Below, in pieces: positions 1-64,000 of a DNA stretch of 64,000 nt. The notes beneath the pieces are model-generated. The model did not search any database, was not told the origin of the DNA, and saw nothing but the letters and a program-made list of their open reading frames with translations. The position numbers and the translations under genes are program-made. Each line of letters starts with the position of its first letter. Position 1 is the first letter of the stretch. The stretch spans positions 34,175-98,174 of the forward strand of contig JAFXDK010000068.1 of the NCBI GenBank assembly GCA_017521805.1, read 5' to 3'. The DNA comes from Ruminococcus sp. (GTDB lineage: Bacteria; Bacillota; Clostridia; Oscillospirales; Ruminococcaceae).

Positions 1-426
1 TCTGTTGGTGATAATACCAACAAGCTTGTTTTTATCGTCAACAATGGGCACACCTGAAATCTTGTACTTGCCCATAAGCTCGTCAGCGTCAGCAACAAGT
101 CTGTCCTCGGTGAGAGAGAAAGGATTTACAATAACGCCGTTCTCGGAACGCTTTACCTTGTCAACTTCCTCTGCCTGCTGTTCAATGGACATATTCTTGT
201 GGATAATTCCGATACCACCCTCACGGGCAATGGCAATAGCCATACGGGAATCAGTAACTGTATCCATAGCAGCAGTCATAATGGGAGTATTAAGTCTGAT
301 GTTTCCTGCAAGTCTTGTGTCGAGTTTAATCATGTTCGGAGTAACATCCGATTCGTCGGGAATAAGCAGTACATCGTCGAATGTAAGTCCTTCTTTCTGG
401 AATTTGCTGTTAATATCAGTCAGCAT
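1..426 (-). CDS. guaB: IMP dehydrogenase, N-terminal part (runs off window)
   Basis: Only the first 142 codons are present; the gene continues beyond base 1. The product oxidises IMP to XMP with NAD+, the committed step of GTP synthesis in the cytosol. The translation opens with the conserved early FDDVLL motif, continues with [18 protein letters not shown] and GGIGIIHKN of the TIM barrel, and ends inside the first CBS domain ([10 protein letters not shown]). The ATG at 424-426 follows a strong AAAGGAGG ribosome site. A good promoter lies at 496-524. Identification is firm; the catalytic cysteine loop lies outside the window. Confidence 0.96.
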
Positions 427-495
427 AATAAATCCTCCTTTAACTTTTTTTCGGAACAAAATTATTCCGAATACAAACCGAGTTTATTAACTTTA

Positions 496-524
496 ATAAT
501 AACATTTTTTCAGCCTTATGTCAA
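496..524 (-). promoter_or_regulatory. Predicted sigma-A promoter for guaB
   Basis: On the minus strand TTGACA (519-524) and TATTAT (496-501) are separated by 17 bases, about 70 bases before the guaB start. No riboswitch was recognised in the short leader. Confidence 0.7.
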
Positions 525-613
525 TAGATACTGAAAAATGTCTTATAGAAAATATGTGTGGAATCAACATAGTGATTTGTCGAATTTAGGCATATATAAA
601 TATGATAGACCCA

Positions 614-1474
614 TTAGCCGCCTGTGGAATTTTTGGCATATATAGCCAGAATTTCAGAAGCGTCAGAGGAATCGACGATTTCATCACCGTTTAAATCTCC
701 GATGATACGCTGTTTTTTTGTAAATACAGCAGGTATACCTGTGGAAATCTTTGCATATTCCGCAAGAACGTCAGATGCGTCTGCGGAATCCGTTGTTTCA
801 TCGTTGTTTACGTCTCCTGCCATGAAATTTTTCATATCTATAAAATCTATGCCATTTTCCAAGGCGTACTTTTCAGAGGCGCTTCCAGTTGTGCCCTTGA
901 TGAGAAAATCGTGGATAACCGTGCTTCCCTCCTCATGAGTAGCCGCCTCCATGCCGAGTGCATTTGCACCTATGGCTGTAACGCTTGACGGAATTTCCAT
1001 ATCCAGCGCAACACAGCCGTAAAAGGCTTCATCTCCGATAGTTTTCAGCGATGTGGGAAGCTTTACTGTTTCAAGCTTCGGGCAGGAGAAAAAGCAATCG
1101 TCGGGAATTGCTGTAATTCCCTTGCTGAATGTCACTTCTGTCAGCTCGTTACAGCTCATAAAAGCTTTTTCACCGATACTTTTTATATTCTTTCCTATTG
1201 TTATTTTTTCAACGTTGAAATTGCCTGCATAGGCTTTTTCACCTATGGCAGTTATGGTATATCCGCTTATTTCCGTGGGTACTTCCGCTTCTGCATAGCT
1301 GTGCGGGAGATACACGCTTTTCAGTTCCGCTGTTTTTCCGTCGGAATTTACGAGTATTGTGTACTCTACAGCATTTATAACTGTTGAAATCTCCTTGCGG
1401 CTGTCTGTTTCAGCTGTTGCCGATACGGAAGATACAGCCATAATTCCGCTTATTATTGCAGATAAAAGTTTCAT
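614..1474 (-). CDS. Secreted LRR (BspA-like) protein with C-terminal dockerin
   Basis: 286 residues. Residues 1-21 form a signal peptide (short positive start, hydrophobic core, Ala-x-Ala end). Residues about 70-190 carry LRR_5/BspA-type repeats such as TAIGEKAYAGN, SIGEKAFMSC and TIGDEAFYGC. The C-terminus (about 219-286) is a dockerin-like pair of calcium loops, GDVNNDETTDSADASDVL and GDLNGDEIVDSSDASEIL. It is probably an extracellular protein that docks to a cohesin or binds calcium; no catalytic domain is visible. It is the last gene of the fabD-aroE-aroK-amidohydrolase series, only 15 nt after the amidohydrolase, although that company says nothing obvious about its role. The ATG has an AAAGGAATTG ribosome site. 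Confidence 0.85.
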   Translation of the reverse strand: MKLLSAIISGIMAVSSVSATAETDSRKEISTVINAVEYTILVNSDGKTAELKSVYLPHSYAEAEVPTEISGYTITAIGEKAYAGNFNVEKITIGKNIKSIGEKAFMSCNELTEVTFSKGITAIPDDCFFSCPKLETVKLPTSLKTIGDEAFYGCVALDMEIPSSVTAIGANALGMEAATHEEGSTVIHDFLIKGTTGSASEKYALENGIDFIDMKNFMAGDVNNDETTDSADASDVLAEYAKISTGIPAVFTKKQRIIGDLNGDEIVDSSDASEILAIYAKNSTGG

Positions 1475-1489
1475 TACAATTCCTTTCTT

Positions 1490-2659
1490 TTAGAGAGCCC
1501 CTTTAATGATTTCACCGTCAATCATAACCAGCACAGGCTCTGACATAAGGTCAAGGGGAGATTCGCCCTTGCGATAAAGCTGGATATCTGCATCTTTTCC
1601 TGCTGTAAGACTTCCTGTAACGTCGTCAACTCCGAGAATTTCTGCCGCGTCTATGGTGAGACTGCGGAGCGCCTTTTCCATATCAAGTCCGCCCTTTACT
1701 GCCGCCTGTGCGGATATTGGCAGATACTGTATCGGTATAACTGTGTGGTCGGTGCATATTGCAAGCTTTACGTTGTTTTCCGCAAGTATTGCCGCATTTT
1801 TCAACTCCAGACCTTTCATTTCAGGCTTGCAGCGGTCGCATATCAGCGGGCCGCATATAACGGGAACTTCCTCCTCGCCTAAGATATCGGCGATTTTGTA
1901 GCTCTCTGTGCCGTGGATAATAACAAGCTCCAGAGAAAATTCCTTTGCTATGCGCATAGCGGTGCAGATATCGTCGGCACGATGACAGTGGAAAAATGCT
2001 TTCTGCTTGCGTTCAAGGAGAGGCATGAGCGCCTCGCATTTTATATCGTACTCCGGCGGCTCGTAATTTTCGTTGTCGGAATAGTATATATCCATATCGT
2101 GAGCGTATCTGCGGGATTTATACAAGCCCTCACGGATTATAGCCGCTGTAGCCATACGTGTTACGGGAGTTGTACCCTTTTCGCTGTATACCCTTTTGGG
2201 ATTTTCACCTAAGGCAAATTTCATGCCGCAGGTTTTGATAAGCATATCGTCAATACGTCTGCCTGCTGTCTTTATAACGGAAATTTCACCGCCGCAGGCA
2301 TTGGCACTTCCGGGGCATGAAGCAACGGTTGTTATACCTCTCATTCTCGCTTCCTCAAAACAGCGGTCAAAGGGATTTATACCGTCAATCGCTCTCATCT
2401 GAGGAGTAAAAGCGTCGGTGGATTCGTTGCAGTCGTCTCCCTCGAAATCAACGCCGTCCTCGATTATTCCAAGGTGAGTATGAGCGTCGATAAAGCCGGG
2501 GAGAATAAGTCCTCCCTGTGCGTCGAGGCTGTCCTCGGGGATATTTACAGGGTCGCCCTCACCTATGGCACCGATATTTCCGCCGTCTGTTTCAAGCCAG
2601 CCTTTTTTTATTGTTCCTGTGCCGTCCATAGTAATTATTTCAGCATTATATATAAGCAT
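1490..2659 (-). CDS. Amidohydrolase family protein (imidazolonepropionase/deacetylase-like)
   Basis: 389 residues from the ATG at 2657-2659, which follows GGAGGATTTT; a longer frame from the TTG at 2669-2671 would begin inside that ribosome site, so the ATG is preferred. The fold is a metal-dependent TIM-barrel amidohydrolase: small N-terminal beta domain (NAEIITMDG), metal motif DAHTHLG near residue 60, then HCHRADD, VIIHGTE and AICTDH, and the closing GSLTAGKDADI. These supply the usual His ligands and the catalytic Asp. The likely reaction is hydrolysis of a C-N bond in a small amide or cyclic compound, but the substrate cannot be read from the sequence. It lies 17 nt downstream of aroK in the same transcription unit. 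Confidence 0.82.
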   Translation of the reverse strand: MLIYNAEIITMDGTGTIKKGWLETDGGNIGAIGEGDPVNIPEDSLDAQGGLILPGFIDAHTHLGIIEDGVDFEGDDCNESTDAFTPQMRAIDGINPFDRCFEEARMRGITTVASCPGSANACGGEISVIKTAGRRIDDMLIKTCGMKFALGENPKRVYSEKGTTPVTRMATAAIIREGLYKSRRYAHDMDIYYSDNENYEPPEYDIKCEALMPLLERKQKAFFHCHRADDICTAMRIAKEFSLELVIIHGTESYKIADILGEEEVPVICGPLICDRCKPEMKGLELKNAAILAENNVKLAICTDHTVIPIQYLPISAQAAVKGGLDMEKALRSLTIDAAEILGVDDVTGSLTAGKDADIQLYRKGESPLDLMSEPVLVMIDGEIIKGAL

Positions 2660-2676
2660 AAAATCCTCCAATCATA

Positions 2677-3177
2677 TCACTTCAGCATTTTAACAGCGTC
2701 AACTATAAGCTCCGCTGTACTCATAGGACTGCCGCTGCCGTCTATCTGTATTGTGGAATGTTTCTTGTATACATCATGACGGGCATTGAAGCGTTCTTCA
2801 AGCTCCTCTTTTGTGGAATTCACAACAATGGGGCGGTTTGAATCGCCGTTTATACGGCTATAGCAGGCTTCAAAATCAAGGTCTAAGAATATAACAGCTC
2901 CTGACTTTGCCGCCGCTTTTGCAGAATCGGGATTGAGCATTGCGCCGCCGCCGCATGCCACAACAGCCTTTTTTCCGCAGAGGGATTTTATAACCTCCGC
3001 TTCAACCTGACGGAAATATGCTTCGCCCTTTTCTGCGAAAATTTCGGGAATTGTCATGCCCTCTCTTGCCACTATAACCTCATCGGAATCGCAGAAGCTG
3101 TAACCAAGCTTCCTTGCGGCAAGCTTTCCCACAGTGGATTTTCCGCAGCCCATAAATCCGCATAAAAATACAGTCAT
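2677..3177 (-). CDS. aroK: Shikimate kinase
   Basis: 166 residues, normal length. It phosphorylates shikimate with ATP to shikimate 3-phosphate (step five of the chorismate pathway). Visible motifs are the Walker A loop GFMGCGKST (residues 7-15), the metal/substrate DSD motif at 30-32, the FR substrate arginine near 56, the GGG substrate loop at 76-78, and the C-terminal YKKHST region of the adenine-binding end. It starts one base before the stop region of aroE, so the two shikimate genes are closely coupled. Confidence 0.95.
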   Translation of the reverse strand: MTVFLCGFMGCGKSTVGKLAARKLGYSFCDSDEVIVAREGMTIPEIFAEKGEAYFRQVEAEVIKSLCGKKAVVACGGGAMLNPDSAKAAAKSGAVIFLDLDFEACYSRINGDSNRPIVVNSTKEELEERFNARHDVYKKHSTIQIDGSGSPMSTAELIVDAVKMLK

Positions 3178-3178
3178 A

Positions 3179-4021
3179 TCACTTACCCCGATTCATCTTT
3201 TCAACTTCAGCTTCAACATCTTTTATTATTGCAGATATATCCTCCGAGGCAAATTCTCCGCCATACCACAGCTCGTGAGCCTTTACAGCCTGATATACAA
3301 GCATTGCCGCGCCGCCTACTGCTGTTCGTCCAAGCTCTCTTGCCTTTTTCATAAGGAGTGTTTCAATGGGATTGTATATAACATCGAAGAAGCTGAGACA
3401 ATTTTCAATTATCTCATCTGAAACGGGGCATGCGTCAATTTTCGGGTACATACCCACGGGAGTTGCATTTACAAGGAGGTCAAAGCTGCCCTCAATCTCG
3501 CTTACAAGGCAGATTTTTACAGAAGCACCGCCGCACTTTGAAAGTATCTCCGCCATTACAAGCTGTGCTGTTTTTACAGCGTCGGGGAGAACGGCGATTG
3601 TCAGCTCTGCTCCGTGAAGCGCCGCTTCAATGGCAATCATTCTGCCTACGCCGCCGCAGCCTACAAGGAGTACTTTTCCGCCGAGGGGAAGCAGTTCTGC
3701 GGAACGGAGAAATCCGTCGCAGTCTGTATTGTATCCCGTCATAACTCCGTTGTCGTTGGACACGCAGTTGACGGAATTGTACCGCTCCGCACTCTCGCCA
3801 AGTCTGTCCGTCATGGGAATAATTGCCGTTTTGTGCGGAATAGTTATATTGAAGCCTTTCAACCGGCGGAGCATATCTTCGCTTTCCGCAAGCTTTTCAG
3901 GTGCAATGTCAATCAGCTCGTAGCTGTAGTCCTCGATTCCGCTTAAAGCAAAAAGCTTATTGTGTATAAGCGGCGACATTGAATGTCCCAGAGGATGCCC
4001 GATAAGTCCGTATTTATCCAT
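3179..4021 (-). CDS. aroE: Shikimate 5-dehydrogenase
   Basis: 280 residues from the ATG at 4019-4021, which overlaps the fabD stop as ATGGATAA and has GAGGGAG 9 nt upstream; the frame also extends to a TTG at 4046-4048 but that start has no ribosome site. It reduces 3-dehydroshikimate with NADPH. Substrate motifs are GHPLGHSMSP at the start, FNITIPHK with the catalytic lysine, and GYNTDCDGF; the nucleotide fold shows GCGGVGR, and NATPVGM is typical of the family. Coupled to fabD upstream and aroK downstream, an unusual mix of fatty-acid and aromatic genes. Confidence 0.95.
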   Translation of the reverse strand: MDKYGLIGHPLGHSMSPLIHNKLFALSGIEDYSYELIDIAPEKLAESEDMLRRLKGFNITIPHKTAIIPMTDRLGESAERYNSVNCVSNDNGVMTGYNTDCDGFLRSAELLPLGGKVLLVGCGGVGRMIAIEAALHGAELTIAVLPDAVKTAQLVMAEILSKCGGASVKICLVSEIEGSFDLLVNATPVGMYPKIDACPVSDEIIENCLSFFDVIYNPIETLLMKKARELGRTAVGGAAMLVYQAVKAHELWYGGEFASEDISAIIKDVEAEVEKMNRGK

Positions 4022-4928
4022 AAATTTCAGCTCCCTCAAGTCCTGCAAGATTTTCTATATTAAGGGCAGTTACTCCTGAAAGCGTCTTTTTAACAAGTCC
4101 TGTAAGTGTTTTTCCCGGACCGAATTCAACAAATGTATCTGCTCCTGCCGCTTGCATTGCCGCAAGCTCGGATGTAAAGCGTACAGGCGAAACGATATGC
4201 TTTGCAAGAATTGCCGCCATATCGCTGAAATCTGTCAGCTCACCGCCGGTTACGTTGGAGTAATACTTCACCTGCGGAGCGTTGAATGTGATTGTCTTTG
4301 CTGTTTCATAGAATTTATCAGCGGCAGACTGCATCAGCTTAGAATGGAATGCACCTGCAACATTAAGAGGTACAACTCTTGCCTTTAATTCTGCAAATAT
4401 TTCGCTTACTTCGGCAATTCCCTCGGGTGTTCCTGCAATTACCGTCTGCTGTGGGGAGTTGTAATTTACTGCTGTGACATAGTTTGAAGCGTTAGCGCAG
4501 ATTTCTTCGATTTTCTCGGGAGCAAGCTTCATAACAGCCGCCATTGCGCCCTTTTGCTCTGCTGTTGCCGCTTCCATAGCCTCTGCACGTGCCTTTATAA
4601 GTCTGAATCCGTCCTCGGCTGATACCATACCTGAGCTTACAAGTGCGGCATATTCGCCGAGAGAATGACCTGCCACGCCGTCGAATTTATATCCCTTTTC
4701 AATTGCGGCATTGAGACATACAAGGGAAGTGAGCATAATTGCAGGCTGAGCGTTGATAGTTTTTGAAAGCTCCTCAATGGGACTTTCAAAGCAAAGCTTT
4801 TTCATATCCTTGCCGAGAATATCCGACGCAGTGTCGTATAATTCCGCGGTTTTTGGAAATGCCTCCGCAATATCTCTGCCCATGCCCTGAGCCTGTGAAC
4901 CCTGTCCTACAAACAGTGAAATAGTCAT
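4014..4928 (-). CDS. fabD: Malonyl-CoA:ACP transacylase
   Basis: 304 residues. It moves malonyl groups from CoA to acyl carrier protein for fatty-acid chain extension. The catalytic serine is Ser89 in GHSLGEYAAL, with the malonate-binding arginine near residue 114 and the catalytic histidine in NVAGAFHSKLM. The early motif VGQGSQAQGMG is diagnostic. Most Firmicutes carry fabD between fabK and fabG; here it is divergent from the main fab operon and heads the aroE/aroK unit, separated from fabH by about 300 nt. Confidence 0.96.
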   Translation of the reverse strand: MTISLFVGQGSQAQGMGRDIAEAFPKTAELYDTASDILGKDMKKLCFESPIEELSKTINAQPAIMLTSLVCLNAAIEKGYKFDGVAGHSLGEYAALVSSGMVSAEDGFRLIKARAEAMEAATAEQKGAMAAVMKLAPEKIEEICANASNYVTAVNYNSPQQTVIAGTPEGIAEVSEIFAELKARVVPLNVAGAFHSKLMQSAADKFYETAKTITFNAPQVKYYSNVTGGELTDFSDMAAILAKHIVSPVRFTSELAAMQAAGADTFVEFGPGKTLTGLVKKTLSGVTALNIENLAGLEGAEIYG

Positions 4929-5233
4929 AACTTTTATTGTTCCTTTCTGTGCAAAATGACAATCAAAACGACGATTTTACCGAATTATTCTAATAAATCC
5001 TGTCTAAAGTGACGAATTTTCATTTTCCTTACTACAAAAGGGAAAAAAATTCTTGCAAAAAGCTCGGAAATGATTTACAATATATGTATATATGTATGCT
5101 GTCAATCAGAATTTTACTCTATATCGTCGCTTAATTCCAGCATACTATTACTATAACATAAATTTGAAAATATTACAACACTTTTTTCAAAATTTTATAT
5201 TGAATGGTGTTGAGTAAATAAAGGAGCTACGGA
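4929..5233. promoter_or_regulatory. Divergent fabD/fabH intergenic region with a plus-strand promoter
   Basis: A plus-strand TTGCAA (5053-5058), 17-base spacer, TACAAT (5076-5081) is a plausible fabH promoter giving a leader near 145 nt. An imperfect AT-rich dyad (AAATTTGAAAA at about 5160 against TTTTCAAAATTT at about 5187-5198) could be an operator for a lipid regulator, but it does not match a site I can name. No minus-strand promoter for fabD was clear. Confidence 0.45.
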
Positions 5234-6220
5234 ATGGGCATCAACTTATTGGCTATGGGAAGCTATCTTCCCGAAAAAATTATGACAAACGACGACTTTG
5301 CGGGATTCCTCGATACAAATGATGAATGGATTCGCACGCGTACAGGTATAACTCAGCGTCATATGGCAGGCTGGGAGCCTGTTTGGTATATGGGCAAAAA
5401 AGCCGCAGAAAAGGCTATCGAAAAAGCTGGAATCTCCCCTAAGGATATCGGACTTGTTATCGTAAGCACTGTTACAAGTGATTTTGTAACACCAAGCATT
5501 GCAAGCCTGCTCCAGTATGAGCTGGGAATTGAAAATGCCGCCGCTTTTGACCTTAACGCCGCTTGCTCGGGATTCGTATTCTCCCTTGATACAGCAAGAA
5601 GATTCCTTGAAACTGACGACAGCATAAAATATGCTATTGTAATCTCAACAGAGGCAATTTCACGTATCTGTGATTTCGAGGACAGAGGCTCATGCATACT
5701 TTTCGGCGACGGTGCCGCCGCCGCTGTTATTGAAAAAAGTGATAAGCTTTATTCTTCTTTCCTCAATTCTGACGGAAGCGGAGCAAGAAAGCTCTATGCA
5801 AGAAATTGTCATCCTGCGCCTATCGTGAAGCAGGAATCGGATTTTGAGGACGGATTTGAAAAGCAGGCTGTCCACAGTCTCTATCAGGACGGCAGAGAGG
5901 TTTATAAATTCGCTGTAAAAGCGCTTCCAACAGCTTTCAAAGCCGCCGCTGAGAAAATCGGTATTACAAGTGAGGAAATCGACTGGTTTGTACCTCATCA
6001 GGCAAATGTGAGAATTATTGAAACTGCGGCAAAAAATCTGGGAGCGCCAATGGATAAATTCATTGTAACTCTCGACCACCATGGAAATACATCAAGCGCG
6101 TCAATTCCCCTTGCCCTTGATGAAGCTATTGAAAAGGGCATTGTGAAAAAAGGACAGAAACTTGCTCTCGTTGGATTCGGTGCAGGTCTTTCCTATGGCA
6201 GTGTGATATTGGAGTATTAA
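5234..6220 (+). CDS. fabH: 3-oxoacyl-ACP synthase III
   Basis: 328 residues. It condenses a primer acyl-CoA with malonyl-ACP to start fatty-acid synthesis; the choice of acetyl or branched primers cannot be told by eye. The catalytic triad is present: Cys111 in NAACSGFVF, His in VPHQANVRI and Asn in HHGNTSSAS. ATAAAGGAG lies 5 nt before the ATG. First gene of the plus-strand fab operon. Confidence 0.96.
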   Translation: MGINLLAMGSYLPEKIMTNDDFAGFLDTNDEWIRTRTGITQRHMAGWEPVWYMGKKAAEKAIEKAGISPKDIGLVIVSTVTSDFVTPSIASLLQYELGIENAAAFDLNAACSGFVFSLDTARRFLETDDSIKYAIVISTEAISRICDFEDRGSCILFGDGAAAAVIEKSDKLYSSFLNSDGSGARKLYARNCHPAPIVKQESDFEDGFEKQAVHSLYQDGREVYKFAVKALPTAFKAAAEKIGITSEEIDWFVPHQANVRIIETAAKNLGAPMDKFIVTLDHHGNTSSASIPLALDEAIEKGIVKKGQKLALVGFGAGLSYGSVILEY

Positions 6221-6272
6221 GGGAAAACACACGTAAGTAATATGCAAGAATAGTGTAAATTAAATATTTGTT

Positions 6273-6371
6273 GTAGGGGCTGCCTTTGGCAGTCCGCCGA
6301 CAAAATCGGAATATATAAGAAATTCTGTAAATTTTTTTATTTCATTACGGACCGCCAAAGGCGGCCCCTAC
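6273..6371. repeat. Inverted pair of GTAGGGGC-headed palindromes (REP/BIME-like)
   Basis: A plus copy at 6273-6297 (head GTAGGGGC, stem GGGCTGCC/GGCAGTCC, loop TTT) faces a minus copy at 6348-6371 (head GTAGGGGC read on minus, stem GACCGCC/GGCGGCC, loop AAA). They lie between fabH and fabK inside the operon. The GTAG head followed by a stem is the architecture known for REP sequences; no RAYT transposase gene lies in the window. Confidence 0.7.
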
Positions 6372-6426
6372 TAATGAGTTTACAAAAAATATATATAGAT
6401 TAGTGTTGAAAAGAGGAGGAAATAAA

Positions 6427-7353
6427 ATGAAAACAAGAATTACAGAATTATTAGGCTGTCAGTACCCCATTATTCAGGGCGGTATGGCTTGGGTTGCAGA
6501 ACATACTCTTGCCGCCGCTGTATCAAATGCAGGCGGTATCGGTCTTATTGCAGGAGGTTCAGCTCCTATTGATTATCTCCGTGAGCAGATTCGTCTCTGC
6601 AAGGAGAAAACAGATAAGCCTTTCGGTGTTAATATCATGCTCATGAGTCCCAACGCTGAGGACCTTGCACAGCTTTGTATTGATGAAAAAGTTGCTGTTG
6701 TAACAACAGGCGCAGGAAATCCGGGAAAATTCATTCCTGCTTGGAAAGAGGCTGGAATCAAGGTAATTCCTGTTATCCCCTCAGTTGCTCTTGCAAAGCG
6801 TATGGAGCGTGCAGGTGCTGATGCTGTTGTTGCAGAGGGTACGGAATCAGGCGGTCATATCGGCGAAAATACAACAATGTGCCTTGTTCCGCAGGTTGTA
6901 GATGCTCTTGAAATCCCCGTAATTGCCGCAGGCGGTATTGCTGACGGCAGAGGCGTTGCGGCTTCATTTATGCTTGGTGCAGAGGGCGTACAGATTGGCA
7001 CACGCTTCCTTGCTTCCGAGGAATGTCAGATTCACCCTACATTCAAGGAGCTTGTTGTTAAGGCTAAGGATACCGACAGCGTTGTTACTGGAAGATACAC
7101 AGGTCACCCTTGCAGAAACATCAAGACAAAGTTTGCAAAAATGCTTGCAAACGGTGAAAAGGACGGCTCACTCACTCCCGAACAGTTTGAGGAGGTTACT
7201 CTCGGCTCTCTCCGTAAAGCTGTTCAGGACGGTAATCTTGAGGAAGGCTCTTTCCTCTGCGGTGCTATTGCAGGTATGATTAACGATATCAAGCCTTGTG
7301 AAGCTATTGTTAAGGAAATAATGGAACAGGCTGAGAGATTAATTAAGAATTAA
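6427..7353 (+). CDS. fabK: Enoyl-ACP reductase II (FMN-dependent)
   Basis: 308 residues from the ATG at 6427, which has GAGGAGG 7-8 nt upstream; the frame begins earlier at a GTG (6403) without a site. It reduces trans-2-enoyl-ACP with NAD(P)H using FMN, the last step of each elongation cycle. Nitronate monooxygenase-like TIM-barrel motifs are clear: YPIIQGGMAWV at the start, TTGAGNPG, AEGTESGGHIG with the catalytic-site histidine, and IAAGGIADGRG plus GAEGVQIGTRF for flavin binding. No FabI or FabL was seen in the window. Confidence 0.95.
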   Translation: MKTRITELLGCQYPIIQGGMAWVAEHTLAAAVSNAGGIGLIAGGSAPIDYLREQIRLCKEKTDKPFGVNIMLMSPNAEDLAQLCIDEKVAVVTTGAGNPGKFIPAWKEAGIKVIPVIPSVALAKRMERAGADAVVAEGTESGGHIGENTTMCLVPQVVDALEIPVIAAGGIADGRGVAASFMLGAEGVQIGTRFLASEECQIHPTFKELVVKAKDTDSVVTGRYTGHPCRNIKTKFAKMLANGEKDGSLTPEQFEEVTLGSLRKAVQDGNLEEGSFLCGAIAGMINDIKPCEAIVKEIMEQAERLIKN

Positions 7354-7390
7354 GAATTATGAATTAAGAATTGTAAATAAATTCGTAATT
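7343..7390. repeat. AATTAAGAATT micro-repeats after fabK
   Basis: Directly at the fabK stop the units AATTAAGAATTAAGAATT and GAATTAAGAATT recur, followed by TTCGTAATTATT. Similar units recur after potC and proS. Probably slippage-prone spacer DNA; no function seen. Confidence 0.6.
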
Positions 7391-7448
7391 ATTTGTATGG
7401 ACGATGCTCATATCGCTCCGTTAAATTGATATAAGGATAGAGATTATT

Positions 7449-7661
7449 ATGAAAGAATATAAGTTTATAAGAATGACATACAGGATGCTAAAAGGCGGAT
7501 ACGTAACTGCAAAAGGGGACGGATACCGTAACCACAGAACAGTAATCAGAGATATGGCTGAACAGGGTTGGCGGTTTGTCGGCAAACTTCCCGTTGAGGT
7601 AGGCGGTTATGGTGCAATCGCCAGCTACGACCTTGTATTTGAAATTGATTGTGAAAATTAA
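7449..7661 (+). CDS. Small DUF4177-like protein
   Basis: 70 residues. The pattern of a short beta start (KEYKFIRM), a central helix containing DMAEQGWRFVG and a closing strand YDLVFEI resembles the DUF4177 family of small alpha/beta proteins whose function is unknown. It lies between fabK and fabG in the fatty-acid operon with a modest AAGGATAGAG ribosome site. The position inside an essential operon suggests it is expressed, but a role in lipid synthesis is only a guess. Confidence 0.65.
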   Translation: MKEYKFIRMTYRMLKGGYVTAKGDGYRNHRTVIRDMAEQGWRFVGKLPVEVGGYGAIASYDLVFEIDCEN

Positions 7662-7729
7662 AACAATTGCAAGATTTAAAAGCTAACAGCTTGCTTTGCA
7701 AAGAAAAGCATTTAAAATGGAGGTAAAAT

Positions 7730-8470
7730 ATGGCTACAGCAATTATCACAGGCGCATCACAGGGAATCGGCGCTTGTATTGCAAAAAGACTTGCTAAAGA
7801 CGGCTTTGATGTCGTTATAAATCATTCACCAAAGGAAAGCAGTAAGGAAAAGGCTCTTGCTGTTGCGGCTGAATGTGAGGCTTTCGGCGTTAAGGCAATA
7901 TGTATTGCCGCCGATGTTTCACAGTTCGACCAGTGCGAAGCCATGGTGAAGCAGACAAAGGCTGAATTCGGCACAATTGATGTTCTCGTAAACAACGCAG
8001 GCATCACAAAGGATACACTCCTTGCACGCATGAAAGAAGAAGATTACGACGCTGTAATCGCTGTAAATCAGAAAAGCGTCTACAATATGTTAAAGCATAC
8101 CTGCGCTGTAATGATGAAACAGCGTCACGGCAGAATCATCAATATCACCTCTGTTGCAGGTCTTTACGGCAATGCAGGACAGGTGAATTATTCCGCATCA
8201 AAGGCGGCTATAATCGGTATGACTAAAACCGTAGCAAAGGAGTTCGGTTCACGCAATATCACTTGTAATGCCGTTGCTCCGGGACTTATCCGCACACCTA
8301 TGACGGACGTTCTTTCCGATGAGCTTAAAGCAAAAATGCTTTCCGCAATCGCTCTCGGCAGATACGGCGAGCCTGAGGAAGTTGCTTCTGTTGTGTCATT
8401 CCTCGCATCTGAGGACGCTTCATATATAACAGGACAGGTAATTGAAATTTCAGGCGGACTTTCAATGTAA
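7730..8470 (+). CDS. fabG: 3-oxoacyl-ACP reductase
   Basis: 246 residues, a classical short-chain dehydrogenase. It reduces 3-oxoacyl-ACP with NADPH. Motifs are the cofactor loop TGASQGIG near residue 7, the NNAG motif, the catalytic Ser in NITSVAG, and YSASK with the catalytic Tyr and Lys; the C-terminal GQVIEISGGLSM is typical of FabG. Ribosome site AATGGAGG lies 6 nt before the ATG. Confidence 0.96.
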   Translation: MATAIITGASQGIGACIAKRLAKDGFDVVINHSPKESSKEKALAVAAECEAFGVKAICIAADVSQFDQCEAMVKQTKAEFGTIDVLVNNAGITKDTLLARMKEEDYDAVIAVNQKSVYNMLKHTCAVMMKQRHGRIINITSVAGLYGNAGQVNYSASKAAIIGMTKTVAKEFGSRNITCNAVAPGLIRTPMTDVLSDELKAKMLSAIALGRYGEPEEVASVVSFLASEDASYITGQVIEISGGLSM

Positions 8471-8474
8471 ATTA

Positions 8475-8513
8475 AGGCATCTCTAAAAACCGACCTCACA
8501 GCGGTTTTTAGCG
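8475..8513. repeat. Palindrome with CTAAAAACCG arms
   Basis: CTCTAAAAACCG at about 8480-8491 pairs with CGGTTTTTAG about ten bases later, flanked by GGCAT and GACGCC ends. It sits between fabG and fabF. A longer relative with the same arm core lies at 24355-24430. Because the genes continue in the same direction it is more likely a mobile palindrome than a terminator. Confidence 0.55.
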
Positions 8514-8556
8514 ACGCCCGGCAGAAATATAAAATATAAGAATTGCAGAAAGGAAA

Positions 8557-9825
8557 ATGATAAAATATATGAGCAGACGAGTTGTTATCACAGGTATGGG
8601 CGCAATTACTCCCCTCGGCACAGGTGTTGAGAAATTCTGGGAGGGAATTAAGGCAAACAAAATCGGCTTTTCCTATATCGACGCTTTCGATACGGAAAAA
8701 ACAGGCGTTAAAATTGCAGGTATTGTCCGTGATTTCGATGAAACAGCTTACTACGATGTAAAGGGCTGCTTCGATAAAAAAGAGGCAAAGCGTATGGATA
8801 CATTCACAAAATACGCTGTCGTTGCGGCTCACGAAGCTATGGTTGACGCAGGTACTGATTTCTCTGATATCGACTGCTACAGAGCGGGCGTTCTTGTGGG
8901 TTCGGGTATCGGCGGTATTGACCTCACCCTTTCCGAGTATTCAAAATATCTGGAAAAAGGTCCCGGTCGCGTTTCCGCTTTCTATATCCCTATGATGATA
9001 AGTAATATGGCTTCGGGTACTATCGCTATGAAAACAGGCTTCAGAGGCGCTAATTTCGATATCTCCTCAGCTTGTGCAACTGCTACTCACGCTATCGGCG
9101 AGGCTTTCCGCAAGATTAAGGACGGCTATCTCGATGTTTGTCTTGCAGGCGGTACAGAAAGTACAAATGTTGAGTTTACTTATGCAGGCTTTGCAAATAT
9201 GAAGGCTCTCACAAAGGCAGATAATCTCGAAAGAGCGTCAATTCCCTTTGATAAGGAGCGCCACGGCTTTGTACTCAGCGAGGGAAGCGGTGTTCTCGTA
9301 CTTGAAGAATACGAGCATGCCAAGGCAAGAGGCGCTAAGATATACGCTGAAATCGCAGGCTATGGCGCAACTGATGACGGCTACCATATGACTTCCCCTA
9401 TGCCTACAGGCGAAGCCGCAGGTATGGGTATGACTCTTGCTATGCAGGAAGCCGGACTTACCCCTGCTGATATCGACTATATCAACGCTCACGGCACTTC
9501 TACAGGTCTTAATGACAAGTATGAAACAGCCGCTATAAAGCTTGCTTTCGGTGACGAGGCAAAGAATGTAAAGATAAATTCCACAAAGTCAATGACAGGT
9601 CATCTTCTTGGCGCGGCAGGCGCTATTGAAGCTATCGTTGTGGCAAAGTCCATTGACGAGGGAATTATTCACGCAACTGTAGGTTATCAGGTTCCAGACG
9701 AGGAATGTGACCTTGATTACTGCGTAAACGGCAATATTAAGCAGGAGATTAATGCCGCACTTTCCAATTCCCTTGGATTCGGCGGTCATAACGGAACACT
9801 CTGCTTCAAAAAAGTTAAAGAATAA
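8557..9825 (+). CDS. fabF: 3-oxoacyl-ACP synthase II
   Basis: 422 residues. It performs the main condensation steps of chain elongation. The Cys-His-His triad is visible: Cys in SSACATATHAIG, His in INAHGTSTGLND and His in SMTGHLLGAAGA; GFGGHNGT near the end is also typical. The start is uncertain: the ATG at 8557 sits only about 3 nt after AAGGA, while the ATG at 8569 (MSRRVVITGMG, the usual family beginning) lies about 14 nt after it. Confidence 0.95.
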   Translation: MIKYMSRRVVITGMGAITPLGTGVEKFWEGIKANKIGFSYIDAFDTEKTGVKIAGIVRDFDETAYYDVKGCFDKKEAKRMDTFTKYAVVAAHEAMVDAGTDFSDIDCYRAGVLVGSGIGGIDLTLSEYSKYLEKGPGRVSAFYIPMMISNMASGTIAMKTGFRGANFDISSACATATHAIGEAFRKIKDGYLDVCLAGGTESTNVEFTYAGFANMKALTKADNLERASIPFDKERHGFVLSEGSGVLVLEEYEHAKARGAKIYAEIAGYGATDDGYHMTSPMPTGEAAGMGMTLAMQEAGLTPADIDYINAHGTSTGLNDKYETAAIKLAFGDEAKNVKINSTKSMTGHLLGAAGAIEAIVVAKSIDEGIIHATVGYQVPDEECDLDYCVNGNIKQEINAALSNSLGFGGHNGTLCFKKVKE

Positions 9826-9836
9826 GGAGTAAGCCT

Positions 9837-10304
9837 ATGTGTAAGATTCTTGATACAGTTGAGCTTGGAACAATTGAAAAGCTTGCAAAGATTGTTAAGG
9901 ACAACGAGCTTTCGGAAATCACAATTTCAAACGACGACTGCAATATAACTATAAAGGGCAAGAAATGTCCTCCCCCTGCCCCTGTAATGCCTATGGGTAT
10001 GCCTGTGGCTTCTCCTGCATCTGCTCCCGTACAGACAGCGGAAGCTCCAAAGGCTGAGGCTGTTCCCGAGGGCAATGTGGTAAAATCCCCAATTGTAGGC
10101 ACTTTCTATCAGGCACCCTCTCCCGATAAGCCGCCTTTTGTAAAGGTTGGCGATACAGTGAAAAAGGGCGATATCATTATGATTATCGAGTCAATGAAGC
10201 TTATGAATGAGGTACAGTCCGAGTTTGACGGTACTGTTGAACGTATTCTTGTAACTGACGGTCAGGCTGTTGAGTTCGACCAGCCTATTATGATAATCAA
10301 GTAA
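9837..10304 (+). CDS. accB: Biotin carboxyl carrier protein of acetyl-CoA carboxylase
   Basis: 155 residues. It carries the biotin that shuttles CO2 between AccC and AccAD. The C-terminal lipoyl/biotinyl domain (about 80-155) holds ESMKLMNE with the biotin-accepting Lys121; a Pro/Ala-rich flexible linker (about 44-78) precedes it. Starts 12 nt after fabF behind AAGGAG. Confidence 0.96.
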   Translation: MCKILDTVELGTIEKLAKIVKDNELSEITISNDDCNITIKGKKCPPPAPVMPMGMPVASPASAPVQTAEAPKAEAVPEGNVVKSPIVGTFYQAPSPDKPPFVKVGDTVKKGDIIMIIESMKLMNEVQSEFDGTVERILVTDGQAVEFDQPIMIIK

Positions 10305-10315
10305 GGGGGAACAAA

Positions 10316-10762
10316 ATGTCAGATATTTTAATGAATAAAGAGCAGATAATGGAAATTATCCCCCACCGCGACCCGTTTCTCCTTATTGACGAAATCGTTG
10401 AAATGGAAGTGGGCGTTAAGGTTAAGGCAAGAAAGTACATCAAAGAGGACGATTTCTGGTTCAAGGGACACTTCCCAAATTATCCTGTAACTCCCGGTGT
10501 GCTTATGGTTGAAATGCTTGCTCAGGCAGGTGCTGTATGTATGCTTTCAAAGCCTGAATTCAAGGGCAAAATCGGACTTTTCGGCGGCATTGACAAGGCT
10601 AAGTTCCGCAGACAGGTTGTTCCCGGAGATGTTCTCGACCTTGAAGTTGAGATTATCCGCCAGAGAGGACCAATCGGCACAGGTAAGGCTCTTGCTTCCG
10701 TAGACGGCGAAAAGGCTGTTTCCTGCGAAATTACCTTTGTTGTTGCAGACGGTGATAAGTAA
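10316..10762 (+). CDS. fabZ: 3-hydroxyacyl-ACP dehydratase
   Basis: 148 residues, hot-dog fold. It dehydrates 3-hydroxyacyl-ACP to the enoyl form that FabK reduces. The catalytic His52 (FKGHFPNYPVTPG) and Glu66 (MVEMLAQ) are in place, and IPHRDPFLLID is the standard opening. AAGGGGGAACAAA precedes the ATG 11 nt after accB. Confidence 0.95.
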   Translation: MSDILMNKEQIMEIIPHRDPFLLIDEIVEMEVGVKVKARKYIKEDDFWFKGHFPNYPVTPGVLMVEMLAQAGAVCMLSKPEFKGKIGLFGGIDKAKFRRQVVPGDVLDLEVEIIRQRGPIGTGKALASVDGEKAVSCEITFVVADGDK

Positions 10763-10804
10763 ATAGATTCGGGCATAATACCCGACAATAATGGAGTACA
10801 ATAA

Positions 10805-12154
10805 ATGTTTAAAAAAATATTGATTGCTAACCGCGGAGAAATTGCGGTACGTATAATCCGCGCCTGCCGTGAGCTTGGTGTGCGCTGTGTTGCTGTGTAT
10901 TCCACCGCAGACAGAAACGCCCTCCACGCGCAGATTGCCGATGAAGCGATATGTATAGGCCCTCCTGCCACCAAAGACAGCTACCTCAATATGAACGCTG
11001 TCATTCAGGCGGCTGTAAACGTAGGCGCAGAGGCTATCCACCCGGGCTTCGGATTCCTTTCCGAAAATGCCGAATTTGCAAGACTTTGCGAGAAAAACGG
11101 AATCGTTTTCATCGGTCCGTCATATAAATCTATCGAAATGCTGGGTGATAAGGCGGCGGCTAAGGAGACTATGGCGGCGGCTGGAGTTCCTGTTATCCCG
11201 GGCTCAAAGGGCGCTGTAAAGGATATTGCAGATGCTAAGAAAATTGCCGAAAAATGCGGATATCCCGTACTGGTAAAGGCTTCCGCAGGTGGAGGCGGCA
11301 GAGGCATACGCCGCGTTGATTCCCCCGATGACCTTGAATCCCAGATTGTTGCCGCACAGCAGGAGGCTCTTGCTTTCTTCGGCGATGATACCGTATATAT
11401 CGAAAAATTCCTTGTAAATCCCCACCATGTTGAAATTCAGATTATGGCGGACAAAAAGGGAAATACAATCTATCTCGGCGAGCGTGACTGCTCCATGCAG
11501 AGGCGCAACCAGAAGATTTTAGAGGAGTGCCCCAGCCCCGTTGTAAGCCCTGAGCTCCGCGAAAAAATGGGCAAGGCGGCTGTAACAGCGGCTAAGGAGT
11601 GCGGCTATTACAACGCAGGTACTATTGAATTCCTCGTTGACGAAAACCGCGACTTCTACTTCATGGAAATGAATACGCGTATTCAGGTTGAGCACCCTAT
11701 AACCGAGGAAGTTACAGGCTTTGACCTTGTAAAAGCGCAGATTGAGGTTGCGGCTGATATGCCCCTCCGCGTTTCACAAGAGGATATCAGACTGACAGGC
11801 CATGCTATAGAGTGCCGTATAAACGCTGAAAATCCCGAGCTGAACTTCCGTCCCTCACCTGGTACTATAAACGCTCTTTACGTCCCCGGAGGCCCCGGTA
11901 TACGCATTGACAGCGCGGTTTATCAGGGATATACAATCACTCCCTACTACGATTCCATGATAAGCAAGCTTATCGTTCACGGCGCTGACAGAGATGAAGC
12001 TATCCGCAAGATGAGATGGGCGCTGTCGGAATTTATCGTTGACGGTGTTGATACAAATATTGATTTCCAGCTTGAAATTATAAAACAGCCCGAATTTATC
12101 GGCGGAAATTACGATAACGGATTTCTTACAAGATATATGGAATCCCGAAAGTAA
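10805..12154 (+). CDS. accC: Acetyl-CoA carboxylase, biotin carboxylase subunit
   Basis: 449 residues, full length. It carboxylates biotin on AccB using ATP and bicarbonate. The sequence shows the opening KILIANRGEIAVRIIRA, the glycine-rich lid KASAGGGGRGIR, EKFLVNPHHVEIQ, the catalytic MEMNTRIQVEHP and the C-terminal EFIVDGVDTN. Lies between fabZ and accD. Confidence 0.97.
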   Translation: MFKKILIANRGEIAVRIIRACRELGVRCVAVYSTADRNALHAQIADEAICIGPPATKDSYLNMNAVIQAAVNVGAEAIHPGFGFLSENAEFARLCEKNGIVFIGPSYKSIEMLGDKAAAKETMAAAGVPVIPGSKGAVKDIADAKKIAEKCGYPVLVKASAGGGGRGIRRVDSPDDLESQIVAAQQEALAFFGDDTVYIEKFLVNPHHVEIQIMADKKGNTIYLGERDCSMQRRNQKILEECPSPVVSPELREKMGKAAVTAAKECGYYNAGTIEFLVDENRDFYFMEMNTRIQVEHPITEEVTGFDLVKAQIEVAADMPLRVSQEDIRLTGHAIECRINAENPELNFRPSPGTINALYVPGGPGIRIDSAVYQGYTITPYYDSMISKLIVHGADRDEAIRKMRWALSEFIVDGVDTNIDFQLEIIKQPEFIGGNYDNGFLTRYMESRK

Positions 12155-12168
12155 GGCGGTGAATACAG

Positions 12169-13014
12169 ATGTTTGAAGATTTTTTTAAGGTTGTAAAGCA
12201 CCGCTTCAACGGCGGTGAGGAGGAGGAAACCGTCCCCTCATTCAAATGCCCCAGATGTCAGGGTGTTGTGTCTCTTGAACGCTACGAAGACATGATAAGA
12301 GTATGTCCAAATTGTAACTATCACGGCAGACTGACCGCAAGGGAGCGTATTGCCGTAACTTTCGACAAGGACAGCTTCGAGGAATTCGACAGCAGTATGA
12401 TAAGCTGCGACCCCATAAGCTTTCCCGAATATCCCGAAAAACAGGAGGAACTGCGCGAGGCTACAGGGCTTAACGACGCCATTGTAACAGGTACTGCTCT
12501 TATAAAGGGACATAAGGCTGTTGTAGGCGTTATGGATTCCAGATACATGATGGCTTCAATGGGAAGCGTTGTAGGCGAAAAAATTGCCCGTGCCTTTGAG
12601 TATGCAACAGAGAATAATCTCCCTGTTATAATGTTTACCGCATCAGGCGGCGCACGTATGCAGGAGGGCATAGTATCTCTCATGCAAATGGCTAAGACAT
12701 CGGGAGCAGTAAAGCTCCACAGCGACAACGGCGGACTTTATATAACAGTCCTCACCGACCCCACAACAGGCGGCGTTACCGCAAGCTTTGCATCTCTGGG
12801 CGATATCATCATAGCTGAGCCGAAAATACTCATTGGCTTTGCAGGCAGACGAGTTATAGAAAGCACCATGAAGCAGAGACTTCCCGAGGATTTCCAGCTT
12901 GCAGAGTTCATGCAGGAAAAGGGTTTTGTGGATATGATTGTTGAAAGAAAGAAAATGCGTGTTACTCTTGCATCGCTTCTTGCAATGCACACGCAGGAAG
13001 AAAAGGAGGTCTGA
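12169..13014 (+). CDS. accD: Acetyl-CoA carboxylase, carboxyltransferase beta subunit
   Basis: 281 residues. With AccA it transfers the carboxyl group from biotin to acetyl-CoA. An N-terminal zinc ribbon uses Cys27, Cys30, Cys46 and Cys49 (CPRC and CPNC). The crotonase-like core shows FTASGGARMQEG and TDPTTGGVTASFA, which build the oxyanion hole. It ends 3 nt before the accA start. Confidence 0.96.
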   Translation: MFEDFFKVVKHRFNGGEEEETVPSFKCPRCQGVVSLERYEDMIRVCPNCNYHGRLTARERIAVTFDKDSFEEFDSSMISCDPISFPEYPEKQEELREATGLNDAIVTGTALIKGHKAVVGVMDSRYMMASMGSVVGEKIARAFEYATENNLPVIMFTASGGARMQEGIVSLMQMAKTSGAVKLHSDNGGLYITVLTDPTTGGVTASFASLGDIIIAEPKILIGFAGRRVIESTMKQRLPEDFQLAEFMQEKGFVDMIVERKKMRVTLASLLAMHTQEEKEV

Positions 13015-13017
13015 GCC

Positions 13018-13824
13018 TTGGAAAACAATAAAACCGCATGGGAGCGCCTTGCTCTTGTTCACACAAAGGGCAGACCGACTGTAAGGGACTATATCCCCCT
13101 TATTTTCACAGATTTCCACGAGCTCCACGGCGACCGCTACTACGGCGACGACCACGCAATAATCGGCGGAATTGCCCGTCTTGACGGCAGACCTGTAACA
13201 GTAATTGCGCAGGTAAAGGGCAGAGACCTAAACGAGAACAAGGACTGCAATTTTGCAATGCCTCTCCCCGAGGGCTACAGAAAGGCTCTGAGGCTTGCTA
13301 AACAGGCTGAGAAGTTCCACAGACCTGTTATATGCTTTATAGATACCCCCGGCGCATACGCAGGCATGGCGGCTGAGGAGCGCGGTCAGGGCGAGGCTAT
13401 CGCCAAGAATATAGCTGAGTTTATGACATTGCGTACACCTGTTATATCAATCGTTCTCGGCGAGGGCGGAAGCGGCGGTGCTTTGGCTCTCGGTGTGTGC
13501 GATGAGCTTGCAATGCTGGAGAATGCACAGTACTCTGTTGTATCTCCCAGAGGCTTTGCAAGTATTCTCTGGAAAGACGCTTCCAGAGAGGAAGAAGCCT
13601 GCAATATAATGCAGGTTACAGCCGATGATATGGTACGTCTTGGAGTAGCAGAAACGATTATTGAAGAGCCTCTCGGAGGAGCACATAACGATTTAGACAA
13701 AATTTCCGAAAATATTAGAGAATATTTGTCACTCAAAATTGAAGAAAAATGTCAAAAAGATATTGACGAATTGCTAAAAGCAAGGTATACTAAGTACAGG
13801 AAGATTGGCGAATTCACAGAATAG
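13018..13824 (+). CDS. accA: Acetyl-CoA carboxylase, carboxyltransferase alpha subunit
   Basis: 268 residues from a TTG start at 13018 that is well placed behind AAAAGGAGG in the end of accD; no ATG fits better. The protein is a little shorter than the E. coli homologue because the long N-terminal helix is reduced, as usual in Firmicutes. Motifs are FIDTPGAYAGMAAEERGQ and LGEGGSGGALALGV, the carboxybiotin/CoA site. Cotranslation with accD fits their 1:1 complex. Confidence 0.95.
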   Translation: MENNKTAWERLALVHTKGRPTVRDYIPLIFTDFHELHGDRYYGDDHAIIGGIARLDGRPVTVIAQVKGRDLNENKDCNFAMPLPEGYRKALRLAKQAEKFHRPVICFIDTPGAYAGMAAEERGQGEAIAKNIAEFMTLRTPVISIVLGEGGSGGALALGVCDELAMLENAQYSVVSPRGFASILWKDASREEEACNIMQVTADDMVRLGVAETIIEEPLGGAHNDLDKISENIREYLSLKIEEKCQKDIDELLKARYTKYRKIGEFTE

Positions 13825-13886
13825 CCGATTCTAAAAAATATAAACGGGCTTAATGTCCGAAAAACAAAAATTAGGAGGAAAAAACT

Positions 13887-14120
13887 ATGGTATTTGACAA
13901 GGTTAAGGAGCTTATCGTTGATCAGCTCGGAGCAGATGAGGACGCAGTTACATCTGAGGCAAGCATTCAGGACGATCTCGGTGCAGATTCTCTTGATATC
14001 GTAGACCTTATCCAGACAATTGAGGATGAGTACGACCTTTCTATTCCCGATGAGGCTGTTGAGAGCATCAAGACAGTAGGCGACATTGTTGCTTATATCG
14101 AGAACAACGCAGAGGTTTAA
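13887..14120 (+). CDS. acpP: Acyl carrier protein
   Basis: 77 residues. It carries growing acyl chains on a 4'-phosphopantetheine attached to Ser35 of [11 protein letters not shown]. The acidic composition and three-helix pattern are normal. A strong AGGAGG lies 8 nt before the ATG. It closes the fab operon, rather than sitting next to fabH or fabD as is common elsewhere, and two terminators follow. Confidence 0.97.
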
Positions 14121-14130
14121 TCCAAGCAAG

Positions 14131-14157
14131 AAAAAAATCCCTTCGGGGATTTTTTTA
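14131..14157 (+). terminator. Intrinsic terminator of the fab operon
   Basis: AAAAATCCC, a TTCG tetraloop, GGGATTTTTTT, 10 nt after acpP. Textbook rho-independent form. Confidence 0.92.
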
Positions 14158-14180
14158 ATGCATAATGCGTAACAATCTCA

Positions 14181-14205
14181 AGGGAGCGAAATTGCTCCCT
14201 TTTTT
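14181..14205 (+). terminator. Second terminator after acpP
   Basis: AGGGAGC, a GAAATT loop, GCTCCCT and a run of T. Back-up to the first hairpin. The remaining gap to 14400 holds an AT-rich stretch and a hairpin TTTTGCAACG/CGTTGCAAAA at about 14332-14354; no gene seen. Confidence 0.8.
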
Positions 14206-14400
14206 GCTTATTATAATAAAATGAATTTTCAATATCAGCATAAAAATATAACAGTAAATTTCATACAACATACACAATTTCACCTGTTGGCAATTAGTGA
14301 AAAAATAGAAAATAAAAATTATTTTTTATTTTGCAACGTTTTTCCGTTGCAAAATGGCTCATTTCAGCCCATTAGTGAAGGGGGTATGTTTATGGACAAC

Positions 14401-14432
14401 AAAAAAAGGCGGATGAAAAACACCCGCCCTTT
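14401..14432 (-). terminator. Terminator of the oxidoreductase operon
   Basis: On the minus strand GGGCGGGTG, a short loop and CATCCGCC are followed by TTTTTTT, 22 nt after the stop of the gamma subunit gene. Confidence 0.8.
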
Positions 14433-14453
14433 GAAAAAATTATGCGTTATGCA

Positions 14454-14987
14454 TCAGCTATTCATTCCCAGCTCAATAGCTCTGAAATTGTTTGCAATAA
14501 GCTGTGCCTTTGTGGGAGGTACAACCTTTTCGATACACTTCTTCATTGTATCAAGTGTAAAGATACCTGTCTCTTTCATCAGCTTGCCGAGAAGAATGAT
14601 ATTTGAACCGCCCTTGAGCTCGTTGGAATCTGCAAGCTCTGTGGAGGGAATTGCAAATATCTCGATATCTGTACGTGTGCACTCGCTTTCGATAAGTGTG
14701 CTGTCATAGAATACCTTACCGCCTGGCTTTACGTCATTGACAAACTTGTCAAATGAGGGCTGATTCATAGCAATAAGGATATCGGGATTCAGTACAAGAG
14801 GTGAACCGATAGGCTCATCTGAAATACATACGGAGCAGTTAGCTGTACCGCCGCGCATTTCAGGGCCGTAAGAGGGAAGCCATGAAAGCTCCTTATTGTC
14901 AAGAAGTCCGCAGTATGCAAGGATTTTTCCGGCGAAAAGCACGCCCTGTCCGCCGAAGCCTGCAAGAAGAATTTCTGTAGCTGCCAT
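14454..14987 (-). CDS. 2-oxoacid:ferredoxin oxidoreductase, gamma subunit
   Basis: 177 residues. The catalytic gamma domain of 2-oxoacid:acceptor oxidoreductases: it opens with [19 protein letters not shown] and has the family motifs [13 protein letters not shown] and [15 protein letters not shown]. It forms part of an enzyme that converts a 2-oxoacid and CoA to acyl-CoA, CO2 and reduced ferredoxin. Its ATG overlaps the last base of the beta gene stop (14987), so the subunits are translationally coupled. The substrate could be 2-oxoisovalerate, 2-oxoglutarate or a similar acid. Confidence 0.9.
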
Positions 14988-15739
14988 TATTCATTGCCCT
15001 CCTCTGTAGTGTCCTTGTATACTCCAAGGGGATAATAGGGAATCATCTCGTCCTGAAGTCTCTTTATTGCCTCTGTGGGAGTAAGTCCCCAGTTTGTAGG
15101 ACAAGTTGAGAGAACCTCAACGATAGAGAAGCCCTTCTTTGCCTTCTGTGTCTCGAAAGCCTTTCTGATAGCCTTCTTAGCGTCACGGATATGGGGTACG
15201 CTGTCAACAGCAACACGGTGAGCATAAGCAGTACCTGTGAGAGTTGAAAGCATCTCGCATACTCTTACGGGATAGCCTGCAAGCTGTGGGTCACGGCCGA
15301 AAGGTGTAGTCTGTGTAACCTGTCCGGGAAGTGTTGTGGGAGCCATCTGTCCGCCTGTCATGCCGTAGATTGTATTGTTGATAAAGATAACAACAATATT
15401 CTCGCCTCTTGTAGCAACGTGAACAGTCTCAGCAGTACCGATAGCAGCAAGGTCGCCGTCGCCCTGATATGTAAATACAAACTTATCGGGATTTGTACGC
15501 TTAACGCCTGTAGCAACAGCAGGAGCGCGTCCGTGGGGAGCTTCAATCATATCGCATCCGAAATAGTCATAAGCCATAACGGAGCATCCAACGGGGCATA
15601 CGCCCACTGTATCGCCCTCGATACCCATTTCGTCCATAACCTCAGCAACGAGTCTGTGAACGATACCATGAGTACAGCCTGGGCAGTAATGTGTAGGAAC
15701 ATCAAGGAGTGACTTTGGTCTTTCAAATACAACAGCCAT
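14987..15739 (-). CDS. 2-oxoacid:ferredoxin oxidoreductase, beta (TPP-binding) subunit
   Basis: 250 residues. It binds thiamine pyrophosphate and a cluster: HYCPGCTHGIVHRL, then VGCSVMAYDYF, and the TPP/Mg motif TYQGDGDLAAIGTAE ending at NNTIYGMTGGQM. The TTP(T/L)GQVTQTTPFGRD stretch is typical of KorB/VorB-type beta subunits. Placed between gamma and alpha with 1-nt overlaps on each side, indicating a fixed complex. Confidence 0.92.
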   Translation of the reverse strand: MAVVFERPKSLLDVPTHYCPGCTHGIVHRLVAEVMDEMGIEGDTVGVCPVGCSVMAYDYFGCDMIEAPHGRAPAVATGVKRTNPDKFVFTYQGDGDLAAIGTAETVHVATRGENIVVIFINNTIYGMTGGQMAPTTLPGQVTQTTPFGRDPQLAGYPVRVCEMLSTLTGTAYAHRVAVDSVPHIRDAKKAIRKAFETQKAKKGFSIVEVLSTCPTNWGLTPTEAIKRLQDEMIPYYPLGVYKDTTEEGNE

Positions 15740-16797
15740 TATTCAGCACCTCCGACTTTTTTGATTTCTGCCAGAATTTCAGCAGGATTGGGAATAACGC
15801 CGCCTGTACGTCCGTAGAACTCTACGGGCTTTGAGCAGTTGATAGCAAGCTTGATATCATCAATCATCTGTCCCATGGACATTTCAACGCTGAGAAGCTT
15901 CTTAGCGCTCTTAGCCGCCTCGTTAAGCTCTTTTACAGGGAAAGGCCACAGTGTCTTAGGACGGAAAAGTCCAGCCTTTATACCCTGTGCTCTTGCCTCG
16001 TTTACAGCGGATTTTACAACTCTTGCAGTTGCGCCGAATGCGCAGAGAAGAATATCGCAGTCCTCTGTGAGATAAAGCTCAGCGTCAGTCTCGTTAGCCT
16101 TGATAGTCTCGTATCTTGCAAAACGATCTTCAACGGACTTTTCAAGCTCATCGGGCTTGAGGTAGAGGGAGTTGATGATGTGGTGCTCTCTCTTACCCTT
16201 GTGACCGTCAGCAGCCCAGCTGCTCTTGTCTGTGGGATTTGCGCTGATTTCGGGGAATGATACAGGCTCCATCATCTGACCGAGAAGACCGTCAGCAAGA
16301 ATCATAGCGGGAACACGGTATTCATCAGCCTTATCGAAAGCCTTTACAACCATATCAACCATTTCCTGAACGGAAGCAGGAGCGAATACCATAAGGTGGA
16401 AATCGCCGTGGCCGAGAGCCTTTGTAGCCTGCCAGTAGTCAGCCTGTGAGGGCTGGATACCGCCAAGTCCGGGGCCGCCGCGCTGTACGTTGATAATTAC
16501 AGCAGGAAGGTCAGAACCTGCGATGTATGAGATACCCTCGCTCTTAAGGGAGATTCCGGGAGAAGATGATGATGTCATAGCGCGGACACCTGTGGAAGCC
16601 GCACCGAGAACCATATTTATAGCAGCGATTTCGGACTCAGCCTGTAAAAATACGCCGCCTGCCTTATTCATACGCTTAGCCATATAAGCGGCAAGCTCAG
16701 TCTGGGGAGTGATAGGGTAGCCGAAGAAGCACTTACAGCCTGCTCTGATAGCGGCCTCAGCAAGAGCTTCATTGCCCTTCATAAGATTTCTTTCCAA
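15739..16797 (-). CDS. vorB: 2-oxoacid:ferredoxin oxidoreductase, alpha subunit (VorB-like)
   Basis: 352 residues from a TTG at 16795-16797 that has AAAGGAG 9 nt upstream; an internal ATG at 16782 (MKGNEALAEAA) is the alternative. Alpha subunits supply the pyrimidine-binding and substrate half: GNEALAEAAIRAGCKCFFGYPITPQTE is cut here as GYPITPQTE near residue 25, followed by AMTSSSSPGISLKSEG and QRGGPGLGG. Length and order (ferredoxin, alpha, beta, gamma) match branched-chain 2-oxoacid or 2-oxoglutarate ferredoxin oxidoreductases. The gene symbol reflects resemblance, not proven substrate. Confidence 0.88.
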   Translation of the reverse strand: MERNLMKGNEALAEAAIRAGCKCFFGYPITPQTELAAYMAKRMNKAGGVFLQAESEIAAINMVLGAASTGVRAMTSSSSPGISLKSEGISYIAGSDLPAVIINVQRGGPGLGGIQPSQADYWQATKALGHGDFHLMVFAPASVQEMVDMVVKAFDKADEYRVPAMILADGLLGQMMEPVSFPEISANPTDKSSWAADGHKGKREHHIINSLYLKPDELEKSVEDRFARYETIKANETDAELYLTEDCDILLCAFGATARVVKSAVNEARAQGIKAGLFRPKTLWPFPVKELNEAAKSAKKLLSVEMSMGQMIDDIKLAINCSKPVEFYGRTGGVIPNPAEILAEIKKVGGAE

Positions 16798-16816
16798 AGC
16801 TTTAAGCTCCTTTCAT

Positions 16817-17023
16817 TTACTTTTCAATAGTGATTGCACAATCGGGGCACATCATAGCGCACATAGCACAGCCGATGCAAGCCTCCTGATCGGTACATAC
16901 AGCGTAGAAATAGCCCTTCTTGTTACGCTTTTCTTTCTGAAGCTCAACAATTTTCTTGGGGCAGGCAGCGGCACAGAGACCACAGCCCTTACAGCGTTCT
17001 GTAATAACAGTCATTTTTGCCAA
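16817..17023 (-). CDS. 2-oxoacid:ferredoxin oxidoreductase, 4Fe-4S (delta) subunit
   Basis: 68 residues with two ferredoxin cluster motifs, CKGCGLCAAACP (residues 11-22) and CIGCAMCAMMCP near the C-terminus, so it holds two [4Fe-4S] clusters that pass electrons to free ferredoxin. The TTG at 17021-17023 has a weak GGTG site; the ATG at 17012-17014 (MTVITERCKG) is equally possible. First of the four subunit genes. Confidence 0.92.
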   Translation of the reverse strand: MAKMTVITERCKGCGLCAAACPKKIVELQKEKRNKKGYFYAVCTDQEACIGCAMCAMMCPDCAITIEK

Positions 17024-17056
17024 TTTTTACACCACACTTTCATATACAGTTTTGGT

Positions 17057-17716
17057 TTATATTTCCCACAGAGGCTTTACAAAAACCTTTATGGGGAGTA
17101 TATCGGAAGTTTCGGGGGATTCGCACAAATCCTCGGGGCAGGTTGTAAAGGCAAGGGGAAGTCCCGTTTTAGCCGCTACCTCGTCTGCAAAATCCTTGGA
17201 TTCAGCAATTATCTCCGCTGTAGTCTCACAGCCGAGATTGGTATTATTTACAACAGCGGTATGCTTCATACGTGAAGCTGTTTCAATCTCATACATAAGG
17301 GAAACGGCTTCATCGGCAGTTTCGGTGAGATTTCTCCGCTGATTTATAACATAGAGCATATCAAGCTCATCGCCGTAGTTATTGAGTGCCTGCGCGTGTC
17401 TGCCGAGAGCAAAAGCGCCTGCGTCATCGCCGCCAACGTCGATAATAAGGCATCCGTCGCCTGCGGCAAGCTGCTCGATATCGAACTGCACCGAGGGGAC
17501 ATCAAGGTTTGTATTGGCGAAATCGGGGGCAATAAGCTTTATATCGTTTTCCTCAAACAGCTTTTTGAAATCGGCTGTACGGAAATAGGGATTGACAAGG
17601 TCAAGGTCTACAACGGTAACGGATTTCCATATTTTTGCGGCATTAAGCGCAAGATTTACGGACAGATTTGTTTTACCGCAGCCGTAATGACCGGTGATAA
17701 CAGTAATTCTTTTCAT
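17057..17716 (-). CDS. P-loop ATPase of the ParA/MinD/CobQ type
   Basis: 219 residues. The opening ITVITGHYGCGKTNLSVNLAL carries a P-loop (GHYGCGKT, residues 9-16), VVDLDLVNPYFRT matches the switch region and LIIDVGGDDAGA the Walker B strand of SIMIBI-class NTPases. No DNA-binding or membrane part is seen. It is 33 nt upstream of the ferredoxin subunit and seems to head the operon behind a good promoter, so a role in cluster loading, assembly or regulation of the oxidoreductase is possible but unproven. Confidence 0.8.
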   Translation of the reverse strand: MKRITVITGHYGCGKTNLSVNLALNAAKIWKSVTVVDLDLVNPYFRTADFKKLFEENDIKLIAPDFANTNLDVPSVQFDIEQLAAGDGCLIIDVGGDDAGAFALGRHAQALNNYGDELDMLYVINQRRNLTETADEAVSLMYEIETASRMKHTAVVNNTNLGCETTAEIIAESKDFADEVAAKTGLPLAFTTCPEDLCESPETSDILPIKVFVKPLWEI

Positions 17717-17748
17717 ACTTTACCTCGCAAAATTGTTCTGCACTTTTA

Positions 17749-17777
17749 ATTATATCACTTTTCACGCTGAATTGCAA
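17749..17777 (-). promoter_or_regulatory. Promoter of the ATPase/oxidoreductase operon
   Basis: Minus-strand TTGCAA (17772-17777), 17-base spacer, TATAAT (17749-17754), 33 nt before the ATPase start. Confidence 0.75.
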
Positions 17778-17854
17778 TAATTTTGAATTAGTACGTGCTA
17801 ACGCCATTCCGTAAAAATAAGCATGGCGCGGCGTGTCTCTCAGAATTTAAAAAT

Positions 17855-18000
17855 GAATTTCGTTCCGAAATTGCGGACTGCCAAAGGCAGCCCCTACACA
17901 AAACAACGTAGAATAGCCGTTTTGTAGGAGCACGGCGTGGCGTGTCCATTATGCAATACACCTTTTTCTACAGACTGAGGCGGATAATATCCGCCCCTAC
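17855..18000. repeat. Cluster of three REP-like palindromes
   Basis: Minus copy 17875-17897 (stem GGACTGCC/GGCAGCCC), plus copy 17924-17947 (GTAGGAGCACGG..., imperfect stem) and minus copy 17979-18000 (stem GGCGGAT/ATCCGCC). The first is preceded by the flank GAATTTCGTTCCGAAATTG at 17856-17874, itself a palindrome that recurs near 35402 and 51283. The 17717-18041 gap holds no gene. Confidence 0.7.
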
Positions 18001-18008
18001 ATACTAAC

Positions 18009-18032
18009 AGGGCGCTCCCGAAAGAACGCCCC
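18009..18032 (-). terminator. Possible terminator of the YfhO gene
   Basis: GGGGCGTTC, TTTC loop, GGGAGCGCCC on the minus strand, 10 nt after the stop. There is no long T run, so efficiency is uncertain. Confidence 0.5.
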
Positions 18033-18041
18033 GTCAATCAA

Positions 18042-21000
18042 TTATTTTTTCTTTTTCTTGTTTTTGTTCTGATTATTCTTGTTATTGTTATTTTTCTGGC
18101 TGTTGTTTTTGTTTTTGTTGTTGTTATTCTGCTTCTTTTCCTTTTTGCTGTCGGAATTCTCACCGTAAAGCTCCTCAGCAAGTCCCTTGGAGTTCTTCTT
18201 CTCGGGCTTATTCTCGGCTGCTTCCATCTCCTCATCTTCGTCCTCGAATTCCTCATCCTCTGAAGATGTAAACTCAACCTCTGCTACAGCACCCTTGGAT
18301 TTGATAATCTTCACGGGCTTTTTTTCCTCGACAGCAGGCTCAGGAATGGTATAGATACCCTTTTTCCAGTTTGCCTTTGCCTCTGCCTTGTTGAGAAGTG
18401 CGGGATTGTTCTTTCTGTCGAAGTACCACAGTGCAATAACAGCGGCGATTCCGAGTATAAGCAGGAGAACACCTGCCTTGAATCCGGGAGGCGCATAAGT
18501 CATCTCGATTGTATGAGTACCGGGTTCAAGTCTGAGACCAAGCATAGCGTTGAGTATACATACGCTGCCGAGCTTGTTATTAGTATTGTTTACAGCCAGA
18601 TTCATACCGTCCTCTGTAATAACTTCCTCAAACTGCTGGTCAACCTTTTTGCCGTCAACCTTGATAGTCCAGCCGGGTTCATAGGGGATTGATGTATAGA
18701 GAATCTGTCCGTCCTTAGCATTTACCTCACCTACAATACGGTTTTCCTTAGTCTTGTCCATATTAAGCACAAGGGGTGATTCCTTAAGCTTCTGGATATC
18801 CTCGTGGAAAAGGTCGTAGTCGAAGTAGTAGAACTGGTAGTCCTTAATCATAATGAACTCGTTTGCACCTGTCTTATCCTGCTGGATAATTGTCATACGG
18901 AGCTCAATTTCTGTACCTACAGGGAATGAACCGAGATTGATGATACAGTTGTCGTAGCCGTCGAAGTAAGAACCAAGACCTGTGAAATCCTCGAATTCGC
19001 CTGTCTCCTCATTCTTTGTTGTGGAAAGCCAGAGGTTGCACTGTTTCTGGTTGTCAGATTTGAGGTAGATATAGAGGTTGTCCTCGCTCTGTGAAGTGAA
19101 ATGAACTCTTACAGTGGGGTCAACCGCATTGGGCAGAGCGTCATAGCAGAACTGACCGTTGTAGTCTCTTACAGTACACTCGTTAAGCTCAACATCGTTT
19201 ACGGGGTCAAACTGTAAACGGTAGAAATAAGGTCTGGGCTCAAGAGTTGTATAATCAGGTGTATTTCCTGTCATTGAGCTGAGGAAGTTGTTCATGCTGT
19301 TGAAAGGATTGTCGTTTCCGAGATAGCTGAGACGGAGAATATCATCGTCAGCCATGAAACCGATAGGCAGAGCGTCGGGGTTCTCGTAGATTTCAAGCTC
19401 CTGATCATTTCCGCCCTCTTTGGTAATAGTTGATGTGCCAACCTTGTTGTAGTGGGGGCTGAGAAGTGTTCTTATATCTGTTTCGGGATTGAACTGTGAG
19501 GGGTCATGAATAACGTACTTGATGCCGAGAAGTGAATCGGCAAGAGGAGTATTACCGTCATATCTTGACTCGTAGCTCTTTGTTGTGTATCCCAGTGTTT
19601 CAAGGAAAGTGAGGATTCTCGCATTCATTACAGAGCTTGAATGTGAAACACCCTTTAATCCGTAAGCCTGGTTATCATTTACGTTTCTGAAATATGTCTT
19701 TTCCGCACGATAGAAGCCGTCGTCAATTGCCTCTAAATCCTCCATAATGTCGGGAGCGGACATGATTTCGCTGTAGGAATCCCTTGAAGAATAATAAACC
19801 TCCTGGTCTATCTTGTAGATAGTGTCGAAGATGTTATATCCTGCCTCGAAGAATACAAGGCCTGCAAGGAACACAGAAATTACAATACGTCCCTTTTCGG
19901 ATTTTGTATGGCTTATGAGATATGCGAATGTGAGATAAATCGCAGAAAGGATAACACCGAAAACAAGTGTTCCGAGGAAGAGATGCTCCACGGATTCGCC
20001 GTTGATTGTTACAGTCTCCTTATAGGGATTGATTGCAACATATTTGTAATCGGTTTCGTTGTAATTGAAGGTTTCCTTCAGCGCCTCAAAGACAAATGAG
20101 AGAAGTGCGATTCCTCCGAATACGCCCATAGGAGCTTTAATGCTCATCTTGTAGCCGTCAAGCTTGGAGAATGTCTCCGCTGCCATTGATACAAGTATAA
20201 AGGATATGAGGAAGCTGTAACGGTAAGGGAGCCAGTTGGGGTCCTGTCCGCCGTGCCACATCATATTAAGGGGCTTAATCCACATGCTGAAAAACATTAC
20301 AAACAGCAGCAGACCGTGTCCGATTTTACGGTTTATTGTAATCTTCTTATTGAAGAAATAGAGCACAGAAAGAACGAATGAAAGCACACCGCAGTAAATC
20401 TCGGGTCTGCCGTACATTCTTGTACCCTCGTCCACGTTTACGGAGTAGTACTGGTTGGGGAACAGCGTAGGAAGAAGCTCAATGGGATTGAACATTGTCT
20501 TCATGCTGTAGTCAGGCTCGGAGAAGTCAAACTTACCAAGAGCCAGAGCGTTGTATATCGGCACAATCATGATATAACTGCACATAAGCGCAACACCCGT
20601 TGCAAGAACCATTCTTCCGCATACAAAGGCGTAATCGCCGATACCCTTGAACTTTCTCTTTGCACCGAAGAAAAGGTAGTACACGAAGTAGAGAGCAACA
20701 AATATTGCCACCATGAAGCCGATGTAGAAGTTTGCTATAAACATTATAGCAAGGGGAATGATATAATTTATCTTTCTGCCGTCGTCGATGAGATACTCAA
20801 CGCCGAGGATTATAAGCGGCAGGAAAATAGGTCCGTCAATCCACATGGGGTCGATAAGCTGAATTGAAACGTAAGCCATAAGCGCATACATGGTTGAGAA
20901 TATCACCGACTGTAAAGGCTTTACGTTTTTGGAGTTCTGAGCATATGCACAGAATGCCACACCACATGCGCCCACTTTGCAAATCTGCATTATCATCAAT

Positions 21001-21368
21001 GCTTCGATAATGAGACTTCGGGGCATCAGTATGACTATAAAGGTAAAGGGACTGGCAAGATAGTAGCCGATAACTCCCTGATAGCCGCCTGAAAGATTTC
21101 GTGCCCAGCTGTAGAGGACGCTTTCGCCCTCCCAGAAGCAGCGGCGGATATTTTCGAAATAGTAGACGTACTGACCGTTAAGGTCGAGTGTCAGTACAGA
21201 ACGCTCTCCGAAGGGATAAACTCCGAAGATAACGTAAGCGATGAATGTCAGCAGAGCCGGAATCAAGAAAGCGGCAATATAGTAAAGCGGCTTGAACTTG
21301 ACATAGCGTGCAGGCTCATAAGCACACGCATAATCAGGCTTTTTGCTGGCGGAAGTTGTTTTTATCAA
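18042..21368 (-). CDS. YfhO-family integral membrane protein (GT-C-like)
   Basis: 1108 residues from a TTG at 21366-21368 behind AAAAGGAGG. The N-terminal 500 residues contain about 12 hydrophobic segments, beginning near residues 30-50, with the YfhO-type luminal motif LTLDLNGQYVYYFE after the first helix and SPFTFIVILMP later. A large extracytoplasmic domain follows (about 520-960), then one more helix near 975-995. B. subtilis YfhO is linked to lipoteichoic acid glycosylation, so a lipid-linked sugar transferase of envelope polymers is likely. The last roughly 75 residues are acidic then Asn/Lys/Gln-rich low complexity, probably a disordered cytoplasmic tail. Confidence 0.85.
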   Translation of the reverse strand: MIKTTSASKKPDYACAYEPARYVKFKPLYYIAAFLIPALLTFIAYVIFGVYPFGERSVLTLDLNGQYVYYFENIRRCFWEGESVLYSWARNLSGGYQGVIGYYLASPFTFIVILMPRSLIIEALMIMQICKVGACGVAFCAYAQNSKNVKPLQSVIFSTMYALMAYVSIQLIDPMWIDGPIFLPLIILGVEYLIDDGRKINYIIPLAIMFIANFYIGFMVAIFVALYFVYYLFFGAKRKFKGIGDYAFVCGRMVLATGVALMCSYIMIVPIYNALALGKFDFSEPDYSMKTMFNPIELLPTLFPNQYYSVNVDEGTRMYGRPEIYCGVLSFVLSVLYFFNKKITINRKIGHGLLLFVMFFSMWIKPLNMMWHGGQDPNWLPYRYSFLISFILVSMAAETFSKLDGYKMSIKAPMGVFGGIALLSFVFEALKETFNYNETDYKYVAINPYKETVTINGESVEHLFLGTLVFGVILSAIYLTFAYLISHTKSEKGRIVISVFLAGLVFFEAGYNIFDTIYKIDQEVYYSSRDSYSEIMSAPDIMEDLEAIDDGFYRAEKTYFRNVNDNQAYGLKGVSHSSSVMNARILTFLETLGYTTKSYESRYDGNTPLADSLLGIKYVIHDPSQFNPETDIRTLLSPHYNKVGTSTITKEGGNDQELEIYENPDALPIGFMADDDILRLSYLGNDNPFNSMNNFLSSMTGNTPDYTTLEPRPYFYRLQFDPVNDVELNECTVRDYNGQFCYDALPNAVDPTVRVHFTSQSEDNLYIYLKSDNQKQCNLWLSTTKNEETGEFEDFTGLGSYFDGYDNCIINLGSFPVGTEIELRMTIIQQDKTGANEFIMIKDYQFYYFDYDLFHEDIQKLKESPLVLNMDKTKENRIVGEVNAKDGQILYTSIPYEPGWTIKVDGKKVDQQFEEVITEDGMNLAVNNTNNKLGSVCILNAMLGLRLEPGTHTIEMTYAPPGFKAGVLLLILGIAAVIALWYFDRKNNPALLNKAEAKANWKKGIYTIPEPAVEEKKPVKIIKSKGAVAEVEFTSSEDEEFEDEDEEMEAAENKPEKKNSKGLAEELYGENSDSKKEKKQNNNNKNKNNSQKNNNNKNNQNKNKKKKK

Positions 21369-21449
21369 TGTTGTTCCTCCTTTTTGGGATATGGTAAATT
21401 ATTGGTGCAGCAATAAAAAGCCATAATTCCCTATCATATTATCCTCTTA

Positions 21450-21478
21450 ATTATACTATAAAACGGGGATTTTTTCAA
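21450..21478 (-). promoter_or_regulatory. Promoter of the YfhO gene
   Basis: Minus-strand TTGAAA (21473-21478), 17-base spacer, TATAAT (21450-21455); leader about 80 nt. Confidence 0.75.
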
Positions 21479-21597
21479 GGGTATTCGATATTTTTCGATT
21501 AAATGCACAACCTGTACAATGATATAGCGAATAATACAGCAATTTAACCAAAATTTCTGTTTATTATCTTTGTCTGATGACATTTCACAAATTCATA

Positions 21598-21626
21598 TTG
21601 AAATCTCAATAGATATATGTTATAAT
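21598..21626 (+). promoter_or_regulatory. Promoter of the radical SAM operon
   Basis: TTGAAA (21598-21603), 17-base spacer, TATAAT (21621-21626), about 40 nt before the start codon. Confidence 0.75.
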
Positions 21627-21668
21627 ATAGGTGAAATATAGAGCTTTAAGGTGAAAGGGGTGATTCTT

Positions 21669-22649
21669 TTGGATTACACAATCAGCATAACGAACAAATG
21701 CAATCTGAAATGCAGTTACTGCTATGAAAGGCACCTGAATACAGAATACGGAAATATAAACGAAGAAACAAAGGTAAAAATTGCAGATTTCATAAATCGT
21801 CAGGGCGACGCAGGTATCGTTTATCTTTTCGGCGGAGAACCCCTGCTTTATAAGGACATTGTAAAGTATTACTGCGAAAACGTCAAAGCGAAGAAATTTG
21901 TAATCACAACAAACGGAACGCTTCTTGACGAAGAATTCGTAAAGTGGTGTGTTGAGAGAAAAGTTATTATAAATATGTCCCATGACGGCATAAAATGCAC
22001 TGAACGGGGCGTTGATACAGCAATTCTTGACGCAAATCTGAAAATGCTGCTGAAATATCAGCCTGAAACTCTTGTACAGCTTGTGTATACGGAAGAAACA
22101 CTCCCTGAGCTTTACAATAATGTATTATATCTGAAAAATCTCGGAGTAAAAAAGGTATCAGCGGCAATGGACGCATTCCTTAATCCCGAAAATCCCGACA
22201 GCTTCGGCGATATTTTACGGGAGCAGTGGCGTAAAATTGCTGAAATCGAAGATTTATATATGTACGAGCTTGCTGTAAAAAAGAAAAACATCAAGGAAAA
22301 TATACGGGGCATCTGCGAAATCTGCAAAAAGAAAGTGTTCATAAACTGGGACGGAAACTTTTATCCCTGTGTGCAGTTTCAGAACATAGCCGAATATCGC
22401 TGCGGAGATATTTTTGTTGGTATCAAAGCGGAAGAAGCAAGAAAAGCGCATCCCGATTATTCAATGGTATCGGAGAGATGCAATGGCTGTGAAATATTGA
22501 ATTACTGCCATAATTCCTGCGCTTGCAGAAAAATGGCAACAACAGGCACGGTAAGAGATATTTCAGAAGCAGCCTGCATGGAAGAACAAGTGCATATTCT
22601 TACTGCACTTGAAATAATATCTAAAGAAAACGGAGGTAAGGAATCATGA
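21669..22649 (+). CDS. Radical SAM/SPASM domain peptide-modifying enzyme
   Basis: 326 residues from the TTG at 21669, which has AAAGGGG 8 nt upstream; GTG codons at 21651 and 21660 lie in or before the ribosome site. The SAM cluster motif is Cys11-x3-Cys15-x2-Cys18 (CNLKCSYC), with GGEP at 55-58 for SAM binding. The C-terminus is a complete SPASM module: C219-x9-G-x4-C234, then C271-x2-C274-x5-C280-x3-C284, and a final C303, enough for two auxiliary [4Fe-4S] clusters. Such enzymes (anSME, PqqE, AlbA, MftC) oxidatively modify peptides or proteins. Its stop overlaps the next start by 4 nt, so the secreted repeat protein downstream is the obvious candidate substrate. The family specificity cannot be named from the sequence. 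Confidence 0.9.
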   Translation: MDYTISITNKCNLKCSYCYERHLNTEYGNINEETKVKIADFINRQGDAGIVYLFGGEPLLYKDIVKYYCENVKAKKFVITTNGTLLDEEFVKWCVERKVIINMSHDGIKCTERGVDTAILDANLKMLLKYQPETLVQLVYTEETLPELYNNVLYLKNLGVKKVSAAMDAFLNPENPDSFGDILREQWRKIAEIEDLYMYELAVKKKNIKENIRGICEICKKKVFINWDGNFYPCVQFQNIAEYRCGDIFVGIKAEEARKAHPDYSMVSERCNGCEILNYCHNSCACRKMATTGTVRDISEAACMEEQVHILTALEIISKENGGKES

Positions 22650-23881
22650 GAAAATTCACAAAAGAGATAACAGCGCTTCTGGCTGCGGCGACTGTCAGTG
22701 CATCTGCCGGTGCAATTACAGCGTCATCGGAAGAAATCGAAGCAACTGTAGGTGATATAGTTGCTCCTACAGAAGAATATCCGGCTGTAGACGGCGGTAT
22801 GATGCCTCCCGACGACTACATTGAACAGCCAGACACCACAGCAATTGCGGGCACATACACTACCACAACCACTACAACGACAACCACAATTCCGCCCCTT
22901 ATGGGCACTTATACCACAAGCAAAGCTACAACAACGGTAACAACAACAGAGAATTTAACCACAACTACCCTTGTCGGCACTTATACTACATGCACAACAA
23001 CGACAACTATACCGCCAACAGCAGGAGTTGACATGCCTTCTGATGACGACATTGAATTAACAATAGGCGATATGATGCCCCCTGATGACTACATTGAGCC
23101 GCCGACGGAGGAAGAACTTCCGCCAACAGCAGGAGTTCCAATGCCCCCTGACAGCTATATCGAAACAACCACAACGACAACTGAAGAAATTCCTCCGATT
23201 ATGGGAGGATTTCCCCTGCCCGACCCAGACGGAGATATAAACCTTGATGGAAAGTTCGGTATTGCAGATGTAGTTACAATTCAGAAATGGATGCTTGGCA
23301 AAAAGGATGTTGAAATTAAATACTGGGAAAATGCCGATTTATACAAAGACGGCAAGCTTGATGTATTTGATGTTTGTCTGATGAGAGAAAAGCTGATAAA
23401 AGATAACTTTATTGATAAGAAAAATACTTTTCTTGAATTTCAGATAACCGAGAATGTAGAGAACGTGGATTTTTCGCAGTATAACAGAATCTACGGCTTA
23501 ATGGGTGGAAAAGAATACTATGGCAAGGGATATTCAGCTGTCAAGGACGAGGACGGAAACGAAGTAAAGCCCGAGCATTATGTTATGTATACAATTACAG
23601 CTTATCCCGACTATGCTGACGGCGGACAGTATATAACAAAAATTGAAATTACCGATCCGAATGTAATGGTACACGGTCTTACTGTTAAATCCTCATTTGA
23701 GGATTTTGAAGCAGTATTCAAGGCAATGGGCTATGAAACATCTGTAACTGAACATGGCAGATATGTGCAGTATAATGCAAAAAACAAAGACGGAATATCC
23801 TACACTATCCATATATCAAACGAAGTTATAAAATTGACAATACAGGCAGAAGTAACAAATCGGGACAATATTCAGTATTAA
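22646..23881 (+). CDS. Secreted repeat and Thr-rich protein with internal dockerin; candidate radical SAM substrate
   Basis: 411 residues. Signal peptide about 1-26 (LLAAATVSASAGAITA). Residues 30-190 form a low-complexity segment with two kinds of repeats: PPDDYIE at 54-60 and 145-151, PSDDDIE at 131-137, PPDSYIE at 167-173; and GTYTT at 69-73, 87-91 and 111-115, between Thr tracts. The phrase PPx(A/M)G recurs at about 83, 123, 159 and 183. A dockerin-like pair of calcium loops follows (DPDGDINLDGKFGIADV at 193-209 and ADLYKDGKLDVFDV at 230-243), then an unrecognised 155-residue domain. The start ATGA overlaps the radical SAM stop and has GGAGG upstream. Repeated, acidic, Tyr/Asp-containing motifs next to a SPASM enzyme suggest multi-site modification; this is inference. 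Confidence 0.82.
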   Translation: MRKFTKEITALLAAATVSASAGAITASSEEIEATVGDIVAPTEEYPAVDGGMMPPDDYIEQPDTTAIAGTYTTTTTTTTTTIPPLMGTYTTSKATTTVTTTENLTTTTLVGTYTTCTTTTTIPPTAGVDMPSDDDIELTIGDMMPPDDYIEPPTEEELPPTAGVPMPPDSYIETTTTTTEEIPPIMGGFPLPDPDGDINLDGKFGIADVVTIQKWMLGKKDVEIKYWENADLYKDGKLDVFDVCLMREKLIKDNFIDKKNTFLEFQITENVENVDFSQYNRIYGLMGGKEYYGKGYSAVKDEDGNEVKPEHYVMYTITAYPDYADGGQYITKIEITDPNVMVHGLTVKSSFEDFEAVFKAMGYETSVTEHGRYVQYNAKNKDGISYTIHISNEVIKLTIQAEVTNRDNIQY

Positions 23882-23981
23882 AATTGTATAACTATATATT
23901 GCAATTCTGTGTAGTACGTTGTAACATCTTAAACTTTACTTTTTTATTATAATAAATACAAAAGGGTAATTTATCACCAAA

Positions 23982-24122
23982 GAGGAACACCTACGGGGCA
24001 AAAGGGAGGGAAAAACAAAACTGATACAAAAGTCGGCATTTCCCTCCCTTTTTCCCCTACGGTTTTCCTCTCTGGACTCTCTTTTCCCTTTCCCCTTTTT
24101 CCCTCCCTTTGCCGACTTTTGA
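23982..24122. repeat. Purine/pyrimidine-biased inverted repeats
   Basis: Two nested inverted repeats: 23982-24011 (GAGGAACACC...GGGAGGGA) pairs imperfectly with 24041-24070, and ACAAAAGTCGGCA at 24026-24038 pairs with TGCCGACTTTTGA-like sequence at 24110-24122. The strand is almost pure pyrimidine from 24039 to 24109. No gene in 23882-24240 was found; short frames here are composition artefacts. Confidence 0.6.
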
Positions 24123-24253
24123 CGAGGGGGATTGTTGTATAAGAAAAAGGAAAGTCTTTTCATGCGTGTCAAGTGGTCTTTTCAAATGTTGTTTATTCAA
24201 TTCTTCTATCTATTAAATTTCTGTTTCTATTAAATATAAAGTTTTAGGTAGTA

Positions 24254-24281
24254 ACGGCGTATCTTCGGGTGCGCCGTTTTT
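24254..24281 (+). terminator. Hairpin with T run
   Basis: ACGGCG, ATCTTCGGGT-type loop, CGCCGT followed by TTTTT. Could terminate transcripts from the radical SAM operon, 370 nt upstream, or belong to a lost gene. Confidence 0.5.
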
Positions 24282-24293
24282 GCTTCAACCAAA

Positions 24294-24354
24294 AAGAAAC
24301 GAGCCCTTGGAGTAGGGGCTCGTTTCTTGTAAGGAGGTGGAGTATATGTTTGCA
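24294..24354 (-). pseudogene. Possible remnant of a type I toxin-antitoxin locus
   Basis: AAGAAACGAGCCC and GGGCTCGTTTCTT form a 13-bp stem (24294-24327); read on minus it is followed by TTTTGG, so it could end an antisense RNA. On plus it is followed by a very strong AAGGAGGTGG and ATG (24346) of a frame that stops after six residues where the palindrome at 24355 begins. This arrangement resembles TxpA/RatA-type loci with the toxin frame destroyed. Speculative. Confidence 0.3.
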
Positions 24355-24430
24355 GGGAACCTCTAAAAAACTCCCTCACGGCGAACTTTCTATGAAATTT
24401 CGCTCGTGTTCCGGTTTTTAGAGAACCCCT
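24355..24430. repeat. MITE-like palindrome with CTCTAAAAA arms
   Basis: Ends GGGAACCTCTAAAAA and TTTTTAGAGAACCCC are inverted copies; the middle also pairs in part. Core arms match the element at 8475-8513. It seems to interrupt a short reading frame. No transposase. Confidence 0.55.
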
Positions 24431-24462
24431 GTAGAAAATATCATAATAATAGATTCTGTCAG

Positions 24463-24488
24463 GCTTCGGAGGATATCTCCGAAGCCGC
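24463..24488 (-). terminator. GGCTTCGGAG hairpin
   Basis: GGCTTCGGAG, GATA loop, TCTCCGAAGCC, a strong 10-bp stem beyond the solute-binding protein gene. Lacks a T run on minus, so it may rather stabilise the 3' end. Confidence 0.5.
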
Positions 24489-24493
24489 TTTAT

Positions 24494-24602
24494 TGTCATA
24501 CAGGCTGTCGGATAAAAAATGTCAATCGTGATGTCTCAATAAAATGTCTGAACAAGATGTCGTACAAAGATGTCACAATAGAATGTCATACAAGGCTGTC
24601 GA
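24494..24602. repeat. Nine-copy tandem repeat, 13-nt period
   Basis: TGTC occurs at 24494, 24506, 24520, 24532, 24545, 24558, 24571, 24584 and 24597; the last six copies are exactly 13 nt apart with consensus close to AAGATGTCRTACA. It lies directly after the stop of the minus-strand solute-binding protein gene, so it would be in its 3' untranslated RNA. Confidence 0.7.
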
Positions 24603-24621
24603 TATAGAACTTAACCTGTTA

Positions 24622-27042
24622 TCAGGACTGTTCGCTTATGAGGATAGATACGCGGTTCTGGATTGTCTCTGCTGTTGCTTCGGCTGACTTGTCGCCCTTG
24701 AAGTATGCTTCTACTTCCTCGTTGATTATGCTGTCAATATCATCATCGTAGTAATATGCACCGGGCTTTACATTGCTTATATATTCCTCAAGGAAGTCTC
24801 TTTCTTCCTGTGTAAGAGGCTTTACTATTATTTCCTTGCCGCCGATATAGTAAGTGTTGTCATATTCGTGTTTTACACCGTCTGCGTCAGTGTAATACGG
24901 TTTTTCCATTGATTCATCAAGCTTTTTGGTAAATGCAGACTTGGTAGCAGGAATATAAAACATATGTTCCTTAGTCTGAGTTTCCTCACTGAACGATTTC
25001 GCGATGAAGTCCCAGCACGCTTCCTTGCAGTCAGAAGTTTCAAGAATTGCATATGACATTGAAGCGAATATTCTTGCACCTGTTCCGTTAGCAGTGGGAT
25101 TTCCTACAAGAGTAATTTCATCGCCGAACTGAGCATGTTTCGCACGGGCATATTCACTGAAATCAGACATATACACTTCGGTGAGAAGTGCCTTATCGTT
25201 GAGAAGCGCAACCTCTGACTCCTCATAATATTTGTTCCATTCCTCACTTGTTGCATTCTCCCAGTCAATTTCATCTCCCTCGCCGGGATTATCGAACTGA
25301 TTGCAGAATTCCAGAACCTTTATAAAGTCGGGAGAATTGAAATTACAGGTAGCTTCATCGTAATTGATGAAATCGCTGTTTCCGTAAAGGAGTCTGCCAA
25401 ACATATCCTGTTTTGAGTTGCCCATTGCAAATGGCTTCATTCCCTCGGGAAGATTGTTGCAGGTCTCGATAAATTCGTCAATAGTCCAGTTCTCCTTGTC
25501 GCAGAACTTTGTCTTACATGCAAGAGTGTTGATGTAGAACGAAGGAGCTAAAGTAGTAAGCTTTCCTTCAAATTCGCCTACTGCAAGAGCTGCGGGAACA
25601 AAATCATCTCTTGAAAGGGTTTCTTCACTGTCAAGGAACTGGTAAAGATCAACAAGAGCACCCTTTCTTGAAAGGTTGCTGAAAAGTGATGTAGAGCCGG
25701 ACATACAGATAATGTCAACGTCTTTTCCTGTAGCGATATCCTGTTTCAGCTGCTTAGAGGGAGAATTCAATTGCTTTTCGTTTTCTTCGTCCCATTCATA
25801 GTATTGGTTATAATCCTCAAGCTTTATACGATATTCGCTGTTTGTCTTGTTGAATTCCTTTACACTTTCAAGAGTTTCCTGGTCACTGTACTCAACAACC
25901 ATGTTGATAATCTTTACGTTTTCAATCTCGGAAGCGTCACGCTTTGTAAGGCGATAGAGATTAACAGAGCCGTCTGTATAATTGCGCTCAACAATAATAA
26001 ATTCACCATTATCAACAGGAAGCACGCTTGTAACATAATCGCCTGAAATGTCGGAATCCACCCAGTTGATAATCTCGTCAAGTGTTCCGTCTTCCTTTAA
26101 GCCGTAAAGTAATGTTGAGGTTGAAAGGTATAAGGTATAATCGCCTGAACCTGTCATAATAAAATTGAAATAGGAAATACTATCGTCAAATGTGACAACA
26201 TCAGGAGAAATCGACATTGTTGCAGCGTCAAATTTTTTCAGTACCTCTTTGCCATCTTGGTTGGATGTAAATACAAAATTGCCGTTTGTATCTGTTCCGC
26301 GAGTGAAAATATAATCCTCCTCGTCGAAATCAAGTGGCTCTGAAATATTACCCTGATTGTCAACAGTTACATATATCATCTTCTCAGAACCGTTGATAGA
26401 GATAACAGTGTTTTCACCTATGGAGAAGCTTTCACCGAGATAAACATTGCCATTGGGGTTATATTCATTATCAGCGTATTTTTCAAGTCCCTTTATTTCG
26501 TTTTTAGAAACAACAGCGCCTGTAGCGTCAATTTCGTAAATAAAATGACTGACAGTTGCCGCCGCCTCCATTGCCTCGTAATCAAAGTTTTCGTAATCAA
26601 AGTCGGGGTCTTCATAATCAGGCAATTCAAAATCACCGTAATCTGTGAATGAAACTATAGCAAAGATTCTTCCGCTTGGAGTAACTGAAAATCTTGCATT
26701 TGGAGAGCTGTTTTCAACGTTGCCGTAATCAAGTGTTATTTCCTCAAAGGTAAGAAATTCAAAATCTGTAATATAAGTCTTGGGGATATACTGACCGCCG
26801 GTTGTATCAAAACCCAAAGCAATGATTTTACCTGTATCGCCGATAGGAATAAGCGAGTTTGCTTCCTTAAAAGGAAGCTCTGCTTCAAGCTCAATAGCCT
26901 TATAGGATTTCTCCATTATTTCCTGTACCTGCGCGGAGTTATTTTCTTTATTGCTGTCTTTTTCTTTTTCACTGCATGATACAGCTGAAATCATGCATGT
27001 TAATGCCATAGCGCCTGCAAGTACTCTTTTTAATTTGTTCAT
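24622..27042 (-). CDS. Extracellular solute-binding lipoprotein with large N-terminal domain
   Basis: 806 residues, about twice the usual length. The lipobox SAVSC (Cys23) follows a signal peptide, so the protein is anchored outside the membrane. Residues about 50-390 look like a beta-propeller-type repeat region (recurrent short strands with GRIFAIVSF, GNFVFTSN, GDYTLYLS). Residues about 395-806 are a family 1 sugar-binding domain: KIINMVVEYSD, DIICMSGST, FDNPG and the closing helices with ARIFASMSYAILETS. Encoded downstream of MalF/MalG-like permeases, so it is the probable sugar or oligosaccharide receptor. AAGGAGAAAATTAAA precedes the ATG. Confidence 0.8.
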   Translation of the reverse strand: MNKLKRVLAGAMALTCMISAVSCSEKEKDSNKENNSAQVQEIMEKSYKAIELEAELPFKEANSLIPIGDTGKIIALGFDTTGGQYIPKTYITDFEFLTFEEITLDYGNVENSSPNARFSVTPSGRIFAIVSFTDYGDFELPDYEDPDFDYENFDYEAMEAAATVSHFIYEIDATGAVVSKNEIKGLEKYADNEYNPNGNVYLGESFSIGENTVISINGSEKMIYVTVDNQGNISEPLDFDEEDYIFTRGTDTNGNFVFTSNQDGKEVLKKFDAATMSISPDVVTFDDSISYFNFIMTGSGDYTLYLSTSTLLYGLKEDGTLDEIINWVDSDISGDYVTSVLPVDNGEFIIVERNYTDGSVNLYRLTKRDASEIENVKIINMVVEYSDQETLESVKEFNKTNSEYRIKLEDYNQYYEWDEENEKQLNSPSKQLKQDIATGKDVDIICMSGSTSLFSNLSRKGALVDLYQFLDSEETLSRDDFVPAALAVGEFEGKLTTLAPSFYINTLACKTKFCDKENWTIDEFIETCNNLPEGMKPFAMGNSKQDMFGRLLYGNSDFINYDEATCNFNSPDFIKVLEFCNQFDNPGEGDEIDWENATSEEWNKYYEESEVALLNDKALLTEVYMSDFSEYARAKHAQFGDEITLVGNPTANGTGARIFASMSYAILETSDCKEACWDFIAKSFSEETQTKEHMFYIPATKSAFTKKLDESMEKPYYTDADGVKHEYDNTYYIGGKEIIVKPLTQEERDFLEEYISNVKPGAYYYDDDIDSIINEEVEAYFKGDKSAEATAETIQNRVSILISEQS

Positions 27043-27115
27043 TTTAATTTTCTCCTTAAAAATAAATATATTGGTTTCAGTCTGTCGAAAAAGTCATAAT
27101 AAAAGAATTTATTCA

Positions 27116-27230
27116 GGGGGGGGACGCTCTCTCTTACAGAGCGCTTGAACGCTACGCAGGGCTTTGCCCTGCACCCACCAGAGACTCCGTCTCTGGACTC
27201 TGCTAAAGGGTTTCACCCTTTAGAATCCCT
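27116..27230. repeat. Multi-hairpin repeat block
   Basis: After a run of eight G come four consecutive perfect stems: CGCTCTCTC/GAGCG (27125-27143), GCAGGGC/GCCCTGC (27156-27172), CCAGAGAC/GTCTCTGG (27178-27196) and CTAAAGGGT/ACCCTTTAG (27203-27223), then AATCCCTTTTT. The end CCCTTTAGAATCCC recurs at 37589-37602. It separates two genes of the ABC locus and may polarise their expression. Confidence 0.65.
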
Positions 27231-27264
27231 TTTTATATAGCTTTTTGACAATTTCATTAGTATG

Positions 27265-28401
27265 TCATTCCTTGAATTGTTTGGAGTTTTTCTGCTGTTC
27301 CTTTTGTTCTTTTTTCTGTTCCCTTAATATACTCCGTCTGTAGAGGACTTTTGTTACACTATCCCCTAAATTTGATGTCACTTTTTTTCTCAGTCTGCCT
27401 CCTGCACGCCAACCAAGGACGATAAGGAACAATAATGTCAGTATCGGAATGATGTATGTCAGCCTGCGGAAGTAGTATACTCCTGCAAGTCTGAATTCTG
27501 TTATACGGGAAGCATTTTCCCAGTAGGGATATACCATAGGCTTATCAGATATGGCATATTCCGACAGCTTTTTGTACTTCTTCGCAAGCTTTGAGGGTTC
27601 AAATCGCTCCGTATTATTCACAAGAACGCTTGAATAGCTGTAGCCTCCGCTGAAATATTCGTTAAGAGCATTGTATGCGAAATTTTCTACGGGATTGGGA
27701 ACAATACATTCATAGCAGGTGATTTTTTTCAGAGGATTTTCTTCCTCCTCCTGCATTCCGCCGCTGATAAGCGCCAGACCGTCATAGGAGATATATACGC
27801 GGGAAAAATCCCCTGCTGTCTTTTTCTCCTGCTTTGTCTGAGGAAGCTGTATTACTCCCGATATATAGAACTTCACACCGTTAATGTAGATATTCATTCC
27901 CGAAATATCCTCAGATCCGTAAAGCTCCCATGCAAGATTCCGGTCAATAACTGCGCCGTCCTGCATTATATCCTCATCGGAAAAGAACGCACCGTCAAGA
28001 AGCTTGAAATCACGGAACATGAAGAAATCTCCGCCCACTGCTGTAACCATAGCCTCAGAGCGCCCTGTTATGTCACATCGTATGGACATCTGCCCTGCTT
28101 CTGCGCTGTAGGCTTCGGGAATCAGCTTTTGTCCGTTTTCGGCAACAATTCCCACGTTTTTCAGCTTATCCGTAAGAGTTTGTTTCACAAAAGGCACTGT
28201 ATCGGTATTGAATTCTGCATCTTCGGTAAAGAAACAGCTTAGCTGAGTATGTCCGCCCTCGGAATCCCAGCGCTGTGCGGCGTAGTTGCCGCTCTGGGAA
28301 TGAGCTGAGGAGCTTCCCACGGCGGTGAGAATTCCACACGCGCCTATGGATACCACATTAGCGGCTGCAAGGGCGGCAATTAAAACCTTTTTGATTTTCA
28401 T
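27265..28401 (-). CDS. MacB periplasmic-core-like membrane protein
   Basis: 378 residues. An N-terminal hydrophobic helix (about 7-30), then an extracytoplasmic domain (about 45-310) whose GGDFFMFRDFKLLDGAFFSDED, DGAVIDRNLAWELYG and VKFYISGVI phrases match the MacB_PCD domain of ABC-type export permeases, and one C-terminal helix (about 320-342) followed by a Lys/Gln-rich cytoplasmic tail. A true MacB permease has four helices and an FtsX domain, which are absent here, so this is a stand-alone core. It starts 13 nt after the HlyD-like gene, pointing to a shared complex. Confidence 0.65.
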   Translation of the reverse strand: MKIKKVLIAALAAANVVSIGACGILTAVGSSSAHSQSGNYAAQRWDSEGGHTQLSCFFTEDAEFNTDTVPFVKQTLTDKLKNVGIVAENGQKLIPEAYSAEAGQMSIRCDITGRSEAMVTAVGGDFFMFRDFKLLDGAFFSDEDIMQDGAVIDRNLAWELYGSEDISGMNIYINGVKFYISGVIQLPQTKQEKKTAGDFSRVYISYDGLALISGGMQEEEENPLKKITCYECIVPNPVENFAYNALNEYFSGGYSYSSVLVNNTERFEPSKLAKKYKKLSEYAISDKPMVYPYWENASRITEFRLAGVYYFRRLTYIIPILTLLFLIVLGWRAGGRLRKKVTSNLGDSVTKVLYRRSILREQKKEQKEQQKNSKQFKE

Positions 28402-28413
28402 CAGCCCACCGCC

Positions 28414-30198
28414 TTATTCATCTTTCATACGAACCTGGTCTCCGGGAGCAACCGGCTTGCTTGCGGCGATAATTACGTAATCGCCATAGTTTATACTGCC
28501 GCTTACGGCGCTGGACATTTCATCTGATGCAATAACCTCAACGGGCACGCGCTGTGCATAGTAACGGTTGCCAAGAGGTGAGCTCTTTGACTGAACTGTA
28601 AGCACGAATGAACCCTTGTTATCGCTGTATACCGAGCTCTTGGGAACTATAGTTTCATAGTTTCCGCTTCCGCAGGGAATTGAAAGGTCAAGGTTTGTAT
28701 TTGATTCAACATCACCTGTTACAGTGAAAACAAGTATACGATTCTTGGAATTGGGAGTTGTATCGTTCTTGATATTTGTGAGGACTGCTTCAACATTTCC
28801 GCTCCAGTTGTTGAGAACCTCAGCGGCAACGCCTTTTTTGATTTTCTTTGTCTTTTCGCCCTCGACAACAATTTCAACTGTATAGCCCTCGGAGGAAATA
28901 TCAATTGTGATAATTTCCATATCGGGAATTGTTTCGTCTCCTGCCTTGGCATTTACAGAGCTTACAACACCGCTGTATTTTGAGATAATCTCAGTTGTTT
29001 CGTTTTCCTTTTTAAGCTTTTCAACCTTTTCCTTTGCCTTATCGATATTCTTTTTCATAGCGGCAAGGTCAAGACTTTCAAGCTTATCCTGATTTGCGTT
29101 GTCTTTCTGAGTTTTGTCAAGCTGTGCGATAAGGTCCTCAAGAGCGCGCTGTTTAGACTTTACGTCCTCATTGAGCATTTCAAGAGTCATTCCCTCACCG
29201 CTCATGCCTGATTCGTAATCCTCAATAAGTGATGTATAGTATTCGATATTGCTTTCTGCCTCTGCAAGCTGTGAGGAATATTCGCTTCTCAACTCGGATT
29301 TTTTTGTTTCATAAGCGTCGGAAGCGGCATTTCTTGCAGTTTCAGCTTCTTCCATAGCTGTTTTTGCGGCTGAAATTTCCTCGGGAGAAACAGCGGCAGG
29401 AGCAGCATCTGTGAATTCTTCCTCTGTTTCATCCTCTTCGGAAGCGCCGAATATTGCAGTATATACCGCAAGCTTTTCCTGATATATCTTTTCAGCGTCC
29501 TCCGCGTCAGATTTAAGGCTTATAAGCTCTCCCGAATACTCAGCAGGAGCGCTCATATAATCGTCCATATCAATGGCGGAGATTATAGCGGTAAGCTTTG
29601 TCTGGAGCTTTGTGTAGTAGTTAAGCTGAGATTTGTTTTCTCTGTAAGAATCCTTTTCAGCCTGAATATTTCCCTGATTTGCGGCGGCATCATCTCTTTT
29701 TCTGATAGCCTCTGCCAAATCCTCACGGGCATTCTTTATAGCCTGATTTTCAGCAGTATAATCAGCTCCGGGAGCAAGAAGTGCCTTGTTGTATTCAAGT
29801 TCAAGAGCTTCAAGAGCTTCTACAGCGGCATTGAGTGCCTCACTTTCGCCTGTGCCTACAGTCATGAGCACATCGCCCTTTTCGACCTCCTGACCAGTTT
29901 TAACCATAATTGTGTCAATGACCTTGTTTCCGTCAACTGTTACGCCATAGCTCTGGTTTGACATAACCATACCGTTTCCGCGGATTCTTTCTGTAAGCTT
30001 TCCACTGGTAGCACGCTCTGTTGTAATCTGGGAAAGGGACTTGTTCATAATTGTATTTGAGAAAAATGTAAGTACAAGAAGTCCTGCAAGGAATATGATA
30101 AGTATGGTTTTGATAATCTCGCGTTTTCTGCGGGGGTCGTAATCCTCCTTATCGCCCTTTATATCCTTGGGGTCTTTGATTTCTTTTACATCAGCCAT
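28414..30198 (-). CDS. HlyD/RND-type membrane fusion adaptor
   Basis: 594 residues. One N-terminal helix (about 30-50, IIKTILIIFLAGLLVLTFFS), a split biotinyl-lipoyl domain (RGNGMVMSNQSYGVTVDG..., and SKYSGVVSSVNAKAGDE after the hairpin), a very long coiled-coil hairpin (about 125-395, rich in Glu/Lys/Ala), and C-terminal beta domains ending in a GDYVIIAASKPVAPGDQVR segment. In Gram-positives such adaptors work with MacB-like exporters. Here it lies next to a MacB-core protein and sugar permeases. AAAGGA precedes the ATG. Confidence 0.82.
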   Translation of the reverse strand: MADVKEIKDPKDIKGDKEDYDPRRKREIIKTILIIFLAGLLVLTFFSNTIMNKSLSQITTERATSGKLTERIRGNGMVMSNQSYGVTVDGNKVIDTIMVKTGQEVEKGDVLMTVGTGESEALNAAVEALEALELEYNKALLAPGADYTAENQAIKNAREDLAEAIRKRDDAAANQGNIQAEKDSYRENKSQLNYYTKLQTKLTAIISAIDMDDYMSAPAEYSGELISLKSDAEDAEKIYQEKLAVYTAIFGASEEDETEEEFTDAAPAAVSPEEISAAKTAMEEAETARNAASDAYETKKSELRSEYSSQLAEAESNIEYYTSLIEDYESGMSGEGMTLEMLNEDVKSKQRALEDLIAQLDKTQKDNANQDKLESLDLAAMKKNIDKAKEKVEKLKKENETTEIISKYSGVVSSVNAKAGDETIPDMEIITIDISSEGYTVEIVVEGEKTKKIKKGVAAEVLNNWSGNVEAVLTNIKNDTTPNSKNRILVFTVTGDVESNTNLDLSIPCGSGNYETIVPKSSVYSDNKGSFVLTVQSKSSPLGNRYYAQRVPVEVIASDEMSSAVSGSINYGDYVIIAASKPVAPGDQVRMKDE

Positions 30199-30302
30199 AT
30201 TAACTGTATCCTTTCGTTAATTCTTTATAGAACATCTGAATTTTGTTCTGAATTGCAGGCGGATTATATCCGTCCCAATCTGTAAAAAGTATTGTTTCAA
30301 TG

Positions 30303-30326
30303 CGGACTGCCAAAGGCAGCCCCTAC
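30303..30326 (-). repeat. REP-like palindrome
   Basis: Minus-oriented GTAGGGGC head with stem GGGCTGCC/GGCAGTCC, same arm sequence as the copies at 6273 and 17875. A degraded GGCGGATTATATCCGTCC copy lies at about 30259-30276. It sits in the 177-nt gap between malG-like and hlyD-like genes. Confidence 0.7.
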
Positions 30327-30375
30327 ATATTAAGGGAATATCTAAAATTACCGCACAAAATAATTCTTAATTAGC

Positions 30376-31266
30376 TTAGCCTTTTATACCGCCTGAATAG
30401 GTGATACCTTCTATGAGATAATCCTCGCCATAGAGGAACATGAGTATTGTCGGCACCATATATACCGTGCCTACCGCAAAGGCAAGTCCGATATCTCCCG
30501 TATTTATCTGTGAGAGGAATACGGACAGTGGGTGCATTGCGCTGTCTTTCATAAGTACGAGAGGCTGTTCAACCATGTTCCAGTAGTCAATGAATACAAG
30601 CATTGCAATTGATACAATTGCGCCTTTGCACAGCGGCATATGTATCTTTGTAAGTATCTGAAATTCGTTTGCACCATCAAGCTTTGCTGCCTCAACGTAA
30701 GAGACAGGGATTCGCCGCATTACCTTGCTAAGCAGGAAAACGCTGAACGGTGAGAATATTCCCGGCAGGATTATCGCCCACCTTGTATCAAGAATGTTGA
30801 ACTTTTCCGCAACAAGAAAGTTTGGTACAAGTGTTACCTGATAGGGCATTATCATAAGTATGATATAGGCAAAGAATATGATACTCTTGAATTTGTTGGG
30901 ATATCTTGAAAATCCGTATGAAGTGATTATTGCAAGTATCATCTGGAATACCGTTATTGGAACTGTCAGCGCAACTGAATTCCAGAATTTCAGCAGATAA
31001 TCGGGATTTTTCAGCAGTACGTCTCTGTACTGGTCGAATGTCACCTTATCGGGGATAAATTTCAGATTGAGATTTTCCGATATATACGTCTTTTTATCTT
31101 CTGTCATATTTTCCAGCATAACACCGTAGTTTGCGGAAATTTCCGACGATGTCATAAAGGAATTGGCAATTGTCAGGACTGTGGGCATTACGAACATCAG
31201 CGCCGCAACAAATGCGAATATCATAACGGCAATGTTCAGAAACTTTTCTTTTCTTTTTATATTCAT
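30376..31266 (-). CDS. Carbohydrate ABC transporter permease, MalG type
   Basis: 296 residues, six membrane helices. The cytoplasmic EAA loop is clear: VEAAKLDGANEFQILTKIHMPLCKG, which docks the ATPase. Opens with a long N-terminal helix and an extracellular loop (about 38-80). Its ATG overlaps the MalF-like stop as TAATG, so the two permeases are translated as a pair. No ATPase gene is in the locus; Firmicutes often share one MsmK-type ATPase. Confidence 0.88.
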   Translation of the reverse strand: MNIKRKEKFLNIAVMIFAFVAALMFVMPTVLTIANSFMTSSEISANYGVMLENMTEDKKTYISENLNLKFIPDKVTFDQYRDVLLKNPDYLLKFWNSVALTVPITVFQMILAIITSYGFSRYPNKFKSIIFFAYIILMIMPYQVTLVPNFLVAEKFNILDTRWAIILPGIFSPFSVFLLSKVMRRIPVSYVEAAKLDGANEFQILTKIHMPLCKGAIVSIAMLVFIDYWNMVEQPLVLMKDSAMHPLSVFLSQINTGDIGLAFAVGTVYMVPTILMFLYGEDYLIEGITYSGGIKG

Positions 31267-32153
31267 TATTCCACATCCTTCCCGAAATAGTCTTCTACAG
31301 CAAGGAGTATGGCAATAATAACTATCATTACAAGTGAGAACAGCACAGCCGCCGCTGAAAGCTTCTGGTAATCAAGGCTGTTAAATGTGTTGTTCATGAA
31401 GTGCTGGAGCATATAAAGCTCATAGGGGTAATCGCCTGTAAGGAGATACACCTCGCGGAATATCTTGAATGAGTTTATAAGGGAAAGTATCAGCACAAAG
31501 AGAATAGTGGGTGAAAGATACCTTAATTTAATATGTACAAACTGATACCAGCCGCTTGCGCCCTCCAGCTTTGCAACCTCGATGATATCACGGGGAATTC
31601 CTGCAAGGGCTGACATGAACAGTATCATATTATATCCCATATTCTTCCACAGGAACATGACAATTATGACTACTTGTCCGTATGAGGATTTCAGCCAGTC
31701 GATTGAGTTTCCGCCGAACATCTCAATTATCTGATTCAGCGTGCCGTTGTTGTGGAAAAGTACCTGCCACACAAGTACAACCGACGCTGTGGGAACCATA
31801 AGGGGACTGAGGAAAAATGTCCGCACCAGACTTTTTCCCGGGATATTCCTTTCAAGAAGTACAGCAAACCACAGTGAGAGAATCACCGCAAGGGGTACGG
31901 CTATACAAGAAAATGTTACTGTATTTGCTGTAGCTTTTTTAAATGCCACCGTCTCAATAAGTTTTTTATAGTTTTCAATTCCCACAAAATCGTGCATAAT
32001 GGGATTGTTGATTACAGAATAATAGACAACTATTCCGAATGGTATAAGAAAGAATATCAGTACACCGATAAGGCTTGGCATTACACATATATTACTAAAT
32101 ATTTTTTCTCCCCGCCGACCGCACTGGTCTTTGCGCTTTTTCAAAAACAACAT
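31266..32153 (-). CDS. Carbohydrate ABC transporter permease, MalF type
   Basis: 295 residues, six helices, with the EAA loop IEVAKLEGASGWYQFVHIKLRYLSP. It pairs with the MalG-like protein to form the sugar channel. The start is uncertain: at the ATG (32151-32153) GGAG abuts the codon directly, while a TTG at 32142-32144 sits 9 nt after GGAG and would give a protein three residues shorter. First gene of the five-gene unit. Confidence 0.87.
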   Translation of the reverse strand: MLFLKKRKDQCGRRGEKIFSNICVMPSLIGVLIFFLIPFGIVVYYSVINNPIMHDFVGIENYKKLIETVAFKKATANTVTFSCIAVPLAVILSLWFAVLLERNIPGKSLVRTFFLSPLMVPTASVVLVWQVLFHNNGTLNQIIEMFGGNSIDWLKSSYGQVVIIVMFLWKNMGYNMILFMSALAGIPRDIIEVAKLEGASGWYQFVHIKLRYLSPTILFVLILSLINSFKIFREVYLLTGDYPYELYMLQHFMNNTFNSLDYQKLSAAAVLFSLVMIVIIAILLAVEDYFGKDVE

Positions 32154-32746
32154 CTCCTTTTTTCTGTTTGAATCTTTTTATAATTTTGCCCTCTATATAA
32201 TAAGTGTTTTAAAAACGCCAAAAAAACGAAGTTTTTAGAAATTTTTTTATTTTAACAAAAACAAGCCGTTTTTTCGGTCTGTTTTCAAATCTTTAAACTG
32301 CCATTTTTCAAAATGTCTGACAAGCGATTTTCGGCTGTTCTAAGGGAAATTTTTAGCATCTTCCTAAATTGTTCCAGTGGATTTTTCAGGCAAAAAGAAA
32401 TTAGATTGTAAAAAAATAATACTAAAAATATTCATCATATTTTGTAACCCTAAGTTTACAAATTATGAAATCTTTTTCGTAAAACCGTACTAAATATAAT
32501 AATACAGTTGCTACGACATTATGATATCACATTAAAGCATATTTGTCAATAGTTTTTTAAAAAAACACTTCACAAACAAAGATAAAATTTTCTTTATCAC
32601 TATGTAAAAATTATACAACTCATGTTTTAAAAAAGTCGGATATAAATCTTAAAATTTTCTTATGAATAATTATTTTTAAACATACTGCAAAACTATTTCC
32701 TGTAACAAATACAATTTGTGCATATCGCCAAAATTTTAAAACCTAC
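32154..32746. other. Gene-free AT-rich intergenic region
   Basis: About 590 nt with no credible reading frame. A short stem CTAAAAACTTCG/CGAAGTTTTTAG-like sequence lies near 32205-32240. The promoter of the ABC locus should be here, but no single minus-strand site stands out. Nothing else recognised. Confidence 0.6.
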
Positions 32747-32775
32747 TTGACATTCCTATGCTATTATGGTATAAT
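32747..32775 (+). promoter_or_regulatory. Promoter of the tRNA cluster
   Basis: TTGACA (32747-32752), 17-base spacer, TATAAT (32770-32775), 25 nt before tRNA-Gly. Full consensus. Confidence 0.88.
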
Positions 32776-32800
32776 AAATATCGTTGAAAAAACACAGAAT

Positions 32801-32874
<74 letters not shown>

Positions 32875-32908
32875 TTCAAAAGCAGCCTTGGCTGCTGATT
32901 TTATCTAT

Positions 32909-32982
32909 GCGCCTTTAACTCAGCTGGATAGAGTAACTGCCTTCTAAGCAGTAAGCCGCTGGTTCGAATCCAGCAAGGCGCG
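32909..32982 (+). tRNA. tRNA-Arg (anticodon TCT)
   Basis: Acceptor GCGCCTT/AAGGCGC, anticodon loop CTTCTAA, T arm GCTGGTTCGAATCCAGC, discriminator G; CCA is not encoded. Reads AGA/AGG codons. A small AGCAGCC/GGCTGCT hairpin lies between it and tRNA-Gly. Confidence 0.95.
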
Positions 32983-32990
32983 CTATATAT

Positions 32991-33065
32991 GGTGGGTGTA
33001 GCTTAGCTGGTTAAAGCGTCGGATTGTGGTCCCGAAGATCGTGGGTTCGAATCCCATCTCCCACC
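32991..33065 (+). tRNA. tRNA-His (anticodon GTG)
   Basis: Includes the extra 5' G opposite C73, anticodon loop TTGTGGT, T arm GTGGGTTCGAATCCCAT; no CCA encoded. The acceptor stem has one T-T mismatch, the only irregularity. Confidence 0.95.
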
Positions 33066-33093
33066 CTCAGCACGAAGTTCGTGCAAACAGATC

Positions 33094-33124
33094 ACGCTTC
33101 AGTATTACTGAGGCGTATTTTTTT
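33094..33124 (+). terminator. Terminator of the tRNA cluster
   Basis: ACGCTTCAG, short loop, CTGAGGCGT, then ATTTTTTT. Confidence 0.85.
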
Positions 33125-33166
33125 ATCCGCGCATAGAAATTTTAAAAAAACATATAGCACATCAGG

Positions 33167-33195
33167 CACTTTCGAGAAATCGGAAGTGCTTTTTT
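33167..33195 (+). terminator. Second hairpin terminator
   Basis: GCACTTTCG, AGAAAT-type loop, CGGAAGTGC, then TTTTTT. Between it and the tRNA terminator nothing else is seen. Confidence 0.75.
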
Positions 33196-33235
33196 CGTTA
33201 TTTTCCTACATTTTTCCTACACCCTATTTCAGACC

Positions 33236-33264
33236 TTGACTAATTAAACGCAAATTGATATAAT
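33236..33264 (+). promoter_or_regulatory. Promoter of the Fic gene
   Basis: TTGACT (33236-33241), 17-base spacer, TATAAT (33259-33264), about 28 nt before the start. Confidence 0.75.
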
Positions 33265-33291
33265 AAAATAAAAGAAAAGGAGGGATTGCCA

Positions 33292-34062
33292 TTGTCGGAC
33301 AAAAGAGAATTATTGTCTGTTTTGCTTTCTGAAAAGTGCAGAAAACTCAAAGGAAGTATATATAACAGAATGCAGGTGGATTTTGCATACAACTCAAATC
33401 ACATCGAGGGCAGCAGACTTACCCACGACCAGACCAGATATATTTATGAAACTCATACTATTGACGGTGTCGTTCCTGTAAATGATGTATTTGAGGCGGC
33501 AAATCATTTCAGATGTTTTGATTTTATCCTTGATACTATAAATGAGCCGATAACTGAGGACTATATCAAACAGCTGCATCGTATGCTGAAAAATGGTATT
33601 ATGCAGGATGATGAGGATTATGCCGTTGTAGGCGATTACAAGAAATATCCAAATGAAGTCGGAACGATAAAAACTGCTTCACCGGAAGATGTTTCGGTTC
33701 TTGTACAAAAACTTCTCCGCAGATACGATAATACGCCTGTTCTTGACCTGTATGACATTGCTGAATTTCATGCAGAATTTGAAAAGATACATCCGTTTTA
33801 TGACGGAAACGGACGTATCGGCAGACTTTTAATGCTTAAACAATGTCTTGAAAATGGTATTGTTCCTTTCTTTATAAATGAAGAAATCAAGCATTTTTAT
33901 TATATGGGCTTGAAAGAGTGGCAGTCTGACGAGAAAAAAGAACGGCTTATAGATGTATTCCTGTCTACGCAGGACGATATGAAAGTTACCCTTGACTATT
34001 TCAGAATTGACTACGACAGGAATGAACTGACAGCAAGAGAATTAATAAGCAAGCACATATAA
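33292..34062 (+). CDS. Fic family protein with N-terminal inhibitory motif
   Basis: 256 residues from the TTG at 33292, which lies 9 nt after AGGAGG; a TTG at 33286 is too close. The Fic core motif HPFYDGNGRIGR occupies residues 167-178, with the catalytic His167 and phosphate-binding GNGR intact. SNHIEG at 35-40 is the (S/T)xxxE(G/N) inhibitory helix of class II Fic enzymes, which blocks ATP until released. Such proteins transfer AMP to target proteins. Target unknown; no separate antitoxin gene is needed. It leads a group of small orphan genes. Confidence 0.88.
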   Translation: MSDKRELLSVLLSEKCRKLKGSIYNRMQVDFAYNSNHIEGSRLTHDQTRYIYETHTIDGVVPVNDVFEAANHFRCFDFILDTINEPITEDYIKQLHRMLKNGIMQDDEDYAVVGDYKKYPNEVGTIKTASPEDVSVLVQKLLRRYDNTPVLDLYDIAEFHAEFEKIHPFYDGNGRIGRLLMLKQCLENGIVPFFINEEIKHFYYMGLKEWQSDEKKERLIDVFLSTQDDMKVTLDYFRIDYDRNELTARELISKHI

Positions 34063-34095
34063 TCAACATATTTCCATTGAAAGAGAGGAATTATA

Positions 34096-34644
34096 ATGAG
34101 CGGTAAATTGTTGTTTTTTGCAACAAAAGATGATATACTATCTATCATGAAAACCTTCTGTGAACTGTTACCATTTGAAATAAAATATTTTGAAACAGGA
34201 AATATGTCAACCTCGTCACCTGCGACATTTACATCTATTGAAGAATTACCGCACATAGGCATTTATTATTCAAAAAGTCACTGTTCCGAGAACTATTGTA
34301 TCATGAAAAGGGATTTACCGGTAGTAACAGAGAAAATAGATTCTGAGTGCCACGGTATTTTCTATTGCGTCTATGATTCTATGAATGACACCTGTATGAG
34401 CTTTTCGCCTGGCGGTCTCAGTCCTGACAGCAATTTCCTGATGCATGGACAGTTTGCCATTATGAAAAAAAATGAGATATCAAACACGCTAATTAAAACT
34501 GCCGCAAAGGCGCTTAGAATGCACTGTAAACAAATCAAAGGCTGGTATATTGGCAAAGAAGCCGCTAAGCTGAAAGAGAAAGTCAGATATATTACTATTG
34601 ATATAAACGAGTTGCAGGAGTATGATTTTAATACCACTCCCTAA
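34096..34644 (+). CDS. Hypothetical protein (182 aa)
   Basis: Not recognised. A soluble alpha/beta-type protein with four cysteines in the first half, no signal peptide and no membrane helix; the C-terminal third is basic and helical (ALRMHCKQIKGWYIGKEAAKLKEK). GAAAGAGAGGAA lies before the ATG, 33 nt after the Fic gene, so the two may be cotranscribed. Its size and place recall immunity-type orphan proteins, but nothing in the sequence proves it. Confidence 0.6.
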   Translation: MSGKLLFFATKDDILSIMKTFCELLPFEIKYFETGNMSTSSPATFTSIEELPHIGIYYSKSHCSENYCIMKRDLPVVTEKIDSECHGIFYCVYDSMNDTCMSFSPGGLSPDSNFLMHGQFAIMKKNEISNTLIKTAAKALRMHCKQIKGWYIGKEAAKLKEKVRYITIDINELQEYDFNTTP

Positions 34645-34736
34645 AATGTTAGCGGACGAAATTCACATCAGATAAATCCTGCCTGTTCTGCTTTCGGAAA
34701 AACAGAAACTCAAAGATTGGTTATAAAGGAGAAAAT

Positions 34737-35132
34737 ATGGATATTAATAAAATAACAGTCAAAGAACACCTGATTGGAACTCTGCATAAGAGTACCAAAA
34801 GCACATCGGAAAAATATTTTCAGGACTATTTGAATGACGAAAATATGCTGAATATTTTATTTGATTTATTAGAAAACGATGAATCAGGCGATGTTCGAAT
34901 AGGTGCGGCATATTGGATTTCCAAGTTTGATACAGAGTTACTGAAATTAAATGAGCCGAAATTATTAAGCTTAATGACAGAGGAGCTTGATAATATATCT
35001 TGTCATATTTTCATGTCATTAGCCAAAATCAAATCAAAAAAAGGAATGTTATATTTGATAAACAGCAAAATAGAACCCGATATGTATTGGGAGGCACAGG
35101 TTTTAAAAGATTACATTGATACCAATTCCTAA
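34737..35132 (+). CDS. Small helical protein, HEAT-like
   Basis: 131 residues, predicted almost all helical. The segment LENDESGDVRIGAAYWISKFD (20 residues apart from the next turn) and the next helical pair look like HEAT repeats, which bind other proteins. AAAGGAG lies 7 nt before the ATG. Function unknown; follows the 182-aa orphan after 92 nt. Confidence 0.6.
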   Translation: MDINKITVKEHLIGTLHKSTKSTSEKYFQDYLNDENMLNILFDLLENDESGDVRIGAAYWISKFDTELLKLNEPKLLSLMTEELDNISCHIFMSLAKIKSKKGMLYLINSKIEPDMYWEAQVLKDYIDTNS

Positions 35133-35180
35133 AACAGCAGACAAATCTAAGCGTAAATTTGAATTTTTCTAATTGTTGAG

Positions 35181-35207
35181 TCCCCGCAATTGCGGGGATG
35201 TTTTATT
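35181..35207 (+). terminator. Terminator after the HEAT-like gene
   Basis: TCCCCGCAATTGCGGGGA stem followed by TGTTTTATTT. Confidence 0.8.
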
Positions 35208-35223
35208 TGGTGAGGTTTGAAAT

Positions 35224-35290
35224 ATCGTTTCTAAATCGTTTTTTTGGAACGATAAAAACGATAAAAACGATAATTTTTGTTTTACGATTA
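35224..35290. repeat. AACGAT/ATCGTT repeat cluster
   Basis: Two ATCGTTT copies (35224 and 35236 region) face three AACGATAAA copies (35249-35273), so direct and inverted repeats overlap and could form a hairpin. No gene. Confidence 0.5.
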
Positions 35291-35322
35291 AATTTGAAAT
35301 GTAAGACGGTGAAAATTATAAA

Positions 35323-35358
35323 AGCAGGAACTCTCGATATCGAAAGTCCCTGCTCTTT
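35323..35358 (+). terminator. Hairpin GCAGGAACT/AGTCCCTGC
   Basis: Stem with an inner TCGATATCGA palindrome, followed by TCTTTG. It stands alone between repeats, weak T run. Confidence 0.45.
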
Positions 35359-35399
35359 GATTACTCTTCATCGCTATATCGAACAGATTGTCGAAAAAA

Positions 35400-35463
35400 C
35401 TGAATTTCGTTCCGAAATTGCGGACGAGCGGAATTCGCCCCTCCGCAAAATGCGGAGTTTTTT
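35400..35463 (-). repeat. Composite repeat: GAATTTCGTTCCGAAATTG flank plus palindrome
   Basis: The palindromic flank at 35402-35420 is followed by a degraded REP-like stem GCGGACGAGCGGAATTCGCCCCT and by CTCCGCAAAATGCGGAG (35451-35457 and on) with TTTTTT. The last hairpin could terminate the NUDIX gene on minus or plus transcripts. Confidence 0.55.
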
Positions 35464-35876
35464 CAATGATTTTCTTTAATAGCAGCTTTTGCCTTGGAGA
35501 CTATATTCTTATCGTTTTCATAAGACAGAATACTGGAGGCATAGGATATATCCACCCAGCGAATTTCCGCAATTTCATTTTCCTGCGGCTGAAAATCAAC
35601 ATTTTTAGCTCTGGCAAGGAAATAGACAACAACCTTCATCGTGTCTTTTTTAGGGGAGTATGTAACAGTTTCCCTGAAAGTAGGGTCGATAATAACATCG
35701 ATATTCGTTTCCTCTTTGATTTCGCGGAGAGCAGTTTCAGCTTCGGATTCTCCCGGTTCGACATGACCTTTCGGGAAAGACCAGTGACCGCTGTTAATGT
35801 GCTTTATCAACAGTATTTCCGTATTGCCGTGATACTTACGATAAACAATAGCTCCGCATGATTTTTCGTGAAGCAT
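35463..35876 (-). CDS. NUDIX hydrolase (Ap4A hydrolase-like)
   Basis: 137 residues. The Nudix box GHVEPGESEAETALREIKEET (G-x5-E-x7-RE-x2-EE) lies at about 37-57 with Asn in place of the usual late Gly. SGAIVYR-type opening (SCGAIVYRKYHG) and HWSFPKGH resemble bis(5'-nucleosyl)-tetraphosphatases, which split Ap4A and similar dinucleotides. It acts in the cytosol, probably in nucleotide housekeeping. It is convergent with the orphan genes before it. Confidence 0.88.
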   Translation of the reverse strand: MLHEKSCGAIVYRKYHGNTEILLIKHINSGHWSFPKGHVEPGESEAETALREIKEETNIDVIIDPTFRETVTYSPKKDTMKVVVYFLARAKNVDFQPQENEIAEIRWVDISYASSILSYENDKNIVSKAKAAIKENH

Positions 35877-36044
35877 GATATTCCTTTCTATCCGTCGGAT
35901 TTGATGTTTGATTATTCACATATATTATACCATATTTTTTTACAATTGTCTATAGGTTTTCTTGTATTTTTTAGAAGATTGTTGTTCAGATGTCAATGAT
36001 AGTTCACACCCAAAAACAAAACAGAGCAATAATTTGAAAAAATA

Positions 36045-36073
36045 TTGACAATCCCCTGATTTTGTGCTATAAT
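36045..36073 (+). promoter_or_regulatory. Consensus promoter of tRNA-like unit 1
   Basis: TTGACA (36045-36050), 17-base spacer, TATAAT (36068-36073), 17 nt before the first tRNA-like sequence. Confidence 0.85.
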
Positions 36074-36090
36074 ATATAGGCATTGATAAT

Positions 36091-36170
36091 GCTTGTGTAG
36101 CACAGCTCATTCGTAATGAGCAGGTCGTGAGTTGTCGGTAAAGCGACATCACAAACGGACACCGCAAGCC
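36091..36170 (+). pseudogene. tRNA-Thr-like sequence, D arm lost and T arm replaced
   Basis: Acceptor halves GCTTGTG (36091-36097) and CGCAAGC (36163-36169) can still pair, and the anticodon arm GCTCATTCGTAATGAGC with CGT is intact, but the D arm is missing and the T arm is replaced by GTCGGTAAAGCGAC with a following insert. No CCA. Cannot act as a normal tRNA. Confidence 0.65.
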
Positions 36171-36197
36171 TTGCAAAAATAAAACTTAATATCAAAT

Positions 36198-36269
36198 GCT
36201 TGTGTGGCTCAGTCGGTAGAGCAGTTCATTCGTAATGAACGGGTCGTGGGTTGTCGGTAAAGCGACATC
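36198..36269 (+). pseudogene. tRNA-Thr-like sequence with replaced 3' end
   Basis: Identical to the true tRNA-Thr at 36919 through the acceptor 5' strand, D arm and anticodon arm (CGT), then runs into GGGTTGTCGGTAAAGCGACATC instead of the T arm, and lacks the 3' acceptor strand. Confidence 0.7.
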
Positions 36270-36283
36270 TTGTCAGAAAATTA

Positions 36284-36312
36284 TTGACAGGCAAGTCATC
36301 ATGTGATATAAT
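36284..36312 (+). promoter_or_regulatory. Promoter of the zinc-ribbon membrane protein gene
   Basis: TTGACA (36284-36289), 17-base spacer, TATAAT (36307-36312), about 33 nt before the GTG start. Confidence 0.82.
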
Positions 36313-36345
36313 GCACAAATAATGATGTATAAAGGAGATTTTATT

Positions 36346-36741
36346 GTGGATTATATGGATTTAAAAAATAAAAGAGAAACAGAATTGAGATGTCAAATAA
36401 GAATAAACAGAAAAAATAAGCTGCTTTCCAAGCGCGTAAAGATATACTATTTAACCATGGCATTTTTCTTTGTGGCTGCATTTGCAACAGTCTGTATTTC
36501 TGCAAATACAAGTAATATGTGGTTAATTATTGGTTCTGCTGTTATAACCGGATTTATGCTTTTAGCTTTGCTTATTAGTTTGATGAAAGTATGCTGTCCT
36601 CATTGCAATTATCAGAGAATAAGATATGGTATGGGCGGAAAATGCTGTCCAAGCTGCGGTAAAACGTTAATTTATTCAACCGAAATAGAAAAAATCGATA
36701 TAGAAATGCAGGAGAAAGGCGAGGGCGTTCCTTTCGAATAG
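36346..36741 (+). CDS. Small membrane protein with C-terminal zinc ribbon
   Basis: 131 residues from the GTG at 36346, placed 8 nt after AAAGGAG; an upstream ATG at 36322 lies before the ribosome site. Two hydrophobic helices (about 37-57 and 60-82) are followed by a zinc ribbon CPHCNYQRIRYGMGGKCCPSC, given here as CPHC and CPSC near residues 90 and 107. Not recognised as a named family. It is bracketed by the two tRNA-like units and has its own consensus promoter. Confidence 0.75.
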   Translation: MDYMDLKNKRETELRCQIRINRKNKLLSKRVKIYYLTMAFFFVAAFATVCISANTSNMWLIIGSAVITGFMLLALLISLMKVCCPHCNYQRIRYGMGGKCCPSCGKTLIYSTEIEKIDIEMQEKGEGVPFE

Positions 36742-36757
36742 TAATAACAAAAAAATA

Positions 36758-36786
36758 TTGACAATTTACCAATTTTGTGTTATGTA
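36758..36786 (+). promoter_or_regulatory. Promoter of tRNA-like unit 2
   Basis: TTGACA (36758-36763), 17-base spacer, TATGTA (36781-36786). Weaker -10 than unit 1 but same position. Confidence 0.65.
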
Positions 36787-36800
36787 TAAGCGTTGATAAT

Positions 36801-36891
36801 GCTTGTGTAGCACAGTTGGTAGTGCAGCTCATTCGTAATGAGCAGGTCGTGGGTTGTCGGTAAAGCGACATCACAGCGAACACCGCAAGCC
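36801..36891 (+). ncRNA. tRNA-Thr-like RNA with non-canonical T arm
   Basis: 91 nt. Acceptor GCTTGTG/CGCAAGC, D arm GCAC/GTGC and anticodon arm GCTCA/TGAGC with CGT all pair, but the T arm is replaced by GTG...TGTCG, loop GTAAAG, CGACA...CAC and a spacer. No TTCGA and no CCA. Intact pairing together with a promoter suggests it may be transcribed. Could also be a decayed tRNA. Confidence 0.55.
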
Positions 36892-36918
36892 TTGCAAAAT
36901 TAAAACTGAATATCAAAT

Positions 36919-36994
36919 GCTTGTGTGGCTCAGTCGGTAGAGCAGTTCATTCGTAATGAACGGGTCGCAGGTTCGAATCCTGTCACAAGCTCCA
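36919..36994 (+). tRNA. tRNA-Thr (anticodon CGT)
   Basis: Acceptor GCTTGTG/CACAAGC, D arm GCTC/GAGC, anticodon loop TTCGTAA, T arm GCAGGTTCGAATCCTGT, discriminator T and encoded CCA. Reads ACG codons. Likely transcribed from the promoter at 36758 with the preceding tRNA-like RNA. Confidence 0.95.
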
Positions 36995-37077
36995 AAGTCA
37001 GCCCTCCCGATTGTATATTTCGGGAGGGTTTGCTGTATATAAAAAGATTGCAAGTTATACGTAGAAAGGCAGAACAG

Positions 37078-37458
37078 ATGGAAAGTGTTGTAAAATATGA
37101 ACTCCCTGTTTTTTCGTCGGCTTTGGAAAAAGCCCCGACGTTCATATACGAGGGTATGGACGTGAAAATGGAAATCGAGGGATATGATGAAGAAGATAAT
37201 CTGAAAAAAGTAACCCTTGTATTTTCAGCCGTGCTTTGCTTTAAGAAAACTTCTGCGAGATTTACTCCTGAGCTGTATGGCGCTTACGATAAAGTTGTAG
37301 AGCTTTGCGATTCGCAATGGTTACGGGAATTAGCAGAGATAAACAGCGAAGATTTCAATTATTGGAATCCAAAACATTATGTTTTGTATCTGGACAGCGT
37401 CGGAATGTTTCAGTTTATTGCACGGGGATTTGAAGTGAATAATTTTGAAAGTGAATGA
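37078..37458 (+). CDS. Hypothetical protein (126 aa)
   Basis: Starts at the ATG at 37078 after GAAAGGCAG; the open frame extends back through the tRNA but that part cannot be coding. A soluble mixed alpha/beta protein without signal or membrane helix; phrases such as SQWLRELAEINSEDFNYW and YVLYLDSVGMFQFIA are reminiscent of small orphan immunity-like proteins, but no family was recognised. Possibly cotranscribed with tRNA-Thr. Confidence 0.6.
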   Translation: MESVVKYELPVFSSALEKAPTFIYEGMDVKMEIEGYDEEDNLKKVTLVFSAVLCFKKTSARFTPELYGAYDKVVELCDSQWLRELAEINSEDFNYWNPKHYVLYLDSVGMFQFIARGFEVNNFESE

Positions 37459-37474
37459 GTTCATGAGAAACAAA

Positions 37475-37625
37475 ACCACATCCGAGAAATAACGGATGCG
37501 GTGAGATTGTCGAAAAATCTGAATTTCATACCGAAATTCACGTTTTTCTACACCCTGCATGATGCCCGCGGAGGCTCTCCGCCCTTTAGAATCCCATTTT
37601 TTCATGATTCGCTATAGTTTTTCTA
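37475..37625. repeat. Mosaic of repeat remnants
   Basis: Contains a stem CCACATCCG/CGGATGCGG (37475-37501), GATTGTCGAAAAATCTGAATTTC (37504 on, same flank as near 35390 and 51300), and CGGAGGCTCTCCGCCCTTTAGAATCCC (37570-37602), the tail of the multi-hairpin block at 27116. No gene. Confidence 0.55.
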
Positions 37626-37632
37626 CAAACTG

Positions 37633-37666
37633 ACCGCACCCGAGAAAATAACGGGTGCGGTTTTTC
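37633..37666 (+). terminator. Terminator hairpin
   Basis: ACCGCACCCG, AGAAAATA loop, CGGGTGCGGT, then TTTTCTTT. Lies between convergent genes and can serve both. Confidence 0.8.
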
Positions 37667-37667
37667 T

Positions 37668-38108
37668 TTAATTACGACCATAATATAATTTCACCGCCAC
37701 GATTCCCAGAGCAAGCACAGCAGGAGCGATTACGGGAAGTATACGGGATTTGTACATATGGCTGACCGCAGTCATGGTATAATTATCCGTCCAGCCTGCG
37801 CTGTCAGCATGAGAGCATAATATGTACAGCATTGAAAGGCAGAGTGCCAACCCGATTATTGTAAAAATTGCTGATAATATTAGAAAAATGCGTTTTCTGA
37901 AAAGGCATAATATTGCTCCGATGGTCAGCAGGATTCCAGATATTATGAGGAGTATTCCAGTATTTACTATATTCTTGCCGTAGCTTTCGCCGTTATAAAT
38001 CAGACCTGCACCTGCAAGACATACCATAGCCGCTGAATAAACTGCTGTAAGAATGACCATAATTATTTCGGCAGCGATAAGAAGTGGATTTTTTTTCTTT
38101 TGTTTCAT
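37668..38108 (-). CDS. Small membrane protein, four helices
   Basis: 146 residues from the ATG at 38106-38108; a GTG at 38154-38156 in the same frame would add 16 residues and neither start has a strong ribosome site. Four hydrophobic segments (about 10-33, 44-66, 70-92, 120-143) after a Lys-rich start. No motif recognised. Confidence 0.65.
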   Translation of the reverse strand: MKQKKKNPLLIAAEIIMVILTAVYSAAMVCLAGAGLIYNGESYGKNIVNTGILLIISGILLTIGAILCLFRKRIFLILSAIFTIIGLALCLSMLYILCSHADSAGWTDNYTMTAVSHMYKSRILPVIAPAVLALGIVAVKLYYGRN

Positions 38109-38224
38109 TTTTTCACCATTTTCTTTTAGAAGTTCCCTTTTGTGAATATTTTTCACTCATATCGTTTTACTATTGAGAAATAATAAACTCAGCCGACGTT
38201 TATGAAGTTTTCGGCTAAAAGGAG

Positions 38225-39406
38225 TTGAAAAAACTGTTTAAAAATGTATTTGTAAAAGCTTCCGCAACGGTATTATCTGCGGCTTTGCTTGGTTTATACG
38301 GAACAGCAGGCTATTTTTCATCAAATATCCCCGACAGCATAACCACGGAATCAGGAAATGTTGAATTTGCCGCGTATCCTGAGCTGAAAAGCGAGTATAC
38401 AGGCGAAAATCAAGCCTCCGTGTCGTTAATGGGAGCAATTCCCGTAAAATCTGTTACAATAAACAAAAAAGCCGCTCCGACGCTTATTGCAGGGGGAAAT
38501 CCCTTTGGTATAAAGCTTCTTATGGAGGGCGTTATGGTTACAGGTATTAGCGACGTTGACGGCGAATCCTGTCCTGCTGCTGATGCAGGAATTGAAAAAG
38601 GAGATATCATAACCCGTGCCGATGATGTTCCCCTGACCTCCAACAGCGATTTGAGCCGTGTTATCTCCGAAAGCGGCGGAGATACGATAACTCTCGATTT
38701 TACCCGTAACGGTGTGGATATGACGGCGGAGCTTATCCCTGTATACTCCGAAAAAGAGGAAAAATGGCGCAGTGGAATGTGGGTGCGCGATAGTATCGCA
38801 GGTATAGGCACTATGACATTTATCGACAAGGAAACGGGTGAATTTTCGGGATTGGGGCATCCTGTCTGCGATTCCGACACAGGTGAACTTGTCCCACTAC
38901 ACAGCGGCGAGGCTGTACCTGTAAAAATCACCGAAGTACAAAAGGGAAAAGCAGGTGTACCAGGCTGTCTCCACGGGCAGTTTACTCAGCTTCCCTCGTA
39001 TGGTGAGCTTACTAAGAACAGCGGCTGTGGTATTTTCGGCAGTCTGAGCAGAACGGCACTTGACAGAATTGGCGCACCTATGGAATATAAACTTGGATAT
39101 CGGCAGGATATCGAGATAGGCAAGGCGCATATAATATCCACTGTAAACGGAACAGACCCGAAAATGTATACTATATCCATTGAGGAAGTGGATTACAACA
39201 GCCGTGAAGCCTCCAAAAATATGGTTATACGCATAACTGACGAGGAACTTATTGCGGAAACAGGCGGTATTGTACAGGGGATGAGCGGCAGTCCCATAAT
39301 TCAGAATGACCGTATTATCGGCGCGGTTACTCATGTATTTGTAGCTGACCCCACGCGCGGATATGGCATATTTGCGGAAAATATGTATGAAATGATGGGC
39401 TATTAG
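38225..39406 (+). CDS. SpoIVB-like serine peptidase (S55) with PDZ domain
   Basis: 393 residues. N-terminal membrane anchor (about 12-32), PDZ domain about 95-172 with GIEKGDIITRADDVPL, then the S55 protease domain: His212 in SGLGHPVCD and the catalytic Ser in QGMSGSPIIQ near residue 354-356. In Bacillus SpoIVB cuts SpoIVFA to trigger sigma-K in sporulation. Here there is no spo0A neighbour, so the role may be sporulation or another signalling step. The start is unclear: GGAG directly abuts the TTG at 38225; a CTG at 38234 has better spacing. Confidence 0.85.
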   Translation: MKKLFKNVFVKASATVLSAALLGLYGTAGYFSSNIPDSITTESGNVEFAAYPELKSEYTGENQASVSLMGAIPVKSVTINKKAAPTLIAGGNPFGIKLLMEGVMVTGISDVDGESCPAADAGIEKGDIITRADDVPLTSNSDLSRVISESGGDTITLDFTRNGVDMTAELIPVYSEKEEKWRSGMWVRDSIAGIGTMTFIDKETGEFSGLGHPVCDSDTGELVPLHSGEAVPVKITEVQKGKAGVPGCLHGQFTQLPSYGELTKNSGCGIFGSLSRTALDRIGAPMEYKLGYRQDIEIGKAHIISTVNGTDPKMYTISIEEVDYNSREASKNMVIRITDEELIAETGGIVQGMSGSPIIQNDRIIGAVTHVFVADPTRGYGIFAENMYEMMGY

Positions 39407-39428
39407 CCGTAAGACACACAAAAACAAC

Positions 39429-39455
39429 GGGCGTTACATCTGTAACGCCCTTAAG
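39429..39455 (+). terminator. Hairpin after the SpoIVB-like gene
   Basis: GGGCGTTAC, ATCT loop, GTAACGCCC, then TTAAGATATAT. Weak T run, shared with the convergent HPr gene. Confidence 0.6.
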
Positions 39456-39472
39456 ATATATATATTTCTTTC

Positions 39473-39745
39473 TTATCTGTTTTCCTCGCTGAAACCACTG
39501 TCAACGAGATCAACAAGAGCGTCAACAGCAGCTCTCTCGTCAGCACCGTCAGCAATAATCTTTACATTTGTACCGCCTACGATTCCGAGTGAAAGGATAC
39601 CGAGTAAGCTCTTAGCGTTTACTCTGCGCTCTTCCTTTTCAATCCAGATTGATGCCTTGAACTCGTTAGCCTTCTGGATGAAAAATGTTGCAGGTCTTGC
39701 GTGAAGTCCTACCTGATTCTTGACTAATACTTCTCTGACAAACAT
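39473..39745 (-). CDS. ptsH: HPr-family phosphocarrier protein
   Basis: 90 residues from the ATG at 39743-39745 behind AGGAGAG; the frame extends upstream without a start site. His15 in GLHARPA accepts phosphate from enzyme I and Ser46 in NAKSLLGILSLGI is the regulatory HPr kinase site, both at the exact classical positions. It may serve sugar uptake by the phosphotransferase system, carbon catabolite control, or both. Single gene. Confidence 0.93.
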   Translation of the reverse strand: MFVREVLVKNQVGLHARPATFFIQKANEFKASIWIEKEERRVNAKSLLGILSLGIVGGTNVKIIADGADERAAVDALVDLVDSGFSEENR

Positions 39746-39931
39746 ATTAAACTCTCCTATTCTCATATTGATGCACCAGTGCGATACATCTCTGCAAGTT
39801 TTATTTCCTTTGCTGTAATATATTATACATTCATTTTTTTTCATAGTCAACGGCTTTTTTATTTAAAAATGCCACTTTGCTATATTTTCTACATTTAAGT
39901 GCAAGGAGAGATATTTTTTCAACTTTGCCTT

Positions 39932-39959
39932 GTTCATATTCACCATGGAGAATATGAAC
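39932..39959. promoter_or_regulatory. 10-bp inverted repeat, possible operator
   Basis: GTTCATATTC (39932-39941) and GAATATGAAC (39950-39959) are perfect inverted copies around an 8-nt loop, in the gap between HPr and trmD. Could be a regulator site for the HPr gene. The rest of 39746-40125 is AT-rich without genes. Confidence 0.4.
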
Positions 39960-40125
39960 GATATATGAATAGAATATTGTGAAAGTTCAACAGTTTTCAC
40001 AGTTAGTATATGTTGCATTTTTCTATTGGGATAAGCCTAGTTAATATATACTAAAAGTTTATGGTCAATATTAACAATGGATATACGGCATCTTCTTATC
40101 GACTGTTTATATATTTTGTCTATTA

Positions 40126-40836
40126 TCAGTATTTTTTGTCGGAATTTTCTAAAATATATTTCTCATATAAATCAGGACGGCGTTCCTTAGTCAGTTCAAT
40201 ACTTTGTTCATGCCGCCATTTCTCAATATTTTTGTGATGTCCCGTCAGCAGAACGGGGGGAACAGCCATATCTTCCCACATTTCCGGGCGTGTATATTGG
40301 GGATATTCCAGCAATCCGCTGTAAATGCTTTCGTCGGTAAAGCACACATCATCTGAAAGCACTCCGGGGCATAGACGTGCCACAGAATCGGTCAGCACAA
40401 GGGCAGGCAATTCGCCGCCTGTGAGAACATAATCGCCGATTGATATCTCCTCGTCTACTATCTTATCAAGTACGCGCTGGTCTACTCCCTCGTAATGACC
40501 GCAGATAATGAGAATATTGTCCATTTTCGACAATTCCACGGCTCTCTGCTCCGTCAGCACCTTGCCTTTCGGAGACATATATATAGTATGGGGCTTTGTG
40601 CCCAAATCCTCGCATATTGCCTTGTAGCAGTTGTAAATAGGCTCGCACTGCATAACCATACCCATACCGCCGCCGTAGGGAGTATCGTCAACTCTGCGGT
40701 GCTTATCCTGCGTATATTCACGTATCTGTCGGCAGGAAACCTCGATTTTTCCCGCTTTTCTCGCCCTGCCGACTATGCTTTCGCCAAGTACGGCTTCGCA
40801 CATTTCGGGGAAAAGGGTTGCTATTTCAATTTTCAT
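40126..40836 (-). CDS. trmD: tRNA (guanine37-N1)-methyltransferase
   Basis: 236 residues. It methylates G37 of tRNAs with SAM, preventing frameshifts. SPOUT-knot motifs are ILIICGHYEGVDQRV and ISIGDYVLTGGELPALVL; the opening IEIATLFPEM and DDTPYGGGMGMV are typical. Follows rimM by 9 nt, behind AAGGTG. Confidence 0.95.
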   Translation of the reverse strand: MKIEIATLFPEMCEAVLGESIVGRARKAGKIEVSCRQIREYTQDKHRRVDDTPYGGGMGMVMQCEPIYNCYKAICEDLGTKPHTIYMSPKGKVLTEQRAVELSKMDNILIICGHYEGVDQRVLDKIVDEEISIGDYVLTGGELPALVLTDSVARLCPGVLSDDVCFTDESIYSGLLEYPQYTRPEMWEDMAVPPVLLTGHHKNIEKWRHEQSIELTKERRPDLYEKYILENSDKKY

Positions 40837-40845
40837 AAATTCACC

Positions 40846-41346
40846 TTAATCAAAAAGTCCCTCAAGAGGACGAATTAGCATTATATTGCTGTCGATATCT
40901 GTTGATATAACCACATCGGGAATTGCAGGCACAAGATATTCCCTGTCACCCTTTATCACATATACATCATTTGCACCATTCTGCAGAACATCGGTAATTT
41001 TTCCGTATACAAAGCCGCTGTCAGCGTCCCTAACTTCCATATCAATCAAATCCTGTATGAAATAGGTATCCTCGTCAAGTTCAAGGTCATCACGATGCAT
41101 AAACAGCACTTTATTGCGGTATTTTTCAGCCGCCTCCACGGTATCGATTCCCTCGATTTTGGCAATAACCATATTTTTTGCCACTCTCGCCCTTTCGATG
41201 TACAGCTCCGCCTTATCTTTGCCGATAAACAGGCGGTCAAATTCGCAGAGAAGTTCGGGAGTGTCGGTGTATGGCATAATTTTCACTTCCCCACGTATGC
41301 CGTGAGTTGTGACAATTTTTCCTGCTTCAAGATATTCTTTTTTCAT
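40846..41346 (-). CDS. rimM: 16S rRNA processing factor RimM
   Basis: 166 residues. It helps mature the 30S head. N-terminal beta-barrel opens with AGKIVTTHGIRGEVKI; the PRC-barrel part has FIQDLIDMEV and GKITDVLQNGANDVYVI and ends LVPAIPDVV. Its ATG overlaps the stop of the next upstream gene (esterase-like) by 4 nt. The usual neighbours rpsP and khpA are about 12 kb away on the other strand. Confidence 0.94.
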   Translation of the reverse strand: MKKEYLEAGKIVTTHGIRGEVKIMPYTDTPELLCEFDRLFIGKDKAELYIERARVAKNMVIAKIEGIDTVEAAEKYRNKVLFMHRDDLELDEDTYFIQDLIDMEVRDADSGFVYGKITDVLQNGANDVYVIKGDREYLVPAIPDVVISTDIDSNIMLIRPLEGLFD

Positions 41347-41864
41347 ATATAACCGCCTCTTTCAAGTTCTTTTCTGAAATGGTATTCCAGATTGAGAGTA
41401 CGTCCCGAATGAAGTCCCTCGGGAACTATATCGTATCTGTCAATAATATTCATCGTAAAGTCGTGTGCGTCGATTATCTCGTCCTTGCCTCCGATAACCG
41501 CGTATATCTTGCTTTTATCAATTTCTGAGAATATTGGGAATATCCGCATAAATCCGCCTATATCACCCTTATATTCAAGCCGCGGCAGATGTAAAAACGG
41601 CATGAGACAGGGATTCGCCAGCATTACGGGCATATCCCGCTCAATTGCAAGGGCTAGGGCGAAAAATCCGCCGAGACTTGTGCCAACTATCATATCACAA
41701 GGGTTCTCATCAAGAATTTTCCGAAGATTTTCGAGGATGTTTTCAGGAGTATCGCTGTCGTAGTCAAGCTGAGGCGATATAGTTTCGATTCCAAGAGCTT
41801 GCAAAGCGCCGTATGCGGCATTTTCTGCACTTCCCAGATATCCGTGAATTGTAAGAATTTTCAT
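41343..41864 (-). CDS. YqiA/UPF0227-like alpha/beta hydrolase
   Basis: 173 residues. Nucleophile elbow GTSLGGFFA (Ser near residue 63), oxyanion HGYLGSAENA at the start and late Asp/His region (GGKDEIID, EYHFRK). YqiA-type esterases act on short acyl esters. It leads the esterase-rimM-trmD unit and overlaps rimM by ATGA. Confidence 0.8.
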   Translation of the reverse strand: MKILTIHGYLGSAENAAYGALQALGIETISPQLDYDSDTPENILENLRKILDENPCDMIVGTSLGGFFALALAIERDMPVMLANPCLMPFLHLPRLEYKGDIGGFMRIFPIFSEIDKSKIYAVIGGKDEIIDAHDFTMNIIDRYDIVPEGLHSGRTLNLEYHFRKELERGGYI

Positions 41865-41961
41865 AAATAATCCCCCTTCAATAAAAGCCTTTAGTTGTGA
41901 GCCTTGAGCTCAGAACTAAAGGCTGAGAATGTCAAAAAAATGAATTTTGTACTTAAATTGC

Positions 41962-41984
41962 GGGCGGATAATATCCGCCCCTAC
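41962..41984 (-). repeat. REP-like palindrome
   Basis: Minus GTAGGGGC head with stem GGGCGGAT/ATCCGCCC and loop AAT, same arms as 17979-18000, between purB and the esterase gene. Preceded by a divergent GAATTTTGTACTTAAATTG version of the flank. Confidence 0.7.
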
Positions 41985-41995
41985 TAATGACTATA

Positions 41996-43435
41996 TTAGT
42001 TCTTCATCTCAAAGTTTTCACCGAGAATGTCTTTATTTGCTTCAAGAATAGGCTTGATGCAGTCTGCAAGGAATTCGTCAACCTGCTGTGAGCTTCTGCC
42101 AGTGTAGTTTTCAGGCTTCAGAACAGCATCAAGCTCCTCCTTTGTAACCATAAACATGGGGTCAGCAAGAATGAGCTCGCAGAGGTTATTGTCCTTACCG
42201 TAAACCTTAACCTGCTCGCCTGCCATCATTGAGTAATCCATAATTCTGTCGTGAAGCTCCTGACGGTTTCCGCCTTTCTTAACAGCGTTCATCATTACGT
42301 TTTCGCTTGCCATAAAGGGAAGCTCAGCCATTACACGACGACGGATAATCTCGGGATATACCACAAGTCCGTCAGTTACATTCATCATGATGTTGAGTAT
42401 AGCGTCAACTCCGAGGAATGCCTCAGCAACGGAAATACGCTTGTTTGCGGAATCGTCGAGAGTTCTCTCGAACCACTGTGTACCTGCTGTAAATGCAGGG
42501 TTAAGGCTGTCAATCATAACATAACGTGCAAGGGAAGTGATTCTCTCGCATCTCATAGGATTACGCTTGTAAGCCATTGCAGATGAGCCAATCTGCTTCT
42601 TCTCACGGGGTTCTTCCATTTCCTTGAAGCTCTGGAGAAGTCTCATATCGTTGGAGAATTTGCTTGCAGTCTGAGCGATTCCGCTGAGTACAGCAAGTAC
42701 CTGTGAATCCACTTTTCTTGAATATGTCTGACCTGAAACAGGAACAACGGAATCAAATCCCATTTCCTCAGCAATCATTTTTTCAAGCTCCTTGATTTTG
42801 TCTGTATCGCCCTCAAAAAGCTCCATAAATGAAGCCTGTGTACCTGTAGTACCCTTTGAGCCGAGAAGGCTTAAAGTTGACATTCTGTATTCCAAATCAT
42901 TGAAATCCATAAGCAGCTCATTGAGCCAAAGAGTAGCTCTCTTGCCTACTGTTGTAAGCTGTGCAGGCTGGAGATGTGTATATGCAAGACATGGCATATT
43001 CTTGTATTCCTCTGCAAATCTTGCAAGGTTATTCATAACGTTGATAAGCTTTCTGCGTACAACTTTAAGAGCGTCGCGCATGATTATAACGTCTGTGTTA
43101 TCGCCTACATAGCAGGAAGTTGCACCAAGGTGAATAATACCTGCTGCATCGGGGCAAGCCTGTCCGTATGTGAAAACGTGAGCCATTACGTCATGGCGTG
43201 TGATTTTTTCACGCTCCTCTGCCATAGTGTAATCAACATCGTTGATATGCTCTTCAAGCTGCTTTACCTGCGCCTCTGTTACAGGGAGACCAAGCTTCAT
43301 TTCTGCTCTTGCAAGGGCAACCCAGAGCTTTCTCCATGTGGTGAATTTCTTATCAGCTGAGAAAATATACTGCATTTCCTCGCTGGCATATCTTGTGCAA
43401 AAAGGTGATTCGTAGCTGTTTACATTTCCACTCAT
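41996..43435 (-). CDS. purB: Adenylosuccinate lyase
   Basis: 479 residues. It removes fumarate from SAICAR and adenylosuccinate in purine synthesis. Fumarase/aspartase-fold motifs: HDVMAHVFTYGQ with the catalytic His, GATSCYVGDN, AYTHLQPAQLTTVGKR and the signature SSAMAYKRNPMRCE. Length is at the long end of the family, like the eukaryote-type enzyme. AAGGAG precedes the ATG. Confidence 0.95.
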   Translation of the reverse strand: MSGNVNSYESPFCTRYASEEMQYIFSADKKFTTWRKLWVALARAEMKLGLPVTEAQVKQLEEHINDVDYTMAEEREKITRHDVMAHVFTYGQACPDAAGIIHLGATSCYVGDNTDVIIMRDALKVVRRKLINVMNNLARFAEEYKNMPCLAYTHLQPAQLTTVGKRATLWLNELLMDFNDLEYRMSTLSLLGSKGTTGTQASFMELFEGDTDKIKELEKMIAEEMGFDSVVPVSGQTYSRKVDSQVLAVLSGIAQTASKFSNDMRLLQSFKEMEEPREKKQIGSSAMAYKRNPMRCERITSLARYVMIDSLNPAFTAGTQWFERTLDDSANKRISVAEAFLGVDAILNIMMNVTDGLVVYPEIIRRRVMAELPFMASENVMMNAVKKGGNRQELHDRIMDYSMMAGEQVKVYGKDNNLCELILADPMFMVTKEELDAVLKPENYTGRSSQQVDEFLADCIKPILEANKDILGENFEMKN

Positions 43436-43581
43436 AATTATTCTCCTTAATTTTCACGGTTTTTCGCACTGGTTTGCTGTATAATGATAGTCATATCTGA
43501 TATCATCATATTTTCTTAATCCTTAAAACCAGTTATTACCGCATATTTCCTTACAATTATATCATTTTATGGGATTTATGT

Positions 43582-43602
43582 CAAGGTGGGCAGTACCCAC
43601 TT
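43582..43602 (-). terminator. Hairpin after the second Fic gene
   Basis: AAGTGGGT, ACTG loop, CCCACCTT just after the stop codon on the minus strand. No T run. Confidence 0.4.
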
Positions 43603-43604
43603 CA

Positions 43605-44810
43605 TTAAACAGATTCTTCTAAAAGCCTGTTAATTTCGTCAAGATTCAGCAGATAGAATTTTCTGTTTTTATTTTGATTTACAATCAGCAGTTTTTCGGG
43701 GATTTGATTAAGCATTTTTGTCAGGGTATTTCCTGAACATTCCATGTGAGAAATCAGTTCATCCCTGCTTATACCGATGTTTGTGAATAATGTTGCTTGT
43801 ATAAGTACGTAGTATAAGCGTGCCAAATCCTTTTCATTTTTAAGAAACACCTTAACAAAAACTTCATAAACATTTAGTTCTCTCCTCTTTTCTTCCAACG
43901 ATTCCAAAAGCTGCTTCATTGAAGATTCTACTATACCTATAAACATTTCAACAAATGGCGTTAATTCGCCTTTATTCAGCGAATTGTTGCATATATCAAA
44001 AGCTTCGTAATATTTTTTGATATTTTCCTTGATAGTATAGGACAATCTGAAAGCAATAAGGGAATTCAGATTCTGAGATAGCAGATAACTGCTTATAAAT
44101 CGGCTTGTTCTGCCGTTTCCGTCATAGAATGGGTGAATATATCCGAAAAGATAGTGGAAAACGGCTGTTCTGATGAGGTAATCAATACTTTTGTCGTTGA
44201 GTATTTCAAGACTTTTTTCAAAAGCGTCTATTACCTTGCTTTCAGGGTAAAGTCCCTTATGAATTACCTTTTGAGAAGCGGAAAGGACTTCAACGGCAGA
44301 TTTGCGAAAAATTTTTCCGTCAGGCAGATTTTCTGGGTCTGTAGCTTTGATTTCCTCATAAAAAATATCATCATAAAGTTTGCGTATATCCCCACAGCAG
44401 TTGAAATCAAGTTTTTCACGCTGTGCAAGCTTTTCATATTTAGCAACCAAGCCAACAAAGCGATTTTTTTTGCTTTTTTTGGACAAATCATGCAATATAT
44501 CGCCGATTTCTTTTCGTGTGCTATGAACTCCTTCAATATTATTAGTCAGAATAATTTCATCAATGAGGCATTTACGCATATACTGTTCCTTTGCGGCTGA
44601 GGGAAGTTCGATAAATTCAAGTGCTTTATCCATGCGTTCAATATTTACAATCATTTTATAAATTTCGGGAGTCTGGCAAATAAAAGCCTGATTTTCCCCG
44701 ATATATACTGGCAGATGAATTGTATCCTCATCGTTGAAACGGCGATTATACTCGTTTTTATATTCAGCTAAATTTATATGAAACAATGATTTCAGATTTT
44801 TACGTGACAT
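43605..44810 (-). CDS. Fic family protein with C-terminal winged helix
   Basis: 401 residues. The Fic motif HPFYDGNGRTSR lies at 226-237 with His226; TNNIEG at 89-94 is the N-terminal inhibitory motif of class II. The C-terminal 80 residues (about 320-401) look like a winged helix: SRDELISHMECSGNTLTKML and a basic wing KNRKFYLLNLDEI. It probably AMPylates a partner and may bind DNA or another protein through the wing. GGAGATG-type site precedes the ATG. Not closely similar to the 33292 Fic protein. Confidence 0.87.
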   Translation of the reverse strand: MSRKNLKSLFHINLAEYKNEYNRRFNDEDTIHLPVYIGENQAFICQTPEIYKMIVNIERMDKALEFIELPSAAKEQYMRKCLIDEIILTNNIEGVHSTRKEIGDILHDLSKKSKKNRFVGLVAKYEKLAQREKLDFNCCGDIRKLYDDIFYEEIKATDPENLPDGKIFRKSAVEVLSASQKVIHKGLYPESKVIDAFEKSLEILNDKSIDYLIRTAVFHYLFGYIHPFYDGNGRTSRFISSYLLSQNLNSLIAFRLSYTIKENIKKYYEAFDICNNSLNKGELTPFVEMFIGIVESSMKQLLESLEEKRRELNVYEVFVKVFLKNEKDLARLYYVLIQATLFTNIGISRDELISHMECSGNTLTKMLNQIPEKLLIVNQNKNRKFYLLNLDEINRLLEESV

Positions 44811-45003
44811 TTTATCATCTCCTGTTATATATTATGATAAACGCAAATTGTATTATTCATTGCGTATACATAATGAAATTTCAATTAAGCAAACTCAAAA
44901 TCGGCTTATTTTGAGTTTGCTTTTATAATTATATCAGGTTTAAACTCAAAAGTCAAACTTTTTGATTCATAATTTAACTGTTTTGAAATACGCAAAAGTT
45001 GTA

Positions 45004-45033
45004 TTGACAATTTTATCATAAAGGTGATATAAT
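45004..45033 (+). promoter_or_regulatory. Promoter of the first cyclophilin-type gene
   Basis: TTGACA (45004-45009), 18-base spacer, TATAAT (45028-45033). Confidence 0.78.
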
Positions 45034-45066
45034 ATATACATCTATTAAAAGAAAAGGAAAATTCAA

Positions 45067-45858
45067 ATGAAGAATAAAGGTCTTACTAAATTTTTTATTG
45101 TACTTGCAATTATAATGGGTATACTCACAGTTGCCCTGCTGTATATACAGATTCAGCAGAACAATAATAATAACAGTTATATTTCGCTTAATGCCGATAT
45201 CATGAATCTTGTACAGCTTGAAGATATAAAAGAGGGCGCGCCCATTGCCATTGTAGACACAACTCTCGGCGAATTCCGATTTGTACTTTATTCCGAACAT
45301 TCCCCTAATGCCGTAAAAAATTTTACAGAACTGGCTGAAGGCGGTTATTACGACGGCACATATGTATTCAATTCAGACAGCGGTGCATACTCAGCCGCAG
45401 GAAGCAAGCTGAAAAACGGTGAAATGCCCGAGGGTTACGATGTAAACCGCGAGCTTGTGGAACGTGAGCTTCATCAGGATTTGTGGCCTTTTAAGGGTGC
45501 AATATGTATGCTGAACACAACTATTGACCGTACTTTCAAGGAGAAAATATTCGGCGGCGGCACTTATTATAACGGCAGCCGTTTTGCAATCATAAACACC
45601 ATAGAATTCACTGATGAACTGAAAAAAGAGCTTATGGAAGCCTCCGACAACGAAGCATTAGGAAAGGCTTTCACCGAAAAAGGAGGAATTCCCAACTTTT
45701 CACAGCAGCTTACAGTTATCGGACAAACCTATGAAGGACTGGATGTTGTAGAAGCTCTTGCTTCTCTTGAAACAGACGACAGCGGAATTTACAAGATACC
45801 CAAAGAGGATATTATGATAAATTCTGTGAAAATTGATGTATACAAATCTGAAAAATAA
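45067..45858 (+). CDS. Membrane-anchored cyclophilin-like protein, degenerate active site
   Basis: 263 residues. N-terminal membrane helix (about 9-28), Asn-rich spacer, then a cyclophilin-fold domain (about 55-260): IVDTTLGEFRFVLYSEHSPNAVKNF is the usual opening. The catalytic block FHRIIxxFMIQGGD is replaced by VFNSDSGAYSAAGS and NGSQFFI by NGSRFAI, so prolyl isomerase activity is doubtful. It may work as a binding protein or chaperone outside the cell. Followed by a gene with two intact cyclophilin domains. Confidence 0.75.
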   Translation: MKNKGLTKFFIVLAIIMGILTVALLYIQIQQNNNNNSYISLNADIMNLVQLEDIKEGAPIAIVDTTLGEFRFVLYSEHSPNAVKNFTELAEGGYYDGTYVFNSDSGAYSAAGSKLKNGEMPEGYDVNRELVERELHQDLWPFKGAICMLNTTIDRTFKEKIFGGGTYYNGSRFAIINTIEFTDELKKELMEASDNEALGKAFTEKGGIPNFSQQLTVIGQTYEGLDVVEALASLETDDSGIYKIPKEDIMINSVKIDVYKSEK

Positions 45859-45921
45859 ACGTATTTCTCAGTATTTGGCATAGATGTATCATATATATTT
45901 ACCAAAAATTTGCCGAAACTA

Positions 45922-45950
45922 TTTACAAAAGCTTTTATATGTTGTATAAT
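45922..45950 (+). promoter_or_regulatory. Promoter of the double-cyclophilin gene
   Basis: TTTACA (45922-45927), 17-base spacer, TATAAT (45945-45950), giving a leader near 160 nt. Confidence 0.72.
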
Positions 45951-46029
45951 AAGTTGAATAGCGGATATTTTATCCGTCAGCTTTGTGCTGTCTGTATGAC
46001 AGTACTGAAAATGATAGCAAAACAACTGC

Positions 46030-46068
46030 AAAACTGTATAACAGTATATAACAGTGTGTAACAGTTGT
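46030..46068 (+). repeat. Ten-nt period repeat in a 5' leader
   Basis: ACAGT recurs at 46041, 46051 and 46061, exactly 10 nt apart (ATAACAGTAT, ATAACAGTGT, GTAACAGTTG), and an upstream AACTGT can pair with the last ACAGTT. It lies in the leader of the double-cyclophilin gene. Confidence 0.55.
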
Positions 46069-46115
46069 GGTGCTTCACCAGATTAAAACCTGCAACCTAT
46101 GAAAAGAGGTAACCT

Positions 46116-47714
46116 ATGAATAAGAAATTACTCGCTCTTGCAGTTTGCGGACTTACTGCCGCTTCCATGCTTACAGCCTGCGGAAAGGAAAACGTTCATA
46201 CTACTGCCGGTAAAGACGGTTCTTCACAGACTGTTATCGGTGAATCCGAAACAAAGCCTGCTGAAAACGTGGACCTCATGAACTATACAGCGCCGGAAAA
46301 CGGCGATACTATCGTAGAAATCAATTTCAAAGACTTCGGCACTGTTAAGATAAGACTTTTTCCCGAATATGCCGAAACAGCCTGCGAAAACTTCACACAG
46401 CTTGTTGAAAGCGGATATTACGACGGTCTGACTTTCCACAGAATCATAAAGGATTTCATGATTCAGGGCGGAGACCCTCTTGGAAATGGTACAGGCGGTG
46501 AATCTACATGGGGCGGCAAGTTCGACGGCGGTACAAATCCCGCTCTCGGTCATGTTACAGGCGCTCTTGCTTATGCAAATTCAGGCTCAACTGCTACAAA
46601 CGGCAGTCAGTTCTATATTGTTACAGGTATACAGAATTTTACAGATGAGCTTTATTTAACATATGAGAGATATGGATATTCCTTTACTGATAAGCAGAAG
46701 GAAATGTACAGCAAAGTTGGCGGCGCTCCTTTCCTTGACGGAAATTATACCGTTTTCGGTCAGGTTATCGACGGTCTTGATGTAATTTTCAAGATTCAGT
46801 ATGTTGCTACAGATTCAAATGATAAGCCTATCGTTGATGACGTTGTAATGGAATCTGTTAAGCTTACAAAGTACAACGGCGAGGAAATCAAATGGTATCT
46901 CAGCGATTATGACTGGGATAATCCCGAGGACGCTGCACCGATAAACTATACAGCTCCCGAGGAAGGCGACGAAATCGCTGTTATCAATTTCAAGGATTAC
47001 GGAACTGTAAAATTCCGACTTTTCCCCGAGGCTGCTCCAAAGGGTGTTGAAAACTTCGTTAAGCTTGCAAAGAGCGGATATTACGACGGTCTCACATTCC
47101 ACAGAATCATTGAGGATTTCATGATTCAGGGCGGCGACCCTCTGGGCACTGGTATGGGCGGTGAATCCGCATGGGGCGGTCAGTTCGACGGCGGTAAGTA
47201 TTACAACCTTATCCATGCCGCAGGTGCTGTTGCTTATGCAAATTCAGGCACAACTGCTACAAACGGCAGCCAGTTCTATATTGTAACAGGTGAGGTTTAT
47301 GACGATGCAGCCTATGATAAACTTATAGCAAACGGATATACCATACGTGAAGCAACAAAGGATATTTACAGCACACAGGGCGGAACACTTTTCCTTGACG
47401 GCGCATACACTGTGTTCGGTCAGGTTATCGACGGTCTTGATATCATTTTCGAGATTCAGAAGGTTGAAACAGACGCAAACAATAAACCCCTTACAGATGT
47501 TGTAATGGAATCCGTTACAATTGAAAAATATGACGGAAGCGAAATAAAGTGGTATATCTCAGATTATTCCGCAGATGACGAAGAGGAAGCTACAGAGACA
47601 GAAGAAACCTCCGAGGAAGCTGAGGAAAATACAGATACAGAAAATACTGAAAATACAGAGAATACAGAAGAAATTACAGAAGCTGAAACAGAAACAGAGA
47701 CAGAAGCAGAATAA
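46116..47714 (+). CDS. Lipoprotein with two tandem cyclophilin domains
   Basis: 532 residues. Lipobox LTAC (Cys22) after a signal peptide. Two cyclophilin domains of about 190 residues (about 60-250 and 280-470) are nearly duplicates; both keep FHRII, FMIQGGDPLG and TNGSQFYIVTG, so both should be active peptidyl-prolyl isomerases. The tail is Glu/Thr-rich and ends TETEAE. It would fold exported proteins at the cell surface. GAGGTAACC precedes the ATG; murA follows at 50 nt. Confidence 0.9.
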   Translation: MNKKLLALAVCGLTAASMLTACGKENVHTTAGKDGSSQTVIGESETKPAENVDLMNYTAPENGDTIVEINFKDFGTVKIRLFPEYAETACENFTQLVESGYYDGLTFHRIIKDFMIQGGDPLGNGTGGESTWGGKFDGGTNPALGHVTGALAYANSGSTATNGSQFYIVTGIQNFTDELYLTYERYGYSFTDKQKEMYSKVGGAPFLDGNYTVFGQVIDGLDVIFKIQYVATDSNDKPIVDDVVMESVKLTKYNGEEIKWYLSDYDWDNPEDAAPINYTAPEEGDEIAVINFKDYGTVKFRLFPEAAPKGVENFVKLAKSGYYDGLTFHRIIEDFMIQGGDPLGTGMGGESAWGGQFDGGKYYNLIHAAGAVAYANSGTTATNGSQFYIVTGEVYDDAAYDKLIANGYTIREATKDIYSTQGGTLFLDGAYTVFGQVIDGLDIIFEIQKVETDANNKPLTDVVMESVTIEKYDGSEIKWYISDYSADDEEEATETEETSEEAEENTDTENTENTENTEEITEAETETETEAE

Positions 47715-47763
47715 AAGATTTGTGCGGGAGGCTTTTTATCCCGCAAATTAAGGAGAGAATAAA

Positions 47764-49062
47764 GTGGATAAGTTTGTGATAAAGGGCGGCCGCCGTCTTA
47801 CAGGCGAGGTTGTGATAAGCGGAGCGAAAAATGCCGCTGTTGCTATACTTCCTGCCGTTATACTGTCGGATGAGCCCTGCGTTATCGAAAATGTACCGAC
47901 TATCAGCGATGTTAATATATGTCTGCGTATTCTGCGTGAAATGGGTGCGGATATAGCAGAAATGGGGAATAACACATACCGTATCGATCCCACGACGATT
48001 ACAAATTTCTGCGTCCCCTATGAGACTGCAAGAAAAATGAGAGCGTCTTATTATTTCCTCGGCGCATTGCTGGGAAAATTCAACAAGGCAAGAGTATCAA
48101 TGCCCGGCGGCTGTCCTCTGGGAGACCGTCCCATTGACCAGCATTTAAAGGCATTTTCCGCATTGGGTGCCGAATACAATCTTTCGCAGGGGATGATTGA
48201 CCTTACAGCTGAAAAGCTCAGCGGAAATCCCATATTCTTCGATGTTGTAACCGTCGGAGCTACAATGAATGCCATGCTTGCCGCTGTAAAGGCGGAGGGA
48301 CTTACGGTTATCGAAAATGCCGCAAAAGAGCCGCATATCGTTGACCTTGCAAATTTCCTCAACTCCATGGGCGCAAATATCATGGGTGCAGGTACTGACG
48401 TTATCAAGATTCGCGGTGTTGAGCGTCTCCATGGCACAACATATGCCGTTATTCCCGACCAGATTGAAGCAGGTACATTTATGGCTGCAATTGCGGCTAC
48501 AAAGGGTGACGCTGTTATCAAAAACGTTATCCCGAAACATCTTGAATCTATTACAAAAAAGCTGGAAAAAATCGGTGTAAATATAGAGCAGTTTGATGAC
48601 AGCATAAGAGTATGGGTTGACGGTCCTCTTGTCAAGGCTAATGTCAAGACAGCGCCTCACCCCGGATTCCCTACAGATATGCAGTCGCAGATTGCAACTC
48701 TGCTCACTCTTGCTGAGGGTACAAGCATTATTACCGAAAATATCTGGGACCAGCGTTTCGGCTACGTTGACGAGCTCAGACGTATGGGCGCGGATATCAC
48801 TGTAAACGGCAAGGTTGCTCTTATTGAGGGAACAGGCAAGCTTATGGGCGCTCCCGTTAAGGCTTGCGACCTCCGCGCAGGTGCGGCTCTGATTATAGCC
48901 GGACTTGCGGCTTCGGGTGTTACTGAAATCGAGGATATCTTCCACATTGAGCGCGGTTACGACTGCATGGAGGGTAAGCTCCGTCAGCTCGGCGCGGATA
49001 TCGAAAAGGTTAGTATTCCTGATAATAAGGCGGCTAAGAATTCCAATAAAGCGGCTGGTTGA
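47764..49062 (+). CDS. murA: UDP-N-acetylglucosamine 1-carboxyvinyltransferase
   Basis: 432 residues from a GTG with AAGGAGAG upstream. It adds enolpyruvate to UDP-GlcNAc, the first committed step of peptidoglycan synthesis. The catalytic Cys117 is in PGGCPLGDRPID (fosfomycin target), SGAKNAAVAIL is the N-terminal signature, and PTDMQSQI plus the late RAGAALIIAGLAA are typical. A hairpin GCGGGA/TCCCGC lies between the upstream gene and the ribosome site. Confidence 0.96.
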   Translation: MDKFVIKGGRRLTGEVVISGAKNAAVAILPAVILSDEPCVIENVPTISDVNICLRILREMGADIAEMGNNTYRIDPTTITNFCVPYETARKMRASYYFLGALLGKFNKARVSMPGGCPLGDRPIDQHLKAFSALGAEYNLSQGMIDLTAEKLSGNPIFFDVVTVGATMNAMLAAVKAEGLTVIENAAKEPHIVDLANFLNSMGANIMGAGTDVIKIRGVERLHGTTYAVIPDQIEAGTFMAAIAATKGDAVIKNVIPKHLESITKKLEKIGVNIEQFDDSIRVWVDGPLVKANVKTAPHPGFPTDMQSQIATLLTLAEGTSIITENIWDQRFGYVDELRRMGADITVNGKVALIEGTGKLMGAPVKACDLRAGAALIIAGLAASGVTEIEDIFHIERGYDCMEGKLRQLGADIEKVSIPDNKAAKNSNKAAG

Positions 49063-49083
49063 TGTTAATTAAGAATTAAAAAT

Positions 49084-49110
49084 GTAGGGGCGCATTCCTG
49101 TGTGCCTGCG
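49084..49110 (+). repeat. REP-like palindrome after murA
   Basis: GTAGGGGCGCATTCCTGTGTGCC, stem GGCGCA/TGTGCC with one G-T pair, 22 nt after the murA stop. Confidence 0.6.
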
Positions 49111-49133
49111 CAAAACACATTTTTCTATAAAAT

Positions 49134-49165
49134 AAGGCGGAGGGTTTCTTCCGCCTTTTATTTTT
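49134..49165 (+). terminator. murA terminator
   Basis: AAGGCGGA, GGGTTTC loop, TCCGCCTT, then TTATTTTT. Confidence 0.85.
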
Positions 49166-49251
49166 CGGTAGATTTCTTTGTGTATATCGCTGTAAATTTA
49201 TGGTTTGATTTAGATAAAAAGACGGAAAATTGTTAATTTTATATAAATTTA

Positions 49252-49280
49252 TTGAATTTGGATATAATTTCCTGTATAAT
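49252..49280 (+). promoter_or_regulatory. Promoter of the LRR/dockerin gene
   Basis: TTGAAT (49252-49257), 17-base spacer, TATAAT (49275-49280). Confidence 0.72.
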
Positions 49281-49328
49281 GTAAGTATTCGATATTATTT
49301 ATTGAAATTTTTTAAACTAAAGGAGATT

Positions 49329-51149
49329 ATGAAAATGGGCAAATTAAAAACATTTCTTGCAGTAACAGCGGCTTTGCTGATATGTTCGGGAACTATGGCA
49401 TATATGCCACAGGGTTCACTTATAAAAGCTGATATAAATACCGCATATGCCGCCGAGGGAAGTGTGGCAATTAATGCAGCAAACTTTCCTGATGAGATTT
49501 TCCGTGAATATGTGGCTGATAATTTTGATATTAATGGTGACGGAATACTTTCTGTGGAAGAGATTGGTAAAGCAACCGCCATAAAAATATATAACGATGG
49601 TATTTTTGATTTAACAGGTATAGAATATTTAACTGGCTTGAAATCTCTGGATTGCCGTGATAACAAACTTACTTCACTTGATGTAAGCAATAATACTGCA
49701 TTAGAATCTTTGGATTGTGAACTCAATCAACTCACTTCACTTGATCTAGGTAAGAATACAGAATTAACAAGCTTGCGCTGCGAATCCAATAGACTATCTT
49801 CACTTGATATAAGCAAAAACACTTCATTGAAATATTTGTATTGTGGCTTTAATCCTCTCACTTCACTTGATGTAAGCAAAAACACTGCGTTAGAAGATTT
49901 ATTTTGCTATTTCAATCAACTAACTTCACTTGATGTAAGTAATAATACTGCTTTGACAGAATTGATATGTTATGAAAATCAACTCACTTCACTTGATGTA
50001 AGCAAGAATACTACATTAGAATGGTTAGAATGTGGTAGTAATCCACTTACTTCACTTGATGTAAGCAATAATATTGCGTTGACAAAATTATCTTGCAGTG
50101 CTAACCAACTCACTTCACTTGATGTAAGCAATAATATTGCGTTGACAAATTTATATTGCTATCAAAACCAACTTACTACACTTGATGTAAGCAAAAACAC
50201 TGCGTTGACAACGTTAAATTGCTATGGCAATCAACTCACTTCACTTAATGTAAGCAATAATATTGCGTTGACATATTTATCTTGCAGTCATAACCAACTC
50301 ACTTCACTTGATGTAAGCAATAATACTGCATTAGAAAGTTTATATTGCGAAAACAATCAGTTCATTTCACTTGATGTCAGCAAAAATACGGCTTTGACAG
50401 AATTGAGATGTTCTGAAAATCAACTTACTTCACTTGATGTAAGCAAGAATACTGCATTGACACACTTGTTATGTTATAAAAATCAACTCACTTCACTTGA
50501 TGTAAGCAAGAATACTGCATTAGAACGGTTGATGTGTGACGATAACCAACTCACTTCACTTGATGTAAGCAAGAATACTGCATTAGAACGGTTGATGTGT
50601 GACGATAATCAACTCACTTCACTTGATGTAAGCAATAATGCTGAATTGTGGATATTCTATTATGATGACAATACATGCAAAATCTCCCTTACAGACAACA
50701 AATTCGACCTCTCAACTCTCCCCACAGGCTTTGATTTAACAAAAGCTTCTGAATGGACAAACGGTACAGTTGAGGGAAATATTCTCACAGTTGAGGATGA
50801 TACAAAGGCTGTTACGTATACTTATGACTGCGGAAATGAAAAAACTGCAACATTTACATTAATTCCCACAGATGAACCTATAACACCTCCAACAGATGAA
50901 CCCGCCCTCCCCCTCGGCGATATAAACAGCGACAGCACAGTAGATGCCAGCGACGCTTCAAATGTTCTTGCAGTATACGCACTTGTATCAACAGGCAAGG
51001 AATCCGAGCTGACAGAGGCGCAGATAGCCGCCGCAGATGTCAACAAAGACGGCACAATCGACGCTTCCGACGCATCACTGATACTTGCATACTACGCATA
51101 TATCTCCACAGGCGGAACAGGCACACTTGAAGAATATCTCAATTCATAA
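49329..51149 (+). CDS. Secreted LRR protein with cysteine ladder and dockerin
   Basis: 606 residues from the ATG at 49329 behind AAAGGAG; the frame extends upstream through the promoter and is not coding there. Signal peptide about 1-43. An EF-hand-like loop DINGDGILSVEE is at 67-78. Residues about 104-460 are 17 LRRs of 21 residues, consensus LxCxxNQLTSLDVSKNTAL; 16 carry a cysteine at the same place, the ladder seen in internalin J. Then a beta domain and a C-terminal dockerin (about 529-606) with GDINSDSTVDASDAS and ADVNKDGTIDASDAS. Likely a surface adhesin-like or cohesin-bound protein. Repeats are 63 bp at DNA level. Confidence 0.9.
   Translation: MKMGKLKTFLAVTAALLICSGTMAYMPQGSLIKADINTAYAAEGSVAINAANFPDEIFREYVADNFDINGDGILSVEEIGKATAIKIYNDGIFDLTGIEYLTGLKSLDCRDNKLTSLDVSNNTALESLDCELNQLTSLDLGKNTELTSLRCESNRLSSLDISKNTSLKYLYCGFNPLTSLDVSKNTALEDLFCYFNQLTSLDVSNNTALTELICYENQLTSLDVSKNTTLEWLECGSNPLTSLDVSNNIALTKLSCSANQLTSLDVSNNIALTNLYCYQNQLTTLDVSKNTALTTLNCYGNQLTSLNVSNNIALTYLSCSHNQLTSLDVSNNTALESLYCENNQFISLDVSKNTALTELRCSENQLTSLDVSKNTALTHLLCYKNQLTSLDVSKNTALERLMCDDNQLTSLDVSKNTALERLMCDDNQLTSLDVSNNAELWIFYYDDNTCKISLTDNKFDLSTLPTGFDLTKASEWTNGTVEGNILTVEDDTKAVTYTYDCGNEKTATFTLIPTDEPITPPTDEPALPLGDINSDSTVDASDASNVLAVYALVSTGKESELTEAQIAAADVNKDGTIDASDASLILAYYAYISTGGTGTLEEYLNS
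49650..50650 (+). repeat. 63-bp coding tandem repeats
   Basis: LRR-encoding units centred on CTTCACTTGATGTAAGCAA repeat every 63 bp. Units 50481-50543 and 50544-50606 differ at a single base, showing recent duplication. Confidence 0.85.
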
Positions 51150-51159
51150 CTGACTTACG

Positions 51160-51176
51160 GGGCGGAATTTCCGCCC
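51160..51176 (+). terminator. Hairpin after the LRR gene
   Basis: GGGCGGAATTTCCGCCC, without a T run. A similar stem with T run follows at 51320. Confidence 0.5.
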
Positions 51177-51208
51177 TCAGTCTATAGAAAAAGATATGTT
51201 TAAATTAA

Positions 51209-51303
51209 GGGCGAGCAATGCTCGCCCCTACAATTGGCTATATTGCGTTATTTTGTGTAGGGGCGACCATTGGTCGCCCGCAATTTCGGAACGAAATTCA
51301 GGT
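51209..51303. repeat. REP-like palindrome pair with flank
   Basis: Minus copy 51209-51231 (stem GGGCGAGCA/TGCTCGCCC) and plus copy 51257-51280 (stem GGGCGACCA/TGGTCGCCC). The plus copy runs into CAATTTCGGAACGAAATTC, the inverted form of the flank at 17856 and 35402. Both have nine-base arms of different sequence under the same GTAGGGGC head. Confidence 0.72.
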
Positions 51304-51319
51304 TTTTCGACAATCTCGC

Positions 51320-51349
51320 AGGGCGGAAAAATCCGCCCTGTTTTATTTA
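51320..51349 (+). terminator. Terminator hairpin
   Basis: AGGGCGG, AAAAAT loop, CCGCCCT, then GTTTTATTT. Confidence 0.75.
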
Positions 51350-51400
51350 GGGAAATGGACGAAAATTCAAGTAAACACATTTAAAAATATTCAATCCCCC

Positions 51401-51429
51401 TTGACAAATTGCGGAATATGGTGTATAAT
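51401..51429 (+). promoter_or_regulatory. Promoter of the ylxM-ffh operon
   Basis: TTGACA (51401-51406), 17-base spacer, TATAAT (51424-51429), 42 nt before ylxM. Full consensus. Confidence 0.88.
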
Positions 51430-51471
51430 GTGTAAAGTGATTTTTCATTACACCCGAAAGGCGGCTGTTTT

Positions 51472-51810
51472 ATGGCAAAAGAGCTTAAATTTGTTATGCT
51501 CCTGGATTTCTACGGTGAATTGCTTACCGAAAAACAGCGCGATGTTATGGAGCTGTATTACTGCGAGGATTTGTCACTCTCGGAAATCGGCAACCCTATG
51601 GGTATCACAAGACAGGCTGTGCGAAGCTTTATAAAACGCGGCGAGGAAATTCTTCTCAACTACGAGGAAAAGCTTGGATTTGCCGAAAGACTGGGAAAAA
51701 TGCAGGATTGCTTCAACAGTATAAGCAATGCGGCAAAGCTTGTGGAAAATGAAAATATAAGAAATACTATCAACGCCGAAGTCGAAAAAGGACTGGAGCT
51801 TTTAATATAA
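51472..51810 (+). CDS. ylxM: YlxM-family helix-turn-helix protein
   Basis: 112 residues. A sigma-70 region 4-like helix-turn-helix (about 18-62) with LTEKQRDVMELYYCEDLSLSEI, split here as LTEKQRDVMELYYCEDLS, and ITRQAVRSFIKRGEE. YlxM proteins stimulate the SRP GTPase or modulate ffh expression. It starts behind AAGGCGG and ends 18 nt before ffh, its usual partner. Confidence 0.9.
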   Translation: MAKELKFVMLLDFYGELLTEKQRDVMELYYCEDLSLSEIGNPMGITRQAVRSFIKRGEEILLNYEEKLGFAERLGKMQDCFNSISNAAKLVENENIRNTINAEVEKGLELLI

Positions 51811-51828
51811 CTTTTATGGAGGCAGCTT

Positions 51829-53211
51829 ATGGCATTCGAGGGACTTTCCGAAAAACTGAATAACGTCTTTAAAAAACTGAAATCCAGAGGAAAGCTCACG
51901 GAGAAAGATGTCAAGGAAGCTATGCGTGAGGTTAAACTGGCACTTCTTGAAGCCGATGTAAGCTACAAGGTCGTTAAGGATTTCGTAGCTAAGGTTTCTG
52001 AAAGAGCTGTCGGCGAGGACGTTCTCACAAGCCTTACCCCTGCTCAACAGGTTATCAAGATTGTTAACGAGGAGCTCTGCTCCCTTATGGGCAACCGCAA
52101 CTCGCGAATCAACTACGCGTCAAAGCCGCCTACGGTTATTATGATGTGCGGTCTTCAGGGTTCGGGTAAGACTACCCATGCCGCTAAACTGGCAAAAATG
52201 CTGAAAAAAGAGGGACATCGTCCCCTCCTTGCGGCCTGCGATATCTATCGTCCTGCCGCTATCAATCAGTTACAGGTTGTGGGCGCTAAGGCTGATGTAA
52301 AGGTATTCGAAATGGGACAGATTGACCCCGTTATCATTGCTCAGAAAGCCCTTGCTCATGCTAAAGACTACGGTCACGATATACTTATTATAGATACAGC
52401 TGGTCGTCTCCACGTTGATGAAGCTCTCATGGATGAGCTGAAAAAAATTAAGGAGCTGACAAATCCCAACGAGATTATGCTCGTTGTTGACGCTATGACA
52501 GGTCAGGACGCTGTAAATGTTGCCAAAGCCTTCGATGAGGCTGTGGGAATCACAGGCGTGCTTATGTCTAAGCTTGATTCAGATACAAGAGGCGGTGCGG
52601 CTCTTTCCGTATTGTCTGTTACAGGTAAGCCTATTAAATACGTTGGTATGGGTGAAAAGCTTGACGATTTTGAGCAGTTCCACCCTGAGCGTATGGCTTC
52701 AAGAATTCTCGGTATGGGCGATGTGCTTACCCTTATCGAAAAAGCAGAAAATGTTATGTCTCATCAGGAGGCTGAAAAGCTTACTAAGAAGTTCAAGGAA
52801 AACAAGTTTGATATGAACGATCTCCTTGACCAGATGAAGCAAATTAAGAAAATGGGCAGTATGAAGTCCATTATCGGTATGCTTCCGGGCTTGGGCGATA
52901 AGCTGAAAGATGTTGATTTAGATGAAAGCGGTCTTGTCAGAATTGAGGCTATTATTACTTCAATGACAAAGGCAGAGCGTGAAAAACCGTCAATCATTAA
53001 TCCGTCAAGAAAAAGACGTATTGCCGCAGGTTCGGGTACTAAAGTTGAGGAAATCAATAGACTTCTGAAACAGTTCGACCAGATGCAGAAAATGATGAAG
53101 CAGTTCACAGGTAAGGGCAGTAAAATGAATCTGCGTAAGGCAAGAAAAAAGATTGCAGGTATGAATTTTGACAAAATGACCGGTAAAGGCGGCGGAAATC
53201 TGCCTTTCTGA
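51829..53211 (+). CDS. ffh: Signal recognition particle GTPase (SRP54)
   Basis: 460 residues. It binds signal peptides at the ribosome and delivers them to FtsY. N-domain helix opening FEGLSEKLNNVFKKL, G1 GLQGSGKTTHAAKLA, DIYRPAAINQL, DTAGRLH, TKLDSDTRGG-type SKLDSDTRGGAALS, and a methionine-rich M domain (from about 300) with GLGDKLKD and the RKRRIAAGSG RNA-binding part. GGAGGCAGCTT precedes the ATG. Confidence 0.97.
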   Translation: MAFEGLSEKLNNVFKKLKSRGKLTEKDVKEAMREVKLALLEADVSYKVVKDFVAKVSERAVGEDVLTSLTPAQQVIKIVNEELCSLMGNRNSRINYASKPPTVIMMCGLQGSGKTTHAAKLAKMLKKEGHRPLLAACDIYRPAAINQLQVVGAKADVKVFEMGQIDPVIIAQKALAHAKDYGHDILIIDTAGRLHVDEALMDELKKIKELTNPNEIMLVVDAMTGQDAVNVAKAFDEAVGITGVLMSKLDSDTRGGAALSVLSVTGKPIKYVGMGEKLDDFEQFHPERMASRILGMGDVLTLIEKAENVMSHQEAEKLTKKFKENKFDMNDLLDQMKQIKKMGSMKSIIGMLPGLGDKLKDVDLDESGLVRIEAIITSMTKAEREKPSIINPSRKRRIAAGSGTKVEEINRLLKQFDQMQKMMKQFTGKGSKMNLRKARKKIAGMNFDKMTGKGGGNLPF

Positions 53212-53274
53212 TTTAAAGCAGAAATGCTGTAGGGGTACAGCATTGATAAAAATGATATTCAGGGGATTAAAAAA

Positions 53275-53544
53275 ATGGGATTATATTTATTGAATATTGA
53301 TACGATTGCTATGTTTTTGCGCCGTCGCCGCTATGGTAGAAGAAGGCATCCCGTAACTTTATGGGGATTGATTTTTTTAGTTGCGGCTTGGCTGTTGATT
53401 TGGTTCGTAAAAGGAACAGAAAAAAAGACCGAAGATAAAGAATCCGCTGAAAGCAGGCGTGTTGTTCATATTGTAGCAATAGTTATAGCGCTGATATTTA
53501 TAGTGCTGTCCAGCATTGCTGATATTATGGGCGATGATAAATAA
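53275..53544 (+). CDS. Small two-helix membrane protein
   Basis: 89 residues. A very basic stretch RRRRYGRRRH (about 16-25) precedes a helix (about 29-44); a second helix lies at about 63-83. Basic charge before the first helix suggests both ends inside. No family recognised. It sits between ffh and rpsP, where no gene is usual; the AGGGG site is 9 nt before the ATG. Confidence 0.6.
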   Translation: MGLYLLNIDTIAMFLRRRRYGRRRHPVTLWGLIFLVAAWLLIWFVKGTEKKTEDKESAESRRVVHIVAIVIALIFIVLSSIADIMGDDK

Positions 53545-53603
53545 CGATTTCACGGGGAAACCCTTGAATATACAAATAAAAATCAAGTGGAGGTGAATAT
53601 AAA

Positions 53604-53846
53604 ATGGCAGTAAAAATTAGACTGAGAAGAATGGGCGCTAAGAAGGCTCCTTTCTATCGTGTTGTTGTTGCAGATTCCAGATACCCCAGAGACGGCAGAT
53701 TCGTTGAGGAAATCGGTTACTACGATCCTACAAAGGAGCCCTCTGTTGTAAAGATTGACGGAGATAAGGCTAAGAGCTGGATCGCTAAGGGTGCACAGCC
53801 TACAGACACAGTAAAGGTACTTCTCAAGAAGGAAGGTATCCTTTAA
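53604..53846 (+). CDS. rpsP: 30S ribosomal protein S16
   Basis: 80 residues, typical length. [24 protein letters not shown], quoted as [20 protein letters not shown], is the family signature, followed by ...[23 protein letters not shown] precedes the ATG. Confidence 0.97.
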
Positions 53847-53915
53847 TCAACAAGCTGAGGAGGAGCGTGGACATACGTCCAATGCTCCTGTTCCCGAAGC
53901 AATAAGGAGAACTTT

Positions 53916-54149
53916 ATGAAAGACTTACTTTATGCAATTGCAGCAGGTCTTGTTGAAGATAAGACAGCTATTATCATAAAAGAGGATGAGCCTGATGAGG
54001 AGGGCGTTATCAATTTCCGCCTTTCAGTTGCACCCGATGATATGGGTCGTGTAATCGGCAAACAGGGCAGAATCGCCAAGGCGCTCCGTACTATTATGAG
54101 AGCAGGCGCTGCTAAAAAAGACCTGAAGGTTACAGTTACAATCGAATAA
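53916..54149 (+). CDS. khpA: KH-domain RNA-binding protein KhpA
   Basis: 77 residues, a single KH domain with the GxxG loop in RVIGKQGRIAKALR. KhpA binds RNA with KhpB and affects cell division and translation in Firmicutes. It follows rpsP by 69 nt; an AGGAGC/GCTCCT hairpin lies between them. AAGGAG precedes the ATG. Confidence 0.93.
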   Translation: MKDLLYAIAAGLVEDKTAIIIKEDEPDEEGVINFRLSVAPDDMGRVIGKQGRIAKALRTIMRAGAAKKDLKVTVTIE

Positions 54150-54155
54150 TAATTG

Positions 54156-54187
54156 TCCCTTTTCGCTTCGTCGGAAAGGGATTTTTG
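54156..54187 (+). terminator. Terminator of the ylxM-khpA operon
   Basis: TCCCTTTTCG, CTTCG loop, CGGAAAGGGA, then TTTTTG. Confidence 0.82.
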
Positions 54188-54331
54188 TGGGCATATGGAT
54201 TGGTATTAGAGAAATTCCCATGGCATTGCGTCGCAAAATCGACTATATATCCTAATTGTTGCATAATAGAAATCAAATGAACATGATATGTAGTCAAATA
54301 AAAAAATCATGTAAAATTTGTGTAAAAAGAC

Positions 54332-54360
54332 TTGCATATTTAAATTTTATATGATATAAT
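54332..54360 (+). promoter_or_regulatory. Promoter of the LysR gene
   Basis: TTGCAT (54332-54337), 17-base spacer, TATAAT (54355-54360). Confidence 0.72.
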
Positions 54361-54422
54361 ATATATCAGAAATTATTAAGCCTATACGATAATTTAGGAA
54401 GTGAATCAGCGAGGTTTTGTTT

Positions 54423-55397
54423 ATGAAATTGCAGCAGCTTGAATATATTATTGCTATCGCTCAGGCAGGAAGTATTACTGCGGCGGCGAAAAATCTCTAT
54501 CAGGCACAGCCGAATATAAGTATTGCTCTTAAAGAGCTTGAAACAGAAATAGGTATGCAGATTTTCTGGAGAACACCTAATGGTATGGTACTCACTCCTG
54601 AGGGAGAGGGGTTCCTTGTGCGTGCCAAGGATATTGTGGAAAGTATGCACAGCCTTGAAGCAGACTATACAAATCGCGTAGAGGACGGCATTACACTGAG
54701 AATTTCCGCTGTACGTTCAGCATATATCCCCGGAGTGCTCAGCGAGTGGATTAACGAACTTGATAAAGACGATAAGCTTTCTCTGCATTTTAACGAAACC
54801 AATACAAATAAGGTTATTGAGGAAGTAAACAGCGGTAAAGCCGATATCGGTATTATCCGCGTGCCTGCGGCTCAGTATGAGGTGTATCAGGAGCAGATGA
54901 ACAACAGAAAGTTCCAGATTCACCCTCTTATCGCGTACATTATGCAGCCTATCATGGCGGCAGGGCATCCTCTTGCAAACTGCGAAGATGTAACCATTGA
55001 GGAGTTGGAGACTTATCCCGAAATTGTTCATGCCGATGATGAAATGAATCTTTTTGAGAAGAATCATATTGATAACGACCATGAGGGTACTAATCTCAAG
55101 CGTATTTACGTTAAGGATAACGGCAGTAAAATGATTCTGCTTCAGGGAATAAAGAATGCGTATATGTGGGCTTCTCCAAGCTCCAAAGGCATGCCTAAGG
55201 GTGCAATACACATGAAACCCGTGAAGTGCAGTCAGGTTACGCTGAAAACCGTTGATGTGATTATATGCAAGAAAAGCAATGAAAACAACCGCGTTATCAA
55301 GATTTGTATGGACTATCTCCTTGAAAAATGCGCTGAATTGCCGGGTGCAGTTTCTTTTGAAGTCGAAAGTACTCCTGCTGCTGACATTCAGAAATAA
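54423..55397 (+). CDS. LysR-family transcriptional regulator
   Basis: 324 residues from the ATG at 54423. The N-terminal winged helix (1-65) begins MKLQQLEYIIAIAQAGSITA with AAKNLYQAQPNISIALKELE as recognition helix. The rest is the two-part periplasmic-binding-like effector domain. Effector and targets unknown; the next operon is potABCD in the same direction, but a terminator lies between, so a link is only possible. Confidence 0.9.
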   Translation: MKLQQLEYIIAIAQAGSITAAAKNLYQAQPNISIALKELETEIGMQIFWRTPNGMVLTPEGEGFLVRAKDIVESMHSLEADYTNRVEDGITLRISAVRSAYIPGVLSEWINELDKDDKLSLHFNETNTNKVIEEVNSGKADIGIIRVPAAQYEVYQEQMNNRKFQIHPLIAYIMQPIMAAGHPLANCEDVTIEELETYPEIVHADDEMNLFEKNHIDNDHEGTNLKRIYVKDNGSKMILLQGIKNAYMWASPSSKGMPKGAIHMKPVKCSQVTLKTVDVIICKKSNENNRVIKICMDYLLEKCAELPGAVSFEVESTPAADIQK

Positions 55398-55401
55398 CAA
55401 T

Positions 55402-55444
55402 AAACCGCTTCATTGCCTTAATCGGCTTGTGAGGCGGTTTTATA
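55402..55444 (+). terminator. Terminator of the LysR gene
   Basis: AAACCGC and GCGGTTTT stem with an inner GCC...GGC, followed by TATATT. Confidence 0.7.
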
Positions 55445-55481
55445 TTCTTCCAAAAATACATAATTCTTAATTGTCAAACTA

Positions 55482-55510
55482 TTGCATTTTATCCAAATAT
55501 ATGCTATAAT
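55482..55510 (+). promoter_or_regulatory. Promoter of potABCD
   Basis: TTGCAT (55482-55487), 17-base spacer, TATAAT (55505-55510), 34 nt before potA. Confidence 0.75.
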
Positions 55511-55543
55511 TAATCGTCTTATAAAATAATGGGAGGTTTTTAT

Positions 55544-56587
55544 ATGGAAAATATTGTAAGCCTTAAAAATATTATTGTAGAATTTGAGGACGGCGACCAG
55601 ATACTCAAAAATATCAGCCTTGACATAAAGGATAAGGAATTTGTAACATTTCTCGGGCCATCAGGCTGCGGAAAAACCACAACTCTGCGTATTATCGCAG
55701 GATTTCTCGAGCCAAAAAGCGGCGACGTAATCTTTGAGGGAAAGCGTATAAACGGCATGCCCCCCCACAAGAGAAATGTCAACACTGTATTCCAGAGATA
55801 CGCACTTTTCCCACATCTCAACGTGTATGAGAATATTGCTTTTGGTCTCCGCGTTAAAAAAATTCCCGAAAAGGAAATTGTCCGCCGCGTTGGCGAAATG
55901 CTGGAGCTTGTAAACCTTATGGGTTACGAAAAGCGTACTGTAAACCGTCTTTCAGGAGGACAGCAGCAGCGTGTAGCTATTGCCCGCGCCCTTGTAAATC
56001 ATCCGAAAGTTCTTCTTCTTGACGAGCCTTTAGGTGCTCTTGACCTTAAACTCCGAAAAGAAATGCAGATAGAACTGCGTAAAATCCAACAGGAGCTTGA
56101 ACTCACTTTCGTATATGTCACTCACGACCAAGAGGAAGCCCTCACCATGAGCGACAGTATAGTTGTTATGAATAACGGCTATATTCAGCAGATTGGCTCT
56201 CCTACGGATATCTACAACGAGCCTGTAAACGCCTTTGTTGCGGACTTTATCGGTGAAAGCAATATCCTCAACGGCTCTATGCTGAAAGACTGCCTTGTAC
56301 AATTCAACGGCAGAGAGTTTGAATGTGTTGACAAGGGATTCGGAAAAAATGAAACTGTAGATGTGGTAATTCGTCCCGAAGATGTGAAAATAGTCCCTGC
56401 CGCCTCCGCAAAGCTTACAGGTATTGTGGAATCTGTGGTATTCAAGGGCGTTCACTATGAAATGATAATCGACGGTGTAGACCACAAGTGGACAGTACAT
56501 TCCACAAAGGCTGAATCTCCCGGCTCTATGGTAGGACTTGCCTTTGACCCCTTTGATATTCACATTATGAAGAAATCGGAGGAATGA
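55544..56587 (+). CDS. potA: Spermidine/putrescine ABC transporter ATPase
   Basis: 347 residues from the ATG at 55544 behind GGGAGG; an in-frame upstream start lies in the ribosome site. Walker [11 protein letters not shown], signature [14 protein letters not shown], Walker [13 protein letters not shown], His loop VTHDQEEA, then a TOBE domain (about 270-345). It powers polyamine import with PotB, PotC and PotD. Confidence 0.95.
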
Positions 56588-56589
56588 CA

Positions 56590-57396
56590 ATGAAACTGAA
56601 ATATTTCTCTGCGCCATATCTTGTATGGATGATAGTATTTATTGTAGTCCCTCTGCTGATGATAGCATTTTTCGCATTCACCAACGAGGACGGACAATTC
56701 ACCATGAAATATATTTCCGACGTAGGACAGTATTCAAATATCTTTATCCGTTCCATATGGCTTTCACTTATTGCTACTGTAATATGCCTTGTAATTGCCT
56801 ATCCTGTGGCATTTATCCTGTCCCGAATGGAAAAACACAAACAGGGCACAATGCTCATGATTGTCATGCTTCCCATGTGGATGAACTTTCTTCTCCGCAC
56901 ATACGCGTGGATGACGCTTCTTGGCAACAACGGCATTATAAATCACCTCCTTGGCATGATAGGTCTTGGACCATTCAAGCTTATAAACACATCTGGAGCT
57001 GTTGTTCTCGGCATGGTTTACAATTATCTTCCCTTTATGATACTGCCGCTCTACTCCGTTATGGAGAAAATCGACAATAGTATGTTTGAGGCGGCTGAGG
57101 ACTTGGGATGCAGTTATATGCAAACGCTTTTCCGCGTTATTGTTCCCCTTAGTATGCCGGGTATCACATCAGGAATTACCATGGTTTTTGTTCCTGCTAT
57201 TTCCACATTCATTATTTCCCGTATGCTTGGCGGCGGTTCAAATCTCCTTGTAGGCGACCTTATTGAAATGCAGTTCCTCGGAAATGCCTATAATCCGCAT
57301 CTGGGCGCGGCTATGTCCCTTGTGCTTATGGTGCTGATTCTTGTAATTATGACCGTCATGAACCAGTTTGACCCTGATGACCAGGTACTTATGTAG
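56590..57396 (+). CDS. potB: Spermidine/putrescine ABC transporter permease B
   Basis: 268 residues from the second ATG (56590), 7 nt after GGAGG at the end of potA; the first ATG (56584) is too close. Six helices and an EAA loop in MFEAAEDLGCSYMQTLFRVIVPLS. Translation is coupled to potA. Confidence 0.94.
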   Translation: MKLKYFSAPYLVWMIVFIVVPLLMIAFFAFTNEDGQFTMKYISDVGQYSNIFIRSIWLSLIATVICLVIAYPVAFILSRMEKHKQGTMLMIVMLPMWMNFLLRTYAWMTLLGNNGIINHLLGMIGLGPFKLINTSGAVVLGMVYNYLPFMILPLYSVMEKIDNSMFEAAEDLGCSYMQTLFRVIVPLSMPGITSGITMVFVPAISTFIISRMLGGGSNLLVGDLIEMQFLGNAYNPHLGAAMSLVLMVLILVIMTVMNQFDPDDQVLM

Positions 57397-57407
57397 GAGG
57401 TGCGGCA

Positions 57408-58202
57408 ATGAAAAAATTAGGTAAAGCTTATCTTGGACTTGTCCTCTTTTTCCTGTATATCCCCATTTTCGTGCTTATTGTATTCTCATTCAACGAGACA
57501 AAAAGCCGAAGCGTTTTCAGCGGATTTACTTTTGACTGGTATATCCGCCTTTTCAACAACAGGATTATTATTTCCTCACTTATCAACACGATTATAATTG
57601 CCTGTGTTTCAAGCGTTATTTCTACGATTTTAGGCACTCTTGCGGCTATCGGCATAAACAGTATGCGTAAAGTGCCGAAAAGAGTTATAATGGGCATTAC
57701 AAATATGCCTATTATCAACCCCGAAATCGTAACAGGTGTATCTCTTATGCTGCTTTTCGTATTCTTTGCGGCACGTATGAATCTTGAATTCGGCTTTGTT
57801 ACGCTTCTTATCGCACATATTACCTTTAATGTGCCCTATGTTATCCTTAACGTTATGCCGAAATTCAATCAAATGGACCCGCATATCTATGAGGCGGCAC
57901 AGGATTTGGGATGCAGTCCCGTACAGGCATTCAGAAAGGTTGTTCTCCCTGAAATTATGCCGGGTGTTATCAGCGGATTCCTTATGTCATTCACATATTC
58001 CCTTGATGATTTTGTTATCAGCTATTTCACCAGCGGTTCAACCTCACAGACACTGCCTATAACGATTTATTCAATGACAAGACGTAAGGTATCACCCGAA
58101 ATCAACGCTCTTTCAACCCTTATTTTCATATCTGTTGTGGTTATTCTCATTGTGAAGAATATTATTGAAAAAAAGGCGCTGAAAAAAGCAGGAAAAATAT
58201 AA
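57408..58202 (+). CDS. potC: Spermidine/putrescine ABC transporter permease C
   Basis: 264 residues, six helices, EAA loop YEAAQDLGCSPVQAFRKVVLP, and FTFDWY plus SLDDFVISYF typical of PotC. Starts 11 nt after potB behind GGAGGTG. Confidence 0.94.
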   Translation: MKKLGKAYLGLVLFFLYIPIFVLIVFSFNETKSRSVFSGFTFDWYIRLFNNRIIISSLINTIIIACVSSVISTILGTLAAIGINSMRKVPKRVIMGITNMPIINPEIVTGVSLMLLFVFFAARMNLEFGFVTLLIAHITFNVPYVILNVMPKFNQMDPHIYEAAQDLGCSPVQAFRKVVLPEIMPGVISGFLMSFTYSLDDFVISYFTSGSTSQTLPITIYSMTRRKVSPEINALSTLIFISVVVILIVKNIIEKKALKKAGKI

Positions 58203-58205
58203 AAT

Positions 58206-58240
58206 AATGCGTAATGCGTAATGCGTAATGCGTAATTAAT
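58206..58240. repeat. GCGTAAT micro-repeat, four copies
   Basis: AATGCGT units repeat every 7 nt directly after potC. Same core as the repeats at 61371-61403. Confidence 0.75.
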
Positions 58241-58242
58241 GC

Positions 58243-58395
58243 AGGGACAGATATTATCCCTACACAGGATTATGATATATAACCAATTTGTAGGGACACG
58301 GCGTGCCGTGTCCGATATACATATTATGGTAACGCATTATTCAAATTATATTGCAAATATAATTCTGTAGGCGGACACGGCGCGCCGTGTCCCTA
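58243..58395. repeat. Three REP-like palindromes between potC and potD
   Basis: Minus copy 58243-58263 (GTAGGGATAATATCTGTCCC), plus copy 58290-58314 (stem GGACACGGC/GCCGTGTCC) and minus copy 58371-58395 with the same arms. The last two form an inverted pair 80 nt apart, like the pair at 6273-6371. They may cause differential expression of potD, which is separated from potC by 248 nt. Confidence 0.72.
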
Positions 58396-58450
58396 CAATG
58401 TTTTATTGAAATATCCGCCAAAAATAAAATATCCCAATATGGAGTTGAAA

Positions 58451-59722
58451 ATGAAAAAATTATTTTCTTTTATTTCCGTGGCTATGCTTGGCATGTCCCT
58501 CCTTGCCTCCTGTGCGGAATCGGACAATTCCGCTGAAATTGAGGAGGAAGAAGAAGCAACTGAGTTCACTGTTACTTATGAGGACCCCGATTATTATACC
58601 CGATTCAAAGGCAAGGGTATCTCCATAAACGTCTACAACTGGGGAGACTACATCTCCGCAGGTGCTGACGAGGGCACTGTCGATGTAAACGGCGAATTTG
58701 AAAAGCTGACGGGTATTAAGGTCAACTATACAAACTTTGCCACAAATGAGGAGCTTTACGCTAAATTAAAGGGCGGCGCGGCTTCCTATGATGTCATTAT
58801 CCCCTCTGATTACATGATAAGCAAGATGATTAAAGAGGATATGATTCAGCCCATTAACTTCGATAATATCCCAAATTTCAAGTACATTATGGAGAATTTC
58901 AGAAATCAGGACTACGACCCCGATAATGCCTATTCTGTGCCTTATACGTGGGGTACTGTAGGCATTATGTACGACACCACAATGATTGATATTCCCAAAG
59001 AGGATATTGACTGGGATTTGCTCTGGAATGAGGATTACGCCGACCAGATTCTTATGTTTGATAATCCCCGTGACGCTTTCGCCATAGCTGAAATTATGCT
59101 TGGCTACTCCCTCAATACCGAAAATGAGGAGGAAATGCGCGATTCTGCAGCAAAGCTTCTTGAACAGAAAAAAATCGTTCAGGCTTACGTTATGGACGAG
59201 GTTTTCGACAAAATGGGCGCAGGTGACGCACTTATTGCCCCATACTACGCAGGGGACGCTCTGACGATTATGGAGGATAACGACGCTCTGGACTTCGTTA
59301 TTCCCAAAAGCGGCACAAACCTTTTCGTTGACGCTATGTGTATTCCAAAATCCGCAAAGCAGAAAGAAGCCGCTGAAATGTACATCAATTTCCTCTGCGA
59401 ACCCGATATTGCCTTTGCCAATATTGACTATATCTGCTATTCTACGCCTCATCAGGCTGCTTTCAATATGCTTGACGAGGAAATGCAAAACAGCCCTATC
59501 ACTTATCCCAATCAGGATTTTATCCGTGATAAGACTTCCGTTTTCGTCAATCTCTCCGACGAGGCGAATCAGCTTATGCAGGATTTATGGACGGAAATGA
59601 AATCTGCCGAAGATGAAAACGTCAACAGGTGGATTGCTCCTGTTTTCCTTGTTTTCTGCGTTATTCTCATGGCATTTGTGCTCATAAGACGGCATATTAA
59701 AAAGAAAAAAGACATTTTTTGA
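58451..59722 (+). CDS. potD: Spermidine/putrescine-binding lipoprotein with C-terminal membrane helix
   Basis: 423 residues from the ATG at 58451 behind GGAG. Lipobox LLASC (Cys21). Periplasmic-binding fold with VYNWGDYISAG, VNYTNFATNEELYAKLKGG, quoted as FATNEELYAKLKGG, SDYMISKM and PYTWGTVGIMYD, the polyamine-binding residues of PotD. Unusually a hydrophobic helix (about 389-411, APVFLVFCVILMAFVLI) and a Lys-rich end follow, so the protein may be anchored at both ends. Confidence 0.92.
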   Translation: MKKLFSFISVAMLGMSLLASCAESDNSAEIEEEEEATEFTVTYEDPDYYTRFKGKGISINVYNWGDYISAGADEGTVDVNGEFEKLTGIKVNYTNFATNEELYAKLKGGAASYDVIIPSDYMISKMIKEDMIQPINFDNIPNFKYIMENFRNQDYDPDNAYSVPYTWGTVGIMYDTTMIDIPKEDIDWDLLWNEDYADQILMFDNPRDAFAIAEIMLGYSLNTENEEEMRDSAAKLLEQKKIVQAYVMDEVFDKMGAGDALIAPYYAGDALTIMEDNDALDFVIPKSGTNLFVDAMCIPKSAKQKEAAEMYINFLCEPDIAFANIDYICYSTPHQAAFNMLDEEMQNSPITYPNQDFIRDKTSVFVNLSDEANQLMQDLWTEMKSAEDENVNRWIAPVFLVFCVILMAFVLIRRHIKKKKDIF

Positions 59723-59860
59723 TGCGGAGCTTTGCTCGCAAGGCGAATAATATCCGCCCATGTAACAAATTAAAACAAAAACAAATCAAATATGTAAATT
59801 TGTACATAAAATTTTATGTGAATATTAAAATATTATATAAGAAATACAACCGTTCTGTGA

Positions 59861-59889
59861 TTGACATTGTTATCACAAAGTGATATAAT
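59861..59889 (+). promoter_or_regulatory. Promoter of proS
   Basis: TTGACA (59861-59866), 17-base spacer, TATAAT (59884-59889). The leader is about 33 nt, too short for a T-box. Confidence 0.88.
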
Positions 59890-59928
59890 ATAAAATAGAG
59901 TGATTGTAAATATGAAAGGATTTTTAAA

Positions 59929-61371
59929 ATGGCAAAAGATAAAAAAATGGTTACTGCGATAACCTCCATGAATGAGGATTTCGCACAGTGGTATACCGAT
60001 ATATGTAAAAAAGCTGAGCTTGTTGAGTATACAAGCGTTAAGGGCTGTATGGTTATCCGTCCCTACGGCTACGCTATCTGGGAGAATATCCAGCGTATCC
60101 TCGACGGAATGTTCAAGGCTACAGGTCACGAAAATGTGTGTATGCCTATGTTTATCCCCGAAAGCCTCCTCCAGAAAGAGAAAGACCACGTTGAGGGCTT
60201 CGCTCCCGAAGTTGCGTGGGTTACTCACGGCGGAAGCGAAAAGCTTGAGGACAGACTTTGCGTTCGTCCTACTTCCGAAACTCTTTTCTGTGAGCATTAT
60301 TCAAATATAGTTCACTCCTACCGTGACCTCCCTAAGCTCTACAATCAGTGGGTAAGCGTTGTTCGCTGGGAAAAAACTACTCGTCCTTTCCTCCGTTCAA
60401 GAGAATTTCTCTGGCAGGAGGGACATACAATTCACGCTACTGCTGAGGAAGCTATCATCGAGACAGAGAAAATGCTCAATGTTTATGCCGACTTCTGCGA
60501 AAATTCCCTCGCTATGCCTGTTGTAAAGGGCAAAAAGACAGAGAGTGACAAATTTGCAGGTGCTGTTTCTACTTACGCTATTGAGGCTCTTATGCACGAC
60601 GGTAAGGCGCTTCAGGCAGGTACTTCCCACTACTTCGGTGACGGATTCGCTAAGGCTTTCGATATTGAATATACAGACAAGGAAAACAAGCGTGTATATC
60701 CTCACCAGACAAGCTGGGGCGTTACAACTCGTCTTATCGGCGCTGTTATTATGACTCACGGTGACGATAACGGTCTTGTTCTCCCCCCTGCTATTGCTCC
60801 AATTCAGGCTGTAATTATTCCTATTGCTCAGCATAAGGAGGGCGTTCTCGATAAGGCTAATGAGCTGAAAGACCGCCTTGCTGCTGCAGGTGTACGCGTA
60901 AAGCTCGACGACAGCGAAAACTCTCCCGGCTGGAAGTTCGCTGAGTACGAGATGAAGGGCGTTCCTGTACGTGTTGAAATCGGTCCTCGTGATATCGAGG
61001 AGGGCAACTGCATTATCGCTTCCCGTTGGAACGGCGAAAAGGTTACTGTATCTATTGATGAGCTTGAAGCTGCTGTCGCTCAGAAGCTTGATGAGGCTCG
61101 TGAGGGTATGTTCAATAAAGCTCTCGAAAACCGCGAGAAAAAGACATACTCCTGCTCTACTATGGACGAGATTATCGACGCTCTCGAAAAGAACGGCGAC
61201 GGTTTCGTAAAGGCTCTCTGGTGCGGCGAGGAAGCTTGTGAGGACGAGGTCAAGGAAAAGACCGGCGTCGGCTCACGCTGTATCCCTCTTATGCAGGAAA
61301 GAATCGCAGGAAATTGCGTATGCTGCGGCAAGCCTGCTCAGCATATGGTTTACTGGGGTAAAGCTTATTAA
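59929..61371 (+). CDS. proS: Prolyl-tRNA synthetase (archaeal/eukaryote-type, short form)
   Basis: 480 residues. It charges tRNA-Pro. Class II motifs: [29 protein letters not shown] and ...[17 protein letters not shown]. There is no editing insertion between motifs 2 and 3, as in the short form, and the C-terminus is the zinc-binding domain with [18 protein letters not shown] and the final GKAY. Found in many Clostridia and Bacteroidetes. Confidence 0.95.
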
Positions 61372-61403
61372 TTCGTAATTCGTAATGCGTAATTCGTAAT
61401 TAT
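61371..61403. repeat. TTCGTAAT/GCGTAAT micro-repeats after proS
   Basis: AATTCGTAATTCGTAATGCGTAATTCGTAATT, quoted in part: units of 8-9 nt that begin at the proS stop codon. Confidence 0.7.
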
Positions 61404-61437
61404 GCAAACACGTTTGTATTGCGTAAACTGATTTTTC

Positions 61438-61470
61438 ATCATAGGACGGCTATTTTCCGCCCTATGATGA
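61438..61470 (+). terminator. Hairpin after proS
   Basis: CATCATAGGACGG, TATTTT loop, CCGCCCTATGATG with one bulge. Strong stem, no T run. Confidence 0.55.
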
Positions 61471-61492
61471 TTATGTTATGTATACTGATTAT

Positions 61493-61546
61493 AGCTAACA
61501 GCTAAAAGCTAACGGCTAACGGCTGACAGCTAATAGCTAACATCTA
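61493..61546. repeat. AGCTAAC-type degenerate tandem repeats
   Basis: Units of 7-10 nt: AGCTAACAGCTAAAAGCT, AACGGCTAACGGCTGACAGC, TAATAGCTAACATCTA. Probably slippage derived. Confidence 0.65.
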
Positions 61547-61550
61547 ATTT

Positions 61551-61596
61551 GGCGGTATCGTACAAAATCGGATTATCCATTTTGTATGGTATTGCC
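61551..61596 (+). ncRNA. Structured RNA hairpin of 18 base pairs
   Basis: GGCGGTATCGTACAAAAT (61551-61568) pairs along its whole length with ATTTTGTATGGTATTGCC (61579-61596) if G-U pairs are allowed (four of them); the loop is CGGATTATCC. Because wobble pairs exist only in plus-strand RNA, structure appears selected on that strand. No function known; the region to 61756 is AT-rich without genes. Confidence 0.45.
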
Positions 61597-61795
61597 TAAA
61601 ATTTAAATCTTTTAAATTAAAAGTATTAATAATTTTATTGTTTTTTGTCGAATTTTTTAGTTATTCTCAATAATTAACAATCAACAGTTGATAAATTTGT
61701 AGAATATCCACAAATCAAGGTCAAATCCGTCGAATGACGGAGAAAATATAATTTTTGTGTCGCAAAAAGCGGCACGTATTGGAGGTATGATTCAT

Positions 61796-63157
61796 ATGTT
61801 CATCAAAAAACTTTTCACCCTTTTCTGTGCTATGCTCTTGTCATTGACAATCATGCCTCTCAACGAGGCATGGCTCCTCAAAGCAAATGCCGCTGTTCAG
61901 GCATTATGGCCTGTTGAAGCCGAATTTGACGAAATCACAACGCCATTCGATGATAACCGCAACACAGGCGGACTTTACGGCGGCCACAACGCTATTGATA
62001 TCCCCGCCGACGCTAACACCAACATTTACGCTCCCATAAGCGGCGTGTGTGTTTCAGCAGGCTGGATGGGCGATTACGGCAATCTCATCGTACTCCGTCA
62101 CGAAAGCCTTGGTATCTACACATTCTACGCTCACTGCAATTCCACGGCAGTCTACGCAGGACAAGCCGTAAATGCAGGAGATGTTATCGGATATGTTGGA
62201 AATACCGGAAATTCCTACGGCAACCACGTTCACTTCGGTATTTGCGATACACTTCTCGGCGGATATCCCACAGCTACATATTACAACCCTGAAACATTTT
62301 TTACTTATTCCATGGAACAAGCGCCTGAAACACCCGTTATTCCGGAAACTCCGCAGAATCCCACAGAATCCACAACTCCCACAGAGCCTACAATTCCCGA
62401 TACTTCTGTAACACCTGCAGAGTGTCAGTGCTCCGAAGAATATGCGGGTACATATGTCACAAAAAATATCACAACTTATCTTAATATCAGAAGCGGCCAC
62501 GGCTCGAATTATGATATCATCGGTCAGATTTACCCCGAAAATAAGTTTGAGGTAATCAAGGCTGACGGTCAGTGGGCTCATATAAAACATGGTAATATTT
62601 CAGGCTATTGCTCAATGGAATATATCAGACTTTTTGATAATCCCGAATCTGCTATGACACTTTCAAATGCAATCGTTCCAAATGGTCGAATTGCAAAGGG
62701 CAAGCCTATAGATTTAGGCGGCGTTATCAACTCAAATCTCCGTATAACACGCTTTACAGGCGGAATCTATAAGTCTGACGCTTCAACTCCTGTCTATGTT
62801 ATGGAGAAGAATCCAAACAGCTACAGCTACAGTCTCTCAGGAGAATTCGACAACAATATGTTATTTGACAAGCTTGATGTTGGTACATACGTTTACAAAA
62901 TTGAGGCTGAGGACGAAAGCGGCAAGGTTTATCCCCTTGTGGGTATAAGCTTTATGGTTACACAGGAGCTTGCGTCCGGCGACCTCAATGGCGACGGCGG
63001 AGTTACTATTTCTGACACTGTAATTCTTCAGAAATATATTCTCGGATGCGAAAGACTTACTCCCGAACAGCTCCAAAGTGCCGATTTAACAGCTGATTCT
63101 ACTGTAGATGTTTTTGATATGATAATGTTCAGAAAAGCTCTTATAGGCGAAAAATAA
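61796..63157 (+). CDS. M23 peptidase with SH3 and dockerin domains
   Basis: 453 residues from the ATG at 61796, about 10 nt after GGAGG; an ATG at 61787 is too close. Signal peptide about 1-32. LytM/M23 domain (about 45-160) with zinc ligands His64 and Asp68 (GGHNAID), His113 and HVH at 144-146, so it should cut peptidoglycan peptides. A Pro/Thr linker (about 168-205), an SH3b domain (about 218-282, TYLNIRSGHGSNYDIIGQI), a beta domain and a C-terminal dockerin (about 390-453, GDLNGDGGVTISDTV and ADLTADSTVDVFDM) follow. The dockerin would tether a cell-wall enzyme to a cohesin. Confidence 0.9.
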   Translation: MFIKKLFTLFCAMLLSLTIMPLNEAWLLKANAAVQALWPVEAEFDEITTPFDDNRNTGGLYGGHNAIDIPADANTNIYAPISGVCVSAGWMGDYGNLIVLRHESLGIYTFYAHCNSTAVYAGQAVNAGDVIGYVGNTGNSYGNHVHFGICDTLLGGYPTATYYNPETFFTYSMEQAPETPVIPETPQNPTESTTPTEPTIPDTSVTPAECQCSEEYAGTYVTKNITTYLNIRSGHGSNYDIIGQIYPENKFEVIKADGQWAHIKHGNISGYCSMEYIRLFDNPESAMTLSNAIVPNGRIAKGKPIDLGGVINSNLRITRFTGGIYKSDASTPVYVMEKNPNSYSYSLSGEFDNNMLFDKLDVGTYVYKIEAEDESGKVYPLVGISFMVTQELASGDLNGDGGVTISDTVILQKYILGCERLTPEQLQSADLTADSTVDVFDMIMFRKALIGEK

Positions 63158-63167
63158 AAAATTACAA

Positions 63168-63202
63168 AAACTCCCCGAAACAGATATCTCGGGGAGTTTT
63201 TA
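63168..63202 (+). terminator. Terminator of the M23 gene
   Basis: AAACTCCCCGA, short loop, TCGGGGAGTTTTTA. Also acts for the convergent small gene. Confidence 0.88.
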
Positions 63203-63206
63203 TTGT

Positions 63207-63380
63207 CTATTTCTTATCTTTCGGATTATAAATACTAAGTCCGAATATCGATACTGTCAGCACCATATATATTATCAGTTTAATTATCGGCGGAACAGGC
63301 ACACTGCCCTCCTTTATGAAAAATATCACAGAAATTATACATAATACTATCAGCAGAAGATTTTTTTGTTTTTTGTTCAT
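63207..63380 (-). CDS. Small membrane protein, two helices
   Basis: 57 residues from the ATG at 63378-63380 behind GGGAGTG. Two hydrophobic segments (about 8-22 and 32-50) with a Pro-rich VPVPP turn. No family recognised. It lies between two dockerin genes. Confidence 0.55.
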   Translation of the reverse strand: MNKKQKNLLLIVLCIISVIFFIKEGSVPVPPIIKLIIYMVLTVSIFGLSIYNPKDKK

Positions 63381-63412
63381 TTTTTCACTCCCTGTGCAGC
63401 ACAAGATAATAA

Positions 63413-63444
63413 GTTATACCCGAAGTTTTTAACCTCGGGTATAT
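63413..63444 (-). terminator. Hairpin after the partial dockerin gene
   Basis: ATACCCGAGG and CTTCGGGTAT with an AAAAA-type loop just after the stop on minus; short T run only. Confidence 0.5.
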
Positions 63445-63448
63445 ATTA

Positions 63449-64000
63449 TTACAATTCATCAATCATTTTTGCATCATACATCTGGATTGTCAGTGCGTCA
63501 GATAGTGTTATACCGCTTCCAGGTTTATAACAGTCAGCATTTGCCGCACCCTGTGCGGAAAGAGCATATTTGTCAGGATTTCCGAGAGCCTGGAATACTG
63601 CTGTAGCATCTGCGATTGTTACCTTACCGTCACAGTTTGCATCGCCCTTTAATGTTACTTTGATTGGCTGAGTTGTTGTTGTCACAGGCTTTGTAGCGGT
63701 AGACTTCTCTGTGGTTGTGGTTGTGGTTGTTGTAGTTGTGGTTGTTGTAGTTGTTGTGGTGGTTGTGATTACAGGTGTTTCACCATTGGATATTACTTCT
63801 ACATCAAACTTGCCTACAACATTTTCATTATCTGCAAGAGTAACGTATACAGGGTAAGTTCCCTCTTTGCTTGTATCCACTTTTGATGTATCTATTATAA
63901 AGTTACTTGAATTTATACTTTCATTTTCAATAAGAACGTTTCCGAAAACATCTGATACTGTTGCTGTAAAATTGTCGTTAAAAATTATTTCTTCATCGCC
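63449..64000 (-). CDS. Secreted Ig-like/Thr-linker/dockerin protein, C-terminal part
   Basis: 183 codons are present and the frame is open at base 64000, so the start lies outside; a GTG at 63878-63880 is internal. The visible part is a bacterial Ig-like domain (NFTATVSDVFGNVLI and GTYPVYVTLADNENVVG, quoted in parts), a Thr tract of 20 residues plus TEKSTATKPVTTTTQ, and a C-terminal dockerin (about 125-183) with GDANCDGKVTIADATAV and a second loop CYKPGSGITLSDAL. The Thr tract resembles that of the 22646 protein. Probably an extracellular enzyme or structural protein. Confidence 0.85.
   Translation of the reverse strand, partial: GDEEIIFNDNFTATVSDVFGNVLIENESINSSNFIIDTSKVDTSKEGTYPVYVTLADNENVVGKFDVEVISNGETPVITTTTTTTTTTTTTTTTTTTEKSTATKPVTTTTQPIKVTLKGDANCDGKVTIADATAVFQALGNPDKYALSAQGAANADCYKPGSGITLSDALTIQMYDAKMIDEL

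Follow-up and report, generated by a model that had tools for sequence, protein, structure and literature searches.

A gene for a radical SAM/SPASM enzyme is coupled, in the 64,000-nucleotide stretch of Ruminococcus DNA analysed here (the window), to the gene of an exported dockerin protein. The two stay linked from locus to locus, and the dockerin protein keeps a conserved leader and a glycine-centred motif array while its dockerin class and C-terminal part are exchanged. We favour, with moderate confidence, the reading that they form a two-gene RiPP-like maturation unit, in which the signal peptide of the dockerin protein doubles as leader and the enzyme modifies the glycine-centred motifs of a surface-displayed arm.

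A radical SAM/SPASM enzyme gene overlaps the gene of an exported dockerin protein

The enzyme gene (21669..22649, + strand; ORF, Pfam and alignment) encodes 326 aa. Judging by the alignment, TTG 21669 is its most likely start, the mechanical ORF opening at GTG 21651. A sigma-70-like promoter match (TTGAAA-17-TATAAT with TG before the -10; 21598..21626, + strand) ends 42 nt 5' of this start, but it is a consensus match only, and between 21300 and 24200 we found 17 promoter-type consensus matches versus 8.7 expected by shuffling. The second gene (22646..23881, + strand; ORF, Pfam and glycine-motif count) encodes the putative substrate, an exported dockerin protein of 411 aa. Its ATG at 22646 overlaps the enzyme stop at 22649 in an ATGA. 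A sequence-only reading of this DNA had placed the two genes at these positions and described the enzyme cysteine patterns and the ATGA overlap with a secreted protein; all are present in the sequence. The repeats that it named in the dockerin protein are likewise there, with four PxDxxIE (residues 54, 131, 145 and 167), three GTYTT (residues 69, 87 and 111) and four PPxxG (residues 83, 123, 159 and 183).

A CxxxCxxC motif together with SPASM cysteines is the mark of radical SAM/SPASM peptide or protein maturases, and the window enzyme has both. It matches Pfam Radical_SAM (2.8e-16) and SPASM (1.7e-4) and, numbered from 21669, carries C11xxxC15xxC18, C219-x9-G229-x4-C234 and C271xxC274x5C280x3C284. 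Across 25 aligned enzymes, Cys 11, 15, 18, 216, 234, 271, 274, 280, 284, 286 and 303 are invariant. With a radical SAM core that starts near residue 4 and residue 303 as its last conserved Cys, the chain would appear to leave little space for a peptide-recognition (RRE) domain of its own, and there is no RRE domain among the Pfam and NCBIfam matches listed for the pair. The best NCBIfam family for the window enzyme is the PapB ranthipeptide maturase (NF047865), at 114.4 bits versus a cut-off of 340, and PapB was again the top family when all 25 aligned enzymes were scanned. Among the 25 of 77 families listed, every named NCBIfam maturase, PapB included, scored below its cut-off and was rejected as an assignment for the window enzyme. 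With a dN/dS of 0.057-0.079 (three between-species pairs, dS 0.9-1.2), the enzyme is under strong purifying selection.

In its own genome (G000, 2.54 Mb in 112 contigs), the enzyme has no second close copy (next best, 35% identity over 105 residues) and the leader pattern occurs in one place only. The dockerin protein has 23 other matches there, nearly all over the dockerin. A search of the locus with Rfam brought up nothing beyond microRNA look-alikes below threshold, located over an inverted repeat.

The enzyme and a leader-bearing protein are linked in all 30 close-type loci examined

Enzyme matches at E<=1e-25 were found in 21 of 396 genomes of the family. Twelve of these carry close-type enzymes (54-100% identity), two of the twelve with a further paralogue at 47-49% identity and one (G188) with a distant enzyme as well; the other nine have distant enzymes only, and all distant matches show 28-36% identity. 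Scanned with a pattern, the species-genome collection yielded 19 loci, 18 of them in records from Ruminococcus and the other in one from Oscillospiraceae, and the pair was found in the R. flavefaciens isolates ATCC 19208, MA2007, YL228 and XPD3002.

We examined 30 close-type loci (the window, 19 from the pattern scan and 10 from the family survey), among which L054 and L062 are one stretch and L059 is cut by its contig. In 30 of 30, the next same-strand gene after the enzyme begins M[RK]KF[TI][KN][EQ]I, its start lying between -17 and +94 nt from the enzyme stop (-4 in 14 of 30). From these loci come 29 distinct substrates, each 100 aa or longer, L040 having two in tandem. The paralogues L067 and L068 have no such substrate adjoining.

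In the window protein the leader, MRKFTKEITALLA, lies in a signal peptide recognized by eye (residues 1-28; 22646..22729, + strand). Comparison of the 29 distinct substrates shows M1, K3, F4 and I8 to be invariant, T5, K6 and L11 to be kept in 28 (L038 has Ile at 5) and E7 and A13 in 27. The pair thus combines the two parts by which a RiPP locus is recognized, a conserved N-terminal leader and, beside it, a dedicated modifying enzyme. The leader is conserved although the enzymes diverge to about 55% identity.

A 28-residue leader profile, built from 24 of the 29 substrates, matched at E<=1.4e-12 a single time in each of 12 of the 396 family genomes, precisely those that have a close-type enzyme; the other 384 gave no strong match (best 1.3e-5). 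Because 11 of the 12 genomes had given rows to the profile and match by construction, what the search adds is G303, the only one that gave none, and the absence from the other 384. The genomes being related, the 12-to-12 co-occurrence does not amount to 12 independent events. Substrates without an enzyme were also sought with leader profiles across the 396 family genomes and 391 Clostridia genomes, and none was strong. Altogether, the enzyme/substrate unit proposed in the sequence-only reading gains from the linkage in 30 of 30 loci and from the absence of a strong leader in the 384 family genomes without a close-type enzyme. That reading had named regular occurrence of repeat-protein homologues without the radical SAM gene as a sign against the unit, and the leader profile gave no strong match of that kind in the 396 family genomes.

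A xylanase-type signal peptide, MNRKYTTQISALL, resembles the leader weakly (1.5e-4 in G292, in a xylanase-like dockerin protein near the G292 locus), which could mean that the likeness comes in part from the descent of ordinary signal peptides; the leader may itself have arisen from an ordinary signal peptide. Another weak match lies in G096 (1.7e-4). Two loci with weak leader matches were rejected as substrates: L119 has another N-terminus and no array-bearing substrate, and at L120 the match is the signal peptide of a glycoside-hydrolase-looking protein.

The arm carries an array of glycine-centred motifs

In the window protein, a Thr/Pro/Glu-rich arm of 167 aa (residues 29-195; 22730..23230, + strand) joins the signal peptide to the dockerin. 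By motif count it holds nine glycine-centred motifs, formed by 11 glycines (36, 50/51, 69, 87, 111, 127, 141, 163 and 187/188) if GG is taken as one. The 29 arms are 70-365 residues long, rich in Thr (22.7%), Pro (11.8%) and Glu (10.9%), and contain 4-20 glycines at a median spacing of 16.5 residues (GG counted once), most commonly in the context [E/T]-x-P-P-[L/T]-[A/M/V/I/E]-G-[T/V/D/G/E]-x-x-P.

Motifs were counted over 28 of the 29 arms, L046 being dropped because no boundary was found by pattern. At least three [LIVMTFPSYE]-x-G-x motifs occur in 28 of 28 arms and PPx[AM]G in 19 of 28. The several motifs distinguished in the sequence-only reading are mostly one: a hydrophobic residue or Thr, any residue, Gly, then P, T or acidic residues. 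It had proposed that modification falls on Tyr or Asp of DDYIE, or on Thr or Tyr of GTYTT; the counts do not support this, with PxDxx[IT]E in 10 of 28 arms, GTYTT in 3 of 28 and Gly as the sole obligatory residue. Around the arm glycines, information amounts to 6.3 bits versus 0.65 (sd 0.06) in composition-preserving shuffles (28 arms), and when a single glycine was drawn per protein, to 12.4 versus 6.3 bits (sd 0.45; largest of 300 shuffles, 7.55). The glycine-context signal in the arms exceeds chance. The sequence-only reading had also asked whether copy number varies while the motif persists, and two strains show that it does: one 14-residue unit separates the arm of L044 from that of L045, along with two one-residue indels and a few substitutions, the whole proteins have 13 glycines against 14, and the glycines of the shared part are all kept in the alignment.

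Dockerin class and C-terminal part are exchanged

The window dockerin (residues 196-258; 23231..23419, + strand) was identified with Pfam and sorted by pattern. Dockerin_1 matches at 2.3e-5 (25.0 bits versus a cut-off of 22.9) and is the only Pfam domain in the protein; NCBIfam gave no match. Phe in both calcium-loop regions and Trp in c1 and d make it like group 6a by eye, these being the marks given for that group of R. flavefaciens FD-1 dockerins in the available text of PMC2930009. Group 3 and 6 dockerins of R. flavefaciens bound the ScaC cohesin only, as far as the available text of PMC5301203 goes. Simple patterns sort the dockerins of the 29 substrates into 11 group-6/3-like, 7 group-1-like (xIMQxxxNP) and 11 unsorted. 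At most 6 residues follow a fixed 70-residue dockerin span in 17 of the 29 (L052, among them, is cut by its contig), and the remaining substrates have C-terminal parts of 85-383 residues. In the window this is a C-terminal domain (residues 259-411; 23420..23878, + strand) common to L037 and L049, with which a PDB sequence search returned nothing at E<=1.

Cohesins are encoded in 12 of the 12 close-type genomes (three matches in the window's own genome) and in 9 of 23 other enzyme-bearing genomes tested. With a dockerin, a signal peptide (by eye) and cohesins in the same genome, the window protein has the features of a cellulosomal dockerin protein, and the view that the substrate is built for surface display agrees with the presence of signal peptide and dockerin in one exported protein.

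Distant enzymes adjoin lipoproteins

At each of the 10 distant family loci, the gene just upstream of the enzyme encodes a lipoprotein, its lipobox recognized by eye. Its leader reads about M[KE]IxPxKxxxxPxYA, or MKINPxKNPKxPxYP, and its motifs include LAGDVAV, LEGEAMP and LDGDVVM. Apart from the window's own genome, an enzyme search of 391 Clostridia genomes gave 14 at E<=5.5e-76 and one at 3e-65; background enzymes start at 3e-53 and form a separate score group. NCBIfam identifies three of the background enzymes tested as SCIFF maturases (618-657 bits, cut-off 425), and three shorter ones match PapB below its cut-off. A lipoprotein lies near the enzyme in 13 of 14 Clostridia loci (in L147, downstream with an ORF between), and the 14th, L149, has only the C-terminal part of a lipoprotein, at the contig end. 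The dockerin is therefore ruled out as the defining part of the wider system, the enzymes of other lineages going with lipoproteins. Dockerin class, lipid anchor and C-terminal part would seem to be exchanged while leader and array stay.

An L-x-G-[DE] array stands behind another conserved leader in the lipoproteins of four genera and is absent in eight other genera. Lipoproteins of genus g188 (six genomes) carry the motif: five genomes have one to three short lipoproteins (66-133 aa) and G720 has one of about 190 aa. Array-less lipoproteins come from ten loci of the eight further genera, eight loci in the class survey (g130, g218, g263, g151, g253 and g254) and two in a survey of 348 phylum genomes. 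In the eight class-survey loci the leader runs into LLKxxPxRWK or alike where visible; four of them and the two phylum loci (6 of 10) carry one G-rich motif of the FEHGDGRGSFGC type.

The glycine context was computed over 17 lipoproteins, left from a set of 27 after removal of two spurious ones, six of the RWK/HWR type and two near-copies; the 27 do not include the lipoproteins of L075 and L139 (both of the motif type) or those of L146, L147, L148 and L149. L stands at -2 in 30%, D or A at -1 in 45% and D or E at +1 in 41%. Over all glycines, information reaches 4.2 bits versus 1.38 in shuffles; with one glycine per protein the signal is weak (13.1 versus 10.5 bits, sd 0.78; largest shuffle, 13.3). 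A profile of the A5 lipoprotein leader matched ten times at E<=8.2e-14 in the 391 Clostridia genomes, each time within about 1.1 kb of an enzyme. The ten matches fall in five g188 genomes, each of which had contributed rows when the profile was built. It had no match in two g188 genomes without the enzyme (G530 and G685), and G720, the sixth g188 genome with the enzyme, has a different leader.

An unrooted tree of 53 enzymes places the close type, with two orphan paralogues inside, on a long branch (1.87; support 100/100), with the outgroup fragment L101 on the close-type side. A branch supported at 100/96 sets off ten SCIFF-type rows together with three enzymes of about 350 aa, and support for the lipoprotein-type enzymes is 81/62. 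The close and lipoprotein types may have a common origin, which the tree allows without being proof and which depends on the position of the root. Since their kinship depends on the root, the glycine motif shared by dockerin and lipoprotein types could be convergence.

A candidate maturation pathway and its alternatives

In the maturation unit that we favour, the polar N-terminus MRKFTKEI of the substrate signal peptide would be the recognition leader for the radical SAM/SPASM enzyme, which would work its way along the Thr/Pro/Glu-rich arm while this is still unfolded in the cytoplasm, ahead of Sec export. The repeated x-x-Gly-x sites would be modified, most likely at the backbone of Gly or its neighbour, for example by Calpha epimerisation or oxidation. 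We infer such backbone chemistry because glycine is the only obligatory residue of the motif, in which no nucleophile or aromatic residue is required. After export, the dockerin would plug the arm into the cellulosome, for the window dockerin class probably via the ScaC adaptor, and in other Clostridia a lipid anchor would take the dockerin's job. That the enzyme modifies the dockerin protein, with the glycine motifs as site, is what we infer from the sequences, and so are timing, chemistry and docking partner; a role as protective or binding arm of a fibre-degrading surface is our guess.

Known side-chain chemistry on the adjoining protein would involve a thioether to Cys (as in ranthipeptides), a cyclophane or ether at an aromatic residue or Thr, or a cyclopropylglycine at Val or Ile before Gly (as with TvgB). 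The PapB ranthipeptide maturase is indeed the enzyme's best NCBIfam match, but the score of 114 bits falls far under the cut-off, and Cys and Trp lie within seven residues of only 24 and 26 of 295 arm glycines (8-9%), any F/W/Y/H near 166; Cys is absent from 16 of 29 arms and Trp from 22. Thr near 233 of these glycines and Asp or Glu near 255 would suit such a chemistry, at frequencies that their abundance would suggest. In TvgB-type repeats Ile, besides Val, can stand before Gly. Val plus Ile precede about 18-19% of arm glycines, yet Ala, which is unable to form cyclopropylglycine, is the most frequent residue there at 28-31% (ranges from two tallies, one of 317 glycines with two rows running past the dockerin, the other without six unbounded arms). 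The available text of PMC9062424 offers a precedent for modification of Val before Gly, in the repeated TVGG motif. On balance we hold side-chain chemistry to be unlikely.

Alternatively, the enzyme's target could be the dockerin, the C-terminal domain or some other protein, the arm being a mere linker; action in trans is conceivable. Taken alone, the arm's glycine content does not discriminate: it is 6.3%, versus 4.9% in short Thr/Pro-rich stretches of other dockerin proteins. Against a linker, 17 of the 29 substrates have next to nothing after the dockerin and the glycine motifs persist when the dockerin class changes; moreover, the 21 other dockerin ORFs seen in 20 stretches of the window's own genome contain no stretch of arm-like composition longer than 36 residues. 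This makes action elsewhere improbable to us. We give still less weight to enzyme and dockerin protein being functionally unrelated and merely co-inherited, the role of the enzyme lost or changed. The accessory distribution of the pair, in 12 of 396 family genomes, would fit; same-strand genes within 94 nt at all 30 loci examined, the purifying selection on the enzyme, and the pairing of enzyme and leader protein in other lineages with gene order reversed make it very improbable.

Comparison with known systems

PapB and the window enzyme are both compact radical SAM/SPASM enzymes of about 330 aa with multi-site substrates. According to the available text of PMC9413430, PapA has Cys-X3-Asp/Glu motifs and PapB, though tolerant of many contexts, depends on Cys and Asp/Glu; the window-type substrates, in contrast, are large exported proteins with no obligatory Cys, and their arms do not follow a Cys-Xn-Asp/Glu pattern. 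On the PapB scale the window enzyme lies farther off than the lipoprotein-type enzyme L141 (190 bits) or the background enzymes (196-291 bits). SCIFF maturases are likewise SPASM enzymes and form the common background of the Clostridia survey, but they have about 460 aa and a separate tree branch, and the window enzyme reaches 66 bits with their model TIGR03974. The TvgB/TvgA system, which makes a poly-cyclopropylglycine RiPP, shares a radical SAM enzyme, a repeated motif and a target residue before Gly, whereas in the arms this residue is variable and Val is not conserved. Besides an oxidase gene, the tvg cluster holds peptidase/transporter genes, and the available text of PMC9062424 describes no anchored protein for it.

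MNIO-modified bufferins resemble the window substrate in that MNIO substrates have Sec signal peptides, some with lipoprotein signals and some very long, in the available text of PMC12452194, which calls signal peptides rare among bacterial RiPP precursors. They differ by another enzyme superfamily, mostly Cys chemistry and the need for a partner protein. Cellulosomal dockerin proteins of R. flavefaciens share signal peptide, Thr-rich region and dockerin, to which the window pair adds the leader, the glycine motif array and the adjacent radical SAM enzyme. We found no description of this radical SAM/dockerin-protein system in the open-access literature. Against the families compared, a signal peptide as radical SAM leader, an array in a large protein with only Gly obligatory, and exchangeable anchors would be new; the enzyme class and the logic are known, the substrate type and probably the chemistry new. 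We regard it as possible, though somewhat less likely than not, that these enzymes represent a new class of radical SAM maturation of proteins, with the signal peptide as leader, backbone modification at Gly arrays and interchangeable surface anchors (dockerins in Ruminococcus, lipids elsewhere in Clostridia).

The substrates of most known radical SAM maturases are short peptides, later released by cleavage; anaerobic sulfatase maturases, whose targets are entire proteins, are an exception. The putative substrates here are whole exported proteins that would remain on the cell or the cellulosome, and the organisms that make them play a central part in rumen fibre breakdown. If the maturation reading is right, cellulosome biology would have an extra chemical layer and the enzyme would be tolerant of many residues around glycine; the similar arrays on lipid-anchored proteins of relatives suggest an undescribed kind of cell-surface protein modification. 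Leader and motif would also provide a rule for finding further substrates. A possible one lies in G453, where a weaker, unlinked A5 match (6.5e-7; a second weak match there has 6.9e-7) heads a lipoprotein with a YMGDTTV motif, which is possibly a substrate in trans.

Tandem and unlinked putative substrates, and single-motif lipoproteins

At locus L040, two putative substrates are encoded in tandem (2907-3482 and 3714-4676) with near-identical signal peptides and similar arm units, and different dockerins, which looks like a duplication accompanied by a change of anchor. Dockerin- and lipoprotein-type systems also occur together in a single genome (G188, loci L073 and L061). At L145, L146, L147, L148, L153 and L154, the lipoproteins beside related enzymes have a single conserved motif resembling FEHGDGRGSFGCxSVAPPxFLSEEEA, together with a domain whose end reads EQVRDFLxWLxxxGVI; one lipoprotein tested from this set reached no Pfam or NCBIfam cut-off. 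In genome G453, a lipoprotein unlinked to the enzyme (L188, contig C8, 36509-36598, minus strand) has a related leader and a single YMGDTTV motif, and is a possible substrate in trans.

Paralogues of the window enzyme and a downstream repeat

Paralogues of the window enzyme (47-49% identity for the two jointly) lie at L067 (6853-7863, minus strand) and L068 (6569-7555, plus strand), both without a leader or dockerin substrate. Their convergent neighbour is a YhgE-like protein of 930-940 aa, rich in L-x-[DE]-G repeats, and close by is a YgiQ-like radical SAM gene.

Downstream of the window substrate gene lies an inverted-repeat element (23977-24121). Parts of it have 12 further matches in the same genome (92-99% identity), several of them at contig ends, and its two halves almost adjoin in the window but are 109 bp apart on contigs C61 and C45: a MITE-like interspersed repeat.
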